Source of the DNA: Rhodocyclaceae bacterium
Lineage (GTDB): Bacteria; Pseudomonadota; Gammaproteobacteria; Burkholderiales; Rhodocyclaceae
Direction: 5' to 3'
NCBI GenBank assembly: GCA_013388985.1
Contig: JACAEF010000001.1
Span: 1-55,673 of the forward strand
DNA length: 55,673 nt
The notes under the pieces were generated by a model. That model saw only the letters and a program-made list of their open reading frames with translations, had not been told where the DNA came from and ran no database searches. Position 1 is the stretch's first letter; each line of letters starts with the position of its first letter. The position numbers and the translations under genes were made by a program. Below are positions 1 to 55,673 of the stretch, one piece after another.

Positions 1-100
1 GGCGTCTGCGGCGTTGTCGGGCTTGCCAAGGGGAGGCGCCCTTGGCTTCGCCCTCCGCCTTGCATCCATCCCTTTCCGGCCAGCAACGCCATCCGCCGGA
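1..100. repeat. Partial MITE/REP-like repeat at window edge
   Basis: GC-rich non-coding sequence whose layout resembles the 143-bp element at 29917-30059 read in reverse complement: a CTGCGGCGTTGTCGGGCTTG block, a central palindrome (CCAAGGGgaggcgCCCTTGG), then a block containing CGCCTTGCATCCATCCC. The 30-kb element has CGCCTTGCATCCCATCCC in the same place. The terminal inverted repeat is not visible, so this copy would be cut by the window edge. The relationship is judged by eye. Confidence 0.5.
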
Positions 101-157
101 TGATTGAGAACAGGCCCTAGACTATCGAGTCAAAATAGCCAGACCGCCGAAGCCGCT

Positions 158-574
158 TTACCCCCCCCACGGATTGATGACCTTGACGCCGGCGGCCTCA
201 TAGGGCGCGACGTCGCGCGACGCCACGATGAATCCGCGCGAAACTGCAATTGCCGCAATGTAACCATCGGGTGTTGGAAATCCCCGTCCGGCGGACCGGG
301 CTGTCACAACCAGCTGGGCATAGTGTCTTGCGGCATCCGTGTCGAAGGGCAGCACCCGATCCCTGAATAGACCGACCAGCCCATCAAGGGCTTGCGCCAG
401 CACATCTTTCCGCTTTCCTGCCGGAAGCGCGCCGATGCCAAACAGCAATTCGGCCAAAGTCACACTGGACAAATATAGGGTTTCGGCGACTTGATCGTTC
501 AGCCAGGCCCGCACCGCCGCATCCGGCTCGGGTTTCATTGCCTCGGAAACGACGTTGGTATCGAGAACGATCAT
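158..574 (-). CDS. PIN-domain toxin, FitB/VapC type
   Basis: A 138-aa PIN-domain ribonuclease, the toxin of a type II toxin-antitoxin pair. It opens with MIVLDTNVVSEAMKPEPD, carrying the first catalytic Asp (D5), then has a central E in LAELLFGIG and a C-terminal block TPDGYIAAIA with the conserved Asp. The 'SE.MKP' motif after DTNV is typical of the FitB/VapC subgroup. The ATG overlaps the antitoxin stop by 4 bp (ATGA), so the two are translationally coupled. Length is normal and no residue looks lost. Family assignment is firm; the cellular target cannot be read from the sequence. Confidence 0.9.
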   Translation of the reverse strand: MIVLDTNVVSEAMKPEPDAAVRAWLNDQVAETLYLSSVTLAELLFGIGALPAGKRKDVLAQALDGLVGLFRDRVLPFDTDAARHYAQLVVTARSAGRGFPTPDGYIAAIAVSRGFIVASRDVAPYEAAGVKVINPWGG

Positions 575-825
575 TCAAACCTCGGCGGCTCGGCCGGCTT
601 CCTGTCTCGCGTTTGCAGCAAGACCTCGATATCCTTATTCGTCAGGCCGATCTCGCGGCCCAGCGCCGCAAGAGCGTCGCCCATGCGAATGCGAGCCTCC
701 GGCTTGACCGCAACAGACAAAATCTCGCGGACCTCCGCTTCGGTGCTACGCCCATGAAGGGCTGCCCGCACCCGCAGGGCGCGATGCACATCATCGGGCA
801 GGTTACGAATTGTCAGCATTGCCAT
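571..825 (-). CDS. FitA-like ribbon-helix-helix antitoxin
   Basis: An 84-aa antitoxin that should bind and neutralise the downstream PIN toxin and repress the pair. The N-terminus (MAMLTIRNLPDDVHRALRV) is a ribbon-helix-helix DNA-binding domain of the FitA/Arc type; the charged C-terminal half would wrap the toxin. The start at 825 is preferred over an in-frame ATG at 861: the upstream ATG lies inside the inverted repeat 853-879, while 825 is preceded by a GGGGTGA Shine-Dalgarno-like run. The toxin follows with a 4-bp overlap. Confidence 0.85.
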   Translation of the reverse strand: MAMLTIRNLPDDVHRALRVRAALHGRSTEAEVREILSVAVKPEARIRMGDALAALGREIGLTNKDIEVLLQTRDRKPAEPPRFE

Positions 826-852
826 TTCGTCACCCCAAGCTTTTACACTCAA

Positions 853-879
853 TGCATTCATTTAACCATTTTGAATGCA
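853..879. promoter_or_regulatory. Inverted repeat, probable FitA operator
   Basis: A perfect 8-bp inverted repeat, TGCATTCA and TGAATGCA, separated by 11 bp of AT-rich sequence, directly upstream of the antitoxin gene. RHH antitoxins of this family autoregulate by binding such palindromes. The role is inferred from position and symmetry. Confidence 0.6.
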
Positions 880-911
880 AATCAACAGGAGGCAATAAGC
901 TTCAGCGCAAA

Positions 912-1919
912 TCAATCCGAAGATTCCGGGTTGCCTGAGCCGAGCATCTCCAGCAGCCCCTCCTCGATCCCCACCCGCGCGCGCCAGCCGAGTTCCCGCT
1001 CGATCCGCCCCGGCGAATAACAGGCCGAGCCCATCAGCCGGTCGACGATCTCGGCTAGGCGCGGGTGCAGTCTGCCTGCCGCGCGCAAGGCCCAGGCCGG
1101 CAGGGTCCAAAAAGTCGGCGCCGGGCCGCCCCAAGCCGACGCCCGCCCCCCAGTGGGGGGCAGCGAGCCGCGCTGCGGGGGTATGCGGCGAGCGTGGGGG
1201 GCCCATAAACTCGGCGCTGGCAGGACGGCACGGATAGCAGTCTCGATCTCGTGCGTCGAATATGGGCGCGGATCGGCGATGATGTACGTGCGCCCGTTCG
1301 CCTCCGCGCGCTGCGCGACGAGCCGCGCCGCCTCCACCACATCCTGCACATGCACGATGGAGCGCCGGTTGCCCGTCTCGGGCAGGCCCGGGAACCAGCC
1401 CTTCCGAATCGCCTGCGCCATCTTCCACAGATTGCCCCGGTTGCCGCGGCCATAGACCAACGCCAGCCGCAGATTCACCACGTGCATGCCGTACTTCGCG
1501 CCGGCCTCCAGCACCGCCTCTTCCGCCGCGCGCTTGGCCTTTCCATACGCCGTGGCCGGCTCGCCCGGCCAGTCCTCGTCCGCGCACGCATCCCCCGGTT
1601 CGGCCATCGCCTTGACACTCGAGAAGAACACGAAACGCACCACCCCCGCTCTGCCCGCCGCATCGAGCAGATTGCGCGTGCCCTCGAAATTGATGCGCCA
1701 TTGCGCCTCGGCATCCGACCCCAGCGAAGCCTCGGCCAGCCCCGCGCAGTGGAACACCGTCTCCACCCCATCACAGGCGCGGGCGAGCGACGCCGGATCG
1801 GCGAGATCGCCCAGCACCTCGTTTTCCAGTCCCGCCGGCCGCCGCACCAGGGCGCGGTCGCCCGGCCGGATCAGCCGCCGGCCGATGAAGCCCGTGGTGC
1901 CGGTGATCAAAGCTGTCAC
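912..1919 (-). CDS. NAD-dependent epimerase/dehydratase (SDR) with repeat-derived insertion
   Basis: A 335-aa extended short-chain dehydrogenase, probably a nucleotide-sugar 4-epimerase or related enzyme acting on a precursor for the locus. The Rossmann motif TGTTGFIG is at the N-terminus, SSVKAMAE carries the active-site Ser region, and AYGKAK gives the YxxxK pair. It starts with GTG, overlapping the upstream GT2 stop (GTGA). Between 'IETAIR' and 'LPAWALRAAG' the frame runs through 1111-1231, a cluster of dispersed repeat units. These encode a Pro/Arg/Gly-rich stretch (LPAPSLWAPHARRIPPQRG...) not expected in this fold, so roughly 30 residues are probably an insertion. Exact substrate unknown. 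Confidence 0.8.
   Translation of the reverse strand: MTALITGTTGFIGRRLIRPGDRALVRRPAGLENEVLGDLADPASLARACDGVETVFHCAGLAEASLGSDAEAQWRINFEGTRNLLDAAGRAGVVRFVFFSSVKAMAEPGDACADEDWPGEPATAYGKAKRAAEEAVLEAGAKYGMHVVNLRLALVYGRGNRGNLWKMAQAIRKGWFPGLPETGNRRSIVHVQDVVEAARLVAQRAEANGRTYIIADPRPYSTHEIETAIRAVLPAPSLWAPHARRIPPQRGSLPPTGGRASAWGGPAPTFWTLPAWALRAAGRLHPRLAEIVDRLMGSACYSPGRIERELGWRARVGIEEGLLEMLGSGNPESSD
1111..1231. repeat. Composite dispersed repeat inside the SDR gene
   Basis: On the plus strand this begins AAAGTCGGCGCC, contains the perfect palindrome GCCCCCCAGTGGGGGGC (1145-1161) and a second GC-rich block. It ends with a near-consensus 25-bp unit at 1207-1231 (AAACTCGGCGCTGGCAGG and then ACGGCAC). It is read in frame on the minus strand. 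It belongs to the same family as the units at 22073, 28605, 36998 and others. Confidence 0.7.
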
Positions 1920-2665
1920 TTGGCTAGGAACTCAAGGGCCTTGAGAGGGTATTTGGATACGATTTTGAAGACATTCGTTTTTATTCCATTCTCCCGACAG
2001 GCGCGCAACACTTCCCGGTTCAGAAGCAAGGCGCTTCGCCACCCGGACGTGCTCACGCCGCCTGCCCGCATGCGCACGAAAACCTCGGGCACATATCGAT
2101 ATCTCAACGTTTCGCTATGAAACACCCGTGCGATGAATTCAAAGTCCCCGGCAATCCGGTAATCCGTGCGGAACGGTCCGAACCGGTCATATACCCAACG
2201 CCGCAGGAACAATGTCGGATGGGCGGGCATCCATCCCCACGCAATGCGGTCTGGGCGGAAATGTTTTGAACGGTAGCGGCGCAGGGCTTTGCCGGGCCGC
2301 GCAGGGTGGAAAAACTCGGCATCCGCGAACACCGCATCGAGCGACTCCCGTTCCATCAACGAGGCGACCCGTGCCAATACGCCCTCATGGGCATAGACGT
2401 CGTCTGCGTTGAGCAAGCCGATGATCTCTCCCGTCGCGAGGACCAGGCCCTTGTTCATCGCGTCATAGATCCCATGGTCGGGCTCGGAGATCACGCGGCT
2501 TACCCGTCCCTGCATGGTTCGGACAATCGTCGCGGTGCCATCCGGCGAGGCGCCGTCGATCACGAGATGTTCAACATCCGGATGCTTTTGCTCGGCCACA
2601 GAGCGAATGGTTTCCGCGATCGTCGTGGCGGCGTTGTAGGCAACCGTGATGACCGTGATTTTCAA
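1916..2665 (-). CDS. Glycosyltransferase family 2
   Basis: A 249-aa GT-A fold glycosyltransferase, likely cytoplasmic, adding one sugar to the lipid-linked repeat unit. It opens ITVITVAYNAATTIAETI, followed by HLVIDGASPDGT and LNADDVY (the DxD-type metal/nucleotide-sugar site); SEPDHGIYDAMNKG is typical of the WcaA-like GT2 subgroup. The start is taken as TTG at 2665, because GGAGGG lies about 8 nt upstream and the codon overlaps the carbamoyltransferase stop as TTGA. The upstream in-frame ATG lies deep in the neighbouring gene and would add unrelated sequence. Donor and linkage cannot be inferred. Confidence 0.85.
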   Translation of the reverse strand: MKITVITVAYNAATTIAETIRSVAEQKHPDVEHLVIDGASPDGTATIVRTMQGRVSRVISEPDHGIYDAMNKGLVLATGEIIGLLNADDVYAHEGVLARVASLMERESLDAVFADAEFFHPARPGKALRRYRSKHFRPDRIAWGWMPAHPTLFLRRWVYDRFGPFRTDYRIAGDFEFIARVFHSETLRYRYVPEVFVRMRAGGVSTSGWRSALLLNREVLRACRENGIKTNVFKIVSKYPLKALEFLAK

Positions 2666-4431
2666 CTCGCGGGGCCCTCCGTTTCCCCATGACGGGTCAG
2701 CATCCAGTTCCCCATCACCAGCACATCCATCCGGGTACGCAGGAAACAATCAAGCGCCTCCTCCGGGCGGCAGACGACCGGTTCGTTTTCATTGAATGAG
2801 GTATTGAGCAGGATGGGGATTCCGGTCAAGTCCCTGAAGGTCTCGATGAGGCGATAGTAGCGGGGATTGGTGTGCCGGTGCACGGTCTGCAGGCGCCCGG
2901 AGCCGTCCACGTGGGTCACGGCCGGGATGAGTACACGCTTTTCCTGCCGGATCTGGAAGACCTGCATCATGAAAGGCACATCGTCCTCGGTCTCGAACCA
3001 CTCCGTCACCGCCTCCCGCAGGATGGAAGGCGCGAACGGCCGGAAGGATTCCCGCCGTTTGATCTTCAGATTGAGGATGTCTTTCATGTCCGCACGCCGC
3101 GGATCCCCCAAAATGGAACGGTTGCCCAGCGCCCGTGGCCCCCACTCCATCCGTCCCTGGAACCAACCCACGACCCGCCCTGAAGCGATGGCCTGTGCGG
3201 CCAGGCGGCAAAGTTCGCCTTCGTCACCAATTCTGCGCACCTGACATCCTGCCGCGTCCACTTCCGCCGCATGCCGTTCGAGAACCTTGCCCAGCGCTTC
3301 GTCTGCAAATTCGGGGCCCCAGTAGGCATGCTCCATGACGAAGCCCCGTTGCCCGCCGCAAACGCTGTGCCAGACGGCCATCGCCGCGCCAATGGCCCCA
3401 CCCGCATCTCCTGCCGCGGATTGCACATATACGCGCCGGAAAGGCGTGTGGCGGTACACCTTGCCATTTGCGACGGAGTTCATGGCACAGCCCCCTGCGA
3501 GCGCGAGGGCATCGGTTTCACAATGGCGGTGTACCGCATTCAGCATGTGGAAAAACGCCTCCTCATACATCGCCTGAGTCGAGCGGGCGATGTCCTTGTG
3601 CCGCTGCGACAGGGGTTCATCCGGGTGGCGCGCCGGTCCCAGCAGCTCCTCCAGAGCCGCGCTGTAGAGCTGACCGACATGGGGCGATCCCCCCTCCCAC
3701 GCATAATCGATCTTCTCGGCGTGATGCCGGAAGTAACGCAGATCGAGCCGGAAGCCGCCGTCGTCCTGCAGCCTGACGACCTCCCGCATTTTTTCCAGAT
3801 AGCGCGGCTCACCATAGGGCGCCAGCCCCATCACCTTGTACTCGTCCCCGTAGTGGGGAAACCCGAGATACTGCGTCATCGCCTGATAAAAAACGCCGAG
3901 GGAATGGGGGAAATGCACCCGCCCGTCTATGGTGATTCGAGTGCCTTGGCCAAACCCCCAGGCTGCGCTCGAGAAATCGCCGAAACCGTCCACCGACACC
4001 ACGACGGCCTCATCGAAAGGCGAGACGAAAAAGGTTGAGGCCAGATGCGCGAGATGGTGTTCCACGTGATGGAATGCGCCACGAAAACGCTCATCCGGGA
4101 ATTCCCGCTGAAGGAGCGCGGGTATCTCCGCCCGGCGCGCCCGATTGCGCAGTCGGTCGAGCACCAGATCGGGCGAAGGCAAGCGTCGAAGCGCATAAAG
4201 CGCTTTCTGTCCCCAATGGGCGCGCGGATCATGGTTGACCGCGATATGATCAACATCGCTTAAACGTAGCCCAGCCGATGCAAGACAGAAACGAATCGCC
4301 TCCGCAGGAAATCCCGCCCAGTGCTTGATGCGGCGGAAACGCTCCTCTTCCGCCGCGGCAATCAACCGCCCACCCTGTACCAGACAGGCTGCGGAGTCAC
4401 CGTGAAACGCATTGATGCCAATGATATTCAT
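2662..4431 (-). CDS. Carbamoyltransferase, NodU/CmcH family
   Basis: A 589-aa carbamoyltransferase that would use carbamoyl phosphate and ATP to O-carbamoylate a sugar. The N-terminal half is Kae1-like: MNIIGINAFHGDSAACLV, the metal-binding cluster HHVEHHLAH and VSVDGFGDFSS. The C-terminal half is YrdC-like-associated: EWGPRALGNRSILGDPR and FRPFAPSIL, both hallmarks of NodU/CmcH. Length is typical. Its position between FkbM and GT2 genes with 4-bp overlaps on both sides argues that carbamoylation is a decoration of this polysaccharide. The acceptor sugar is unknown. Confidence 0.9.
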   Translation of the reverse strand: MNIIGINAFHGDSAACLVQGGRLIAAAEEERFRRIKHWAGFPAEAIRFCLASAGLRLSDVDHIAVNHDPRAHWGQKALYALRRLPSPDLVLDRLRNRARRAEIPALLQREFPDERFRGAFHHVEHHLAHLASTFFVSPFDEAVVVSVDGFGDFSSAAWGFGQGTRITIDGRVHFPHSLGVFYQAMTQYLGFPHYGDEYKVMGLAPYGEPRYLEKMREVVRLQDDGGFRLDLRYFRHHAEKIDYAWEGGSPHVGQLYSAALEELLGPARHPDEPLSQRHKDIARSTQAMYEEAFFHMLNAVHRHCETDALALAGGCAMNSVANGKVYRHTPFRRVYVQSAAGDAGGAIGAAMAVWHSVCGGQRGFVMEHAYWGPEFADEALGKVLERHAAEVDAAGCQVRRIGDEGELCRLAAQAIASGRVVGWFQGRMEWGPRALGNRSILGDPRRADMKDILNLKIKRRESFRPFAPSILREAVTEWFETEDDVPFMMQVFQIRQEKRVLIPAVTHVDGSGRLQTVHRHTNPRYYRLIETFRDLTGIPILLNTSFNENEPVVCRPEEALDCFLRTRMDVLVMGNWMLTRHGETEGPAS

Positions 4432-5282
4432 CGAGCTTCTTCGCTTTTAGCTTCAGTGATCACCGATGGTTCGTATCCCGGTGGGTACGCAAGCGTGTTC
4501 CACGCTGGTTTGGCGAGCGGTGTTCGATCCGGCGCCGATGCTTCGGCATCGAAGAACCGATAGCCATACGGGCGCAGTCGCTCCGATACTACACGCGTGT
4601 TGTTCTCGCTTACCTCGCACAGGATGACCGGGCGGTGGCGAGATAAAATACGCTCGGCGCCAGCCAATACCATGTGTTCCGCCCCCTCCACGTCGATTTT
4701 CACGAATGTTGGGGGCGGGAAATAATCAAGCAGCCAATCCAGGGTTACGGTCGGAACAAATTGCGTCTCACGGATCCCCCTCGTCTGCGAGGAGCAGTAG
4801 GCGCCGTCCAGGTAGCTCGTGGCACGGCCGAGGTTGGCGACGTTGAACCGCCCCACACCCACGGTGCCGGCCACGGCCACCGGCAACACATCGACATGGA
4901 TAGCGGCATTCTCCGGCAACCGGCATGAGCGCCGCAGGAGTTCGACCAGCCATGTATCCGCCTCGATCGCAAGAACGCCTCCCCCCATTCCAACGCGGTG
5001 TGCGGCAGCAAAGGTGAACAGCCCGACGTTCGCGCCGACGTCCCACACCACGTCGCCAGCACGGATGTGCTCGTACGCGACCCGCAGCAATACCGGATCA
5101 AGCTTCTCGATCCGCGGCCGCCAATACCCCAGCGCCGCCCCTGGCGACGCAAAGAAAGGTCGCCCGCCGAAGTCGGCCGGCAAGCGTCGACGCAGGACGA
5201 GCTGCCGGCTCAGGCGCTCGATCAGACTTCGCACCGTATCAACAACGGACCTAACTGCTGCCAAGTGAAGGAAATGGAGCAT
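4428..5282 (-). CDS. FkbM-family methyltransferase
   Basis: A 284-aa SAM-dependent O-methyltransferase. The SAM-binding loop is VVWDVGANVGLFTFAAAHRV, followed by LAIEAD for ribose contact; the FkbM signature FVKIDVEGAEHMVLAGAERIL is near residue 205. The ATG at 5282 is preferred, since the longer frame starts far inside the preceding membrane-protein gene. It still overlaps that gene by about 30 bp, so a shorter GTG start is possible. It probably methylates a sugar hydroxyl of the repeat unit. It is the intact counterpart of the frameshifted FkbM gene at 19157-19862. Confidence 0.85.
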   Translation of the reverse strand: MLHFLHLAAVRSVVDTVRSLIERLSRQLVLRRRLPADFGGRPFFASPGAALGYWRPRIEKLDPVLLRVAYEHIRAGDVVWDVGANVGLFTFAAAHRVGMGGGVLAIEADTWLVELLRRSCRLPENAAIHVDVLPVAVAGTVGVGRFNVANLGRATSYLDGAYCSSQTRGIRETQFVPTVTLDWLLDYFPPPTFVKIDVEGAEHMVLAGAERILSRHRPVILCEVSENNTRVVSERLRPYGYRFFDAEASAPDRTPLAKPAWNTLAYPPGYEPSVITEAKSEEAR

Positions 5283-6707
5283 TCGCCCGGTAACGCCCCG
5301 CCATCTGGCAAAGCAGAAAAATGAATACGGCAACGGCCAGGAGATAAACCAGAGGCAGGACATACGTAATCACAAACCAATCGTCGGGTCGGTAACCCAT
5401 CTTGATGCCGAACAGCAGGACAGGGAAATATTCGTGGCGCATGCTCGCCGTCATCCACGACGCGAGCGCGGAAAAAGCCCCTAATACGAGACCGAGCCAC
5501 AGCGCCACGCCGATGAGCCCCACCCAGCCGGCATTCCAGTACCCCTCGGCAAAAGTCGTCGGACATGTTGCTGTCTGAATGTCGCGCCCAAGAACGAGCT
5601 CAGTATACCGCCCCCCGGTTGTCAGCAACGGCTTATCCGGCACAAGAAACCGCGGCACGAAGCCGATCTTGAGGGTATTTGCGATCGTGTCACCCGGCTT
5701 GCCCTGATGGTACTGCTCAATGGCAAATGCCTGCTGATTCGTGTAAGCAAGGCGGGCCCACCAGACCTGGATATTCGTTTTGCTTTCACCTTGCAGGGCT
5801 AGGGCTTGCGTTGCCTGTTTCACGCTTTCTAGGCTTGTTAACGCACCATAACCAGCTACCCTACCTATGCCTACGAGTGGAGCCATTGCCAGGTAGACAA
5901 TGACCATCACGAGACCTGTGCGCGCCAAGCGCATAAAACCTGGCCGGACGAGTTGCTCCGCGACGCCGATGACGGCAATGACGGACAGCACCTCCAGTTT
6001 CGACAGGAGCACCAAACCCGCGAGCATGTCAACTGACGCCGCAATGGTTGCAACCCATTTCCATCGTCGGCGCCCTCCCAACGCGAGAATGACCGCAAGG
6101 CCGAGGCCACCTTTGTAAAGCTCGCCCAGCATCTCGATGCTGCCTGGTGTCGTCCACAAAAGGAGGCCGAGCCCGCGGGGCACGACCAAACCGAAACGCA
6201 CCGCTCCACCGAGGCTGAGCAACACGATGGCGACAAACACAAGCGTGCGCTGGTTTGCCGGCTTCACGGTAGCCGGAGAGGCGGCAGCCCTACTGATCAA
6301 GCGCCAAAGAATGAAAGCGGTTGTGACCACAAGCAGGATCCCGGTGACGCTGACGAACTGAGCTTGCGACAAAGCGCTCGGTGATACCGGGTAAAAAGCA
6401 TCCATGAAGGCAATCGTCTGAGGCGTCGCGTAATGGTAGGCCAAAGGCCCAAAGCCGAAGTACGTGCCACATGCTAAGAGAAACCAGATCAACGGGTCGG
6501 CTAGTGCAGCCGGATCGCGAATCAACCGATAGCTCACCACACTGATGCAGACGGCCACCTACCCACGACGCTGACGATGCTCAACTCCCTTTGGGCATAG
6601 CCGCCGACGGCGGCGAGGGACACAACCCAGATCAGAAAAAGCCCCAGCCCTCCGGAGAGGAGCATAGTCCGGGGAGCGGCGCGCCAAGCGGTGGGTTCGT
6701 TTCTCAT
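5251..6707 (-). pseudogene. Polysaccharide polymerase-like membrane protein, apparent frameshift
   Basis: A multi-span membrane protein (about ten hydrophobic segments), by context the Wzy-type polymerase; family not identified by motif. The long frame (5251-6558) would start at a poor GTG directly after TAG. Upstream, an ATG at 6707 with an excellent AGGAGA site opens a 57-codon frame (MRNEPTAWRAAPRTMLLSGG...) with a good transmembrane helix, which runs past 6559-6565 and soon stops. Joining the two frames there gives about 485 aa, and the span 6707-5251 is one base short of a multiple of three. So a one-base loss (or two-base gain) near GTGGGTAGGTGG is likely, whether a real mutation, recoding or an assembly error. 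Confidence 0.7.
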
Positions 6708-6710
6708 CTG

Positions 6711-7214
6711 CTACTTCTCCTGTCTGGCCAGCTGGCTCAGGGTCTCCCGCAGCAGGTCCACCATCCTTCCACCCGCTTCTTGGCTGCGCCGTGAACGAGA
6801 ATCGGGACGATCGGAAAGCACAATACGCAGCGCACCCACAAGCTCTTGCCCTGATGCGATCAACACGACTCTACGCTGCTGTGCCAGTGCGCTCGCCAGC
6901 TCCATTTGGTGATCGTTGACATGCTCGCCGTATCTTTCCAATCGTGGCATCACGATGGGCCGTTTCCCCGCCTCGATGGCATGAATCAACGAACCCGCAC
7001 CGGCGTGCATGATCAGGACCCGCGCCTGTGCGATATGATCGGCGTATTCCTGCATGGACAGGAAATCCACCGTGCGGCAGTTTGGCGCGACAAACGGGGT
7101 GTGTCCATGTTGCACGACGACGGGATGCGGCAGCAGTGCAAGATGTGCGGCGACCACATCGAGCAACCGGCGAAAAGGCTGCCGGGCATTGCCCACCGTG
7201 ACGAATGTGCTCAT
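6711..7214 (-). CDS. PssE/Alg13-like glycosyltransferase subunit
   Basis: A 167-aa C-terminal half of a GT28-type glycosyltransferase. It starts MSTFVTVGNARQPFRRLL (compare FVTVG at the start of PssE/Alg13) and holds the nucleotide-sugar binding region IMHAGAGSLIHAIEAGKRPIVMPR with the conserved HAG(A/S)GS. The partner PssD-like subunit is encoded directly upstream with a 4-bp overlap. In this family the two chains form one enzyme at the membrane, often adding glucuronate or another second sugar. The start at 7214 is set by the ATGA overlap; the longer frame lies inside pssD. Confidence 0.9.
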   Translation of the reverse strand: MSTFVTVGNARQPFRRLLDVVAAHLALLPHPVVVQHGHTPFVAPNCRTVDFLSMQEYADHIAQARVLIMHAGAGSLIHAIEAGKRPIVMPRLERYGEHVNDHQMELASALAQQRRVVLIASGQELVGALRIVLSDRPDSRSRRSQEAGGRMVDLLRETLSQLARQEK

Positions 7215-7654
7215 AACAAGGGACCGCCGTATATGGCCCGAGGGTAGACGCGCGCCAGCTGCGGCCACTGGTAAAAGAACCTGTGGGCCAGGCGGTACAT
7301 GATCCTTCCGGTCAAGGTAGGCCGGCTGATCGCCGTGAAGGTCTCGATGAAAATCACCTTACAGCCGAAAAACAGACGCCCCACCAGTGCGAACGGCACA
7401 GCAGGCCCCGCCCCCGTGCTCAAAATCACGTCCGGGCGCTCACGCGCCAGGATTCGGTAGGACTCCCAGAGGTTCACCAAGAATTTCCAATCCCTTTCCG
7501 AGTGCGAAATGAAATAAGTCTTGCCGCGCATGTCGTCGGGCAGGATCGCCTGATCGTTCAGCACATAAAAATGCGGATAGCCCTCGAATGCGGCGCGAAG
7601 ACGACGCACTTCGGTCAGGTGGCCGCCGCAGGAGGAGACAATGCAAAGCCTCAT
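7211..7654 (-). CDS. PssD/Alg14-like glycosyltransferase subunit
   Basis: A 147-aa N-terminal half of the split glycosyltransferase, Alg14/PssD family. It opens MRLCIVSSCGGHLTEVRRL, with the SxGGH loop, and carries RPDVILSTGAGPAVPFAL, the family's 'STG..' motif, then the membrane-anchoring FFGCKVIFIETF. In this family the subunit recruits the catalytic PssE half to the membrane. The ATG at 7654 has GGAGGTG 9 nt upstream and overlaps the GT4 stop (ATGA), which fixes the start. The longer upstream frame is inside the GT4 gene. Confidence 0.9.
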   Translation of the reverse strand: MRLCIVSSCGGHLTEVRRLRAAFEGYPHFYVLNDQAILPDDMRGKTYFISHSERDWKFLVNLWESYRILARERPDVILSTGAGPAVPFALVGRLFFGCKVIFIETFTAISRPTLTGRIMYRLAHRFFYQWPQLARVYPRAIYGGPLL

Positions 7655-8814
7655 CTGATGTGGCACCTCCCATCTTCCACCAGCTTTGCGTAAACCGCGA
7701 GCATCCTGTTGGCAACCTCGGACCATGCATACTGCTCTGTCATCCAGGCTCGTCCCCGCGCCCCCATGGCCGCGAGATCGGCTGCGCTCCTTGCCCTCAT
7801 CACCTCTATTGCTTTGGCAAGCACACGGGGGTCGTTCTCCACCCAAAGTCCGCAACCGTGCTTCTCCAGTTCCTCCCACGGCGTGCCTTTACTCGCGATC
7901 ACCGGCACACCGTGCGCAAGCGCCTCGGCAACCACCATTGCGAAATTTTCCGTATAAGACGGGATGACACACAAATCGGTCTCCCACAAAGCGAGCGATT
8001 TTGCGTCCCCCTCCACATGGCCCACGAAGCGCACCCGAGCCTGAAGCCCAAGGGTATGGGCAAGCAACGCGAGTTTGTTCGCATAAACAGCATCGCCGGT
8101 ACCACAAACCGTGAGGTTTACATTTTCAGCCACTTCCGTCATGGCCTGCAGCAGATTCTCTATCCCCTTTTTGGGATCGAGCCGTCCGAGGTAGAGTAGA
8201 CGTAAGGTGCCATCCGGCCGCCAAACCCGATCAGGGATCATCTTCGGAATCTCGACACCGTTCGGTACAACCACTGGGCGTGCGCGAGGAAACCTGGGGT
8301 GGCTTTCGTCCGCCTCCTCCCGTGTAGTGCAATGCAACACGGTAGCCCTCGGCGCCAACAACGTGTTACAGATCCGTTCCCACAGTCCTTTAAGCCTCAC
8401 TTTTCGAGATTTCTTCCAGCGCTGCAGCTGACCGCGCGGCGACCAGACCACTGGCTTGCCAAGAATTCGGCACAACGCCAAGGTCGGAATGGTCGGAAAC
8501 GAGTAAACGCTCGTCAGGTGCACGACATCCGCCCAGTGGATTTTTGCCACAAGCCGACCAAGCAATTCTAGCGAAACGCTAGTGCCCAGCAGCCGCCGGC
8601 AGTAGTAAATTGGATAGCCGCCAGGACTGCTCCATGGCTTCTCGTCGACTATCAGTCGTTGAGATAAACGCGGCCCCGCACTGTCCGTCGTAAGCACCTC
8701 AAGCTCGACGGAGGGAACTCGTGCCAGGGCATTGCACAAGCCAAAAACCGAAAAAATCGGCCCTCCCCAGTACGTCGCTGGATAAAAGGTTGGAACGACA
8801 TGCAAAATATTCAG
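7651..8814 (-). CDS. Glycosyltransferase family 4, probable CTG start
   Basis: A 387-aa GT-B glycosyltransferase. The N-terminal glycine-rich acceptor loop is HVVPTFYPATYWGGP; the C-terminal donor domain has LLYLGRLDPKKGIENLL and the E-x7-E region PSYTENFAMVVAEALAHGVPVIAS. It is retaining, cytoplasmic or membrane-associated. Start choice: GGAGG sits 5 nt before a CTG at 8814 that gives (M)NILHVVPTFYP, the usual opening of this family. The TTG at 8805 would be 14 nt from that site and lose the first strand, so CTG is preferred, which is unusual. It ends in a 4-bp overlap with pssD. Confidence 0.85.
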   Translation of the reverse strand: MNILHVVPTFYPATYWGGPIFSVFGLCNALARVPSVELEVLTTDSAGPRLSQRLIVDEKPWSSPGGYPIYYCRRLLGTSVSLELLGRLVAKIHWADVVHLTSVYSFPTIPTLALCRILGKPVVWSPRGQLQRWKKSRKVRLKGLWERICNTLLAPRATVLHCTTREEADESHPRFPRARPVVVPNGVEIPKMIPDRVWRPDGTLRLLYLGRLDPKKGIENLLQAMTEVAENVNLTVCGTGDAVYANKLALLAHTLGLQARVRFVGHVEGDAKSLALWETDLCVIPSYTENFAMVVAEALAHGVPVIASKGTPWEELEKHGCGLWVENDPRVLAKAIEVMRARSAADLAAMGARGRAWMTEQYAWSEVANRMLAVYAKLVEDGRCHIR

Positions 8815-8873
8815 CAGCCCCTCCTTTTTCTACCTGCCCGGCATTAAAGGTCCAAAAAAGGTGCCCCCAGGTC

Positions 8874-10340
8874 TCATCTTGCTCGCAGCCCGAAGAACCA
8901 CCATAAGCACATGGCGAAAACCGCCACAACGGCCAACCAACCCGTCACCATTGCTGCGGCCGTGGCTGCAGCAATGGGGACAAGCTCGACGGCAAAAAAG
9001 CCCGCGTCGAAGTCCCTCCACTGACGGCCGAGCAGATACGGCACTAGCCAAAAAGGGAGGGCCAAATCGGCCACCAGCACGCCGACCACCACACCAAGCA
9101 AGCCAAACTGATAGCCACCAATCCATGCCAGCGCCACGGTCGACACGGATGACCCCATCAGCGCCCGTGAGTACGTGTGGTGCCGATCCACCGCCATCAG
9201 CAGGTTTCCACACACCGTCCAAAACACCGACTGGAGCATATAGAACAAAAACAAAGTCATGAGTGTTTGGTCATAGGTGATCGTGCCGCCGAGCCACAGA
9301 TGGATGACCTCCCCGCCGAAATAATGAAAGACGATGGTGAAGATGGCAGAACCCACAAGCGAAGATCTCAGTGTCACACGGAACAGGTGCGAGAGCTTTC
9401 TGTACTCCCGCTCGGTATCAAGCCGCGTAAGTTCCGGCCATGCGGTATTAGCAATCAAGCCGAGCAACTGCTTGCCGACGTTGGCCACGGTGCGCAGGAT
9501 CGAAAAGACAACCACCTGCACCGACCCGAGCAGAGCACCCACCATGAGCACCGTGCCTTGACTAGCCAGAGACTGAGACAACTGGATGGAGAAAAAATGA
9601 AGGCTAGGCCGTATGAAGGATATGCCGAGCTTTAGGTCCGCGTGTTTCACCGAGATCATTTCTTCCGCTTTGAGCAGACGGCGTAGCTCGCCTTGCACCA
9701 GCGCAGATACCAGGACATAGGGCACCAGCTGCAAAACCGCGATGATGATCATGCCCGCCCCCATCCAAAGTGCCACGGCAGTAAGCACAAGCTGCAACCC
9801 GGCCGTCGCATTGGCCCACATCACACCACGCGCGAGCATACCCACGGATCGATAAACCCCTAGCAACAACCCTAGTGGCAGCGAGATCGCTACCTGCATT
9901 CCGAGTAATAGCAAAACCCAAGCTGCCACGGTGCGCGAGGTCTCGCTGATGTCGAGGTACGCTTGCGGCGGCACCAGCACAGCAAACATAATGGACATCA
10001 CAACAACCGCCGCTGGGAATGCCAGGAACAACGCTAACCCCGTGTTGAGAATTTTTCGGTAAAGCCCTGCGTTTTTCCGGACCGCCGCTTTGGTGAGCTG
10101 ATTGACAATGTAAATCTGCGACCCAATATCCGTAAGGGAAAGATAGGCCACGAGCGAGGTCAGCAACAACCACTCCCCGTATGCGGGCGCGCCCCATGCG
10201 TGGAGATACATCGGCGTAAGCACCAGGCGCGAGGCGGCATTGATACCCTGCCCAAGTGCCCCGGCCCCGAAGCCCCTAACCAACCTGTCGCGCGTGGCCC
10301 CGCGCTGAAAGGCCGTAGCCGGTCCGTCGTGGTCTTTCAT
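8874..10340 (-). CDS. wzx: Wzx-like polysaccharide flippase
   Basis: A 488-aa integral membrane protein of the MOP superfamily with about 12-14 predicted hydrophobic segments. It resembles Wzx/RfbX flippases: an N-terminal GFGAGALGQGINAASRLV helix, then YGEWLLLTSLVAYLSLTDIG, the conserved 'Y..W' and 'DIG' region of the family. It would move undecaprenyl-linked repeat units across the inner membrane, pairing with the polymerase-like gene at 5251-6707. It starts in a 4-bp overlap with the upstream GT4. The 59 bp after it (8815-8873) holds the GGAGG site for the next gene. Confidence 0.85.
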   Translation of the reverse strand: MKDHDGPATAFQRGATRDRLVRGFGAGALGQGINAASRLVLTPMYLHAWGAPAYGEWLLLTSLVAYLSLTDIGSQIYIVNQLTKAAVRKNAGLYRKILNTGLALFLAFPAAVVVMSIMFAVLVPPQAYLDISETSRTVAAWVLLLLGMQVAISLPLGLLLGVYRSVGMLARGVMWANATAGLQLVLTAVALWMGAGMIIIAVLQLVPYVLVSALVQGELRRLLKAEEMISVKHADLKLGISFIRPSLHFFSIQLSQSLASQGTVLMVGALLGSVQVVVFSILRTVANVGKQLLGLIANTAWPELTRLDTEREYRKLSHLFRVTLRSSLVGSAIFTIVFHYFGGEVIHLWLGGTITYDQTLMTLFLFYMLQSVFWTVCGNLLMAVDRHHTYSRALMGSSVSTVALAWIGGYQFGLLGVVVGVLVADLALPFWLVPYLLGRQWRDFDAGFFAVELVPIAAATAAAMVTGWLAVVAVFAMCLWWFFGLRAR

Positions 10341-11506
10341 TGCCGAAGCAGCGTTTCCAGAAAACCAACGAGTCGGTCGCCGTAGTCATCCCAGGTATAC
10401 CCGCAAATGACATCCTGTCTCGCCTGCCGGCCCATTTCGCGGGCCAGATCGCGATTTTCATGCAGAAACCGGAGCTTCTCGCAAAGCGCCTCCACATCGC
10501 GCACTGGAACGATGAACCCTGATCTGCCATCGCGCACGATGTCCGCGGCGCCGACATTTTCGGTCACGATCACCGGCAAGCCGCAGGCCATCGCCTGGGG
10601 AACCACCATCCCGAAACCGTCCGCGAGCGACGGTAAAACAAAAACCGAACCCATGCTATATATGCGGCGCAGTTCGCTCTGGGAATAGGTGCCAAGAAAC
10701 CGGACCTTGTCCGACCTGTACTTGGCGAGTAACCGGTTGAGTGTTGGATTGGGAGCAGCGCCGATCAACCACAGCTCCGCGTTCCCAATATCCAGGTCAG
10801 CGAACGCCTGCAACAGATAGTGCACACCCTTGCGCAGGCTAATATTTCCACAATAAATAATTCTGAAAACGCCGTCCAGAGGAACATCTACAGGGAAAAA
10901 TTGCGAAAGCTCCACCCCGCAGGGGTTCACAAAAATCTTCTCGTCGCTGACGCCATGCTCGATCAGGCTTTTCCGCGCCACCTGACTCAACACCATCACC
11001 CGGTCCGCCGTAGTAAATTCGCGGTTTTCCTTCTCGATAATCCATTCCGGCGGAACTTCGCCTTCGCCAGACAGCCCATGCAGTCGGCACTCTTCCTCCA
11101 ATAAACGGCGCTCGTAGCGCTGATGCAGGCTTCCGTGATCCACCACAGTAAGCTGCCCGCAAGCTTTGGCGCGCTCAAGGGCCGGGAGACAGAAAGAAGA
11201 AAGGCCGATAAACACGTCTGAATTCACCGGAAGGTGTGCAGCTAGGCGGCGTGAAAAGGCTTCATGCACTAACATCGCCACCCGGTTCTTGAACGCCGGC
11301 ATTCTGGACTCAGGGATCCATCGCGTCATCCTCCCCAACATGCCGTTGATGACGAGCGCGATCACCCTGTCGTTCGGAATACCCCAGCGGCGGGTCATCC
11401 ATCGTGGATAGTCGTTGATGAACCGGTACAAAACTCCATGGCGATGCAGCTGGCGGGCCTGGTCGAAGACATGGAAACGTCCGCTGCAAGAAGTCGTTAC
11501 CCTCAT
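10337..11506 (-). CDS. Glycosyltransferase family 4
   Basis: A 389-aa GT-B enzyme. The N-terminal domain is of the 'GRFHVFDQARQLHRHGVLYRF' kind, seen in GT4 proteins of EPS loci; the C-terminal donor site has IIYCGNISLRKGVHYLLQAF and PSLADGFGMVVPQAMACGLPV, equivalent to the E-x7-E motif with Asp replacing the first Glu and Gln in the second position. This variant is known in some GT4 subfamilies but is worth noting. It overlaps wzx by 4 bp and follows the methyltransferase by 10 bp. Substrate unknown. Confidence 0.85.
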   Translation of the reverse strand: MRVTTSCSGRFHVFDQARQLHRHGVLYRFINDYPRWMTRRWGIPNDRVIALVINGMLGRMTRWIPESRMPAFKNRVAMLVHEAFSRRLAAHLPVNSDVFIGLSSFCLPALERAKACGQLTVVDHGSLHQRYERRLLEEECRLHGLSGEGEVPPEWIIEKENREFTTADRVMVLSQVARKSLIEHGVSDEKIFVNPCGVELSQFFPVDVPLDGVFRIIYCGNISLRKGVHYLLQAFADLDIGNAELWLIGAAPNPTLNRLLAKYRSDKVRFLGTYSQSELRRIYSMGSVFVLPSLADGFGMVVPQAMACGLPVIVTENVGAADIVRDGRSGFIVPVRDVEALCEKLRFLHENRDLAREMGRQARQDVICGYTWDDYGDRLVGFLETLLRQ

Positions 11507-11516
11507 TCCTCGCGCA

Positions 11517-12416
11517 TTATTTTCGATAAATGATAGTCATGCCCGTCACTACAGAATCCAGCAGGCTTTGATTTGCGAGCAATTTGTCTCGAATCGCTGC
11601 AGATTGCTGTATGCACTGGACCGCGCGCGGTTCGATAATCGCTCCGACCTCTAACCTCCTGAACCCAGCAGTCTCCAATGCCGCAAGGTATTCTATCGGA
11701 CGTAAACGGCTGAAAAGGTCGTTTTTAATCCACGTCCGACCGTCATGTTCGGAGTGGCGGTGCGGCCCTGCCTCGCACAGATAAGCTTCGTAGGTCTCTG
11801 GCGCCAGCAGAAGATGGTTATAACCAGCTAAAATGCCATCATGGCCTGAGAAATGATCACCACCCCAACAATACCAGAGCGGCCCGAAGGTCGCATACAA
11901 CACACCGCCAGGCCGGAGAATCCGGTGAAATTCACGGAGCACCGCCGGCAGGTTTCGCAGGTGTTCGAACACGGCGTCGGACCCGACTACATCAACGGAC
12001 TCCCCGGGCATAGTGTCCATATACGCGAGGTCTGCCTGCCGAAACGTCAACGTGGTGCGGGGATAACGTTTATGCGCAAAGTCACGCACCGCCTTCCAAG
12101 CCCGTGCATAATCGAAATAATCGACTCCGGTTAGCAACCGCGGCTCATACGACAACCACGAAAGAATATCCCGGCCTGTCCCACAACCTGCAATCAGAAT
12201 CTGCTTCCCGCGAATCCCGATGATGCGATTGACGCGTCGGCGGAGCGCCTCGTAATCGTTGCCACGCTGTCCCCATAGCCAGAAATCGACTTCGAGGCCG
12301 AGTTTGGAATATCCCCTATGTCGAATCCACGCGTCCACAGCCTTTGTGTAGAAGGGATAAAGCACACGGCGGAACGGTCGTTTTAGCCGCTCGCCCAAAG
12401 ATGGGAGGGGTAGCAT
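11517..12416 (-). CDS. Class I SAM-dependent methyltransferase
   Basis: A 299-aa methyltransferase. Motif I is ILIAGCGTGRDILSWL, motif II LTGVDYFDYA, and the post-motif region SVDVVGSDAVFEHLRNLPAVLREFHRILRPGGVLYATFGP is typical of the Methyltransf_11 group. An N-terminal basic segment (LGERLKRPFRRVLYPFY) could associate with membranes. The ATG at 12416 is chosen, since the longer frame runs inside the upstream GT2 gene; no strong Shine-Dalgarno is seen, and a GTG at 12452 is an alternative. It probably methylates a polysaccharide intermediate. Confidence 0.8.
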   Translation of the reverse strand: MLPLPSLGERLKRPFRRVLYPFYTKAVDAWIRHRGYSKLGLEVDFWLWGQRGNDYEALRRRVNRIIGIRGKQILIAGCGTGRDILSWLSYEPRLLTGVDYFDYARAWKAVRDFAHKRYPRTTLTFRQADLAYMDTMPGESVDVVGSDAVFEHLRNLPAVLREFHRILRPGGVLYATFGPLWYCWGGDHFSGHDGILAGYNHLLLAPETYEAYLCEAGPHRHSEHDGRTWIKNDLFSRLRPIEYLAALETAGFRRLEVGAIIEPRAVQCIQQSAAIRDKLLANQSLLDSVVTGMTIIYRK

Positions 12417-12441
12417 GAAATCCGGCGGCGTCCGGTCGCCA

Positions 12442-13368
12442 TCAGGCAGCACGTGTCTTTTCCTCGGCTGCGGCAATCTCAGCGATTGACTGCCATTCGC
12501 CCACATGAAACGCGGCTTGCTCAATCAGCCACGCCCACATAAATGGCAAGATATCGCGCAATCCACGCGGGGACTCCCGCGCCGCTCGCCCAGCGATAAT
12601 TATCATTGGTAGCAGCGTAGCTACGCACATTCCCGTTTTGGCCAATCGCAAAAGCGCCCAGGCATACATCCGCGCGAAGGACCACTGCTCTAGAAAACGG
12701 CGAATCTGCGGGCTGCCCTTGCCGCGACCTTTGCGAATTTGCCAGTATTCCGAGAGCGATGCCGGCGCCACGTGCTCGACCACGATACTCAAATCCACCG
12801 CCTTTCTGGCACCAATGCGGCGCAACCTATCGCCAAAAAAACCGTCTTCGCCGGCACAGATCGGAACGGGATACCCCGTCGGAAACAGGCCGGCCGCGAT
12901 GGCAGCCTCGCGGCGGCAGGAAAACCCCTCCGTCCATTCCATCCACATCGGGTTCGTGCGATAGTGGTCAACGATACCCTGGCACTCCACGTAACGGGCG
13001 AAAAGGTCGGTTATATTCGCCACCCGTGAACGCACCAGCACGTAGTCGTATCCATCCTTGTAATAAGGGGCGATGCGCCCCAGGAAATCCCGGGGCAGCC
13101 GCACATCGGCATTGAGAATGACCACGACCTCCCCGGTGGCGTTAAGGATGCCGAGATTTCGCGCTTCGCAACGACCTTGCCGTCTTTCCGGTCGGATCAG
13201 GCGTACGCCGCGATCGGAATATTTGCGCACGATTTCCGGTGTACGATCAGTCGAGTCGTCCACGATCAGTATTTCCCTGTCTGGCCAATCGAGCGCCACG
13301 AGCGAATCCAGTGTCGCGGCGATATCATGCTCTTCGTTGTAAGTGGGAACGACGATACTGAATTTCAT
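12442..13368 (-). CDS. Glycosyltransferase family 2, membrane-associated
   Basis: A 308-aa GT-A glycosyltransferase. It starts FSIVVPTYNEEHDIAATLDSL, with ILIVDDSTDRTPEI, ARNLGILNATGEVVVILNADVRLP (DxD-like NAD) and a late WTEGFSCRREAAIAAGLFP / CAGEDGFFGDRLRR, the ED region with the predicted general base. The C-terminal 70 residues contain one or two hydrophobic segments (MCVATLLPMIIIAGRA, LPFMWAWLIEQAAF) suggesting membrane anchoring. It starts in an ATGA overlap with the upstream GT4. Confidence 0.85.
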   Translation of the reverse strand: MKFSIVVPTYNEEHDIAATLDSLVALDWPDREILIVDDSTDRTPEIVRKYSDRGVRLIRPERRQGRCEARNLGILNATGEVVVILNADVRLPRDFLGRIAPYYKDGYDYVLVRSRVANITDLFARYVECQGIVDHYRTNPMWMEWTEGFSCRREAAIAAGLFPTGYPVPICAGEDGFFGDRLRRIGARKAVDLSIVVEHVAPASLSEYWQIRKGRGKGSPQIRRFLEQWSFARMYAWALLRLAKTGMCVATLLPMIIIAGRAARESPRGLRDILPFMWAWLIEQAAFHVGEWQSIAEIAAAEEKTRAA

Positions 13369-14561
13369 GCAGTGTCACCCACGGCAGCGAGGGCTAGGCG
13401 CAGTGCGGCGATATCTTCGCGAAACCCCCAGTGATTGATCGCTTCAACGCTGCACTTACCCATCTCGATATAACGCTCGCCTTCCAACAAAAAGGCTAGT
13501 GCGCGGGCCAAGGCGCCGGCATTCCCCGCCGCAAAGATCGCCCCCTCCTTACCGGCCCGAACAAGATCCGCCCCTGCACCAACTTGGTCGCTTACGATAA
13601 CGGCCTTCCCGGCATTCATCACCTCGTTAACCACCAGCCCCCACGGCTCCTGAAAGGATGGCAGGACGAACACGTCGCAAAGATTGTAGTACCTCGGCAG
13701 CTCCGTTTGATTCTTGAAGCCCAGGAACCGAATCGATTTCCAGCCAAGTTCGCGCGCGCGCCCCTCCAGTGCTGGCCTCAGCTCGCCATCACCTATAAAA
13801 AGGAGATAAGGTTCAGGCTCCGTGTGACCATCGGGGGTGAGGCGGGCATAAGCCTCGAGGAGATCCATGGCGCGCTTGCGAGCCGTGAGCTTACTCGCGT
13901 AAAGGATGATCCGTCTGCCCGGTTCGAGTCCAAGGGATGCCCTCAATATGTCGCGCGTCGACGACGCTTCAGCAGCTTTTTTTTGGAAAAAGTCGTTGTC
14001 AACGGCGTATGGCATTAAGAAAATCTGTTCGGGCTTTGCGCCATAATGAAGATAAAACTCACGATTCCATGAGCCGATGGCAAGAAAAGCGTCGGTATTG
14101 GCAACAAGCCAGCGCAGGAAGCGGTCTTTTATCCACTTCTTCAGCGTATTCCCGTTCTGCTGGTATAAATTTGCCTCGCCCCGAATGAGCACCTTAATGC
14201 CCAGTTGCTTCGCAACATGGATTGCCCATATATGGCTCCAGTGCATCCAACCATGCACCCAGAGGGCATCGAAACGGCCCTCGCGTAGTCTTTTAGTAAG
14301 GCCATAGACCAACGGCCGTATTCGCCCAATTTTGTCCGTTGGCCCTATGCTTGGCAAAAACTCATGTTCGTAGCCTTCGACGAGCGGAACATCCCACTGC
14401 ACACTACGCCCAAATTCTGGATCCGCAAATTTCCGAAGCGAAAAATCGCTACAGAAGAACACCTTGAGCACAATATCTGGTGAGGCCGCGATCTTTCGAA
14501 GCAAGGGTGCCTGGTATTGGATCGGGTGGCTCACCAGATAGGCCAAGCGCCACTTCTTCAT
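13365..14561 (-). CDS. Glycosyltransferase family 4
   Basis: A 398-aa GT-B protein. The N-terminus WRLAYLVSHPIQYQAPLLRKI is characteristic of a GT4 group common in exosortase/EPS loci; the donor half has ILYASKLTARKRAMDLLEAYARL and PSFQEPWGLVVNEVMNAGKAVIVSD, the E-x7-E motif. It overlaps its neighbours by 4 bp on both sides (gmd paralog upstream, GT2 downstream). Donor unknown, but proximity to the gmd paralog makes a GDP-sugar donor conceivable. Confidence 0.85.
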   Translation of the reverse strand: MKKWRLAYLVSHPIQYQAPLLRKIAASPDIVLKVFFCSDFSLRKFADPEFGRSVQWDVPLVEGYEHEFLPSIGPTDKIGRIRPLVYGLTKRLREGRFDALWVHGWMHWSHIWAIHVAKQLGIKVLIRGEANLYQQNGNTLKKWIKDRFLRWLVANTDAFLAIGSWNREFYLHYGAKPEQIFLMPYAVDNDFFQKKAAEASSTRDILRASLGLEPGRRIILYASKLTARKRAMDLLEAYARLTPDGHTEPEPYLLFIGDGELRPALEGRARELGWKSIRFLGFKNQTELPRYYNLCDVFVLPSFQEPWGLVVNEVMNAGKAVIVSDQVGAGADLVRAGKEGAIFAAGNAGALARALAFLLEGERYIEMGKCSVEAINHWGFREDIAALRLALAAVGDTA

Positions 14562-15526
14562 GCCCGACCTTCCTCGTTCAACTCAGCAGCCACCATCATT
14601 CGCGCGACGTCGCGCATCCGGTATTGAGCACGCCAACCGAGTCGGGCATGTGCCTTGGTGGGGTTCGCACGCCCTACCGAAATATCTGTCGGTCGTAACA
14701 GAGAAGCATCGAAGACGACGTGATCTTCCCATCTCAAATCCAGTGTGGCGAATACCTCGGAAACAAACTCTTGCAAGCTGTTCGTCTCTCCCGTTGCAAT
14801 CACGTAATCTTCGGGGCGGTCCTGCTGTAGCATGAGCCACATGGCTTTGACATATTCCGGTGCCCAACCCCAATCTCTCCGGATGTCAAGGTTTCCCAAT
14901 GCCAGTTTCTCGCGACTACCTTGTGCAATTCGACATGCTGCTGAAACGATCTTTTTGGTCACGAAGCGTTTCGGTCGAAGGGGTGATTCATGGTTGAACA
15001 GAATCCCCGAGCAAGCGTATAAGCCGTAGGCCTCACGATAGTTTGTGACTTCCCAGAACGCAGCAGCCTTCGCCACCGCGTAGGGGCTGCGCGGACGAAA
15101 GGGCGTGTCCTCGTCCGCAGCGGCGCCCCCCGTATCGCCGAAACACTCACTCGAGCATGCGTTATAGAGTTTGATCGGCAAGGAAGTAAAGCGAATTGCC
15201 TCGAGGAGATTCAGCGTGCCAGTGGCAATGCTTTCGAGCGTCTCTACCGGTTGCTGGAAAGAAAGCGCCACTGAGCTCTGGCCCGCGAGGTGATAGACCT
15301 CGTCAGGTCTGACTTTCAGCAAGCACTGCAGGACGCTACGGAAGTCCGTGAGCGCGACAGACTCAATTTTAACGCGATCTCTGATACCCAAACGCGTGAG
15401 ATTAGGCAACGAGGACATCTGGGCGTCCCGGGAGGTTCCATAGACCTCGTACCCTTTTGCAAGGAGCAGCTCTGAAAGATAGGCACCGTCCTGTCCGGAA
15501 ATGCCACAGATTAATGCTTTGGTCAT
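14558..15526 (-). CDS. GDP-mannose 4,6-dehydratase-like SDR (second paralog)
   Basis: A 322-aa extended SDR closely related to Gmd. It has GISGQDGAYLSELLLAKGYEVYG, the Gmd-specific N-terminus, a CSSECFG catalytic Ser region, SPYAVAKAAAFW (YxxxK) and the Gmd-like block FNHESPLRPKRFVTKKI. It is about 40 residues shorter than the gmd at 22098-23183 and clearly divergent from it. It may form GDP-4-keto-6-deoxymannose or act as a related GDP-sugar dehydratase or reductase of the RMD type. It lies between two GT4 genes with 4-bp overlaps. Confidence 0.8.
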   Translation of the reverse strand: MTKALICGISGQDGAYLSELLLAKGYEVYGTSRDAQMSSLPNLTRLGIRDRVKIESVALTDFRSVLQCLLKVRPDEVYHLAGQSSVALSFQQPVETLESIATGTLNLLEAIRFTSLPIKLYNACSSECFGDTGGAAADEDTPFRPRSPYAVAKAAAFWEVTNYREAYGLYACSGILFNHESPLRPKRFVTKKIVSAACRIAQGSREKLALGNLDIRRDWGWAPEYVKAMWLMLQQDRPEDYVIATGETNSLQEFVSEVFATLDLRWEDHVVFDASLLRPTDISVGRANPTKAHARLGWRAQYRMRDVARMMVAAELNEEGRA

Positions 15527-16626
15527 TTGTCGTTCGCCCTAGGTTCCAAGACCTGGTCGATGATGTGATGAACCCGTTTCTCAAAATTCTGGTAGGAGAA
15601 ATATTCGAGACCCGCCGGCACCTTTCCCTTCGGTTGCCCTAAAGTCTTGATGATCGCCTGCACCAGACCATCCTGATCATCGGGATCGACCAATGTACCC
15701 AACAAGCCGTTGCGAAGAGCTTCTCGACCCCCATCGACGGAGCTCGCCACCACGGGCACTCCACAGGCCAGCGCTTCGAGCAGGACGAAACCAAACCCCT
15801 CCCCGCGACTCGGCATTACATAAGCGTCAGCAAGACGGTAATGGTCGATTTTTTCTTGTTCCCGGACGTAGCCCGTAAAAATGACACAATTCGCCACATC
15901 CAGGTCCCGCGCCTTCCGCTCCAGGCGCCCCCGATCGGTGCCTTCACCCGCAATGACATAGACGGTATCCGGAAGTGCTCGCCGGATCTTCGGCAATGCC
16001 TCCATGACTTCGTCGAAGCCTTTATAACGCTCATCGGCGGAAAGCCTGCCTAGAGTGAGGATCACTCGCCTTCCATTGAGCCCGTAGCGCTGGAGCAAGT
16101 ACGCGGGTTTTTCACCTGGGTGGTAACGTGTAAGGTCGATCGCATTCGGCAGAAGATACTGGCGAGCTTTTGGGTATCTGCTCCAAGCTGAAAACCTCAC
16201 CGCGGTCAGTTCGCTGATGGAAATCAGACCACTTGGCAATCTAGCTAGCCACTTCACCAGTGGATTCCGGTGCGGGGTCCAGGCATCGATGCCAAAAATC
16301 ATTAACAGCAAAGGCGCCCGCGTGAGCAAACCTGCTAAAAAAGCGACCGGCAACAAATTGAGATGACCACACACCACCAGGTCGTACCTCGGTCTGCGCC
16401 AGGCGGATAGAAACACCGTCTTGATAAAGGCAAACTTGGAACGTCCGGGTATGGCGTAAGTCAGCTTGGGCGGAAGAGCTTCGAGCGGATCTATCACCAC
16501 TCGTGGAATCGTGACAACCTCCTCGCAGTGGGGATGCGCGCACAGCGCCGTGATGAAATCGCGGTTGAACTTGGCGATCCCACCGCGCCCGCCGAAGGCA
16601 TCGGTCACCAGCACGAGCACCCTCAT
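15523..16626 (-). CDS. Glycosyltransferase family 4
   Basis: A 367-aa GT-B enzyme. It begins MRVLVLVTDAFGGRGGIAKF, with the Gly-rich loop and 'GGIA.FN' of GT4 proteins; the donor domain shows ILTLGRLSADERYKGFDEVMEA and PSRGEGFGFVLLEALACGVPVVAS (E-x7-E intact). The start is set at the ATG at 16626, which overlaps the asparagine synthase stop by 4 bp; the longer frame lies within that gene. It is followed by the gmd paralog with a 4-bp overlap. Confidence 0.85.
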   Translation of the reverse strand: MRVLVLVTDAFGGRGGIAKFNRDFITALCAHPHCEEVVTIPRVVIDPLEALPPKLTYAIPGRSKFAFIKTVFLSAWRRPRYDLVVCGHLNLLPVAFLAGLLTRAPLLLMIFGIDAWTPHRNPLVKWLARLPSGLISISELTAVRFSAWSRYPKARQYLLPNAIDLTRYHPGEKPAYLLQRYGLNGRRVILTLGRLSADERYKGFDEVMEALPKIRRALPDTVYVIAGEGTDRGRLERKARDLDVANCVIFTGYVREQEKIDHYRLADAYVMPSRGEGFGFVLLEALACGVPVVASSVDGGREALRNGLLGTLVDPDDQDGLVQAIIKTLGQPKGKVPAGLEYFSYQNFEKRVHHIIDQVLEPRANDK

Positions 16627-18428
16627 CGCGCAGCCACCGCGAAACAGTAAACCTCCTGTGCCCATACCCTGAGTCCACGGGGTATTTGTCCCTGGCCCAT
16701 ACGCTTTGCGAGCCAGCGATGCACCGGCACGGAAAATCCGCTCTTGGATCGCCGCATCACAGCGTCCGGAAGGGACGCACGCGCCGCACCCACGGCGTCG
16801 TGTTTATGCAACCCAGGGTTTGCGCGAACGAGGGTGGCTACAGTTTTCAGGAGGCGCACGTCCACAAGCGGCACGCGGATCTCGAGGGAATGCGCCATGC
16901 CGGCCCAGTCGGCATCGCGCAGTAGCTGATTTCGCATGTACCAGGAGAGCTCGAGCGCTGAGATCTTGAAGCGAGCCGCACGTAGGCCTGTTGTGGTTTC
17001 TTCCAACGCGAGCAGGGGCGCAAGTTCGCGCCAGCCGGCACGCACGAGGTCCGGATCCATGATCTCCGGCAGTTCCCAAGGCATGTACAAACCCCGACGA
17101 AGCAGATAGGCGCCGGCAAAAGTGCCACCATATTCCAGAAGGCCCGCGTATTTCGGTGAGGTGAAGCGGCGTACGAGGGGCGCGGCGAGCAGTCGAAAAC
17201 CTCGCCCGAGCCTGGGAAGGAAACGAAACGGAGCGAAAAGCCGAACCATTCGCGGGATATCGCGAAAGCTGGGGTAAGCCGCAAAAAGCTCATCCCCGCC
17301 CAAGCCTGACAGCGCCACCTTCAAACCCGCCTCCGCCGCCGCCTTGCTCACGAAATAAGTATTGACGCCGTCGATCGTCGGTTGGTCCATGGAGGCCAGA
17401 AGGCGAACCACCTCTGCCTCGAAGTCGTCGCGGGTGACCCAGCGGGTACGATGGATACTTCCCAAGCGTTTCGCGACCGTCTCGGCAAGCGGCGTCTCGT
17501 CGTTCTCCGTGCCGATGTATTCGCGAAACCCTAGCGTGATCGTGTTCAGTGGTGCGTTCGCCACCTCAGTAGCGAGGCCGGCGACAAGCGTGGAATCGAG
17601 CCCAGCCGACAGGAACACGCCGACGGGCACATCGGCGATCAGATGGTGGCGCACGCTATCGCGCAATGCATTGCCGAGCTTTTCCGCCAGCTCGACGGGG
17701 CTGCTTGCGCCTCCCGTTTCTTCAGCTTCCGCAAAGACCTTCGCGATCGAAAAAAAACGTTTGGGCCGGGGGGTGACAGCCTCGCCCACACGCAGCGTGC
17801 TGCCTGCCGGCAGGGCCTGAATGCCCCGGTACAGCGTATGCGGCTCGGGGACGGAGCCCCAGAGGAAAAAGCCCACATGCCCGGCAGGACTGGCCGCCGT
17901 GTCCACCCGCCGGCTTCGGAGCAACGCCTTGACTTGGGAGGCAAAGCGAAGGCATTTTCCGTCATCCGCGTAATACAAGGGTTTGATCCCGAAAGGGTCA
18001 CGGGCAAGGAACAGGGAGCCGCCTTGCGCGTCCCAGATGGCGAAGGCATACATGCCGCGCAGGGCGTGCACCATCTCCTCCCCCCGCTCGGCATAGAGGT
18101 GCAGCAGGACTTCGGTGTCGCTTTGAGAGCGGAAGACGTGCCCTCTGCCTTCCAGTTCGGCGCGCAACGTCCGGTAGTTGTAGATCTCGCCATTGAAGAC
18201 TACATGCAGCCGCTTGTCGGCACTCGACATCGGCTGTGCGCCGGCCGGCGAGAGATCAATGATGGCGAGACGGCGGTGGGCAAGACCCACACGCCCATCC
18301 TCTGACAGCCATAAACCGGCGCCATCGGGCCCTCGGTGCGTCATAGCATCGCGAATGGCGAGAAGCTCCTCGCGGTCGATCTGGGCCGCAGGGTCGCCAT
18401 AGGTGAATATCCCGGCTATCCCACACAT
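16623..18428 (-). CDS. Asparagine synthase-like glutamine amidotransferase
   Basis: A 601-aa AsnB-type enzyme. The mature N-terminus would start at Cys2 (MCGIAGIF), the glutaminase nucleophile; RLAIIDLSPAGAQPM and FNGEIYNY are class II amidotransferase motifs. The C-terminal ATP-pyrophosphatase domain has VFLSAGLDSTLVAGL (SGGxDS variant SAGLDS) and ALSGLGGDELFAAYP. In EPS and O-antigen loci such proteins (compare WbpS) are thought to amidate sugar carboxylates instead of making asparagine; that fits this setting, between a methyltransferase and a GT4. Length is normal. Function in polymer amidation is inferred from context. Confidence 0.85.
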   Translation of the reverse strand: MCGIAGIFTYGDPAAQIDREELLAIRDAMTHRGPDGAGLWLSEDGRVGLAHRRLAIIDLSPAGAQPMSSADKRLHVVFNGEIYNYRTLRAELEGRGHVFRSQSDTEVLLHLYAERGEEMVHALRGMYAFAIWDAQGGSLFLARDPFGIKPLYYADDGKCLRFASQVKALLRSRRVDTAASPAGHVGFFLWGSVPEPHTLYRGIQALPAGSTLRVGEAVTPRPKRFFSIAKVFAEAEETGGASSPVELAEKLGNALRDSVRHHLIADVPVGVFLSAGLDSTLVAGLATEVANAPLNTITLGFREYIGTENDETPLAETVAKRLGSIHRTRWVTRDDFEAEVVRLLASMDQPTIDGVNTYFVSKAAAEAGLKVALSGLGGDELFAAYPSFRDIPRMVRLFAPFRFLPRLGRGFRLLAAPLVRRFTSPKYAGLLEYGGTFAGAYLLRRGLYMPWELPEIMDPDLVRAGWRELAPLLALEETTTGLRAARFKISALELSWYMRNQLLRDADWAGMAHSLEIRVPLVDVRLLKTVATLVRANPGLHKHDAVGAARASLPDAVMRRSKSGFSVPVHRWLAKRMGQGQIPRGLRVWAQEVYCFAVAAR

Positions 18429-19160
18429 CTACTTGATCGCCACCGACAAAAGGTTCTGGGAGAAGATCGCCGCCCGTCCGGTATCACCCATCTCGGCAGT
18501 CAGATAGAGCCGAAGCATACCGCGGATCATTTTCCATACCACATAGCGCGACGCGCTCGCCAAGCCGTGCACGACGGGACCATCTTCGTAGCAGTCGATC
18601 TTCGAAAAGCCGCACGAAAGGGACAGCTGGGCGAGCGATTCCCGGGTGAAAGCGAGTTCGTGGGTCAGATCCCCATAGCGCATCCGTCCAGCGAAGGGCG
18701 ATTCGCCATTGGGGACATGCACAATCCAGCGGCCACCCGGCCTAAGGACACGCGCGACTTCTTCCGCGAAAGGCAAAAGCTCATCGCGGCGGAAGTGTTC
18801 GATTACGTCGAAACAAATCACCACATCGTGAGACTGAGCGGGGAGATTTCGCAGGGTCTCGAAAAGATCCCCCTCCCTCACGCCCTCGATACCAAGCCGC
18901 TTGGCTGCGGCGACCTGTTCCGGCGAACGATCGACACCAACAATTTTCTGATAGCCCGCTTCACGCAGGAAATGGAGCAGCGCCCCGTGGCCGCACCCCA
19001 GATCGAGGATGACCGCCCCGCGGTCCCCGGGAAAATGCCGGCGGATGAGACGGCGGAGATACGGCGCGCGAGCTGCCAATCCGGCCACGTCCTGGGGCGC
19101 AAGCTCGCTGCCCCGGGCCGTGACGTAATGGCGATAGATCCGTTCGCGGTAGTCAGTCAT
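18429..19160 (-). CDS. Class I SAM-dependent methyltransferase
   Basis: A 243-aa methyltransferase with motif I VILDLGCGHGALLHFLREAGY, the acidic VGVDRSPEQV, and SHDVVICFDVIEHFRRDELLPF followed by VLRPGGRWIVHVPNGES. This is the Methyltransf_23/UbiG-like pattern common in polysaccharide loci. It starts in an ATGA overlap with the frameshifted FkbM gene and its TAG abuts the asnB start. The substrate is probably a sugar of the repeat unit. Confidence 0.85.
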   Translation of the reverse strand: MTDYRERIYRHYVTARGSELAPQDVAGLAARAPYLRRLIRRHFPGDRGAVILDLGCGHGALLHFLREAGYQKIVGVDRSPEQVAAAKRLGIEGVREGDLFETLRNLPAQSHDVVICFDVIEHFRRDELLPFAEEVARVLRPGGRWIVHVPNGESPFAGRMRYGDLTHELAFTRESLAQLSLSCGFSKIDCYEDGPVVHGLASASRYVVWKMIRGMLRLYLTAEMGDTGRAAIFSQNLLSVAIK

Positions 19161-19862
19161 TGAGGCAAGGCGTAGATTTCGTCTTCAGTGATTTCAGCCA
19201 AAGGCATCCCATCCAAAGAATAAAGGACGTAGCCGAGCTCTCTCAGGAGCTCGCTGCAGCGGTGTTTCTGGTCGTCGCCATGCAGGGACAGCAAGATGCC
19301 GGGCGCCCTTTGCGCCAATATCCCTCTTGCCCCCTCCAAAACAGCCGACTCAGCGCCCTCCACATCGATTTTCATGACATCAGGAGCCCTGATTTTGCCG
19401 TTCTTCCATAAGTCGTCCAGTGCAACCTGCCGCACGAGATGAGCGCTTGAAGCACCAATCTTGCCAACGCTGAAGTTGGGGCCACGTTGAAAAGGAAGCA
19501 CATCTGTGTGATCCCCCACCAGTGTCTGAACCTCCTTTACGTTACCAAAGCGGTTGCGGTCTATGTGTTCCTGCAAATAAGAAACATTCCGACAATCTGG
19601 CTCGAATGCCCAGACCTCCCCCCCGTGGCCCTACCAATCTGGCAAATGCCAATGTGTAAAAGCCCACGTTGGCGCCAATATCAAAAACAGTCATTCCAGA
19701 TCCGATAAGATGGCTCACTAACGCTTGTTTTCGCGACTCGTAATGACCCAGCCAGCAGCCGTGGACGCTCGAACCGACGACCCATTTGCATCCATTGTTT
19801 ATGCCGCCTAACACCCGAACGGTCGCGGTTTCCGGCAGTAGGCCCAGGGGTAAGCGCAGCAT
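19157..19862 (-). pseudogene. FkbM-family methyltransferase, frameshift at a 7-C tract
   Basis: Two overlapping frames together make one FkbM methyltransferase. The first (from ATG 19862) gives the SAM loop TVFDIGANVGFYTLAFARLVGPRG, then goes out of frame. The second ends with PDVMKIDVEGAESAVLEGARGIL, the FkbM signature, and stops at 19157. The break is at a run of seven C (plus strand 19618-19624; G on the coding strand). Removing one restores GPRGEVWAFEPDCRNVSYLQ, the expected family sequence, and gives 234 aa. The tract could be a phase-variation switch, a recent mutation or a homopolymer error. The downstream methyltransferase is coupled to the second frame by ATGA. Confidence 0.8.
19618..19624. 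repeat. Homopolymer C7 tract at the FkbM frameshift
   Basis: Seven consecutive C (G on the coding strand) exactly where the FkbM reading frame shifts by one base. Six would restore the conserved protein. Length changes in such tracts switch genes on and off in many surface-polysaccharide loci, but also arise as sequencing errors. Confidence 0.75.
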
Positions 19863-19961
19863 ACGACCCAGCGCAGTCTAGTAGGAAACGCGATTCGTCA
19901 AGTCTGCCCACCTCCTCCACATCCGACCCATGGCCTCTCCTCCACCGCCCTAACCCAACCA

Positions 19962-20927
19962 CTAGCCTCTTGAATCGCCTAGCAACCTCTCGAAGTAATC
20001 AATCGTTCTGGATAAGCCTTCGTCCAGGCCGATCCGGGGGCTCCACGAGAGGCGTTCCCGAGCTAGGGAGATGTCGGGCTGCCGTTGTTTGGGGTCATCG
20101 GCCGGAAGAGGTCGATGAATGATTCGGGAAGACGACCCGATCAGGGCAATGATGCGTTCCGCAAGCTCCTGTATCGTATATTCTGCAGGATTACCTAAAT
20201 TCACTGGTCCAGTGAAGTCACCTGGGCTTTCCATCAGTCGCATCAAACCCTCGATCATGTCGTCCACATAGCAGAATGATCGCGTCTGCGAGCCATCACC
20301 ATATATCGTGATCGGCTCATTCTTAAGCGCTTGGATTACGAAGTTGGACACCACCCGGCCGTCGTCAGGATGCATGCGAGGACCATAGGTGTTGAAAATT
20401 CGCGCCACTTTGATCCTGACCCCGTGCTGTCGGTGGTAATCGAAAAATAGGGTCTCGGCGCAACGTTTTCCCTCGTCATAACAAGCGCGAAGGCCAATCG
20501 GGTTGACATTGCCCCAGTAGTCTTCCCGCTGGGGATGTACCGTCGGATCACCATAAACCTCGCTCGTGGAGGCTTGAAGGATCTTTGCCTTGGTGCGTTT
20601 CGCCAGCCCGAGCATGTTTATGGCGCCATGCACGCTGGTTTTGGTGGTTTGAACGGGATCCAGCTGGTAGTGGATGGGCGACGCAGGACAAGCAAGGTTG
20701 TAGATTTCATCCACCTCGACATACAGGGGAAATGTCACATCATGGCGCAACAATTCGAAATGAGGGTTGCCCATGAGATGAGCCACATTGTCCCGGGTCC
20801 CACTGTAAAAATTGTCCACGCAAAGAACTTCGCACCCTTCGGCGAGAAGCCGCTCGCAAAGGTGGGATCCCAGAAAACCTGCGCCCCCGGTCACCAGGAC
20901 ACTCTTCCTATTCCTTATGCCACGCAT
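19962..20927 (-). CDS. UDP-glucuronate decarboxylase (UDP-xylose synthase)
   Basis: A 321-aa SDR with strong UXS signatures: [56 protein letters not shown] (YxxxK) and the diagnostic [20 protein letters not shown]. It would convert UDP-glucuronate to UDP-xylose in the cytoplasm with bound NAD+, giving a pentose donor for the polymer. Length matches bacterial UXS. It lies 49 bp downstream of fcl and 99 bp upstream of the frameshifted FkbM gene, in the same direction. Confidence 0.92.
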
Positions 20928-20976
20928 TTCTATTACCTCTTAGCCGGCAGAAAATGGGTTTAATTCGTTGAAGCCC

Positions 20977-22071
20977 TTATGCCACGACCAGGCTGCAGAG
21001 AAGAGGTTCATTACGCACGTAACTCGAATAGGCTTGCAACATCCCTTCCTGCAGCGCGGTTCCCGCGAACCAGCCCATGGCCTTGAGCCGCCCCACGTCC
21101 AAAAGCTTCCTCGGCGTCCCATCCGGCTTCGTGGCGTCGAACACGATCTCGCCCTCGAAGCCGACGGTTTTTTTCACCCTCTCCGCCAGTTCGCGGATGG
21201 TAAGGTCTTCCCCCACGCCGATGTTGATGAGGGGCGGGAGTCCCGCGTTGCGGTCCTGCCCAAGCAGCGGCAGGAACTGTTCGTCCGGCAGGTTCATGAG
21301 AAAGACGCAGGCATCGGCCATGTCGTCGGAGTACATGAATTCCCGCCGGGGGGCGCCGGTGCCCCAGAGGGTGACGCGGGGGGACATGCGGCCCTCATGG
21401 GTGGCCCGCAGCTCCTCCCTCAGCGGCGCGGGGATGGGGCCGTGGCGGCGCTCGTCCTCTTCGATGCCGGCCCAATCCTTCTCCGCGGCGAGTTTGGCCA
21501 AATGGAACTTGCGGATCATGGCCGGGATGACGTGGGATTTTTCGAGGTCGTAGTTGTCGCCGGGGCCGTAGAGGTTGGTGGGCATCACGGCCAGAAACTG
21601 GGTACCGTACTGCCGGTTGTAGGCCCAGCACATTTCGATGCCGGCGATCTTGGCGATGACGTAGGGGCGGTTGGTCGGCTCCAAGGGGCCGGTGAGGAGG
21701 TATTCCTCCTTGATGGGCTGCGGGCAGTCGCGCGGGTAGATGCAGGAGGAGCCGAGAAAGAGCAGGCGCTTGACGCCCACCCGCCAGGCCTCGTGGATGA
21801 CGTTCGTCTGGATGGCGAGGTTTTGCTGGATGAATTCGGCCGGATAGGTGTCGTTGGCGAGAATCCCGCCCACCTTGGCGGCGGCGAGGAAGACGTATTC
21901 CGGTCTTTCCTTTTCGAAGAAGGCCCGCACCACGGCCTGGTCGGTGAGGTCGAGCTCGGCGTGGGTGCGCACGAGCAGGTTGGTGTAGCCCTTGGCGTGC
22001 AGGGTGCGCACGAGGGCGGAACCGACGAGGCCGCGGTGGCCGGCGATGTAGATTTTGGCGTTTGTCTTCAT
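20977..22071 (-). CDS. fcl: GDP-L-fucose synthase
   Basis: A 364-aa epimerase/reductase converting GDP-4-keto-6-deoxymannose to GDP-L-fucose. It starts [20 protein letters not shown]; family blocks are [47 protein letters not shown] (catalytic YxxxK), [13 protein letters not shown] and [13 protein letters not shown]. The internal segment around [22 protein letters not shown] lengthens the protein about 40 residues over E. coli Fcl, seen in several proteobacterial homologs. The start at 22071 abuts a dispersed 25-bp repeat which fills the whole gap to gmd. No clear Shine-Dalgarno is visible, so translation may depend on readthrough from gmd. Confidence 0.93.
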
Positions 22072-22072
22072 G

Positions 22073-22097
22073 AAAGTCGGCGCTGGCGGGACGGCAC
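22073..22097. repeat. Dispersed 25-bp repeat, between gmd and fcl
   Basis: Consensus copy (minus strand core GCCGTCCCGCCAGCGCCGAC). It forms the entire spacer between the gmd stop (22098) and the fcl start (22071), displacing any usual ribosome-binding site. Confidence 0.8.
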
Positions 22098-23183
22098 TTA
22101 CTCGTGATAGTCCATGGCCTTGTAGCCATGCTTCTTGACGAGTTCGTCGCGCTCGGCGGCCTTGAGGTCTTCGCGCACCATTTCGGCAACCAGCTGGTCG
22201 AAAGTGATATTGGGCTGCCAGCCGAGCTTGGCTTTGGCCTTGCTCGCATCGCCGAGCAGGGTTTCGACTTCGGTGGGGCGGAAGTAACGCGGATCGACGG
22301 CGACGATGCACTTGCCGTGCGCGTCGTAGCCTTTTTCGTCGATTCCCTGCCCTTGCCAGCGGATACTCAAGCCGAGTTCCCTGGCGGCAGCATTGACGAA
22401 GTCGCGCACGCTGTATTGCTCGCCGGTGGCGATGACGAAGTCTTCGGGCTGTTCCTGCTGGAGCATGAGCCACATGGCTTCAACGTAATCGCGGGCGTGG
22501 CCCCAGTCGCGCTTCGCGTCGAGATTGCCCAGATACAGGCAGTCTTGCAGGCCGAGCTTGATGCGGGCCAGCGCCCGGGTGATCTTGCGCGTGACGAAGG
22601 TCTCGCCCCGGATGGGCGATTCGTGGTTGAAGAGAATGCCGTTGCAGGCATACATCCCGTAGGCCTCGCGGTAATTGACGACGATCCAGTAACCGTAGAG
22701 CTTGGCGACGGCGTAGGGGCTGCGCGGGTAGAAGGGGGTGGTTTCCTTCTGAGGAATCTCCTGGACGAGGCCGAAGAGCTCGGAGGTCGAGGCTTGGTAG
22801 AAGCGGGTTTTCTTCTCTAGCCCCAGGATGCGGATGGCTTCGAGTAGGCGCAAGACACCCAAGGCATCGGAATTGGCAGTGTATTCGGGCTCCTCGAAAG
22901 AGACGGCGACGTGGCTCTGAGCGGCGAGGTTGTAGATTTCGTCCGGCTGTACCTGCTGGATGATGCGGATCAGCGAGGAGGAATCGGTCATGTCGCCGTG
23001 GTGCAGGTAGAACGGTAGGCCAGCTTCGTGCCGGTCGTGATAGAGGTGGTCGATCCGGTCGGTGTTGAAGAGGCTGGTGCGGCGCTTGATGCCGTGCACC
23101 TCGTAGCCTTTGTTCAGAAGGAATTCGGCGAGGTAGGCGCCGTCCTGGCCGGTGATGCCGGTGATGAGGGCTTTTTTGGTCAT
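22098..23183 (-). CDS. gmd: GDP-mannose 4,6-dehydratase
   Basis: A 361-aa dehydratase making GDP-4-keto-6-deoxy-D-mannose, the substrate of Fcl. Sequence marks are [19 protein letters not shown], the [14 protein letters not shown] block, [11 protein letters not shown] (Ser/Thr region), [12 protein letters not shown] (YxxxK), [17 protein letters not shown] and [18 protein letters not shown]. Length and all motifs are those of canonical Gmd. Its ATG overlaps the stop of the EPS MarR regulator (ATGA), so the regulator and the first committed GDP-fucose step are coupled. Confidence 0.95.
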
Positions 23184-23623
23184 GATTCGTAGCTTCCTTT
23201 GAACTGCAATGCCGTCCCGGCGCCGCTCGCGAACGCTACGCCCCCGCCTACGGCGGGCCCCCCTCCGCTGCTCGTGGCTTCAGCGCCGACTTTCTGCCGC
23301 ATCGCCTCGATCTCGGCGCGCAGTTCTTCGACTTCGCGTTCCTTGATGCGCAGGAATTCGACGGTGAGCCGCGCGCGCTCGGCAATACCTTGCGGCGTGA
23401 GCACGTAGAGATAGCCGAGCTTGTTGGGGTTCCTGCGGAAGTTTTCGGCCTTGACGAGCCCTTTGGCGATGAGAGCTTTCAAGCAGTAGTTGAGCTTGCC
23501 CAAGCTCACGCCCGCCGCGCGGGCGAGCTCGCGCTGGCTGGCGGCGGGATTCTGTTCGAGCAGCTTCAGGATCCGGTAGTGGGTGGCGGGGTCGAGCACG
23601 GCACTGTCACAGCGTTCAGCCAT
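23180..23623 (-). CDS. MarR-family EPS-associated transcriptional regulator
   Basis: A 147-aa winged-helix regulator at the head of the polysaccharide operon. Residues 15-80 hold the w[42 protein letters not shown] and the wing [19 protein letters not shown] coiled-coil-like helix follows ([20 protein letters not shown]). This matches the 'EPS-associated MarR' group found at the start of such loci. From about residue 111 the protein ([20 protein letters not shown]...) is encoded by the 85-bp dispersed repeat 23209-23293, so its Gly/Ala-rich tail is repeat-derived. It probably autoregulates at 23638-23672. Confidence 0.85.
23209..23293. repeat. Dispersed repeat, long (85-bp) form, inside the MarR gene
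   Basis: On the plus strand it starts like the 25-bp unit (GCCGTCCCGGCGCC) and ends with it (CAGCGCCGACTTT). Between these lie about 60 bp with a CCCCCGCCTACGGCGGG hairpin and a TCCGCTGCTCGTGGC block. The second long copy at 23910-23995 has the same order of blocks in opposite orientation. The short units look like this element with its middle removed. Confidence 0.8.
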
Positions 23624-23637
23624 TGAACGCGGGCGCG

Positions 23638-23672
23638 ATTATAGAGCGGCAACCCCTCGCTTGTGCAAGGGG
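23638..23672 (-). promoter_or_regulatory. EPS operon promoter with overlapping palindrome
   Basis: On the minus strand a perfect TATAAT (23643-23638) lies 14 bp before the MarR ATG. A TTGCAC (23668-23663) could be the -35, but the spacer is 19 bp, longer than ideal. The -35 sits in a near-perfect palindrome (plus strand CCCCTCGCTTGTGCAAGGGG, 23653-23672, one mismatched pair), a plausible operator for autoregulation by the MarR protein. Regulatory role inferred. Confidence 0.6.
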
Positions 23673-23733
23673 AATGAAAAATTCTTGCAGAAACTCAATA
23701 GGTTATAACTTTAGGCATAGATCGGCCCCGACT

Positions 23734-23868
23734 TCAGCCCTTGAGCACCGGTTTGCCGTGTTGGGCTACGGTCTTGTCCGCCGTCAGCAGCGTCAAGCCT
23801 TCAACCCGCGCCTGCTCGACCAGGCGCGACAATTGGTCTTTTGCGTCGTGAATGTTGACGGTCAGCAT
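23734..23868 (-). pseudogene. Fossil TA module: Phd antitoxin N-terminus fused to VapC C-terminus
   Basis: A 44-codon open frame with a good start (GGAGG then ATG at 23868). Its first 20 residues, MLTVNIHDAKDQLSRLVEQA, are those of a Phd/YefM antitoxin. The last 23, VEGLTLLTADKTVAQHGKPV and so on, are those of the extreme C-terminus of a VapC PIN toxin (the '..GLTLLTAD..LA.YG..V' tail). A deletion removing the rest of antitoxin and toxin, in frame, explains it. The product cannot be a working toxin. It is close to the promoter side of the rml/EPS boundary. Confidence 0.75.
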
Positions 23869-23909
23869 GACAACCTCCGGTGACCCAACTCGAGTTAGTC
23901 TGCCAGACG

Positions 23910-23995
23910 AAAGTCTGGCGCTGAAGATGCGAGCAGCGGAGGAGGACCCCCCGTAGGCGGGGGCAAAGCGGCCGCGAGCATCGCCGAGACGGCAC
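23910..23995. repeat. Dispersed repeat, long (86-bp) form, intergenic
   Basis: Plus strand: AAAGTCTGGCGCTGAAGATG, then GAGCAGCGGAGG, the hairpin CCCCCCGTAGGCGGGGG, GCCGCGAGC and the terminal GCCGAGACGGCAC. Block order matches the reverse complement of 23209-23293. It lies between rmlC (downstream end) and the fossil TA gene; the region 23996-24050 shows nothing else recognisable. Confidence 0.8.
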
Positions 23996-24050
23996 CCGGA
24001 TTGGCAGGGAATGTCCGTGCAGATTCAAGAAATTTTCTTGAATCTAAAAA

Positions 24051-24596
24051 TTATGGCAGTTCCGCCCGATCAAAAAACGGCGCGGCGGCGTCCTTGGCGG
24101 CGAGGATCGGCTCGCCGTCGAGCGGCCAGGGGATGGCAAGGGCCGGGTCGTCCCAGCGAATGGCGCGCTCGTGCTCGGGGGAATAGTAGTCGGTGGTCTT
24201 GTAGAGAAATTCGGCGGTGTCGGAGAGCGTGAGAAAGCCGTGGGCGAAGCCAGGGGGGATCCAGAGCTGCTTTTTGTTTTCGGCGGAGAGGATTTCGCCG
24301 ACCCAGCGGCCGAAGGTGGACGAGGATCGGCGCAGGTCGACGGCGACGTCGAAGACTTCGCCTTGCACCACGCGCACGAGTTTGCCTTGCGCCTTGGGCG
24401 GCAGCTGGTAGTGCAGGCCGCGCAGCACGCCTTTGACGCTTTTCGAGTGATTGTCCTGCACGAAGGCGGGATCGAGTCCGGTGGCGGCCTTGAAGGCCTG
24501 GCGGTTGTAGCTCTCGAAAAAGAAGCCGCGCGCATCACCGAAGACTTTCGGCTCGAGGAGCAGCACGTCGGGGATGGCGGTGGGGGTGGCCTTCAT
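24051..24596 (-). CDS. rmlC: dTDP-4-dehydrorhamnose 3,5-epimerase
   Basis: A 181-aa cupin that epimerises dTDP-4-keto-6-deoxyglucose at C3 and C5. Landmarks: MKATPTAIPDVLLLEPKVFG, GFFFESYN, QDNHSKSVKGVLRGLHYQ (catalytic His in RGLHYQ), GKLVRVVQGEVFDVAVDLRRSS, WIPPGFAHGFLTLSD and the Tyr-containing YKTTDYYSPEHERAIRWDDP. All typical and full length. It starts in an ATGA overlap with the VapC toxin upstream. Of the four rml genes here it is the last in the operon. Confidence 0.95.
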   Translation of the reverse strand: MKATPTAIPDVLLLEPKVFGDARGFFFESYNRQAFKAATGLDPAFVQDNHSKSVKGVLRGLHYQLPPKAQGKLVRVVQGEVFDVAVDLRRSSSTFGRWVGEILSAENKKQLWIPPGFAHGFLTLSDTAEFLYKTTDYYSPEHERAIRWDDPALAIPWPLDGEPILAAKDAAAPFFDRAELP

Positions 24597-25027
24597 CAGG
24601 CAATCACGGTGAGGTTGGCCTGGCTGGCGCCCGTGACGGCTTGCAAGGGGATGCCCTTATCGAGCGTCACCAGCCGGCCCTGGTGCTTCACGGCCAGCGC
24701 CAAGAGATACGCATCAGTCACCTGGCGCGAACCGAGAATGTGGTGCCAGTCGATCAGGCCGGGCGTCAATAGGCTGATATCGTCTTCCCAAAATTGATGT
24801 AGCGGTAACGCAGCCGCTTCCTGCAAGCGTTCAGCCACGGCACCCGCCGGCACCGGATTGGGATATCGCGGCTGCGACATGATGCGGATGCAGCCATTTT
24901 GCGTGAGAGGGCAGGATGCCCAGCCGGACGCTGCATTTTCTTCCATCCACTCGGTAGCGCGGCGATGGTGCACGTGGTGGGCATCCAGCAATGCGATCAG
25001 CACATTCACATCGAGCAAGGCTCGCAT
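24596..25027 (-). CDS. VapC-type PIN toxin
   Basis: A 143-aa PIN-domain RNase: MRALLDVNVLIALLDAHHVHH (first catalytic Asp in LLDVN), central Glu/Asn region SCPLTQNGCIRIM, and ILGSRQVTDAYLLALAVKHQ with the third acidic residue, ending LVTLDKG. 'SCPLTQNG' and 'QVTDAYLLALA' mark the TIGR00028-like VapC group. The ATG at 25027 overlaps the antitoxin stop by one base; a TTG at 25030 is an alternative. Its own stop overlaps the rmlC start (ATGA), so toxin and rhamnose gene are coupled. Confidence 0.9.
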   Translation of the reverse strand: MRALLDVNVLIALLDAHHVHHRRATEWMEENAASGWASCPLTQNGCIRIMSQPRYPNPVPAGAVAERLQEAAALPLHQFWEDDISLLTPGLIDWHHILGSRQVTDAYLLALAVKHQGRLVTLDKGIPLQAVTGASQANLTVIA

Positions 25028-25269
25028 CAAACGCCTTCCTGCTCGCGTAAGGCATTGACTTCGTCGTTGGTGACGAGCTTGCCGCCGCCCGTGAAGGGTC
25101 GAAACCCCGCTACGGATGCTCTGCCGCCCTCGCGCTGCGGGCTCGCCTGGCCCGTCAATGCCTCCCGCAGGAGCTGGGAGACGATCTGACCCGCTGATTT
25201 TCTCTGCTGCCGCGCCAATGACTTGGCGGCATTCAACACGTCCTCGTCGATATCCAGTGTCGTCCTCAT
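25027..25269 (-). CDS. VapB-type ribbon-helix-helix antitoxin
   Basis: An 80-aa antitoxin. MRTTLDIDEDVLNAAKSLAR is a classic RHH N-terminus; the middle QRKSAGQIVSQLLREALTG completes the fold. The tail GFRPFTGGGKLVTNDEVNAL is the toxin-inhibiting segment typical of VapB partners of the downstream PIN group. The start at 25269 is the natural beginning of the RHH strand; six further codons upstream are open. The 69 bp before it, down to the PIN gene stop, is short and AT-richer, possibly its promoter. Confidence 0.88.
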   Translation of the reverse strand: MRTTLDIDEDVLNAAKSLARQQRKSAGQIVSQLLREALTGQASPQREGGRASVAGFRPFTGGGKLVTNDEVNALREQEGV

Positions 25270-25338
25270 GGCTTGCCCTATCATCAACGCATCATGATGC
25301 TATCACATCGTGATCCGCAAAATTTGCAACTTTTGATG

Positions 25339-25767
25339 TCAAAGGCCACCATGCCGTGCCCAGAATTGCGCCGGTGTCACGATCGGATAACGGTCGGCCA
25401 AGGCCAGCAAGTCTTTGTCGCCGGTGATCAGGCAGAGTGTCTCGTTACCGGCCTCGAGCGCGGCAAGCAACGCTCCCAATACGGGGATATCGCAAGCGTC
25501 GCCTAACAACGCCACATCCTCTTCACGCGGTTCGACCAGTTCGCATTGCAGGGCCAGAATGTCGACGAAGTCGTCCATTTCCGCAGGCGTCATGCCGTGA
25601 CGCCCTGCAAGCCGCGGCAGCACGCGACGTAATTCGTCGATGATGAAACCGGACAGAATGACCTCGATGGACCCCAGTGACCATGCCGAAACGATGCGCC
25701 CCGGGATGCTGCCAGGATAAGCGATGCCGGAAAGCAGGACATTCGTGTCGAGTACGACACGAATCAT
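25339..25767 (-). CDS. PIN-domain toxin (TIGR00305-like)
   Basis: A 142-aa PIN protein of the 'putative toxin-antitoxin system toxin component, PIN family' type. It has MIRVVLDTNVLLSGIAYPGS, VILSGFIIDELRRVLPRL, DIPVLGALLAALEAGNETLC and LITGDKDLLAL, that is, the four acidic positions of the family. A longer in-frame extension upstream lies in the antitoxin gene and is rejected. It starts 2 bp after the Phd-like gene stop. Acts as an RNase by family analogy. Confidence 0.88.
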   Translation of the reverse strand: MIRVVLDTNVLLSGIAYPGSIPGRIVSAWSLGSIEVILSGFIIDELRRVLPRLAGRHGMTPAEMDDFVDILALQCELVEPREEDVALLGDACDIPVLGALLAALEAGNETLCLITGDKDLLALADRYPIVTPAQFWARHGGL

Positions 25768-25769
25768 TT

Positions 25770-26039
25770 TTACTTGCGTCGTTCCGCAGCGACCGCAGCG
25801 TCGATTTCGGCCAGACCTTCGGCTTCGGGAACTCCGGCAAACCCGCTCTCGATGCGCCGGCAGAGCTCGTCGAAACGCCCTTGCATCCGCCGGATGCGCT
25901 CGAACAGGCGCGCATCCACCAGCGCCGCCACCGGTTTGCCGTCTTTTTTGATCAACACGCTGTCGCGGCGAAACTGAACGAGATTCAGCATTTCGCCGAG
26001 GTTCTTGCGAAAGGTGACGGCATTGGTTTCGGTAATCAT
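25770..26039 (-). CDS. Phd/YefM-family antitoxin
   Basis: An 89-aa antitoxin. ITETNAVTFRKNLGEMLNLV and VLIKKDGKPVAALVDARLFE are the Phd/YefM dimerisation and DNA-binding fold. The C-terminal half (IRRMQGRFDELCRRIESGF) is helical and should contact the PIN toxin encoded 2 bp downstream. It begins 37 bp after the rmlA stop; this short gap includes AT-rich sequence that could hold its promoter. PIN toxins with Phd antitoxins are a known combination. Confidence 0.88.
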   Translation of the reverse strand: MITETNAVTFRKNLGEMLNLVQFRRDSVLIKKDGKPVAALVDARLFERIRRMQGRFDELCRRIESGFAGVPEAEGLAEIDAAVAAERRK

Positions 26040-26076
26040 GGCAATCTGACCAGAATGATCGTTTCGACCATATCAA

Positions 26077-26958
26077 TCATAACACCCGTTCCTCGATCAG
26101 CCGCAACAGATACTGCCCATAGCCATTCTTCGCCAGCGGCTGGGCGAGCTTCCTCACCTGGTCGGCGTCGATCCAACCCTGACGGAAGGCGATTTCCTCG
26201 GGGCAGGCGACTTTGAGCCCCTGGCGTTTTTCGAGGGTGGCGATGAATTGCCCGGCTTCGAGCAGGCTGTCGTGCGTGCCGGTGTCGAGCCAGGCGTAGC
26301 CGCGGCCCATGATCTCGACGTCGAGCTGGCCGGCTTCGAGGTAGAGGCGATTGAGGTCGGTGATTTCCAGCTCGCCGCGCGCCGAGGGTTTGAGCGATCT
26401 CGCCCGCTCGACCACATGGCGGTCGTAGAAGTAGAGGCCGGTGACCGCGTAGCTGGATTTGGGCTGGCGCGGTTTTTCTTCGATGCTGATCGCGCGGCCC
26501 GCGGCATCGAATTCGACGACGCCATAGCGTTCCGGATCCTGCACGTGATAGGCGAAGACGGTGGCGCCCTCGCTGCGCGCGCCGGCGCGCTCGAGCTGGA
26601 CGTGCAGATCGTGGCCGTAGAAGATGTTGTCGCCGAGCACCAGGGTGCAGGGACTCTCGCCGATGAAGTCGGCGCCGATGAGGAAGGCCTGCGCCAGCCC
26701 TTCGGGCTTGGGCTGCACGGCGTATTCGAGCTCGAGGCCCCACTGGCTGCCGTCGCCGAGTAGCTGCGCGAAGCGTGGCGTGTCCTGCGGCGTGGAGATG
26801 ATCAGAATCTCGCGGATACCCCCCAGCATCAGCGTGGAGAGTGGGTAGTAGATCATCGGTTTGTCATACACCGGCAGGAGCTGCTTGGAGACCGACAGCG
26901 TGGCCGGATGCAGGCGCGTGCCGGCGCCGCCGGCGAGGATGAGGCCTTTGCGGGTCAC
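26077..26958 (-). CDS. rmlA: Glucose-1-phosphate thymidylyltransferase
   Basis: A 293-aa nucleotidyltransferase making dTDP-glucose. It carries [54 protein letters not shown] (metal Asp), VTGLYFYD and [20 protein letters not shown]: canonical RmlA, full length. The start is GTG, overlapping the DUF2442 stop (GTGA). Codons 1-12 are a second copy of sequence also present at 27523-27559, where the start codon is ATG. The current gene seems to have been rebuilt by a duplication that accompanied insertion of the DUF4160-DUF2442 module. Confidence 0.95.
26921..26957. repeat. 37-bp direct repeat, rmlA-proximal copy
   Basis: Exactly identical over 37 bp to 27523-27559. It covers the first 12 codons of rmlA except the first base of the start codon (here GTG, there ATG). 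The two copies bracket 565 bp containing the DUF4160 and DUF2442 genes. Confidence 0.95.
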
Positions 26959-27233
26959 GCGGCCATCTCCACGGATGGCCTTAGGTAGACAGGCACTTTG
27001 CCAGTCGCCAGTTCGTAAAGGGTTTCCGGTGACACATCAAAGCCGCAGGGCCACACGAGCGTTGGCCAGTCATCCAGTTGGAATGCCGCGAACGTCGCGG
27101 TATCGTGCAGGGGTGCTGCAGCCGGATAGTTGCTCACCAGGTCCGCAAGGTCGACTTCCCCCGCCTCACCCGTATTGAACTCGACCCAAAGCTTGTGGCC
27201 GGACAGATACTTTGCTGATTTGACGGCAATCAT
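26955..27233 (-). CDS. DUF2442-like protein (TA-like module)
   Basis: A 92-aa protein resembling DUF2442: [33 protein letters not shown], and a late [20 protein letters not shown], the 'W....I.P..LY' pattern of this family. Such genes are usually found directly after DUF4160 genes, as here (8-bp gap). The pair is widely suspected to be a toxin-antitoxin or mobile stability module, but its mechanism is not established. The stop overlaps the rmlA GTG start. The module is inserted within a duplicated rmlA 5' end. Confidence 0.8.
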
Positions 27234-27241
27234 CTTTCCTC

Positions 27242-27490
27242 CTAAACCAATGGCTCGATCTTATGAAAGTCCTTGCTTTCCCACATCGCGAGCAATTCCG
27301 CCGTGTGCATTTCAGCCCATTCCTCGACAAGACCACGGACACGCGCAGGAAGGTATCCTGCCAACACGTTGCCATTTTCTATCGCCATGACGGCTCTGTG
27401 TTCGTTGTAGCGGACATGGATATGGGGCGGGTTGTGTTCGTCGAAATACATGCAAATTACAATCCCCAGAAATCGGCTGATTTCAGGCAT
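27242..27490 (-). CDS. DUF4160-like protein (TA-like module)
   Basis: An 82-aa protein matching DUF4160: MPEISRFLGIVICMYFDEHN then PPHIHVRYNEHRAVMAIENG, the characteristic 'F.EH.PPHIHV.Y' block, and a short helix LVEEWAEMHTAELLAMWE. It is the usual partner of DUF2442. Its ATG overlaps the stop of a 25-codon remnant of rmlA (ATGCCTGA), so it may be translated by coupling from the old rmlA start signals. No function is assigned; the conserved His residues suggest a metal or active site. Confidence 0.82.
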   Translation of the reverse strand: MPEISRFLGIVICMYFDEHNPPHIHVRYNEHRAVMAIENGNVLAGYLPARVRGLVEEWAEMHTAELLAMWESKDFHKIEPLV

Positions 27491-27560
27491 AAGCGCATCC
27501 TGACGACGATGATCGACACACTCCGGCGCCGCCGGCGAGGATGAGGCCTTTGCGGGTCAT
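27483..27560 (-). pseudogene. Truncated rmlA 5' remnant (25 codons)
   Basis: Starting at ATG 27560, the first 12 codons read [12 protein letters not shown], identical to RmlA. They are followed by a foreign tail (GVCRSSSSGCAYA) and a stop overlapping the DUF4160 start. This is the original start of rmlA, 10 bp downstream of hepT, cut off by insertion of the DUF4160-DUF2442 module. It may now act as a leader peptide. Confidence 0.8.
27523..27559. repeat. 37-bp direct repeat, rmlA-distal copy
   Basis: Exact match to 26921-26957. It retains the ATG start and the hepT-adjacent context, so this is probably the original junction and the rmlA-proximal copy is the duplicate. Confidence 0.95.
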
Positions 27561-27570
27561 AAGCGTCATG

Positions 27571-28029
27571 TCAAGCGGAAATCAGTCGCCGGGCGACGGC
27601 AACGAGGGAGGGCACGAAGACATGCGCGGCTTCGAGCGCCGAAGCCAGCACGAGCGGATCCTCGACATACTCATGCACCATTTGGTTGCGCAGCTTGCGC
27701 ATGTCGATCCAGGCCTGGGCATCGTCGATCAGGCCAAGCCGCTCGGCGCGGTCGAGGTTGTCGACGAAGGTGGCTAGGCGCTCGCCATGCGCCGCCAGGT
27801 AAGCGGGCAGCAGCTTGTCGCCCACGGTGTCTTGCAGACGGCCAAAGCGGGAGACGAAGGCCTCGACCCGCTCGGCGAGGTCCTCGTCTTCGGCGAGCGA
27901 GCAGGCGCGTTCCACAGTGAAGGGCTGCGCGAACAAGCGGCGGTCAGTGGTTTCCAGGCGCGCGATTTCCCGCTCGACGAGGCGCACGAGCATTTGCAGA
28001 CGCGCAGCGGCGCGCGGATCGACGATCAC
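27571..28029 (-). CDS. HepT-like toxin
   Basis: A 152-aa HepT-family protein: all-helical, with the terminal block IDMRKLRNQMVHEYVEDPLV. That contains the RNxMVHEY version of the Rx4-6H HEPN-type motif. Upstream helices (LQDTVGDKLLPAYLAAHGE, FVDNLDRAERLGLIDDAQAW) fit the family. The partner MntA-type nucleotidyltransferase is encoded just upstream with a 4-bp overlap; in studied MntA-HepT pairs the antitoxin AMPylates the toxin near its catalytic Arg. Length normal. Confidence 0.88.
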   Translation of the reverse strand: MIVDPRAAARLQMLVRLVEREIARLETTDRRLFAQPFTVERACSLAEDEDLAERVEAFVSRFGRLQDTVGDKLLPAYLAAHGERLATFVDNLDRAERLGLIDDAQAWIDMRKLRNQMVHEYVEDPLVLASALEAAHVFVPSLVAVARRLISA

Positions 28030-28325
28030 AGCGCCACCCCCTGCCTGCGCGCGGCTTCGTGGATCGGCAGCGAGAGCAGATTCGGCGCGGCGAGCACGAC
28101 ATCGACCTTGCGCCCGTCGAGCGCGCGGCTCACACGCCCGGCGATGCGTGCCGCCAGGGGAGCCGGTGCTTCGACGGCATGAGGAACCTCCACCAGCAGA
28201 TCGACATCGCCCCCTTTGGCCGTGTCATCCAGACGCGATCCAAAGAGGCGCACGATGGCATCGTCGCCCGCCAATTCGGCGACGATGGCGCGTATGTTCG
28301 CGATTTGTTGCGCTGTCAGCCGCAT
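28026..28325 (-). CDS. MntA-like nucleotidyltransferase antitoxin
   Basis: A 99-aa minimal nucleotidyltransferase. VRLFGSRLDDTAKGGDVDLLVEV holds the GSx10DxD motif needed for nucleotide transfer, followed by GRKVDVVLAAPNLLSLPIHE for the third Asp. It lies between rmlD (3-bp gap) and hepT (4-bp overlap). By family it neutralises HepT through adenylylation. Confidence 0.9.
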   Translation of the reverse strand: MRLTAQQIANIRAIVAELAGDDAIVRLFGSRLDDTAKGGDVDLLVEVPHAVEAPAPLAARIAGRVSRALDGRKVDVVLAAPNLLSLPIHEAARRQGVAL

Positions 28326-28328
28326 GGC

Positions 28329-29243
28329 TCACCGATCCGATAGGAGCTGAATCATGACATGTCGCAACCCCTGCCGCCAGTCGGGCAGCACGAGGCCGAA
28401 GGTATTCCGCAGCTTCGTCGTGTCGAGGCAGGAGTTGGCCCGCCGACGGGCCGGCAGCGGATAGTCGGCGGTGGTGATGGCCTGGATGTCCTCCGGGCCG
28501 AGCTTGAGCGGCTTGCCCGCAGTCCGGGCCAGGCGCACGACCTCCTGGGCGTATTCATGCCAGCTCGTGCGGCTGCCGGCGGTAAGGTGGTAAAGCCCAT
28601 ACGCAAAATCGGCGCTGGCGGGACGGCACCGCAGGTATTGGCCAAGAATCTGCGCGGTGACGTCGGCGATCAGCGCGGCGGAAGTCGGCGCACCGAACTG
28701 GTCGGCGACGATCTTGAGGCTTTCGCGCTCGGCGGCGAGCCGGAGCATGGTCTTGGCGAAATTGCCGCCATGCGCGCCGAACACCCAGCTGGTGCGAAAG
28801 ATCAGGTGCTTCGCGCCGCTCGCGATCAATGCCTGCTCGCCGGCGAGCTTGGTGCGGCCATAGACGTTGAGCGGGTTCGGCGCATCGTCTTCGGTGTAGG
28901 GACCGGTCTTCGTGCCGTCGAAGACATAGTCGGTGGAGTAATGCACGACGAGCGCATCGAGTCTTTTCGCTTCCTCGCCGAAGAGGCCGGGTGCCACGCC
29001 ATTGATCGCCTGCGCGAGTGCCGGTTCGGCCTCTGCCTTGTCCACGGCGGTGTAAGCGGCCGGGTTGACGATGATCTGCGGTTCGACCTCTTTCACCAGG
29101 CGACGGATCGCGTCGGGCTGGGCAAGGTCGCAGTCGGCATGATCGACGGCGACGATCTCGCCCAAGGGGGCGAGCGCGCGCTGCAGCTCGAAGCCGACCT
29201 GGCCGTTCTTGCCGGTGAGCAGGATTGTTGCGCTACACCCCAT
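28329..29243 (-). CDS. rmlD: dTDP-4-dehydrorhamnose reductase with repeat-derived segment
   Basis: A 304-aa SDR making dTDP-L-rhamnose with NAD(P)H. ILLTGKNGQVGFELQRAL is the Rossmann start; VHYSTDYVFDGTKTGPYTE, NVYGRTKLAGEQALI (YxxxK), FRTSWVFG and LDTTKLRNTFGLVLPDW are RmlD landmarks. The stretch CRPASADF before YGLYHLTAGSRTSWHEYA is encoded by the dispersed 25-bp unit 28605-28629 and seems to lengthen a surface loop by several residues. It lies 12 bp after the HigA-like gene and 3 bp before mntA. Confidence 0.93.
   Translation of the reverse strand: MGCSATILLTGKNGQVGFELQRALAPLGEIVAVDHADCDLAQPDAIRRLVKEVEPQIIVNPAAYTAVDKAEAEPALAQAINGVAPGLFGEEAKRLDALVVHYSTDYVFDGTKTGPYTEDDAPNPLNVYGRTKLAGEQALIASGAKHLIFRTSWVFGAHGGNFAKTMLRLAAERESLKIVADQFGAPTSAALIADVTAQILGQYLRCRPASADFAYGLYHLTAGSRTSWHEYAQEVVRLARTAGKPLKLGPEDIQAITTADYPLPARRRANSCLDTTKLRNTFGLVLPDWRQGLRHVMIQLLSDR
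28605..28629. repeat. Dispersed 25-bp repeat, in frame in rmlD
   Basis: 24 of 25 bases match the consensus copy at 22073-22097. It is read on the minus strand as CRPASADF. Confidence 0.8.
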
Positions 29244-29255
29244 TCGCTTTACTGC

Positions 29256-29540
29256 TCACGCCGCCTCGAGCTCAACATGCACCCTCTGCCCCAGTCGAGT
29301 AGCGATGTTGACCAAGGCATCGAGGGAGAAACGGGAAATGCGTCCGCGCAGCAAGTCATTCATGCGCGGCTGGGTGATTCCACAGTGCCTGGCGGCTTCG
29401 ATCTGTGTCCAGCCATGCTCGGCAACGATACGCGAAATCTCGCGCATCAGATCGCAGCGAGCGCGCAGGTTGGCCGCCTCTTCTGGCGTGTCGGCAATTG
29501 CATCCCACACGTTGTCAAAAGTTTCGCTCTTGACGCTCAT
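29256..29540 (-). CDS. HigA-like XRE antitoxin
   Basis: A 94-aa protein with a helix-turn-helix: ISRIVAEHGWTQIEAARHCG then ITQPRMNDLLRGRISRFSLD, and a short C-terminal strand RVHVELEAA. This is the HTH_37/HigA2-like group which pairs with Gp49/HigB toxins. It follows the toxin gene with a 4-bp overlap (toxin first, the usual higBA order) and sits 12 bp before rmlD. Likely autorepressor and antitoxin. Confidence 0.88.
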   Translation of the reverse strand: MSVKSETFDNVWDAIADTPEEAANLRARCDLMREISRIVAEHGWTQIEAARHCGITQPRMNDLLRGRISRFSLDALVNIATRLGQRVHVELEAA

Positions 29541-29863
29541 GATATTGTCCTCTTCAGCTGCGCGAATCGCTCCTTTGCTAGCTCGATATCGGCTCTTGCT
29601 GTCTGCTGCGTCTTCTTCTGGAAAGCATGCAGCACGTAGACAGCATCAACAAGCCGCGCCGTGTAAACCACGCGGTAGGTACCCGCCTCGCTCCACACGC
29701 GCAACTCTTCCACGCCCGGCCCGATCGACGGCATCGGCTTGAAATCATCGGGCTGCTCACCGCGCTGCACACGATCCAATTGGAAACCGACATCTTGACG
29801 CGCGTCATCGGGAAATGCGCGCAATCGTTTGAGCGAATCGCCAAGGAAGCGAATCGGCTTCAT
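29537..29863 (-). CDS. HigB-like (Gp49/RelE superfamily) toxin
   Basis: A 108-aa RelE-superfamily toxin. FLGDSLKRLRAFPDDARQDV, the PMPSIGPGVEELRV strand, TYRVVYTARLVDAVYVLHAF and QKKTQQTARADIELAKERFA are characteristic of phage-derived Gp49-like HigB toxins, predicted to cut mRNA on the ribosome. A TATAAT lies only 6 nt before the ATG at 29863, suggesting either a leaderless message or an upstream promoter elsewhere. It is preceded by a palindrome at 29892-29914. Confidence 0.88.
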   Translation of the reverse strand: MKPIRFLGDSLKRLRAFPDDARQDVGFQLDRVQRGEQPDDFKPMPSIGPGVEELRVWSEAGTYRVVYTARLVDAVYVLHAFQKKTQQTARADIELAKERFAQLKRTIS

Positions 29864-29869
29864 TTTTTC

Positions 29870-29914
29870 ATTATATTCTTTCTGATATAGAAGAGGATGC
29901 TTTTAAAATCCTCT
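29870..29914 (-). promoter_or_regulatory. Putative higBA promoter/operator
   Basis: Contains TATAAT (29875-29870, minus strand) and the inverted repeat AGAGGAT / ATCCTCT with a 9-nt AT-rich centre (29892-29914). The palindrome lies about where the -35 would be, as expected for an autoregulated TA operon. No good -35 is visible. Confidence 0.4.
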
Positions 29915-29916
29915 CA

Positions 29917-30059
29917 GGAAACGCTGAAGAAAGCAGCGAGCGGGATGGGATGCAAGGCGCACGGAGCGCAGGAACCGAGACCTAACTCGTAGTTAGGCGA
30001 GGTTCCGAGCACCGCGCAACGCAGCAGACCGCCCGCGCAGCAATTTATTCAGCGTTTCC
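29917..30059. mobile_element. MITE-like 143-bp element with terminal inverted repeats
   Basis: The ends are GGAAACGCTGAAGAAA and, in reverse complement, GGAAACGCTGAATAAA (15 of 16 match). The inside holds a palindrome CCTAACTCGTAGTTAGG flanked by GGAACC..GGTTCC-like arms and no reading frame. It fills the gap between the rmlB stop (30061) and the higB promoter. The sequence at the left window edge looks related. No target-site duplication was recognised. It may also act as a transcription terminator or RNA hairpin. Confidence 0.7.
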
Positions 30060-30060
30060 C

Positions 30061-31122
30061 TCAAGTCCCATATTGCCTGCCGATCCACTCGCGATAGCTG
30101 CCGCTTTGCACGTGTTGCACCCAGTCGGGGTGATCGAGATACCACTGCACCGTTTTCTGGATGCCGGTCTCGAAGGTCTCGGCGGGCTTCCAGCCGAGTT
30201 CGCGCGCGATCTTGCTGGCATCGATTGCATAGCGCCGGTCGTGGCCGGGACGGTCTTTCACATAGGCGATCTGGGTAGCGTAGCTTGGGCCGTCGGCGCG
30301 GGGGCGCAGATCGTCGAGCAATTTGCAGATCGTGCGCACGATCTCGAGGTTGGGCTTTTCGTTCCAGCCGCCGATGTTGTAGGTCTCGCCGACACGGCCG
30401 GCTTCGAGCACGCGGCGAATCGCGCTGCAGTGGTCGGTGACATAGAGCCAGTCGCGCACGTTCATGCCGTCGCCGTAGATCGGCAGGGGCTTGCCGGCCA
30501 GGGCATTGACGATCATCAGCGGGATGAGCTTCTCGGGGAACTGGTAGGGGCCGTAGTTGTTGCTGCAGTTGGTGGTGAGCACCGGCAGGCCGTAGGTGTG
30601 GTGCCAGGCGCGCACGAGGTGATCCGAGGCGGCTTTGCTCGCCGAGTAGGGGCTGTTCGGCTGATACGGATGGGTTTCAGTAAAGGGTGGGTCGTGAGGC
30701 CCGAGCGAGCCATAGACTTCGTCGGTGGAGACGTGCAGGAAGCGGAAGGCGGATTTCTCCGCTTTGGGCAGATCGTTCCAATAGCCGCGCGCGGCTTCGA
30801 GCAGCTGGTAGGTGCCGACGACGTTGGTCTGGATGAAGTCGCCGGGGCCGTGGATGCTGCGGTCGACATGCGATTCGGCGGCGAAGTTGACGATCGCCCG
30901 TGGCCGGTGCTCGGCAAGCAAACGCGAGACGAGTGCGTAGTCGCCGATGTCGCCCTGGACGAAGATGTGGCGCGCATCGCCTTCGAGGCTCGCGAGATTC
31001 TCCAGGTTGCCAGCGTAGGTGAGCTTGTCGAGATTGACGACCGGCTCTTCGGACTGGGTAAGCCAGTCGAGAACGAAGTTGCTGCCGATAAACCCCGCAC
31101 CGCCGGTGACGAGAATCGTCAT
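30061..31122 (-). CDS. rmlB: dTDP-glucose 4,6-dehydratase
   Basis: A 353-aa SDR that converts dTDP-glucose to dTDP-4-keto-6-deoxyglucose. It has [48 protein letters not shown] (Asp-Glu active site), [16 protein letters not shown] (YxxxK), [20 protein letters not shown] and [11 protein letters not shown], all canonical. The start at 31122 is set by the natural N-terminus and the ATGA overlap with the H-NS-like gene. First of the four rml genes, directly after H-NS. Confidence 0.96.
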
Positions 31123-31472
31123 CCAGCGGCCTTCGCTTCGTCGAGGCTGCGGCCTGCGGCCAGCCAGTCCTTCACCCACTGCGGCCGGCGGCCGCGCCCA
31201 CCGCTCCAGGTCAATTGCGGATTTTCGGGGTGACGGTAAAGCACTTTCTTTTCTGCCTGGGCAGAGGCTTTTTTTGCCCGGGATTTGCGTAGCTTGGCGC
31301 GGCTGGCCGTGACTCCGACCAGCTCGTCCAATTTCAGTCCATATTTCGCCGCGATGCTCTTGATTTCTCCCAACGCCTTGTTGCGGCTTAGATTTTTACG
31401 ATTCTCGATTTCCTTGTCGACGGCCTTTTTGAGCTTGTTCAATTCCGCGACGGAGAGGCTTTTGAGGTTCAT
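31119..31472 (-). CDS. H-NS family nucleoid protein
   Basis: A 117-aa protein of the betaproteobacterial H-NS/StpA-like family. The N-terminal oligomerisation part is [20 protein letters not shown]; a basic linker ([19 protein letters not shown]) leads to the DNA-binding tail [22 protein letters not shown], the variant of the AT-hook-like 'W.G.GR.P.W' loop. It overlaps rmlB by 4 bp, an unusual place, and would be made along with rhamnose enzymes. H-NS proteins silence horizontally acquired DNA, so it may control this TA-rich, EPS-linked region. Role inferred. Confidence 0.88.
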
Positions 31473-31508
31473 GGCGCCCTTTCTTTTTTCGTAGAAAGCG
31501 CAATTCTA

Positions 31509-32084
31509 TTACGTAGCGGAAATGACGTCTGTTCCTGAATAGAGTGCCGCCACTGGCATGCTGAAGGAAAGACATTTCAGGGTCAATTGGCCGTCAGGCG
31601 TCGGCCGTTCGCTGGCCCAGCCGTCGGCGCGCCGGTAAATGATGATTTCGGGCTTGTCCTGGCCGATCAGCACGTATTCTTCGAGTGCGGGAATTTCACG
31701 GTAGGCCAGCGCCTTTTCGCGGCGGTCGATGCGCTCGGTGGTTTCCGACATCACCTCGACGATCACGCAGGGTTGTTCGCGATAGTGGCTGGCATTATCT
31801 TCGGGTCTGCAGGCGACCATCACGTCCGGATAGTAGTAATAGACATCCTCCAGCACCTTCAGGCGCACCTTCAGGTCGCTCATGAAGACGCGGCAGGGGC
31901 CGCCGGCCAGGTGGCGGTGCAACGCGGCAAATAAATTCCCACAAATCAGGTTGTGCCGCGCTGAAGCGCCGCTCATCGCATAGACCTCGCCCGCGAGATA
32001 TTCATGCCGAACGTCGCTGCCCTCTTCCCCGGCGAGATAGTCCTCTTCGGACAGCAGCAGTTTCTTTTTTGGCAAAGCGGTCAT
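31509..32084 (-). CDS. Uma2 family (DUF820) putative endonuclease
   Basis: A 191-aa Uma2/DUF820 protein of the PD-(D/E)xK nuclease fold: [60 protein letters not shown] (catalytic Asp in PDVMV), [20 protein letters not shown] (E-x-K site, EVMSETT..D...K) and [20 protein letters not shown]. Function of the family is not established; it occurs in many copies in cyanobacteria and scattered proteobacteria. The ATG at 32084 is chosen over one 13 codons upstream. It lies 47 bp after uvrA. Confidence 0.85.
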
Positions 32085-32131
32085 GACTCGATCCTCCGGT
32101 TGGGAACAATACACCCGCATCAAAAGAAATT

Positions 32132-34966
<2,835 letters not shown>

Positions 34967-35010
34967 GGCTGGTCGGTCTGAGTGGGGAACCGGACACTAT
35001 AAGAAAATTC

Positions 35011-35033
35011 GCGCCGTCTCGCCAGCGCTGATC
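35011..35033. repeat. Degenerate dispersed repeat upstream of uvrA
   Basis: Plus strand GCGCCGTCTCGCCAGCGCTG and then AT: 19 of the first 21 positions match the family consensus, with the last bases diverged. Lies in the uvrA/vapB intergenic region. Confidence 0.55.
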
Positions 35034-35056
35034 CGTTGTGGAATATGCTGAATTGG

Positions 35057-35076
35057 CATATGATGCGCATCATGTG
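35057..35076. promoter_or_regulatory. Palindromic operator of the vapBC pair
   Basis: A perfect 14-bp palindrome ATGATGCGCATCAT at 35060-35073, with two of the three flanking pairs also symmetrical, 22 bp before the VapB start. A second weaker inverted repeat (AATATGC..GCATAT) precedes it at 35042-35060. RHH antitoxins bind such sites; role inferred. Confidence 0.6.
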
Positions 35077-35094
35077 AATCTTTCCATACACCTT

Positions 35095-35334
35095 ATGCGC
35101 ACCAACATCATCCTCGACGACGAACTCGTGGCCCAGGCGATGAAGGCCGGGCCGTTCAAGACAAAGAAGGAAGCGGTCGATGCCGGCTTGCGGCTCTTGG
35201 CACGACAGGCGGCTTATCGCGACCTCCTCGCCCTGCGCGGCAAGCTGCGCTGGGAAGACGCCGCCCCCGCCGCCGGCCACTTGCTGATGGAGCCCACCCA
35301 GCCTTACGGCGCCAAGACGGACGAGCCTCGATGA
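35095..35334 (+). CDS. VapB-type antitoxin
   Basis: A 79-aa antitoxin of the VapB/DUF2191 group. MRTNIILDDELVAQAMKAGP is the RHH strand and first helix, KTKKEAVDAGLRLLARQAAY the second helix, and LLALRGKLRWED the tail that blocks the toxin ('L.GK..W'). The ATG at 35095 is preferred to one 19 codons upstream, because this is the natural family start and the upstream stretch covers the operator. The toxin gene follows with an ATGA overlap. Confidence 0.9.
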   Translation: MRTNIILDDELVAQAMKAGPFKTKKEAVDAGLRLLARQAAYRDLLALRGKLRWEDAAPAAGHLLMEPTQPYGAKTDEPR

Positions 35335-35732
35335 TCCTCGTCGATGCCTCGGTCTGGATCGACTTCTTCAACGGCCGCGACACGCCGGCCGTCGACCGCC
35401 TGTGCGACCTGCTCGCCGACGGCGCTGCTCCGCTCGAAATGGCCGATCTGACCTTGTTCGAGGTGCTGCGCGGCTTTCGCCATCCCGAGGATTTTCTTGC
35501 GGCAAAACGCGCGCTGGCGGCGCTGCCGGTCGTGGCCATCGGAGGCGCCGACAATGCGCTGGCTGCCGCCGAGCATTACCGGGCATTGCGCAGCCTGGGC
35601 ATTACAATCCGTAGTCCGATCGACGTCCTGCTTGCCAGCTTCTGCATCGAACACGGCTACGCGCTGCTGCACAGCGACGCCGATTTCGACGTCCTCGAAA
35701 CACACCGGGGCCTGCGCGTCTGGCGGCACTGA
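35331..35732 (+). CDS. VapC-type PIN toxin
   Basis: A 133-aa PIN RNase: MILVDASVWIDFFNGRDTPA (Asp5), ADLTLFEVLRGFRH (Glu), IRSPIDVLLASFCIEHGYAL (Asp) and LLHSDADFDVLETHRGL (terminal Asp pair), the full catalytic set for VapC. Typical length. Its partner precedes it with a 4-bp overlap. The 41-bp spacer to the next TA pair holds only a short AT-rich segment. Confidence 0.92.
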   Translation: MILVDASVWIDFFNGRDTPAVDRLCDLLADGAAPLEMADLTLFEVLRGFRHPEDFLAAKRALAALPVVAIGGADNALAAAEHYRALRSLGITIRSPIDVLLASFCIEHGYALLHSDADFDVLETHRGLRVWRH

Positions 35733-35773
35733 AGGTTGCGGCTAGCCATGCAGCTTTATGCTTTAATGTTTTT

Positions 35774-36013
35774 ATGAGAACGACGATCGAACTTTCCGAT
35801 GAAATTTTCCGCCGTGCCAAAGCGGAGGCCGCCTTGCGAGGACGCAAGTTCAAGGACTTGGTCGAGGAAGGCCTGCGCCGTGTGCTGGAGCAGCCCGAGT
35901 GTGCGTCACCCGTCTCCTTGCACGAAATGATGCGCGACTGCTGCGGCGTGGCGGAACCGACGCCGCCCGACTACGCATCGAATCCGAAGCATCTGGAAGG
36001 CTTCGGGCGCTGA
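35774..36013 (+). CDS. RHH antitoxin of a PIN pair
   Basis: A 79-aa antitoxin. MRTTIELSDEIFRRAKAEAA then LRGRKFKDLVEEGLRRVLEQ is the RHH domain. The tail (SLHEMMRDCCGVAEPTPPDY) should contact the toxin, whose gene begins one base after the stop. This 'MRTTIELSDE..RRAK' group regularly pairs with PIN toxins. It is the second consecutive TA pair on this strand. Confidence 0.87.
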   Translation: MRTTIELSDEIFRRAKAEAALRGRKFKDLVEEGLRRVLEQPECASPVSLHEMMRDCCGVAEPTPPDYASNPKHLEGFGR

Positions 36014-36014
36014 G

Positions 36015-36434
36015 ATGCTGCGTGGCGTCCTGCTCGATACCGGGCCGCTGGTAGCCTATTTTTGTCCCGGCGAACGTCACCATGAATGGGCCGTACGACA
36101 ATTCGAAACCTTCGTGCCGCCGGCGCTGACCTGCGAAGCGGTGCTGGCGGAAAGCTGTTTCCTGCTGGCGCGGGCGGGTGTCTCGCCGGACCGCGTACTG
36201 GCCAAGCTGAGCCAGGGTGCGCTGCGCATCGGCCTTTCCCTCGAACAGGAGGCGGGGGCACTCGCATCCTTGATGCAGCGTTATGCGAACCTGCCTATGT
36301 CCCTGGCGGATGCCTGCTTGGTGCGGCTGGCGGAAACCCGGCCTGGTCCGCTGTGCACCCTGGACCGCGACTTTCGCGTTTATCGCCGTAACGGACATGT
36401 GCCGCTCGACCTGATCATGCCCGAGGATCTTTGA
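36015..36434 (+). CDS. PIN-domain toxin
   Basis: A 139-aa PIN protein: VLLDTGPLVAYFCPGERHHE (Asp), LTCEAVLAESCFLLARAG (Glu), LPMSLADACLVRLAE (Asp) and LCTLDRDFRVYRRNG (terminal Asp residues). This 'LLDTGPLVA' type is common in VapC-like toxins paired with RHH antitoxins. The next gene, an MFS transporter, starts one base after its stop, so the pair is embedded upstream of a housekeeping-type operon. Confidence 0.88.
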   Translation: MLRGVLLDTGPLVAYFCPGERHHEWAVRQFETFVPPALTCEAVLAESCFLLARAGVSPDRVLAKLSQGALRIGLSLEQEAGALASLMQRYANLPMSLADACLVRLAETRPGPLCTLDRDFRVYRRNGHVPLDLIMPEDL

Positions 36435-36435
36435 C

Positions 36436-37623
36436 ATGCACTCCCCGACCTCTGATCCCATGACCTCCGCCGAGCGGCGCACCGGCGCCGTGCTCGCTGC
36501 GATCTTCGGCCTGCGCATGCTCGGCCTGTTCCTCGTCCTGCCGGTCTTCGCGCTACTGGCGCGCGAGCTGCCCGGCGGCGACGACGTGGCGCTGGTCGGC
36601 CTGGCGCTCGGCGCCTATGGGCTGACGCAGGCCTTCCTGCAGATTCCCTTCGGCATCGCCTCCGACCGTTTCGGCCGCAAGCCGGTGATCGTCTTCGGCC
36701 TGCTGCTGTTCGCCGCCGGCAGCTTCGTCGCCGCGGCCGCGCCCGACATTCACGTCATGATCGTCGGCCGCGTGCTCCAGGGCGCCGGGGCGATCTCGGC
36801 CGCCGTCTCGGCGCTGGCGGCCGACCTCACGCGCGAGCAGCACCGCACCAAGGTAATGGCGATGATCGGCGCCTCGATCGGCCTGGTCTTCGCCGCCTCG
36901 CTGGTGATCGCACCGCCGCTGGCGGCCGCGCTGGGCTTGTCCGGCCTGTTCGTGCTGATCGGCTGTCTCGCGCTCGGCGCCATCGTGCTGCTGTTCGGTG
37001 CCGTCCCGCCAGCGCCGACTTTCGACACGCACGAACGCCCGCCCTTCTCCGCCGTGCTGTTCGACGGTGGGCTCGCGCGCCTCAATTTCGGCGTGTTCGC
37101 GCTGCACCTGATGCAGACCGCGCTGTGGGTCGTCGTGCCCGCGGCGCTGGTTTCCGCCGGACTGGCCGGCGGGGAGCACTGGAAGGTCTACCTGCCGGCG
37201 GTGCTGCTGTCCTTTGCGGTGATGATCCCGGCGATCATCGCTGCCGAGAAAAAAGGCCGCATGCGCTCGATCTACGCCGGCGCCGTGGCGCTGCTGATCC
37301 TCGTGCAGGGCGGCCTGGCCTTGACCGGTGGCGGCGTCTGGCTCACGGGCCTGTGGCTGCTGCTGTTCTTCGTCGCCTTCAACATCCTCGAAGCCTTGCA
37401 GCCTTCGCTGATTTCGCGTCTCGCGCCACCGGCCGCCAAGGGGGCCGCGCTGGGCATTTACAATACGACGCAATCTATCGGCCTGTTTCTCGGCGGGGCA
37501 CTGGGCGGCTGGCTGATGAAACACCTCGGCGCCGGCGCAGTGCATGCAAGCTGTGCAGGCATCGGCATCCTCTGGCTCATGCTGGCGCTCCGCCTGCAGC
37601 CGCCGCAACCACGAACGAACTAG
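36436..37623 (+). CDS. MFS transporter (YajR-like) with repeat-derived segment
   Basis: A 395-aa 12-helix major facilitator. Motif A is GIASDRFGRKPV between helices 2 and 3; IVGRVLQGAGAISAAVSAL resembles the conserved helix-4 region of drug/proton antiporters. In Betaproteobacteria this gene typically sits between uvrA and ssb, as here. The segment AVPPAPTF between helices 6 and 7 is encoded by a consensus dispersed repeat (36998-37022) and lies in the cytoplasmic loop, a tolerant place. Substrate unknown. An alternative start is Met9. Confidence 0.88.
   Translation: MHSPTSDPMTSAERRTGAVLAAIFGLRMLGLFLVLPVFALLARELPGGDDVALVGLALGAYGLTQAFLQIPFGIASDRFGRKPVIVFGLLLFAAGSFVAAAAPDIHVMIVGRVLQGAGAISAAVSALAADLTREQHRTKVMAMIGASIGLVFAASLVIAPPLAAALGLSGLFVLIGCLALGAIVLLFGAVPPAPTFDTHERPPFSAVLFDGGLARLNFGVFALHLMQTALWVVVPAALVSAGLAGGEHWKVYLPAVLLSFAVMIPAIIAAEKKGRMRSIYAGAVALLILVQGGLALTGGGVWLTGLWLLLFFVAFNILEALQPSLISRLAPPAAKGAALGIYNTTQSIGLFLGGALGGWLMKHLGAGAVHASCAGIGILWLMLALRLQPPQPRTN
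36998..37022. repeat. Dispersed 25-bp repeat, in frame in the MFS gene
   Basis: Perfect match to the reverse complement of the copy at 22073-22097 (core GCCGTCCCGCCAGCGCCGAC). It is translated AVPPAPTF. Confidence 0.85.
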
Positions 37624-37632
37624 GGAGGCAAC

Positions 37633-38085
37633 ATGGCATCGGTGAACAAAGTGATTCTGGTGGGCAACCTCGGCGCGGATCCGGAGGTCCGCTATCTGCC
37701 GAACGGCGATGCCGTGACGAACATCCGCCTCGCCACCACCGAGAGCTGGAAGGACAAGACCACCGGCGAGAAGAAGGAACTCACCGAATGGCACCGCGTC
37801 GTCTTCTACCGCAAGCTCGCCGAAATCGCCGGCCAGTATCTGAAGAAAGGCTCGCAGGTCTATATCGAAGGCCGGCTGCGCACGCGCAAATGGCAGGGCC
37901 AGGACGGGCAGGACCGCTACACTACCGAGATCGAGGCCCAGGAGATGCAGATGCTCGGCTCTCGCTCCGGCATGGGCGGCAGCGATGCGCCCCGCGACAA
38001 CGGCAACCGTCCGGCGGCACGGCCGGCAACGCCATCTCCCGCCAGCGCCGGTTTCAACGATGTCGAGGACGACATCCCGTTCTGA
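37633..38085 (+). CDS. ssb: Single-stranded DNA-binding protein
   Basis: A 150-aa SSB: an OB fold at 1-112 ([57 protein letters not shown]), a Pro/Ala-rich linker and the acidic partner-binding tip EDDIPF at the C-terminus. It follows the MFS gene by 9 bp with a GGAGG-type site. The linker segment [11 protein letters not shown] is a weak match to the dispersed repeat (38031-38055), not counted as a copy. Confidence 0.97.
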
Positions 38086-38092
38086 CCGGGGC

Positions 38093-39421
38093 ATGAAAAA
38101 GCTGCGGCGGCTGCGGGAATATTCTCTGCGCGACCTCTTGATCGTCGGTCTGCCGCTGCTGTTGCTGGTGATCGCCGGCTTCCTCATCGCCTCACGCTTC
38201 ATCCGTCCCGCACCACCGGATACGCTGACGATCTCGACCGGCGCCGCAGGAGGCGCCTATCAGCGTTTCGCGGCCGTCTACAAAGACGTGCTGGCGCACT
38301 ATGGCGTCACCGTCATCGAAAAGCCCTCGGCCGGCTCGCTCGAAAACCTCGCGCGGCTGCGCGATCCCGAACAGCAGATCGACGCCGCCTTCATCCAGGG
38401 CGGCACCGCGCGCGTGCAGGAAGACGACGATCTGCTCTCGCTCGGCAATCTCTACTACGAACCGCTGTGGATCTTCACTCGCGCGGAGCTCGGCACGCCT
38501 TCCCGGCTCATCGATCTGAAAGGCAGGCGCATCGCGATCGGCGCCCCCGGCAGCGGCACCCATTACCTCGCCGATCAGTTGCTCTCCGTCAGCCAGATCG
38601 ACGGCAGCAACACGCGGCTGATCGAGCAAGGCGGCCTGGACCTCGCGCGAGCATTCACGCAAAAGCGCATCGACGCCGCCTTCGTCGTCGGCCCGACGCA
38701 GTCGGCGACGGTCTGGACGCTGCTGCACACGCCCGGCGTGCGGCTGATGAATCTCGTGCATGCCGAAGCCTACACGCGCCTGTTTCCCTATCTTTCCAAG
38801 CGGGTGCTGCCGCGCGGCGCGATCGACTTCGCCGCCGACCAGCCGCCGACCGATGTCGAGCTGCTGGCGCCGATGGCCACCCTGGTGGTGCGCGGCGACA
38901 CCCATCCGGCACTGGTCGACTTGCTGATGCAGGCGATGTCCGAGGCGCATGGCGGCGCAGGCATCTTCCAGCGGGCCGGCGAATTCCCCCGGCCCACCGC
39001 CGCGGGCAGCTATGATTTTCCGCTCTCGCCCGAAGCGCAGCGCTTCTACAAATCCGGCAAGCCCTGGCTGCAGCGCTTCCTGCCGTTCTGGGCGGCGACG
39101 CTGGTCGATCGCATGGTGGTGATGCTGATCCCGCTGTTCGCAGTGCTGATCCCGGTGCTCAAATTCGCGCCCGGGCTCTACAACTGGCGCGTCAAATCGC
39201 GCATCTACCGGCGTTACGGCGAGCTCAAGTTCCTCGAAGCCGAACTCGAGGCCGACCCAGGCAAGCTCCCGCGCGCCGAGTGGATGAAGCGCATCGACGC
39301 GATCGAACGCGAGGTCAACCACCTGCCGGTGCCGCTGGCCTTCAGCGACATGCTCTACACCCTGCGCACGCACATCGGCCTGGTGCGCGAAGCCGTCGAC
39401 AGGGCCACTACAGCCGCCTGA
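38093..39421 (+). CDS. TAXI-type solute-binding protein with two membrane anchors
   Basis: A 442-aa protein of the TRAP-associated TAXI family. An N-terminal hydrophobic helix ([20 protein letters not shown]) anchors the binding domain: [61 protein letters not shown] second membrane segment ([18 protein letters not shown]) near residue 345 is followed by a cytoplasmic tail that is predicted helical. Ordinary TAXI proteins lack the second anchor. No TRAP permease is adjacent, so it may be a sensor or orphan. The start is the ATG 7 bp after ssb. Confidence 0.85.
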
Positions 39422-39896
39422 TCTTCTCCAGGAGCGCGGTCGTCGAGCGCGTGTGCAGGAAGGGGATCGAATGCACCTGGCCGCCCCAGGCCAGCACTTC
39501 TGCCGCACCGACGATTTTCTCCACCGGCCAGTCGCCGCCCTTGACGAGGATCTCCGGCCGGCAGGCGAGGATGCGCTGCAAGGGCGTATCTTCGTCGAAC
39601 CAGGTGACGAGCGCGACGCTCTCCAGCGCGGCGAGCACCGCCATGCGGTCTTCGAGCGCATTCACCGGGCGATCTTCACCCTTGCCGAGACGCTTGACCG
39701 AAGCATCCGAATTGACGGCGACGATCAGGCTCCCGCCCAAGCGCCGCGCCTGGGCGAGATAGGTGACATGGCCGCGATGGAGGATGTCGAAGCAGCCGTT
39801 GGTGAACACCCTGGGCGCCGGAAGCCGCGCGGCGCGCACGGCCAGCTCGGCCGGGGCGCAGATTTTCTGCTCGAAGTCCGGGGCCGGGTAGATCAC
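39408..39896 (-). CDS. rfaE2: Heptose 1-phosphate adenylyltransferase
   Basis: A 162-aa nucleotidyltransferase for ADP-heptose synthesis (LPS core). [20 protein letters not shown] holds the HxGH motif and [20 protein letters not shown] the RfaE2-specific substrate segment; [15 protein letters not shown] follows and the end is [10 protein letters not shown]. Single-domain RfaE2 as usual in Betaproteobacteria. Its 3' end overlaps the convergent TAXI gene by 14 bp. It starts in an ATGA overlap with the BON lipoprotein. Confidence 0.93.
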
Positions 39897-40543
39897 TGCG
39901 CCGGCTTGGGCTGCGCCTGCTGCGACGGCGCGCCGGAAGAGGCCGGGCCGGCGCCGGAGAGGCGTTGCGCCTCGGCTTCGGAAATGATCTCGAAGACGCG
40001 CACGACCTTTTGCACGCCGCCGGTGGTGCGGGCGATCTCGACCGCCGCGTTGGCTTCCTTCTGCGTCACCAGGCCCATCAGATACACCACGCCTGCCTCG
40101 GTGACCACCTTGACGTGATTCGCCGCGAACTGGTTGGCGTCGATGAAGCGCGCCTTGACCTTCGAAGTGAGATAGGTGTCGTTGCTGCGCGAGGCGAGCG
40201 AGCTGGCGCCGGCGATCGCGAGTTCGTTGCTGATCGCCTTGACGTTCGGCACCGCGGCGACGATCTTCTCGACTTCCGCCTTGGTGGCCGCATCCGGCAC
40301 TTCGCCGGTCAGGAGCACGGTGCGGTTGTAGCTCGTGACATTGACATGGGTGTTGCTGCCGAATTTTTCCGAAATGCGGTTGCCCGCGCGCAGCTCGATG
40401 CCTTCGTCGGTCACCTGGGTTTCGGTGGTGCGGCGGTCGGCATAGGCCAGCACACCGACGCCGGTGCCGACGGCCACGGCGCCGAAACAGCCGGACAAGA
40501 GAGGAAAGAGGGTGGCGAGCAGGATCAGGGTGCGTCTGTTCAT
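39893..40543 (-). CDS. BON-domain lipoprotein
   Basis: A 216-aa outer-membrane lipoprotein of the YraP/DolP type. The signal peptide ends in LFPLLSGC (lipobox, Cys17-18). Two BON domains follow ([20 protein letters not shown].. and [20 protein letters not shown]..), each with the conserved VxGxV glycine. The last 25 residues are Ala/Pro/Ser rich. The start is the ATG overlapping the diaA/gmhA stop; the longer frame lacks a signal peptide at its N-terminus. The same neighbourhood as the E. coli yraN-diaA-yraP block. Confidence 0.9.
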
Positions 40544-41133
40544 GGGCTTTCTCCGAGGATGAGGGCGTCGATGCCGTCGCACAGGCAATGGATCGTCAGC
40601 AGATGGACTTCCTGGATGCGCGCCGTGCGGCTGGCGGGAACACAGAGATGAACGTCATCCGACCCGAGCTGCCGGCCGATGGTTCCGCCCCCCTTGCCGG
40701 TGAGGGCGACGACGCGCACGCCTTTGGCATGGGCGGCGTCGATCGCCGCGGCAACGTTCGGCGAATTGCCCGAGGTCGAGATTGCCAGCAGCACGTCGCC
40801 GGGGCGGCCGAGCGCCGTCACCTGCTTGGCGAACACCTGCTCGTAAGCGTAATCGTTGGCGATCGAAGTGAGCGTCGAGGTGTCGGTAGTCAGCGCAATC
40901 GCCGCGAGCGGCGCGCGTTCCTTCTCGAAGCGGTTCAAGAGCTCCGCGGCGAAATGCTGGCTGTCGGCAGCCGAGCCGCCATTGCCACAGGCCATCACCT
41001 TGCCACCGGCGACAAGGCTCTGCGCCATCAGGCGCACCGCCGCCTCGAGCGGCGCGGCGAGTGCGTCGAGCGCCGCCTGCTTGACGGCGAGGCTCTCCTC
41101 GAACTGCTGCTGGATGCGTTGGGACAGATTCAT
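40540..41133 (-). CDS. SIS-domain protein, DiaA/phosphoheptose isomerase
   Basis: A 197-aa SIS protein. The phosphosugar site is [20 protein letters not shown] and [20 protein letters not shown], followed by [19 protein letters not shown]. These motifs occur both in GmhA (sedoheptulose-7-phosphate isomerase) and in DiaA (DnaA-binding initiation protein). The yraN-diaA-BON order favours DiaA by synteny, while the adjacent rfaE2 favours GmhA; I cannot separate these by sequence alone. Confidence 0.88.
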
Positions 41134-41186
41134 GATCGGCCGATTCTACCCGGCGGCGGGAAGGCGCCACGGCGGGAATAGCGCGC

Positions 41187-41549
41187 TCAAAGAACCACAA
41201 ATACGTCGATCCGCAGCCGGCGCCAGGGATTGCGGTGCCGGACGAGCGCCGCGATGCGGCCTTCGACGCGCTCGCCGCGATCCAGCGCCGCGGCCACCGC
41301 CTCGTTCTCGGCGCGCGGCAGGTAGCCGAGCATCCGGCCTTGCCACTCGACGCGCACCGCACGGGGGTCATAGGGATTGTCCGGCTCGCGGACCAGCGCG
41401 AGCGGATCGCCGACGTGCAAGCGCTCCCACAGCGCCGCGCCGGCGTGATACTGGAAGCCGGCGAGCGGCGAACTTTGCACCAGCACTCTGACGCTCTCGG
41501 CATGCGCGGCGAGACTCAGCCACAACAGGCTAATCCAGACGAAACGCAT
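41187..41549 (-). CDS. Secreted HIRAN-domain protein
   Basis: A 120-aa protein with a signal peptide (MRFVWISLLWLSLAAHAES) and one HIRAN domain: SPLAGFQYHAGAALWERLHV, GDPLALVREPDNPYDPRAVR and VEWQGRMLGYLPRAENEAVA. HIRAN domains elsewhere bind DNA 3' ends, but exported single-domain forms like this have no known role. The start at 41549 overlaps the yraN 3' end by about 20 bp. The 53 bp to diaA downstream is empty. Confidence 0.85.
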   Translation of the reverse strand: MRFVWISLLWLSLAAHAESVRVLVQSSPLAGFQYHAGAALWERLHVGDPLALVREPDNPYDPRAVRVEWQGRMLGYLPRAENEAVAAALDRGERVEGRIAALVRHRNPWRRLRIDVFVVL

Positions 41550-41889
41550 CCTTGATCCACTCCAGTTTCCCGCCATCGATCAGCACGCAATCGAAACGGC
41601 AGGCACCCTCGCCCTGCTGCGCCAGCCAGTGGCGCGCAGCGAGAATCAGCCGTCGCTGCTTCGTCGGCGTGATGCTGTAGGCCGCGCCACCAAAGTCGGC
41701 GCCGGCGCGACGGCGCACCTCGACGAACACGGTCGTCTTGCCGTCGGTACAAACAAGATCGAGCTCGCCGCCCTTGACGCGGAAATTGCGCGCGACGACC
41801 CTCAAACCGTGCGCGGCGAGGTGCCGCGCTGCGACCTCCTCTGCCTCATCGCCGATCGCCTTTCTGTTCCGGAGGATAATGCCGTTCAT
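41530..41889 (-). CDS. yraN: YraN/UPF0102 family nuclease-like protein
   Basis: A 119-aa protein with the Holliday-junction-resolvase-like fold: RKAIGDEAEEVAARHLAAHG, NFRVKGGELDLVCTDG and TTVFVEVRRRAGADFGGAAY (E-D-ExK catalytic set E, D, EVR), then ITPTKQRRLILAARHWLAQQ. The ATG at 41889 shares the tetranucleotide CATG with the divergent rsmI start at 41888. A 25-base match to the dispersed repeat at 41692-41716 encodes RRRAGADF, which is normal for this family. Confidence 0.9.
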   Translation of the reverse strand: MNGIILRNRKAIGDEAEEVAARHLAAHGLRVVARNFRVKGGELDLVCTDGKTTVFVEVRRRAGADFGGAAYSITPTKQRRLILAARHWLAQQGEGACRFDCVLIDGGKLEWIKDAFRLD

Positions 41890-42718
41890 GACCGCCACAT
41901 TATTCATCGTCGCCACCCCGATCGGCAACCTCGGCGACATCACGCTGCGCGCGCTGGAGACACTGAAGGCCGTCGATGCGATCGCCTGCGAAGACACGCG
42001 CCACGCGCGGCGGCTGCTCGACCATTACGGCATCGGCACGCCGTTGCTGGCAGTGCACGAGCACAACGAAGCCCAGGCAGCAGAGAAGCTGATCGCCCTG
42101 CTCGCCGCGGGCAAGTCGGTGGCGCTGATCTCGGATGCCGGCACACCGGCCGTTTCCGACCCAGGCGCGCGCGCCGTCGCCGCGGTGCGACGGGCGGGCC
42201 ATCGCGTCGTCCCCATCCCCGGCCCGAACGCCGCGATCGCAGCGCTCTCGGCCGCCGGCCTCGAAGGGCCGTTTTACTTCGCCGGCTTCCTGCCCGCGAA
42301 AGTCGGCGCTCGCCGGACGGCACTCGAAGCGCTGAAGGCGATCCCCGCCACGCTGGTCTTCTACGAGGCGCCGCACCGCATCGAGGAAACCGTCGCCGAT
42401 CTCGTCGGTCTGCTCGAAGCGGATCGTGAGATCGTCATCGCCCGCGAGATCACCAAGTTGTTCGAACAGATCGAGCGCATGCCGCTCCCCGCCGCGCCGG
42501 CCTGGCTCGCCGCCGACGAAAACCGGCGGCGCGGCGAATTCGTGCTGCTCGTCTCCGCGCCGCCGCCCCGCGCAGGGCTCGACGCCGAGGCGGAGCGCAT
42601 CCTGACGCTGCTGCTCGCCGAATTGCCCGTCAAGCAGGCGGCCAAGCTCGCCGCGGCGATCACCGGCCAGGCGAGGAACGAGCTCTATGCGTGGGCGCTG
42701 AAACTGAAGGACAGCTAA
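41888..42718 (+). CDS. rsmI: 16S rRNA 2'-O-ribose C1402 methyltransferase
   Basis: A 276-aa RsmI of the tetrapyrrole-methylase fold: TLFIVATPIGNLGDITLRAL, IACEDTRHARRLLDHYGI, ALISDAGTPAVSDPGARAV (SAM site), GPFYFAGFLPAK, VFYEAPHRIEETVADL and REIVIAREITKLFEQI. An ATG three codons upstream (41879), 3 nt after GGAGG, is an alternative start and would overlap yraN by 11 bp. KVGARRTA after FLPAK coincides with a 23/25 match to the dispersed repeat, although this spot is KxGxRR in the family anyway. Confidence 0.94.
   Translation: MTATLFIVATPIGNLGDITLRALETLKAVDAIACEDTRHARRLLDHYGIGTPLLAVHEHNEAQAAEKLIALLAAGKSVALISDAGTPAVSDPGARAVAAVRRAGHRVVPIPGPNAAIAALSAAGLEGPFYFAGFLPAKVGARRTALEALKAIPATLVFYEAPHRIEETVADLVGLLEADREIVIAREITKLFEQIERMPLPAAPAWLAADENRRRGEFVLLVSAPPPRAGLDAEAERILTLLLAELPVKQAAKLAAAITGQARNELYAWALKLKDS
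42299..42323. repeat. Possible dispersed repeat in rsmI
   Basis: 23 of 25 bases match the consensus. The encoded KVGARRTA fits the normal RsmI sequence without extra residues, so either the unit replaced a similar stretch or this is chance convergence. Confidence 0.4.
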
Positions 42719-42727
42719 AATCTTGTC

Positions 42728-43780
42728 ATGCAAACGCTGACGATCACCCGCCCCGACGACTGGCACCTGCATCTGCGCGACGGCGACGCACTGCGCGCCG
42801 TCTTGCCCGACACGGCACGGCGCTTCGCGCGCGCGATCGTGATGCCCAACCTCAAGCCGCCGGTCACGACCGTCGCGCAGGCCGCCGCTTATCGCGAGCG
42901 CATCCTCGCGGCATTGCGTGCCGTCTCGCCAGCGCCGACTTTCGAGCCCTTGATGACGCTGTATCTGACGGACAACCTGCCGCCGGACGAGATCGACCGC
43001 GCGAAGGCCAGCGGCTTCGTGCATGCGGTGAAGCTCTATCCGGCCGGCGCGACGACGAATTCGGATGCCGGCGTCACCGATCTGAAGAAATGCCGCACGA
43101 CGCTGGCGCGCATGGAGAAGCTCGGTGTCCCGCTCCTCGTGCATGGCGAGGTCACCGACCCGGCGGTCGACATCTTCGACCGCGAGGCGGTATTCATCGA
43201 CTCGGTGCTCGCGCCGCTCTTGAAGGATTTTCCGGCGCTCAAAGTCGTGCTCGAACACGTCACGACGCAGGACGGCGTCGAGTTCGTAAAGTCTGCGGGC
43301 CCGCACGTCGCGGCAACGCTCACCGCGCATCACCTGCTGTTGAACCGCAACGCGATCTTCGCCGGCGGCATCCGCCCGCACCATTACTGCCTGCCGGTGC
43401 TCAAGCGCGAGACGCACCGCCAGGCGCTCGTCGCCGCCGCCACCTCGGGCAATTCGAAGTTCTTCCTCGGCACCGACTCGGCCCCGCACGGCAAGAAGAC
43501 CAAGGAAGCGGCCTGCGGCTGCGCCGGCTGCTATACCGCCCATGCCGGCATCGAGCTCTATGCCGAGGCTTTCGAAGCCGCCGGCGCGCTCGACCGGCTC
43601 GAAGGCTTCGCGAGCTTCTTCGGCGCCGATTTCTACAATCTGCCGCGCAATACGGAGAAGATCACCCTGGTGCGCGAAGCCTGGCGCGCACCGGAGGCGC
43701 TGCCCTATCTCGCCGACGATGTGCTCGTGCCTTTGCGGGCAGGTGAAACGGTCGGCTGGAAACTGGAGGATCCGCGATGA
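42728..43780 (+). CDS. pyrC: Dihydroorotase with repeat-derived segment
   Basis: A 350-aa class II dihydroorotase for pyrimidine synthesis. [20 protein letters not shown] carries the HxH metal pair; [20 protein letters not shown] carries the carboxylated Lys; [40 protein letters not shown] and [20 protein letters not shown] supply the rest of the site. Between ILAAL and [10 protein letters not shown] the repeat 42918-42942 encodes AVSPAPTF; E. coli PyrC is about three residues shorter there. It starts 9 bp after rsmI. Confidence 0.95.
42918..42942. repeat. Dispersed 25-bp repeat, in frame in pyrC
   Basis: Consensus with C to T at one variable position (core GCCGTCTCGCCAGCGCCGAC). Translated AVSPAPTF. 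Confidence 0.8.
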
Positions 43781-44208
43781 ACCCGCGCCTGCTGCTCTGC
43801 CTGTGTCTGACGCCTTTGCTCGTCGCCTGCGCGAAGGAGCCCGCCGGCTATGAGATCGACGGCGGCAACCATTCACTGACCGTGGAGCGCAACAAGCCCT
43901 ATTTCTGGAGCGAGGGGTGGGAACTCGACCTGATCGTCACGCGCTATCCGGAATGCCAACGGCGTTACCCGCTGAAAAAGGCCGGCGAGAAGGTGCGCGT
44001 CGATCTCTACCGGACGCCGGGCGGTGCCTACATCCTCAATCAGGGCAAGCGCTGGTATGTCGCCGAGACGCAAACCTGCCGCATGCAGCAGTACGAGGAA
44101 GCGCCGCCGGAACCCGGCGAACTGCTCGGATCTTTCCGCGTCAAGAACGGCACCTTCGCCTTCGTGCCGGAAGCAGGAGTCAGGGATCAGGAATCAGGAA
44201 TCAGATGA
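43777..44208 (+). CDS. Hypothetical lipoprotein
   Basis: A 143-aa probable lipoprotein: signal [18 protein letters not shown] with lipobox LVAC, then [40 protein letters not shown] and [20 protein letters not shown]. No family was recognised; paired Cys suggest a disulfide. The start overlaps pyrC (ATGA). The last ten residues ([10 protein letters not shown]) are encoded by the ATCAGGA tandem repeat beginning at 44175, so the natural C-terminus has been replaced or extended by repeat sequence. Confidence 0.75.
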
Positions 44209-44287
44209 TTCCGGGCCGCGCTTCGCGCGGCAAACTTTTCCTGATTCCTGATTCCTGATTCCTGATCCCTGATTCCTGTATCCTGAT
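44180..44287. repeat. ATCAGGA tandem repeat in inverted arrangement
   Basis: A 7-bp unit, ATCAGGA with variants, is repeated about 3.5 times on the left (44180-44204) and about 6 times in reverse orientation on the right (44240-44287). 44180-44204 is perfectly complementary to 44248-44272 over 25 bp. The loop holds a second hairpin, GCCGCGCTTCGCGCGGC. The structure separates the lipoprotein gene from rnpB; it could terminate transcription or protect RNA ends. Confidence 0.85.
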
Positions 44288-44290
44288 GAC

Positions 44291-44659
44291 GGAAGTCCGC
44301 CAGGCAGCCGCGGCACCGCGAGGTGACGAGGAAAGTCCGGGCCCCATAGAGCAGGATGCCGGCTAACGGCCGGGCGCAGCAAGTCGAAAGACCCAAGGCG
44401 ACAGAAAGTGCAACAGAAAGATACCGCCTAAGTCCGCAACCCGTTTGCGGGCCGGCAAGGGTGAAATGGCGGGGTAAGAGCCCACCGCGGACCTGGTAAC
44501 AGGGACGGCACGGCAAACCTCATCCGGGGCAAGGCCAAATAGGGGAGCAATGGCGTGGCTCGCGCCGCTCCCGGGTAGGCTGCTCGAGCCCGTCGGCAAC
44601 GACGGGCCTAGAGGAATGGCTGCCCACGACAGAACCCGGCTTATCGGCGGACTTCCACC
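44291..44659 (+). ncRNA. rnpB: RNase P RNA, bacterial class A
   Basis: Catalytic RNA of RNase P, which trims tRNA 5' leaders. The P1 stem is GGAAGTCCGCC paired with GGCGGACTTCC at the end. Conserved blocks in order: GAGGAAAGTCCGGGCCCCAT, CAGAAAGTGCAACAGAAAGA, AAGGGTGAAA, GGTAAGAGCCCACCGC, GGCACGGCAAACC, AAGGCCAAATAGGGG, GGGTAGGCTGCTCGAGCC and CACGACAGAACCCGGCTTAT. All match class A RNAs. Length about 369 nt. It sits directly upstream of the dcw cluster; its promoter was not identified because repeats abut the 5' end. Confidence 0.97.
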
Positions 44660-44789
44660 TCTCCACTCCTCATAAACCACTTTCAGAACCTTTCTTCGTG
44701 CATTGATTTGCAAGTATTTTCTTTTCACGAATTACATCCATCTCCGCCGGTAAGTCATTGTGCCGCCTGAAAAATTTCACGATTTCCTA

Positions 44790-44818
44790 TTGACTCCCCC
44801 AAATTGGTGGAATAAAGT
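44790..44818 (+). promoter_or_regulatory. mra (dcw cluster) promoter
   Basis: TTGACT at 44790-44795, a 17-bp spacer, and TAAAGT at 44813-44818, a fair sigma-70 promoter 38 bp before the mraZ start. The -10 overlaps the MraZ boxes, as expected for a MraZ-repressed promoter. Confidence 0.65.
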
Positions 44819-44842
44819 GGGGCCAAGTGGGGATAAGTGGGA
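44808..44842 (+). promoter_or_regulatory. MraZ-binding boxes (TGGGN repeats)
   Basis: TGGGG, TGGGG and TGGGA begin at 44818, 44828 and 44838, each separated by exactly 5 bp. A weaker TGGAA at 44808 extends the 10-bp rhythm to a fourth box. This is the known MraZ operator pattern. Confidence 0.9.
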
Positions 44843-44855
44843 AAAGGGGAGGCTT

Positions 44856-45305
44856 GTGTTCCAAGGCGCGGCACAACTGAGTCTGGATGCGAAGGGGCGG
44901 CTGGCGATTCCCGCCCGGCATCGCGACAGCCTGCTCGCAGACGGCGATGGCCGCCTCGTGCTGACCGCGCACCCGCACCGCTGTCTGCTGCTCTACCCCG
45001 AGCCCGCCTGGCAGCCGATCCGCGACAAGATCCTCGCCGCGCCCAGCTTCGATCCGCGTTCCGCTGCGTTGAAGCGCATCCTCGTCGGCAATGCCCGCGA
45101 GATCGAGATCGATGGCGCCGGCCGCATCCTGATCGCCCCCGAACTGCGCGACACGGCGGAGTTCGACAAGCAGGTCTGGCTGGTGGGGATGGGCAGCCAC
45201 TTCGAGATCTGGAGCGACGCCGGCTGGCGCCGTCAGCATGAAACCGCCTTCGAGGCCCTCGCCGGCAACGAGCCGCCGCCGGGATTCGAGGGCATTTCCC
45301 TGTGA
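44856..45305 (+). CDS. mraZ: Transcriptional regulator MraZ
   Basis: A 149-aa MraZ with two AbrB-like repeats: FQGAAQLSLDAKGRLAIPAR and REIEIDGAGRILIAPELRDT, each with the DxxGR motif. It represses the dcw cluster by binding the TGGGN boxes just upstream. The GTG start at 44856 follows GGGGAGG and gives the natural (M)FQGA N-terminus; the longer upstream frame crosses the promoter. 9 bp to rsmH. Confidence 0.94.
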   Translation: MFQGAAQLSLDAKGRLAIPARHRDSLLADGDGRLVLTAHPHRCLLLYPEPAWQPIRDKILAAPSFDPRSAALKRILVGNAREIEIDGAGRILIAPELRDTAEFDKQVWLVGMGSHFEIWSDAGWRRQHETAFEALAGNEPPPGFEGISL

Positions 45306-45314
45306 GCCGCGCCG

Positions 45315-46247
45315 ATGGCCGATCCCAACCCCGCAGCACACTCGCCGGTGCTGCTCGACGAGGCCATCGCCGCGCTGGCGATCCGGCCGGACGGCGTCTA
45401 TCTCGATGCCACCTTCGGCCGCGGCGGTCACAGCCGTGCGATCCTCGCCCGCCTGGGCCCGCAGGGACGGCTCGTCGCGCTGGATCGCGACCCGCAGGCG
45501 ATCGCGGCGGGAAAGGAAATCGTCGATCCGCGCTTCACGATCAATCACGCCGCGTTCAGCCGGCTGGGGGAAGTGCTGGATGCGCTGGGCATCGCAGCGG
45601 TCGATGGGGTGCTGCTCGATCTGGGCGTGTCCTCGCCGCAGCTCGACGATGCCGCGCGTGGCATGAGTTTTCGTTTCGATGCGCCACTGGACATGCGCAT
45701 GGACACGACGCAAGGGGAGACCGCGGCGGATTTTCTCGCCCGGGCCGATCAATCGGAAATCGAGGAGGTGATTCGTGAGTATGGCGAAGAACGGTTTGCT
45801 CATGCGCTTGCAAAGGCGCTTGTTGCTGCTCGGCAGCGGGAACGTATTTCATCCACAGGACAACTTGCCGCGCTCGTGGCGCAGGTCGTGCGCACGCGCG
45901 AGCCTGGCCAGCATCCGGCGACGCGCACCTTCCAGGCTCTACGGATTCACGTCAATCGGGAGCTTGAGGAGCTCTCGCTAGCCTTGCCGCAGGCGCTCGG
46001 CCGCTTGAAGCCGGGCGGCAGATTGGCCGTGATCAGCTTTCATTCGCTCGAAGACCGCATCGTCAAGCGCTTCATGCGCGCCGCGGCGCAGCCGCCCCAG
46101 CCGCCGAAGGGCGTGCCGGTGCGCGCTGCCGATCTGCCAGCGCCGAGTCTGCGCCTGATCGGCAAGCCGATCCGCGCCGGGGAGGCCGAAATCGCCCGCA
46201 ACCCGCGCGCCCGGAGCGCGGTGCTGAGAGTCGCGGAGAAGCGCTGA
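45315..46247 (+). CDS. rsmH: 16S rRNA m4C1402 N-methyltransferase
   Basis: A 310-aa RsmH (MraW). [36 protein letters not shown] (SAM loop), [46 protein letters not shown] and [19 protein letters not shown] are all standard. It modifies the same rRNA position as RsmI encoded 3 kb upstream. LPAPSLRL near the C-terminus is natural here. 1-bp overlap with ftsL. Confidence 0.96.
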
Positions 46248-46507
46248 TGGCGAAGCTGAATTTCGTCCTGCTGCTCGCCGTGCTGGTGTCCGCGCTGGCG
46301 GTGGTCTCGTCCAATCACCGTGCGCGCCGCCTGGTCGGCGAATTCGAGCGCGAGCAGGAACGCATGCGCGCGCTCGAGGTCGAATGGGGCCAGCTGCAGC
46401 TCGAACAGAGCACCTGGGCCGCCCATGCGCGTGTCGAGCAGATCGCCCGCGACAGGCTCGGCATGCATGCGCCCCGGCCGCAGCAGATCTACAGCATCAG
46501 CGAATGA
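46247..46507 (+). CDS. ftsL: Cell division protein FtsL
   Basis: An 86-aa bitopic division protein: short cytoplasmic N-terminus, one transmembrane helix (LNFVLLLAVLVSALAVVSSN) and a periplasmic leucine-zipper-like helix (LVGEFEREQERMRALEVEWG). It ends with the ARDRLGMHAPRPQQIY block usual for FtsL. It would bridge FtsB/FtsQ and FtsWI. 4-bp overlap with ftsI. Confidence 0.93.
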   Translation: MAKLNFVLLLAVLVSALAVVSSNHRARRLVGEFEREQERMRALEVEWGQLQLEQSTWAAHARVEQIARDRLGMHAPRPQQIYSISE

Positions 46508-48234
46508 AGCCCGCCAAGAGCCCCCTCCTCGTCGACCGCCTGCCGATCTGGCGCGCCCGCCTGCTGCTCGCTGGCTTGCTCGCCGGCTCGGCCGCACTGG
46601 TCGGGCGCTCCTTCTATCTGCAGGGCATCCACAAGGATTTCCTGATCGGCAAGGGCGAATCGCGCTACGAGCGCGTGATCGAGATGCCGGCCACGCGCGG
46701 CCGCATCCTCGACCGCAATGGCACCGTGCTGGCGGTCTCGACGCCGGTCAAATCGGTCTGGGCGATTCCCGAGGACGCACAGCTCACGCCCGCGCAGACG
46801 CGCCAGCTGGCCGCCCTGCTCGGCATCGAGGTGCGCGAGCTCGCCCGCAGGCTCGCCTCCGAGCGGGATTTCGTCTATCTGAAGCGGCAGATTCCGCCGG
46901 ATGTCGCCGCCCAGGTGGCGGCTCTCAAGCTGCCGGGCATCCACTTCCAGAACGAATACCGCCGCTACTATCCCGCCGGCGAGGTCACCGCGCATCTGCT
47001 CGGCTTCACCGGCGCCGAGGATGCCGGCCAGGAAGGCATCGAACTCGCCCTCGACAAGCAGCTTGCCGGCAAACCCGGCAGCCGGCGTGTCATCAAGGAC
47101 CGCCGCGGCGAGATCGTCGAGGATGTCGAATCGATCCGCGCGCCGCAGGAAGGCAAGGACATCACGTTGGCCATCGACGCGAAGCTGCAGTATCTCGCCT
47201 TCTCGCAGCTCAAGCAGGCGGTGACGGACAACCGCGCCAAGGCCGGCGGCATCGTCGTGCTCGACGCGAAGAGCGGCGAGATCCTCGCGCTCGCCAACCT
47301 GCCCGCTTACAACCCGAACAACCGCGCCCGCCTTTCCGGCGCGCAGCTCAGGAACCGCGCCTTCACCGACAGCTTCGAGCCCGGCTCGACCTTCAAACCC
47401 TTCGCCGTCGCGCTGGCGCTCGACAAGGGCCAGGTGCGCTTCGATACGCCGATCCAGACCGCGCCGGGCAGGCTCACCATCGGCCCGGCGACGATCCACG
47501 ACGCCCATCCGCACGGCGTGCTGACGGTGGCGCAGGTGATCCAGAAGTCTTCGAACGTCGGCGTCTCGAAAATGGCGCTCAACCTGCCTGCCGAGGAGAT
47601 GTGGGGAATGTTCGACAAGCTCGGCTTCGGCCAGCCGACGCGGATCGGATTTCCGGGCGAGGCCGGCGGCCGGCTGCGCCCGTGGAAGCACTGGCGGCCG
47701 ATCGAGCAGGCGACGATGTCCTACGGCCACGGCATCGCGGTGACGCTGATCCAGCTCGCCCGCGCCTATCAGGTCTTCGCCAGGAACGGCGATCTCGTGC
47801 CGCTGTCGCTGACGCGGGTCGACACCCCGCCGGCCGTAGGCACACGCGTGTTCTCCGAACAGACCGCGAAGGAAATGCGCGCGATGCTCGAAATGGTGGT
47901 GCAGCCCGGCGGCACGGCGCCCAAGGCGCAGGTGGCCGGCTACCGCGTCGCCGGCAAGACCGGCACCGCGGTCAAGCTCGAAGGCGGCGCCTACGTCAAC
48001 AAATACGTCGCGGCCTTCGTCGGCTTCGCCCCCGCCTCCGATCCGCGTCTGATCGTCGCGGTGATGATCGACGAGCCCTCGGCCGGCAAATACTACGGCG
48101 GCGACGTCGCCGCGCCGGTGTTCTCGGCCGTGATGGGCAGCGCGCTGCGCGCGTTGGGCGTGCCGCCCGACGACACGCCGCGTCCGCTGCAGATCGCCAA
48201 CGCCCCTGCCGCGCCCGTCGAGGAGGAAATGTGA
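46504..48234 (+). CDS. ftsI: Septal peptidoglycan transpeptidase FtsI (PBP3)
   Basis: A 576-aa class B penicillin-binding protein. The N-terminal anchor is ARLLLAGLLAGSAALVGRSF; the non-catalytic domain has ATRGRILDRNGTVLAVSTPV. Transpeptidase motifs are GSTFKPF (SxxK), SSN in IQKSSNVGVS, and AGKTGTAVK (KTG). Length is normal. The start at 46504 overlaps ftsL; the stop overlaps the truncated murE start. Both ends look complete. Confidence 0.96.
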   Translation: MKPAKSPLLVDRLPIWRARLLLAGLLAGSAALVGRSFYLQGIHKDFLIGKGESRYERVIEMPATRGRILDRNGTVLAVSTPVKSVWAIPEDAQLTPAQTRQLAALLGIEVRELARRLASERDFVYLKRQIPPDVAAQVAALKLPGIHFQNEYRRYYPAGEVTAHLLGFTGAEDAGQEGIELALDKQLAGKPGSRRVIKDRRGEIVEDVESIRAPQEGKDITLAIDAKLQYLAFSQLKQAVTDNRAKAGGIVVLDAKSGEILALANLPAYNPNNRARLSGAQLRNRAFTDSFEPGSTFKPFAVALALDKGQVRFDTPIQTAPGRLTIGPATIHDAHPHGVLTVAQVIQKSSNVGVSKMALNLPAEEMWGMFDKLGFGQPTRIGFPGEAGGRLRPWKHWRPIEQATMSYGHGIAVTLIQLARAYQVFARNGDLVPLSLTRVDTPPAVGTRVFSEQTAKEMRAMLEMVVQPGGTAPKAQVAGYRVAGKTGTAVKLEGGAYVNKYVAAFVGFAPASDPRLIVAVMIDEPSAGKYYGGDVAAPVFSAVMGSALRALGVPPDDTPRPLQIANAPAAPVEEEM

Positions 48235-49415
48235 TCCAGCCCGCCTTCATGGTCGGCGTCACCGGCACCAACGGCAAGACCTCGGTGACGCAATGGATCG
48301 CCCAGGCGCTCACCGCCTGCGGCCGCAAGTGCGCGATCGTCGGCACGCTGGGCAACGGCTTTCCGGGCGCGCTGGTGCCGGGGCCGAACACCACGCCCGG
48401 CGCCCATGTGCTGCGCGAGTTCCTGCCGGAGAGCGTGCGCCAGGGCGCCGTCGCCTGCGCGATGGAGGTGTCCTCGATCGGCCTGCATCAGAACCGCGTC
48501 GCCGGGCTGCGCTTCGATGTCGCGGTATTCACGAACCTGACCCGCGACCATCTCGAATACCACGGCACGATGGCGGCCTACGCCGCCGAGAAGGCGAAGC
48601 TGTTCGACTGGCCGGGCCTGAAGCACGCAGTGCTCAACCTCGACGACCCCTTCGGCCGCGAACTGGCGGCGAAGCTCGCCGGCCGTGTGCCGACGATCGG
48701 CTATACACTCGGCAACGAGGGCGGCTGCGATCGCGTGCTCGCCGCGACCGATCTCACGGAAAGCGGCAGCGGCCTCGCCTTCACGCTCGACGGCGTCGCC
48801 ATCTCCGCGCCGGTGATCGGCCGTTTCAATGCCGCCAACCTGCTCGCGGTGACCGGCACGCTGCTCGCCGCCGGCCTGACGCTGCCGACCATCGCCGCGG
48901 CGCTGGCGCAGATCGTCGCGCCGCCCGGCCGCATGCAGCCGGTGGGCGGCGGCCCGCTCGATCCGCTGGTGATCGTCGACTACGCCCACTCGCCCGACGC
49001 GCTGGAAAAGGTGCTGACCGCCCTGCGCGGCACGGCCAATGCGCGCGGCGGCAAGCTCATCTGCGTATTCGGCTGCGGCGGCGAGCGCGACCCCGGCAAG
49101 CGCCCGCAGATGGGCGCGATCGCGGAACGGCTCGCCGACCGCGTCGTCGTCACCAGCGACAATCCGCGCGGCGAGGAGCCAAGGGCGATCATCGACCAGA
49201 TCGTCGCCGGCATGCAGACGACGCCGACGATCGAAGCCGATCGCGCCGCCGCGATCCATGCCGCCATCGCCGCAGCGGATGTCCATGACGTGATCCTGCT
49301 CGCCGGCAAGGGGCACGAGCCCTATCAGGAGATCGCCGGCGTGCGCATCCCCTACTCGGACGTCGATACCGCAAAGTCGGCGCTGGCGAGACGGCACGAG
49401 GAACGAGCATGCTGA
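48231..49415 (+). CDS. murE: UDP-MurNAc-tripeptide ligase lacking N-terminal domain
   Basis: A 394-aa MurE that would add meso-diaminopimelate to UDP-MurNAc-L-Ala-D-Glu. The central ATPase domain has MVGVTGTNGKTSVTQWIAQA, AMEVSSIGLHQNRVAGL and FTNLTRDHLEYHG; the C-terminal domain has VVDYAHSPDALEKV, VFGCGGERDPGKRPQMG and the DAP-specific TSDNPRGEEPRAI. However, the P-loop begins at residue 7; E. coli MurE has about 100 residues before it, forming the uridine-binding domain. No room for this exists, since the GTG overlaps the ftsI stop. The C-terminus (AKSALARRH) coincides with a dispersed repeat. Confidence 0.88.
   Translation: MIQPAFMVGVTGTNGKTSVTQWIAQALTACGRKCAIVGTLGNGFPGALVPGPNTTPGAHVLREFLPESVRQGAVACAMEVSSIGLHQNRVAGLRFDVAVFTNLTRDHLEYHGTMAAYAAEKAKLFDWPGLKHAVLNLDDPFGRELAAKLAGRVPTIGYTLGNEGGCDRVLAATDLTESGSGLAFTLDGVAISAPVIGRFNAANLLAVTGTLLAAGLTLPTIAAALAQIVAPPGRMQPVGGGPLDPLVIVDYAHSPDALEKVLTALRGTANARGGKLICVFGCGGERDPGKRPQMGAIAERLADRVVVTSDNPRGEEPRAIIDQIVAGMQTTPTIEADRAAAIHAAIAAADVHDVILLAGKGHEPYQEIAGVRIPYSDVDTAKSALARRHEERAC
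49373..49397. repeat. Dispersed 25-bp repeat, in frame at the murE 3' end
   Basis: 24 of 25 match the 22073-22097 copy, same strand. It is translated (with flanking codons) [10 protein letters not shown], six codons before the murE stop. Confidence 0.7.
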
Positions 49416-50809
49416 CCCTTTCCGCCACCGCCCTGATCCTGAACGGCCTGCAGACCGGCCGGGATGTCGAATTCACCAGCGTCGGCACCGATTCGCGCGC
49501 GATCACGCCGGGCATGCTGTTCGTCGCCATCGAGGGCGAGCGTTTCGACGGCCACGACTACGTCGAGCAGGCGCTGCGTGATGGCGCGAGCTCCGCGCTG
49601 GTGCGCCGCGACTGGGCGGCCGCCCATCCCCATCTGCCGCTGGTCGGCGTCGATGACACGCGCCTGGGCCTGGGCCAGCTCGCCGCCCACTGGCGCAGCC
49701 GCTTCCACATTCCGCTCGTCGGCATCACCGGCAGCAACGGCAAGACCACGGTGAAGGAGATGTGCGCGGCGATCTTGCGCGCCGATTTCGGCCAGCATGC
49801 GGTGCTGGCGACCACCGGCAATCTCAACAACGACATCGGCGTGCCGCTGACGCTGCTCAGGCTGCATGCGCCGCACCGCGCGGCAGTGATCGAGATGGGC
49901 ATGAACCATCCGGGCGAGATCGCCACTCTGACGCGCCTCGCGAAGCCGACGGTCGCTCTCGTCACCAATGCCCAGCGCGCGCATCTGGGCGGGCTCGGCT
50001 CGCTGGCCGAAATCGTTCGCGCCAAGGGCGAGATTTTCGAGGGCCTCGACAATGAGGGCGTGGCCGTCATCAACGCCGACGATCCGCACGCCGACGAGTG
50101 GCGCAAAATGAACGCCGGCCGCCGCATCGTCACGTTCGGCTTCGCGCCGGAAGCCACGGTGCATGGCCAGTGGCGGCCGACCGCGCTGGGCGGCGAGCTC
50201 GAGCTCGTCGCGCCGCAGGGCGAGGCGCGCATCCTGCTACCACTGCCCGGCAAGCACAACGGCCGCAACGCACTCGCCGCCGCCGCGGCCTGCTTCGCCG
50301 TCGGCGTGCCGCTGGCGCCGGTGGTGCGCGGCCTGTCGGGCTACACGGGCACCGCCGGCCGCCTGCAGCGCAAGCGCGGCTTGCAAGGCGCCTGCGTGAT
50401 CGACGACAGCTACAACGCCAATCCGGATTCGATGCGCGCGGCGATCGACGTGCTGGCCGCGCTGCCCGGCCGACGCATCTTCGTGATGGGCGACATGGGC
50501 GAGGTCGGCGAAGCGGCCGGCCAGCTGCACAGCGAAATCGGTGGCTACGCGAAGAGCCAGGGCATCGATCTCCTGTTCGCGCTGGGCGAGAAAAGCGCGG
50601 CCGCGGTGCATGATTTCGGCGTCGGCGCACAGCACTTCGCCAGCGTCGATGCCCTGGTGCGTGCGCTGCGCCCGCAGCTGGACGCGGACACCACCGTGCT
50701 CGTCAAGGGCTCGCGCTTCATGAAGATGGAGCGCGTCGTCGAACGCATCGTCGAGGCGGCGGAGGCAGCGCCGGCCGGGACGACGGAAAGGGACTGCGAT
50801 GCTCCTTGA
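49409..50809 (+). CDS. murF: UDP-MurNAc-pentapeptide synthetase
   Basis: A 466-aa ligase adding D-Ala-D-Ala. Its own first domain is intact ([40 protein letters not shown]). The ATP loop is [56 protein letters not shown] and [19 protein letters not shown] follow. Normal length. Overlaps murE by 7 bp and mraY by 11 bp. Confidence 0.96.
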
Positions 50810-51968
50810 ACTGTTCCAGTGGCTTAGCGCCGACATCCGCGCCTTCAGCGTCTTCAACTACATCACGCTGCGCGCGGTGCTGGCGACGATGACGGCGCTG
50901 ACGATTGCCTTCCTGCTCGGGCCGGGCGTGATCCGTTGGCTGGCGGCGAAGAAGATCGGCCAGGCGGTGCGCACCGACGGCCCGCAGACGCATCTCGCCA
51001 AGTCCGGCACGCCGACCATGGGCGGGGCGCTGATCCTGCTCTCGCTCGGGCTGGCCACGCTGTTGTGGGCCGATCTCAGCAACCGCTTCGTCTGGATCGT
51101 GCTGATCGTCACTTTCGGCTACGGCGCCATCGGCTGGGTCGACGACTGGCGCAAGGTCGTGCATCGCAATCCGAAGGGACTGTCGGCGAAGGCGAAGTTC
51201 TTCTGGCAGACGGTGATCGGCATCGTCGCCGCGGTGTGGGTCGCCTTCTCGATCTCCGCGCCGTCCAGCGAAAAGGCCCTGCAGCTGTTCCTGCAATGGC
51301 TCGCGAGCGGCCTGAGCGCCGAGCTGCCGACGCGCACCGACCTGATCGTGCCCTTCTTCAAGAGCGTCTCCTATCCGCTCGGCATCTTCGGCTTCATCGT
51401 CCTCACCTATCTGGTCATCGTCGGCGCGAGCAACGCGGTAAATCTGACCGACGGCCTCGACGGCCTGGCGATCCTGCCCACCGTGATGGTCGGTGCGGCG
51501 CTGGGCATCTTCGCCTATGTCGCCGGCCACGCCGGCTTCTCGAAATACCTGCTGCTGCCCTATGTGCCGGGCGCTGGCGAGCTCACCGTGTTCTGCGGCG
51601 CGCTGGCCGGCGCGGGCCTGGGCTTCCTGTGGTTCAACGCCTATCCGGCCGAGGTGTTCATGGGCGACGTCGGCGCGCTCGCGCTCGGCGCCGCGCTGGG
51701 CACGGTCGCGGTGATCGTGCGGCAGGAGATCGTGTTCTTCATCATGGGCGGCGTGTTCGTCGCCGAGACCGTTTCGGTGATGCTGCAGGTCGGCTGGTTC
51801 AAATTCACCAAATGGAAGACCGGCACCGGCCAGCGCATCCTCTTGATGGCGCCGCTGCACCACCACTACGAGCAGGTCGGCTGGAAGGAAACCCAGGTCG
51901 TCGTGCGCTTCTGGATCATCACCATCCTGCTGGTGCTGATCGGCCTCTCGACGCTGAAGATCCGATGA
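50799..51968 (+). CDS. mraY: Phospho-MurNAc-pentapeptide translocase
   Basis: A 389-aa polytopic enzyme that makes lipid [21 protein letters not shown] is the N-terminal signature; [20 protein letters not shown] carries the DDxxK site; [35 protein letters not shown] and [15 protein letters not shown] complete the active site. Ten membrane helices expected. ATGA overlap with murD. Confidence 0.97.
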
Positions 51969-53341
51969 AGCTCGCCGGCAAGCATGTGCTGATCCTCGGC
52001 CTGGGCGAATCCGGGCTGGCCGCCGCGCTGTGGTGCGACCGGCAGGGGGCGAAGCTGCGCATCGCCGACACGCGCACGCATCCGCCGGGGCTGGACGTGC
52101 TCAGGTGCCGTGTCGCCAGCGCCGATTTTTGCGCCGGCGAATTCGACAAGCGTCTCCTCGACGGCATCGATCTCGTCGTGCTCTCGCCGGGCCTCTCGCC
52201 CGGCCTGCTGGTGGTGATCCACGCGCGCGCGCAGGGCATCCCGGTGGTCGGCGAGATCGAGCTGTTCGCGCAGGCGCTGCGCGAGCTGCAGCAGAACGTG
52301 CCGGTGATCGCGATCACCGGCACCAACGGCAAGACCACCACCACGACGCTGACCGGCCACCTGATCGCATCGACCGGCCGCAGCGTCGGCGTCGCCGGCA
52401 ACATCTCGCCCGCGGCGCTTGCCGCGCTGATGGACTTCCAGGACCAGGGCGCGCTGCCGCAGGCCTGGGTGCTCGAGCTGTCGAGCTTCCAGCTCGAAAC
52501 CACCGAGACGCTCGACGCCGCCGCGGCGACGGTGCTCAACATTTCGGATGACCACCTCGACCGCTACATCGATGTCGACGACTATGCAGCCGCAAAGGCG
52601 CGCATCTTCCGCGGCAGCGGCGTCCAGGTGCTCAACCGCAATGATGCGCGCGTCAAGCGCATGGCGATCCCCGGCCGCCGGCTGCTCACCTTCGGCCTGG
52701 ATGCGCCTGCCGATGCCGATGACTTCGGCCTGCGGCAGAACCGCAACGAGCCCTGGCTGGTGCAGGGCGACCGCTTCTTGCTGCCGGTGTCCGAACTGCC
52801 GATCGCGGGGTTGCACAACGCCGCGAACGCGCTGGCCGCGCTGGCCTTGTGCGCCGCGATCGGCCTCGATCCGGTCGGTCTCTTGCCGGCGCTGCGGTCA
52901 TTCCGCGGCCTGCCGCATCGCGTCGAGAAAGTGGCGGTGATCGGGGGCGTGGCCTTCTACGACGACTCGAAAGGCACCAACGTCGGCGCCACCGTCGCCG
53001 CGCTGCGAGGCCTGGGGTGCCAGTCAGTCGTCATTCTCGGCGGCGATGGCAAGGGACAGGATTTTTCACCGCTCAAGGACGCCGTCGCCCGCCACGCGCG
53101 CGCCGTGGTGCTGATCGGCCGCGACGGGCCGCGGATCAAGCGGGCCATCGAAGGTTGCGGCGTGCCAGTGCTGGAGGCATCCGACATGGCGGACGCGGTG
53201 CGCCGTGCCGCCAAAGCGGCGCAGGCTGGCGACGCGGTGCTGCTCTCGCCGGCCTGCGCGAGCTTCGACATGTTCCGTAATTACGCGCACCGCGCCGAAG
53301 TCTTCCGCCAGGCGGTGGCCGCGCTGGAGCCGGCGCGATGA
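51965..53341 (+). CDS. murD: UDP-MurNAc-L-Ala:D-Glu ligase with repeat-derived segment
   Basis: A 458-aa ligase adding D-glutamate. [40 protein letters not shown] and [20 protein letters not shown] (ATP loop), then [45 protein letters not shown] and [20 protein letters not shown] are canonical. In domain 1 the residues CRVASADF (before [14 protein letters not shown]) come from a dispersed repeat at 52105-52129, with little or no net length change. ATGA overlap with ftsW. Confidence 0.96.
52105..52129. repeat. Dispersed 25-bp repeat, in frame in murD
   Basis: 23 of 25 match the consensus (GTGCCGTGTCGCCAGCGCCG then ATTTT). Translated CRVASADF, the same frame as in rmlD. Confidence 0.75.
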
Positions 53342-54513
53342 ACACCGCCACGCTGGGACGCCGGCCGGCGGCTTCCGTCGCCGCCACCAACGAGATCGAT
53401 CCGCTGCTCCTGTGGCCGGCGCTTGCGCTGCTGCTGCTTGGGCTGGTGATGGTCTATTCGGCCTCGATCGCCACCGCCGAAGGCTCGGTCTTCACCAGCC
53501 GCTCGCCGACCTACTTTCTGGTGCGCCATACCGCCTTCCTGCTGATCGGCCTCACCGGCGCGCTGATCGCCTTCCAGATCCCGTTGCGCATCTGGCAACA
53601 GATGGCGCCCTGGCTGTTCCTCACCGGCGTCGCGCTCTTGGCGATCGTGCTCATCCCGGGCATCGGCAAGTCGGTCAATGGCGCGCAGCGCTGGATCGGC
53701 ATCGGCCCGATCAACCTGCAGCCTTCCGAATTCATGAAGCTCGCCGCGGTGCTCTACGCCGCCGACTACACGTCCCGGAAGCTCACCGAGATGGACAGCT
53801 TCCGCCGCGGCTTCGTGCCGATGGCCGGCGTGATGATCGTCGTCGCCGGATTGCTGCTGCGCGAACCGGACTTTGGCGCCTTCGTCGTCATCGTCAGCAT
53901 CGCGATGGGCATCCTGTTTCTCGGCGGCATGAACGGCCGGCTGTTCGCCTTCCTGATCATTGCGATGGCGATCGCCTTCGCGCTCCTGATCCTCTCCTCG
54001 CCCTACCGCTGGGAGCGCATCATCAGCTACATGGACCCGTGGCGCGACGCCTTCGGCAAGGGCTACCAGCTCTCGCACGCGCTGATCGCCTTCGGCCGCG
54101 GCGAGTGGTTCGGTGTGGGCCTGGGCGCCTCGGTCGAGAAGCTGTTTTACCTCCCCGAGGCGCACACCGACTTCCTGCTCGCGGTGATCGCCGAGGAGCT
54201 CGGCTTCGCCGGCGTCGTCGCCGTCGTCCTGCTGTTCGCGCTGCTCACCTGGCGCTGCTTCATGGTCGGCCGGCAGGCGCTCTTGCTCGACCGCGTCTAT
54301 GCCAGCCTCGTCGCGCAAGGCATCGGCATCTGGCTCGGCTTGCAAAGCTTCATCAACATGGGCGTGAATATGGGGCTGCTGCCGACCAAGGGACTGACGC
54401 TGCCCTTGATGAGCTTCGGCGGCTCTGGGATCGTCGCCAACTGCCTCGCGCTCGCGGTGCTGCTGCGGGTCGATTACGAGAATAGAAGGTTGATGCGAGG
54501 GTTGCCGGCATGA
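53338..54513 (+). CDS. ftsW: Septal peptidoglycan polymerase FtsW
   Basis: A 391-aa SEDS-family glycosyltransferase with about ten membrane helices: [40 protein letters not shown] and [31 protein letters not shown] and [20 protein letters not shown] (catalytic-loop region) follow, and [20 protein letters not shown] is the C-terminal signature. Works with FtsI encoded upstream. Complete; 4-bp overlap with murG. Confidence 0.96.
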
Positions 54514-55571
54514 GCAAGACCATCGTCATCATGGCGGGCGGCACCGGCGGCCACATCATGCCGGGACTGGCCGTGGCGGACACAATGCGCGACGCCGGCT
54601 GGAAGGTGGTCTGGATGGGCAATCCCGAAGGCATGGAGGCAAAGCTCGTGCCGGCGCGCCATTACGAGATGGCCTGGGTGCGCTTTGCCGCCTTGCGCGG
54701 CAAGGGCTGGCTTCGGAAGCTCTTGCTGCCGCTCAACCTGTTGCGCGGCTTCTGGCAGGCATGGCGGGCCTTCGGCCGCATCCGCCCGAACGTCGTGCTC
54801 GGCATGGGCGGCTTCATCAGCTTTCCCGGCGGCATGATGGCGGCCTTGCGCGGCATTCCGCTGGTGCTGCACGAGCAGAATGCGATCCCTGGCCTCGCCA
54901 ACAAGGTGCTCGCCGGGGTCGCCGACCGGGTGCTCACCGGCTTTCCCGACGTGTTCAAGAAAGGCCAGTGGGTTGGCAACCCGGTGCGGCCGGAGATTGC
55001 CGTCTTGCCAGCGCCGACTTTGCGCCAAGCGCAGCGGGGGGAGGAGCGATTGCATCTGCTGGTGCTCGGCGGCAGCCTCGGTGCGGCAGCGCTCAACGAG
55101 ACGGTGCCCAAGGCGCTCGCGCTGCTGCCGCCAGAGGAGCGACCGGTGGTCGTGCATCAGTCCGGCGAAAAGCATCTCGAAGCCTTGCGGGCCGCCTACG
55201 CCGCCGCCGGCGTGCAGGCGCACACCGTCGCCTTCATCGAGGACATGGCGGGCGCCTATGCATGGGCGGACCTGGTGATCTGCCGCGCCGGCGCCTCGAC
55301 GGTCAGTGAGCTCGCCTGCGCGGGCGTGGCGAGCATCCTCGTGCCCTTTCCGCATGCGGTCGACGATCACCAGACCGCGAACGCGCGCTTCCTCGCCAGC
55401 GCCGGCGCTGCGATCCTGCTGCCGCAAGGCGAACTCACGCCGGAGCGGCTGGCGCTGATCCGCGACCTGAAACGCCCGCAGCTGCTCGAAATGGCCGAGA
55501 AGGCGCGCGCGCTGGCGATGCCCGATGCCACGGCCGCAGTGGCCCAGGCCTGCCAGGAGGTTTCGAAATGA
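54510..55571 (+). CDS. murG: MurG lipid II synthase with repeat-derived segment
   Basis: A 353-aa GT28 enzyme adding GlcNAc to lipid [21 protein letters not shown] is the N-terminal G-loop, [20 protein letters not shown] and [20 protein letters not shown] follow; the donor site has [20 protein letters not shown] and [36 protein letters not shown] in the interdomain linker is partly encoded by a dispersed repeat (54997-55021). Normal length. ATGA overlap with murC. Confidence 0.96.
54997..55021. repeat. Dispersed 25-bp repeat, in frame in murG
   Basis: 23 of 25 match the consensus (core GCCGTCTTGCCAGCGCCGAC). Read AVLPAPTL, in the linker between the two MurG domains. Confidence 0.75.
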
Positions 55572-55673
55572 AGCACAAGGTCAAACGCATCCACTTCGTC
55601 GGCAGCGAACGCACGCAGTCGCGTTCGCTCCTGCTTGAGGCGGCTGCGCGGCCTTCGGCCGCGGCCCCCCCCA
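55568..55673 (+). CDS. murC: murC start, disrupted or truncated at window end
   Basis: The first residues [12 protein letters not shown] are the normal start of UDP-MurNAc:L-Ala ligase in Betaproteobacteria and overlap murG by ATGA. The next residues should be the glycine-rich IGG.GMSG loop, but the frame gives SERTQSRSLLLEAAARPSAA instead. The sequence from 55604 holds a perfect 9-bp hairpin (AGCGAACGC / GCGTTCGCT, 55604-55629) and a second GC hairpin (55647-55663). Either an element interrupts murC or the contig end is chimeric. Confidence 0.6.
   Translation, partial: MKHKVKRIHFVGSERTQSRSLLLEAAARPSAAAPP

Follow-up and report, generated by a model that had tools for sequence, protein, structure and literature searches.

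A putative toxin–antitoxin module lies between two copies of the rmlA start, and copies of gene ends recur beside related modules

In the rml cluster of a Rhodocyclaceae bacterium, a DUF4160-DUF2442 gene pair lies between two copies of the start of rmlA. The pair deviates in base composition from the genes around it, the junction in which it is found is usually empty in relatives, and copies of the ends of other neighbouring genes are found beside other modules of the same kind. The reading that we prefer, and regard with modest confidence as the probable one, is that a horizontally acquired addiction module of the DhiT/DhiA type was inserted at the 5′ end of rmlA along with a second copy of this end. 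Because the module would have come with this copy, rmlA would have been regenerated, and the displaced 12-codon start left upstream.

The window (here, the whole stretch of DNA analysed, 55,673 bp) contains the two copies as a direct repeat, identical over 37 bp, with a spacing of 602 bp and 565 bp lying between them (Table 1). A same-strand search of the window that left out 20-mers occurring at least 10 times found no other exact direct repeat as long, the next being 23 and 22 bp. The genes are all on the minus strand, in the order rmlD, an MNT/HEPN pair, the 12-codon rmlA start (with ATG), DUF4160, DUF2442 and the complete rmlA (with GTG). The outer copy is preceded by an A and so reads ATG ACC CGC..., departing from rmlA after 12 codons, while the inner copy is preceded by the G at 26958, reads GTG ACC CGC... 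and overlaps the TGA stop of DUF2442. The 37-bp identity, the 12 codons, the two start codons and the overlap with the DUF2442 stop had been described in the initial annotation, and are confirmed in the sequence. The interval, which was said there to hold only the two DUF genes, holds these and a 32-bp leader.

Table 1 Features of the rml region of the window, with the basis of each assignment.
Feature	Position	Strand	Basis
PIN	24596-25030		Pfam
Phd/YefM, just under cut-off, beside a PIN-like ORF (by reading)	25770-26039		
rmlA, glucose-1-phosphate thymidylyltransferase, whole length open, GTG start	26077..26958	-	TIGR01207 E 6.5e-159, above cut-off
Inner repeat copy, the rmlA start now used	26921..26957	-	sequence identity to outer copy
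DUF2442 / DhiA-like putative antitoxin gene, 92 aa	26955..27233	-	PF10387 E 2.9e-15; NF048016 antoxin_DhiA E 2.4e-6; G+C 0.58
DUF4160 / DhiT-like putative toxin gene, 82 aa	27242..27490	-	PF13711 E 1.2e-22; NF048015 toxin_DhiT E 1.1e-27; G+C 0.51
32-bp leader, rmlA remnant to DUF4160	27491..27522	-	53% G+C; outside alignment to module of G050 (nearest relative)
Outer (upstream) rmlA 5′-end remnant, ATG + first 12 codons, truncated	27523..27560	-	37-bp identity to 26921-26957; A at 27560
HEPN-like partner of nucleotidyltransferase; second module between rmlD and rmlA	27571..28029	-	PF08780 E 1.8e-5, TIGR01987 E 2.4e-7, both below cut-off
MNT-like minimal nucleotidyltransferase	28026..28325	-	PF01909 E 4.6e-6
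rmlD, probably ancestral upstream neighbour of rmlA	28329..29243	-	PF04321 E 9.7e-104; adjacency in relatives
HTH_37 with Gp49	29256-29863		

The two DUF genes are poorer in G+C than rmlA, rmlD and the HEPN and MNT genes (0.65-0.67). Over its first 30 bp, rmlA shares 97% identity with each of three congeners. Since the two copies in the window are also identical to each other, either could, from the window alone, be the one that arrived with the module. The match CGCTTATG ahead of both the rmlA and the DUF4160 start was judged to be due to chance. It is worth adding that the rml cluster as a whole (24596-29863) is crowded with toxin–antitoxin-like genes, DUF4160-DUF2442 and MNT/HEPN among them.

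On the basis of its predicted proteins, the pair is a putative type II toxin–antitoxin module, DhiT/DhiA-like (DUF4160-DUF2442). The DUF4160 domain scores 80.3 bits (PF13711, cut-off 23) and the DUF2442 domain, encoded directly downstream after an 8-bp gap, scores 56.7 bits (PF10387, cut-off 23.9). The NCBIfam equivalog cut-offs are missed, DhiT reaching 96.4 of 100 bits and DhiA 28.1 of 200 bits, and the window proteins are therefore described as relatives of DhiT and DhiA and not as the named equivalogs. The dhiTA system of Dickeya dadantii, in the passages describing it (PMC8198452), has the same order, with the DUF4160 toxin gene first, the DUF2442 antitoxin gene second and the two close together; overproduction of DhiT is there reported to inhibit growth, while that of DhiT with DhiA does not. 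It differs in that the window proteins fall under the NCBIfam cut-offs and that the antitoxin model is longer (160 positions). In a persistence module of Thermus plasmids both domains recur, arranged as in the window and at a similar length (87 + 92 aa, against 82 + 92 aa in the window). According to the parts of the report that deal with it, the Thermus pair stabilises plasmids and its second gene is needed for the first to be tolerated; it is plasmid-borne, and chromosomal insertion and repeats are not discussed for it in those parts (PMC12724237).

The nearest relative of the window module (in G050; 80% identity for the DUF4160 protein, 60% for DUF2442) is also inside an rml cluster, and has no flanking repeat beyond 8 bp. 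That cluster (L088, G050:C76:103500-115500), which is from another family, also contains MNT- and HEPN-like genes, and its DUF4160-DUF2442 pair adjoins an MNT-like gene.

An empty rmlA site, which the initial annotation had proposed looking for in related strains, is found in a congener, G018, where 4 bp separate the stop codon of rmlD from the ATG of rmlA and the rmlA protein is 84% identical to that of the window. Short gaps are also usual in named genomes. Of 80 named loci whose rmlA genes are close, 37 have an rmlD that could be located upstream on the same strand within 3 kb, and the gap is at most 167 bp in 35 of these, the other two being 829 and 843 bp. Two further genomes (G002 and G017, loci L036 and L037) carry closely similar 377-aa genes between rmlD and rmlA, identified by Pfam in G002 as an AAA_14/DUF4143 ATPase. 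Taken together, the short gaps and these other genes indicate that adjacency of rmlD and rmlA is the usual and probably the ancestral state, and that the junction receives insertions. No duplicated gene end is seen at the G002 and G017 junctions.

The duplicated rmlA start itself is found in this genome only, among the loci and genomes examined. At the DNA level, none of 60 other genomes searched had a DUF match joined to rmlA, and the rmlA insertion was not found there. Scoring of 45 other rmlA loci of relatives (some genomes being represented twice) gave one weak 24-bp match to the duplicated start, and the 80 named loci gave one weak 5′-end match (48 bp, 73%) and no 3′-end match. A match to the rmlA start near an MNT/HEPN pair (G006:C4) was considered as a travelling rmlA start and dropped; on reading of locus L034 it is the glycine-rich motif that begins a mannose-1-phosphate guanylyltransferase-like gene. 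Upstream of that gene, at L034 1446-1906, an MNT-like gene is accompanied by a shortened HEPN-like part.

The occurrence in a single genome, together with the identity and shortness of the two copies, is what would be expected of a one-off illegitimate event, in which, after a staggered break or a template switch at rmlA, 565 bp of foreign DNA were copied in and copying was taken up again 37 bp upstream, so that a duplication was left. The module would then have no tendency of its own to be found between such repeats. Other DUF4160-DUF2442 modules bear directly on this. Matches were present in 35 of 300 genomes searched in the order and in 102 of 370 searched in the class. These searches provided 143 loci, made up of the window, 46 from the order search (of 48 other places listed, one was unused and one is counted with the own genome), 93 from among the class-search matches listed, and 3 from the window's own genome. 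They contain 146 DUF4160 open frames. Leaving out 28 frames with no DUF2442 neighbour by profile gave 118 modules, from which one was dropped because it duplicated another or had less than 100 bp of flank. The remaining 117 are partly dependent, L113 and L148 for example being the same site in two congeners. Each was scored by the best local alignment of 500 bp upstream with 500 bp downstream, with a threshold of 18.

A direct flank repeat at this threshold is found at 19 of the 117 modules, and is absent from the other 98, which again fits a one-off event at rmlA. Controls at the same threshold are nevertheless much lower: inverted repeats in 1/117 modules, and 0/929 in cross-locus comparisons, whose maximum score is 14 as against 37 for the window pair. 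Gene flanks reach the threshold in 0/26 cases for rmlA, 0/21 for rpiA and 1/21 for ettA, and random intervals in 1/175 for the window (where the intervals overlap and are dependent) and 0/152 for rml loci, giving 2/395 for all further controls. Fisher p values, which treat the loci as independent (not fully true), are 9.8e-6 against inverted repeats, 8.1e-4 against the 68 gene flanks and 2.7e-11 against all 395. A threshold of 14 instead gives 21/117 modules, but also 14/175 of the overlapping random window intervals. With the window and three loci with attC-like repeats (below) left out, the comparison is 15/116 against 1/68 gene flanks (p 0.005). Five further loci with DUF4160 relatives (L304 and L305 of family f43, L306-L308 of genus g96) show no repeat bracketing the module. 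At HigB (PF05973) loci (n=30, with no matched control), repeats lie by their coordinates on both sides of HigB in L266 (36 bp, 92%) and L267 (59 bp, 75%), while in L269, L284 and L293 both copies are on one side.

Nine of the 19 repeats are ends of neighbouring genes, at eight sites with the window included. The expectation that other DUF4160-DUF2442 pairs would be flanked by copies of the neighbouring gene's end thus holds for 9/117 modules. Besides the exact 37 bp at the 5′ end of rmlA, there is a 5′ repeat at trpF (L160, 365 bp, partly upstream of the gene). The others are 3′ ends: ppc (L141, 170 bp, 92%), rpiA (L080, 64 bp, 98%), ruvC (50 bp, 86%, in L113 and its congener L148, the latter assigned by its likeness to L113), ettA (L067, 101 bp, 74%), a sugar-nucleotide epimerase-like gene (L077, 125 bp, 81%) and an N6/N4 DNA methylase (L058, 73 bp, 90%). 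In all of these gene-end cases the gene and the module have the same direction. The repeats differ from gene to gene in sequence as well as in length (37 to 365 bp), and by eye no common sequence is visible. A further six repeats are intergenic or unclear (L138, L130, L097, L056, L106, L094).

Three more (L177, L180 and L198) have TAAC or GTTA ends and look attC-like by eye, and for these 3/117 modules an integron origin comes to mind. That the window module is an integron gene cassette, placed at a secondary site, we consider extremely unlikely: its repeat, like those at the other gene ends, is coding gene sequence, here that of rmlA, and nothing attC-like is seen by eye around the module.

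The repeat flanking a DUF4160 module on contig 21 of the window's own genome (L084) was also tried as a gene end and rejected, as it is a dispersed repeat. This repeat, GTGCCGTCCCGCCAGCGCCGAYTTTGCG, occurs at 80 places in the genome (G000) with at most 2 mismatches, and its reversed pattern at none. It is present in 17 of 19 searched genomes of the genus, and its 18-bp core occurs at 11 places in the window, where 0.03 would be expected. One copy lies inside rmlD (window 28602-28629); the copies that bracket the module in L084 are at 1148-1172 and 1776-1800, 628 bp apart.

Flanking direct repeats, empty sites, modules lying close to the repeats and regeneration of the gene could all be produced by a transposase or site-specific recombinase acting in trans, the repeat being a target-site duplication or the gene end an attachment site. 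We think this very unlikely, given the range of lengths and the lack of any common sequence visible by eye among the gene-end repeats. Inverted flank repeats are no commoner than background, and the window insert contains no transposase or recombinase gene by its ORFs or by Pfam. For the same reasons, and in view of the many modules that have no repeat, the likeness to attachment sites drawn in the initial annotation is not supported. Its more general idea, of a mobile unit that regenerates the gene, is supported as a recurrent pattern, in which the end of the target is brought or generated in a further copy by the module and the gene stays whole.

If the gene-end copies came from elsewhere, the two copies at a site should derive from different living genes. 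Their differences fall at codon positions 1, 2 and 3 in numbers of 10, 15 and 50 without trpF (L160; p 3.8e-9 against an expectation of one third at position 3), and 23, 26 and 70 with it. A stricter expectation is about one half at position 3, as for an old local copy decaying beside a living gene. Against this, the third-position excess has p 0.0026 without trpF and 0.03 with it. Two single cases, and no others, pass the one-half test: ettA (3, 3, 20; p 0.0047) and the epimerase tails of G743 (0, 1, 8; p 0.02). Such a bias towards third positions suggests a foreign origin for one copy at ettA and for one of the two G743 tails.

Comparisons with relatives give further indications. At ettA, G150 and G315 are 0.95-0.97 identical just before the repeat, and 0.87 and then 0.71 identical within the gene-side copy; identity also drops to 0.70 in the middle of the gene body. 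The gene-side copy of G150 is 0.87 identical to G716, where the gene body reaches only 0.80, and the distal copy (0.83) is slightly nearer to G315 than the gene-side copy is (0.80). For ppc the tendency towards a native and a foreign copy is weak (distal 0.944 and gene side 0.913, against G385). With the epimerase of G201, overall identities favour neither assignment. The last codons of the epimerase, however, are of two types among 16 congeners, TS-type in five (G201, G736, G739, G740 and G745) and K-type in eleven. A DUF4160 module follows the TS-type gene end in G201, G736 and G739, and a TS-type tail copy in G743, while the distal copy in G201 is K-type. No module was detected at the TS-type ends of G740 and G745, and no distal copy at the modules of G736 and G739.

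At rpiA both filled and empty sites are available. G078, of the same genus, lacks the module, and the sequence that follows its rpiA matches the distal copy of G295 and what comes after it (83% over 429 bp, copy included). G704 shares the insertion (97%), its contig ending within it.

The ettA and epimerase sites contain arrays. After ettA in G315 there are a short ORF with no Pfam match and a PIN gene, then an exact tail copy of 32-33 bp. In G715, two tail copies divide the stretch after ettA. A zeta-toxin-like gene and its small ORF stand before the first copy (106 bp, 84%), a Phd/YefM and PIN pair lies between it and the second (40 bp, 92.5%), and an ORF and another PIN gene come after the second. 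These two were the loci with ettA tail copies among those of 16 relatives (1.5 kb flank), besides G150. In G743, a tail copy of the epimerase (105 bp, 91%) separates a DUF2281/PIN pair, next after the gene, from DUF4160-DUF2442 beyond. In G733 the epimerase is followed by a DUF1902/HicA pair and a remnant of the DUF module, and then by two tail copies (55 bp, 91%, and 39 bp, 95%) that enclose genes of unknown kind. Epimerase tail copies past the gene are present in 3 of 16 genomes (G201, G743 and G733), the contig being short in two or three. The arrays of G315, G715, G743 and G733 thus show unrelated toxin–antitoxin modules using the same gene tail in different species. Loci L309, L310, L362 and L370 are those with differing toxin–antitoxin modules set apart by ettA or epimerase tail copies.

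These observations weigh on the one-off event. Gene-end duplications recur at eight sites, the copies at ettA and in G743 look derived from different living genes, and arrays at two genes would require repeated events at one spot; we therefore consider a one-off event at rmlA somewhat unlikely. An alternative that does allow recurrence is selection only: modules would enter by any route, and only inserts that bear a duplication would leave healthy cells, with no role of the duplication in mobility. The duplicated part does restore the gene, the variable lengths fit random joints, and the third-position excess is marginal against one half once L160 is included. Left unexplained by selection alone are the foreign-looking gene-side tail at ettA, the arrays, and the presence of a TS-type epimerase tail ahead of the DUF4160 module in G201, G736, G739 and G743. 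We regard this alternative as unlikely in its pure form; it overlaps with the first of the two steps proposed below.

On the reading preferred here, entry of the module together with a gene-end copy, we propose that the first joining of module and gene would create the gene-end duplication. This could happen, for example, if homologous pairing within the gene on one side were combined with an illegitimate joint on the other, or by template switching, and insertions that destroyed the gene would be lost. Homology-facilitated illegitimate recombination is a possible source of such a first duplication. In a second step, a unit with two gene-end copies would enter a relative by homologous exchange of both with the recipient's single copy. 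The gene would remain whole but carry the end that came from the donor, and the end that had belonged to the recipient would be displaced to the far side. Repetition of this at one gene would lead to toxin–antitoxin arrays separated by copies of the gene tail. The sequence at rmlA would speak for the first step only; for the second, it is the ettA, epimerase and rpiA sites that are suggestive.

Extended to all the sites, the proposal is that unrelated toxin–antitoxin families travel as units of gene end plus module, in cassette arrays that need no integrase. The end of a housekeeping gene would be the homologous landing pad, the gene would be regenerated at each insertion and modules would pile up between tail copies, with rmlA as the 5′-end form. 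We put this forward tentatively, as a possibility that may well prove too broad.

How chromosomal toxin–antitoxin modules without a transposase spread is an open question, and gene-regenerating insertion with homologous arms would, if true, answer part of it. It would also help to explain why toxin–antitoxin modules sit tightly against housekeeping genes. The copies of neighbouring gene ends are a signature that can be counted across genomes, and the process could be tested in a naturally transformable strain. The same arrangement at other genes and in other bacteria hints at how selfish pairs spread without breaking their hosts. A literature search at the depth of listings and passages found no report of toxin–antitoxin modules inserted with gene-end copies.

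Several known systems resemble the arrangement in part. Integron cassette arrays are built from small modules added stepwise and separated by a repeated site. The stepwise modules and the repeated site are alike, whereas here the repeated element is a housekeeping-gene tail that changes from locus to locus, and the stretches read show neither an integrase nor, by eye, an attC. Prophages and islands restore a gene end at their attachment sites, and share with the present case the duplicated end and the intact gene; here, in contrast, the insert is tiny, with no integrase and no fixed core sequence seen. A transposon with a target-site duplication also fits poorly with a 37-bp repeat, lengths that vary among loci, inverted repeats at background and an insert with no transposase.

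The closest likeness is to insertion with long target duplication, reportedly described for restriction-modification genes by Nobusato et al. in 2000 (in Gene) and by Furuta et al. in 2010 (in NAR). According to the relevant passages of a 2013 review, some restriction-modification genes insert with long target duplications of variable length, of the order of 100 bp, and the mobility of toxin–antitoxin genes is treated there only in general terms (PMC3874152). Such insertion of restriction-modification genes is also referred to in PMC3031569, PMC1643837 and PMC2654758. In these accounts, as here, a small addiction-type complex with no transposase lies in the chromosome between direct repeats of its target, as inferred by comparison of related genomes. 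Direct repeats are present in our case (37 bp and exact at rmlA; 19/117 modules), and so are empty sites (rmlD-rmlA in G018, and rpiA in G078 for another module). The repeats there are variable and of the order of 100 bp; the repeat here is 37 bp long, and when all nine gene-end cases are taken the range is 37 to 365 bp. The insert there is a restriction-modification complex, as against a putative DUF4160-DUF2442 type II toxin–antitoxin pair. Here, moreover, the duplicated target is the end of a gene, which is kept whole by it, one copy looks foreign at some sites, and arrays share tail copies, the comparison with the restriction-modification cases resting on secondary accounts of them. The window case is thus probably a toxin–antitoxin variant of insertion with long target duplication in which the gene is regenerated, and it is part of a wider pattern.
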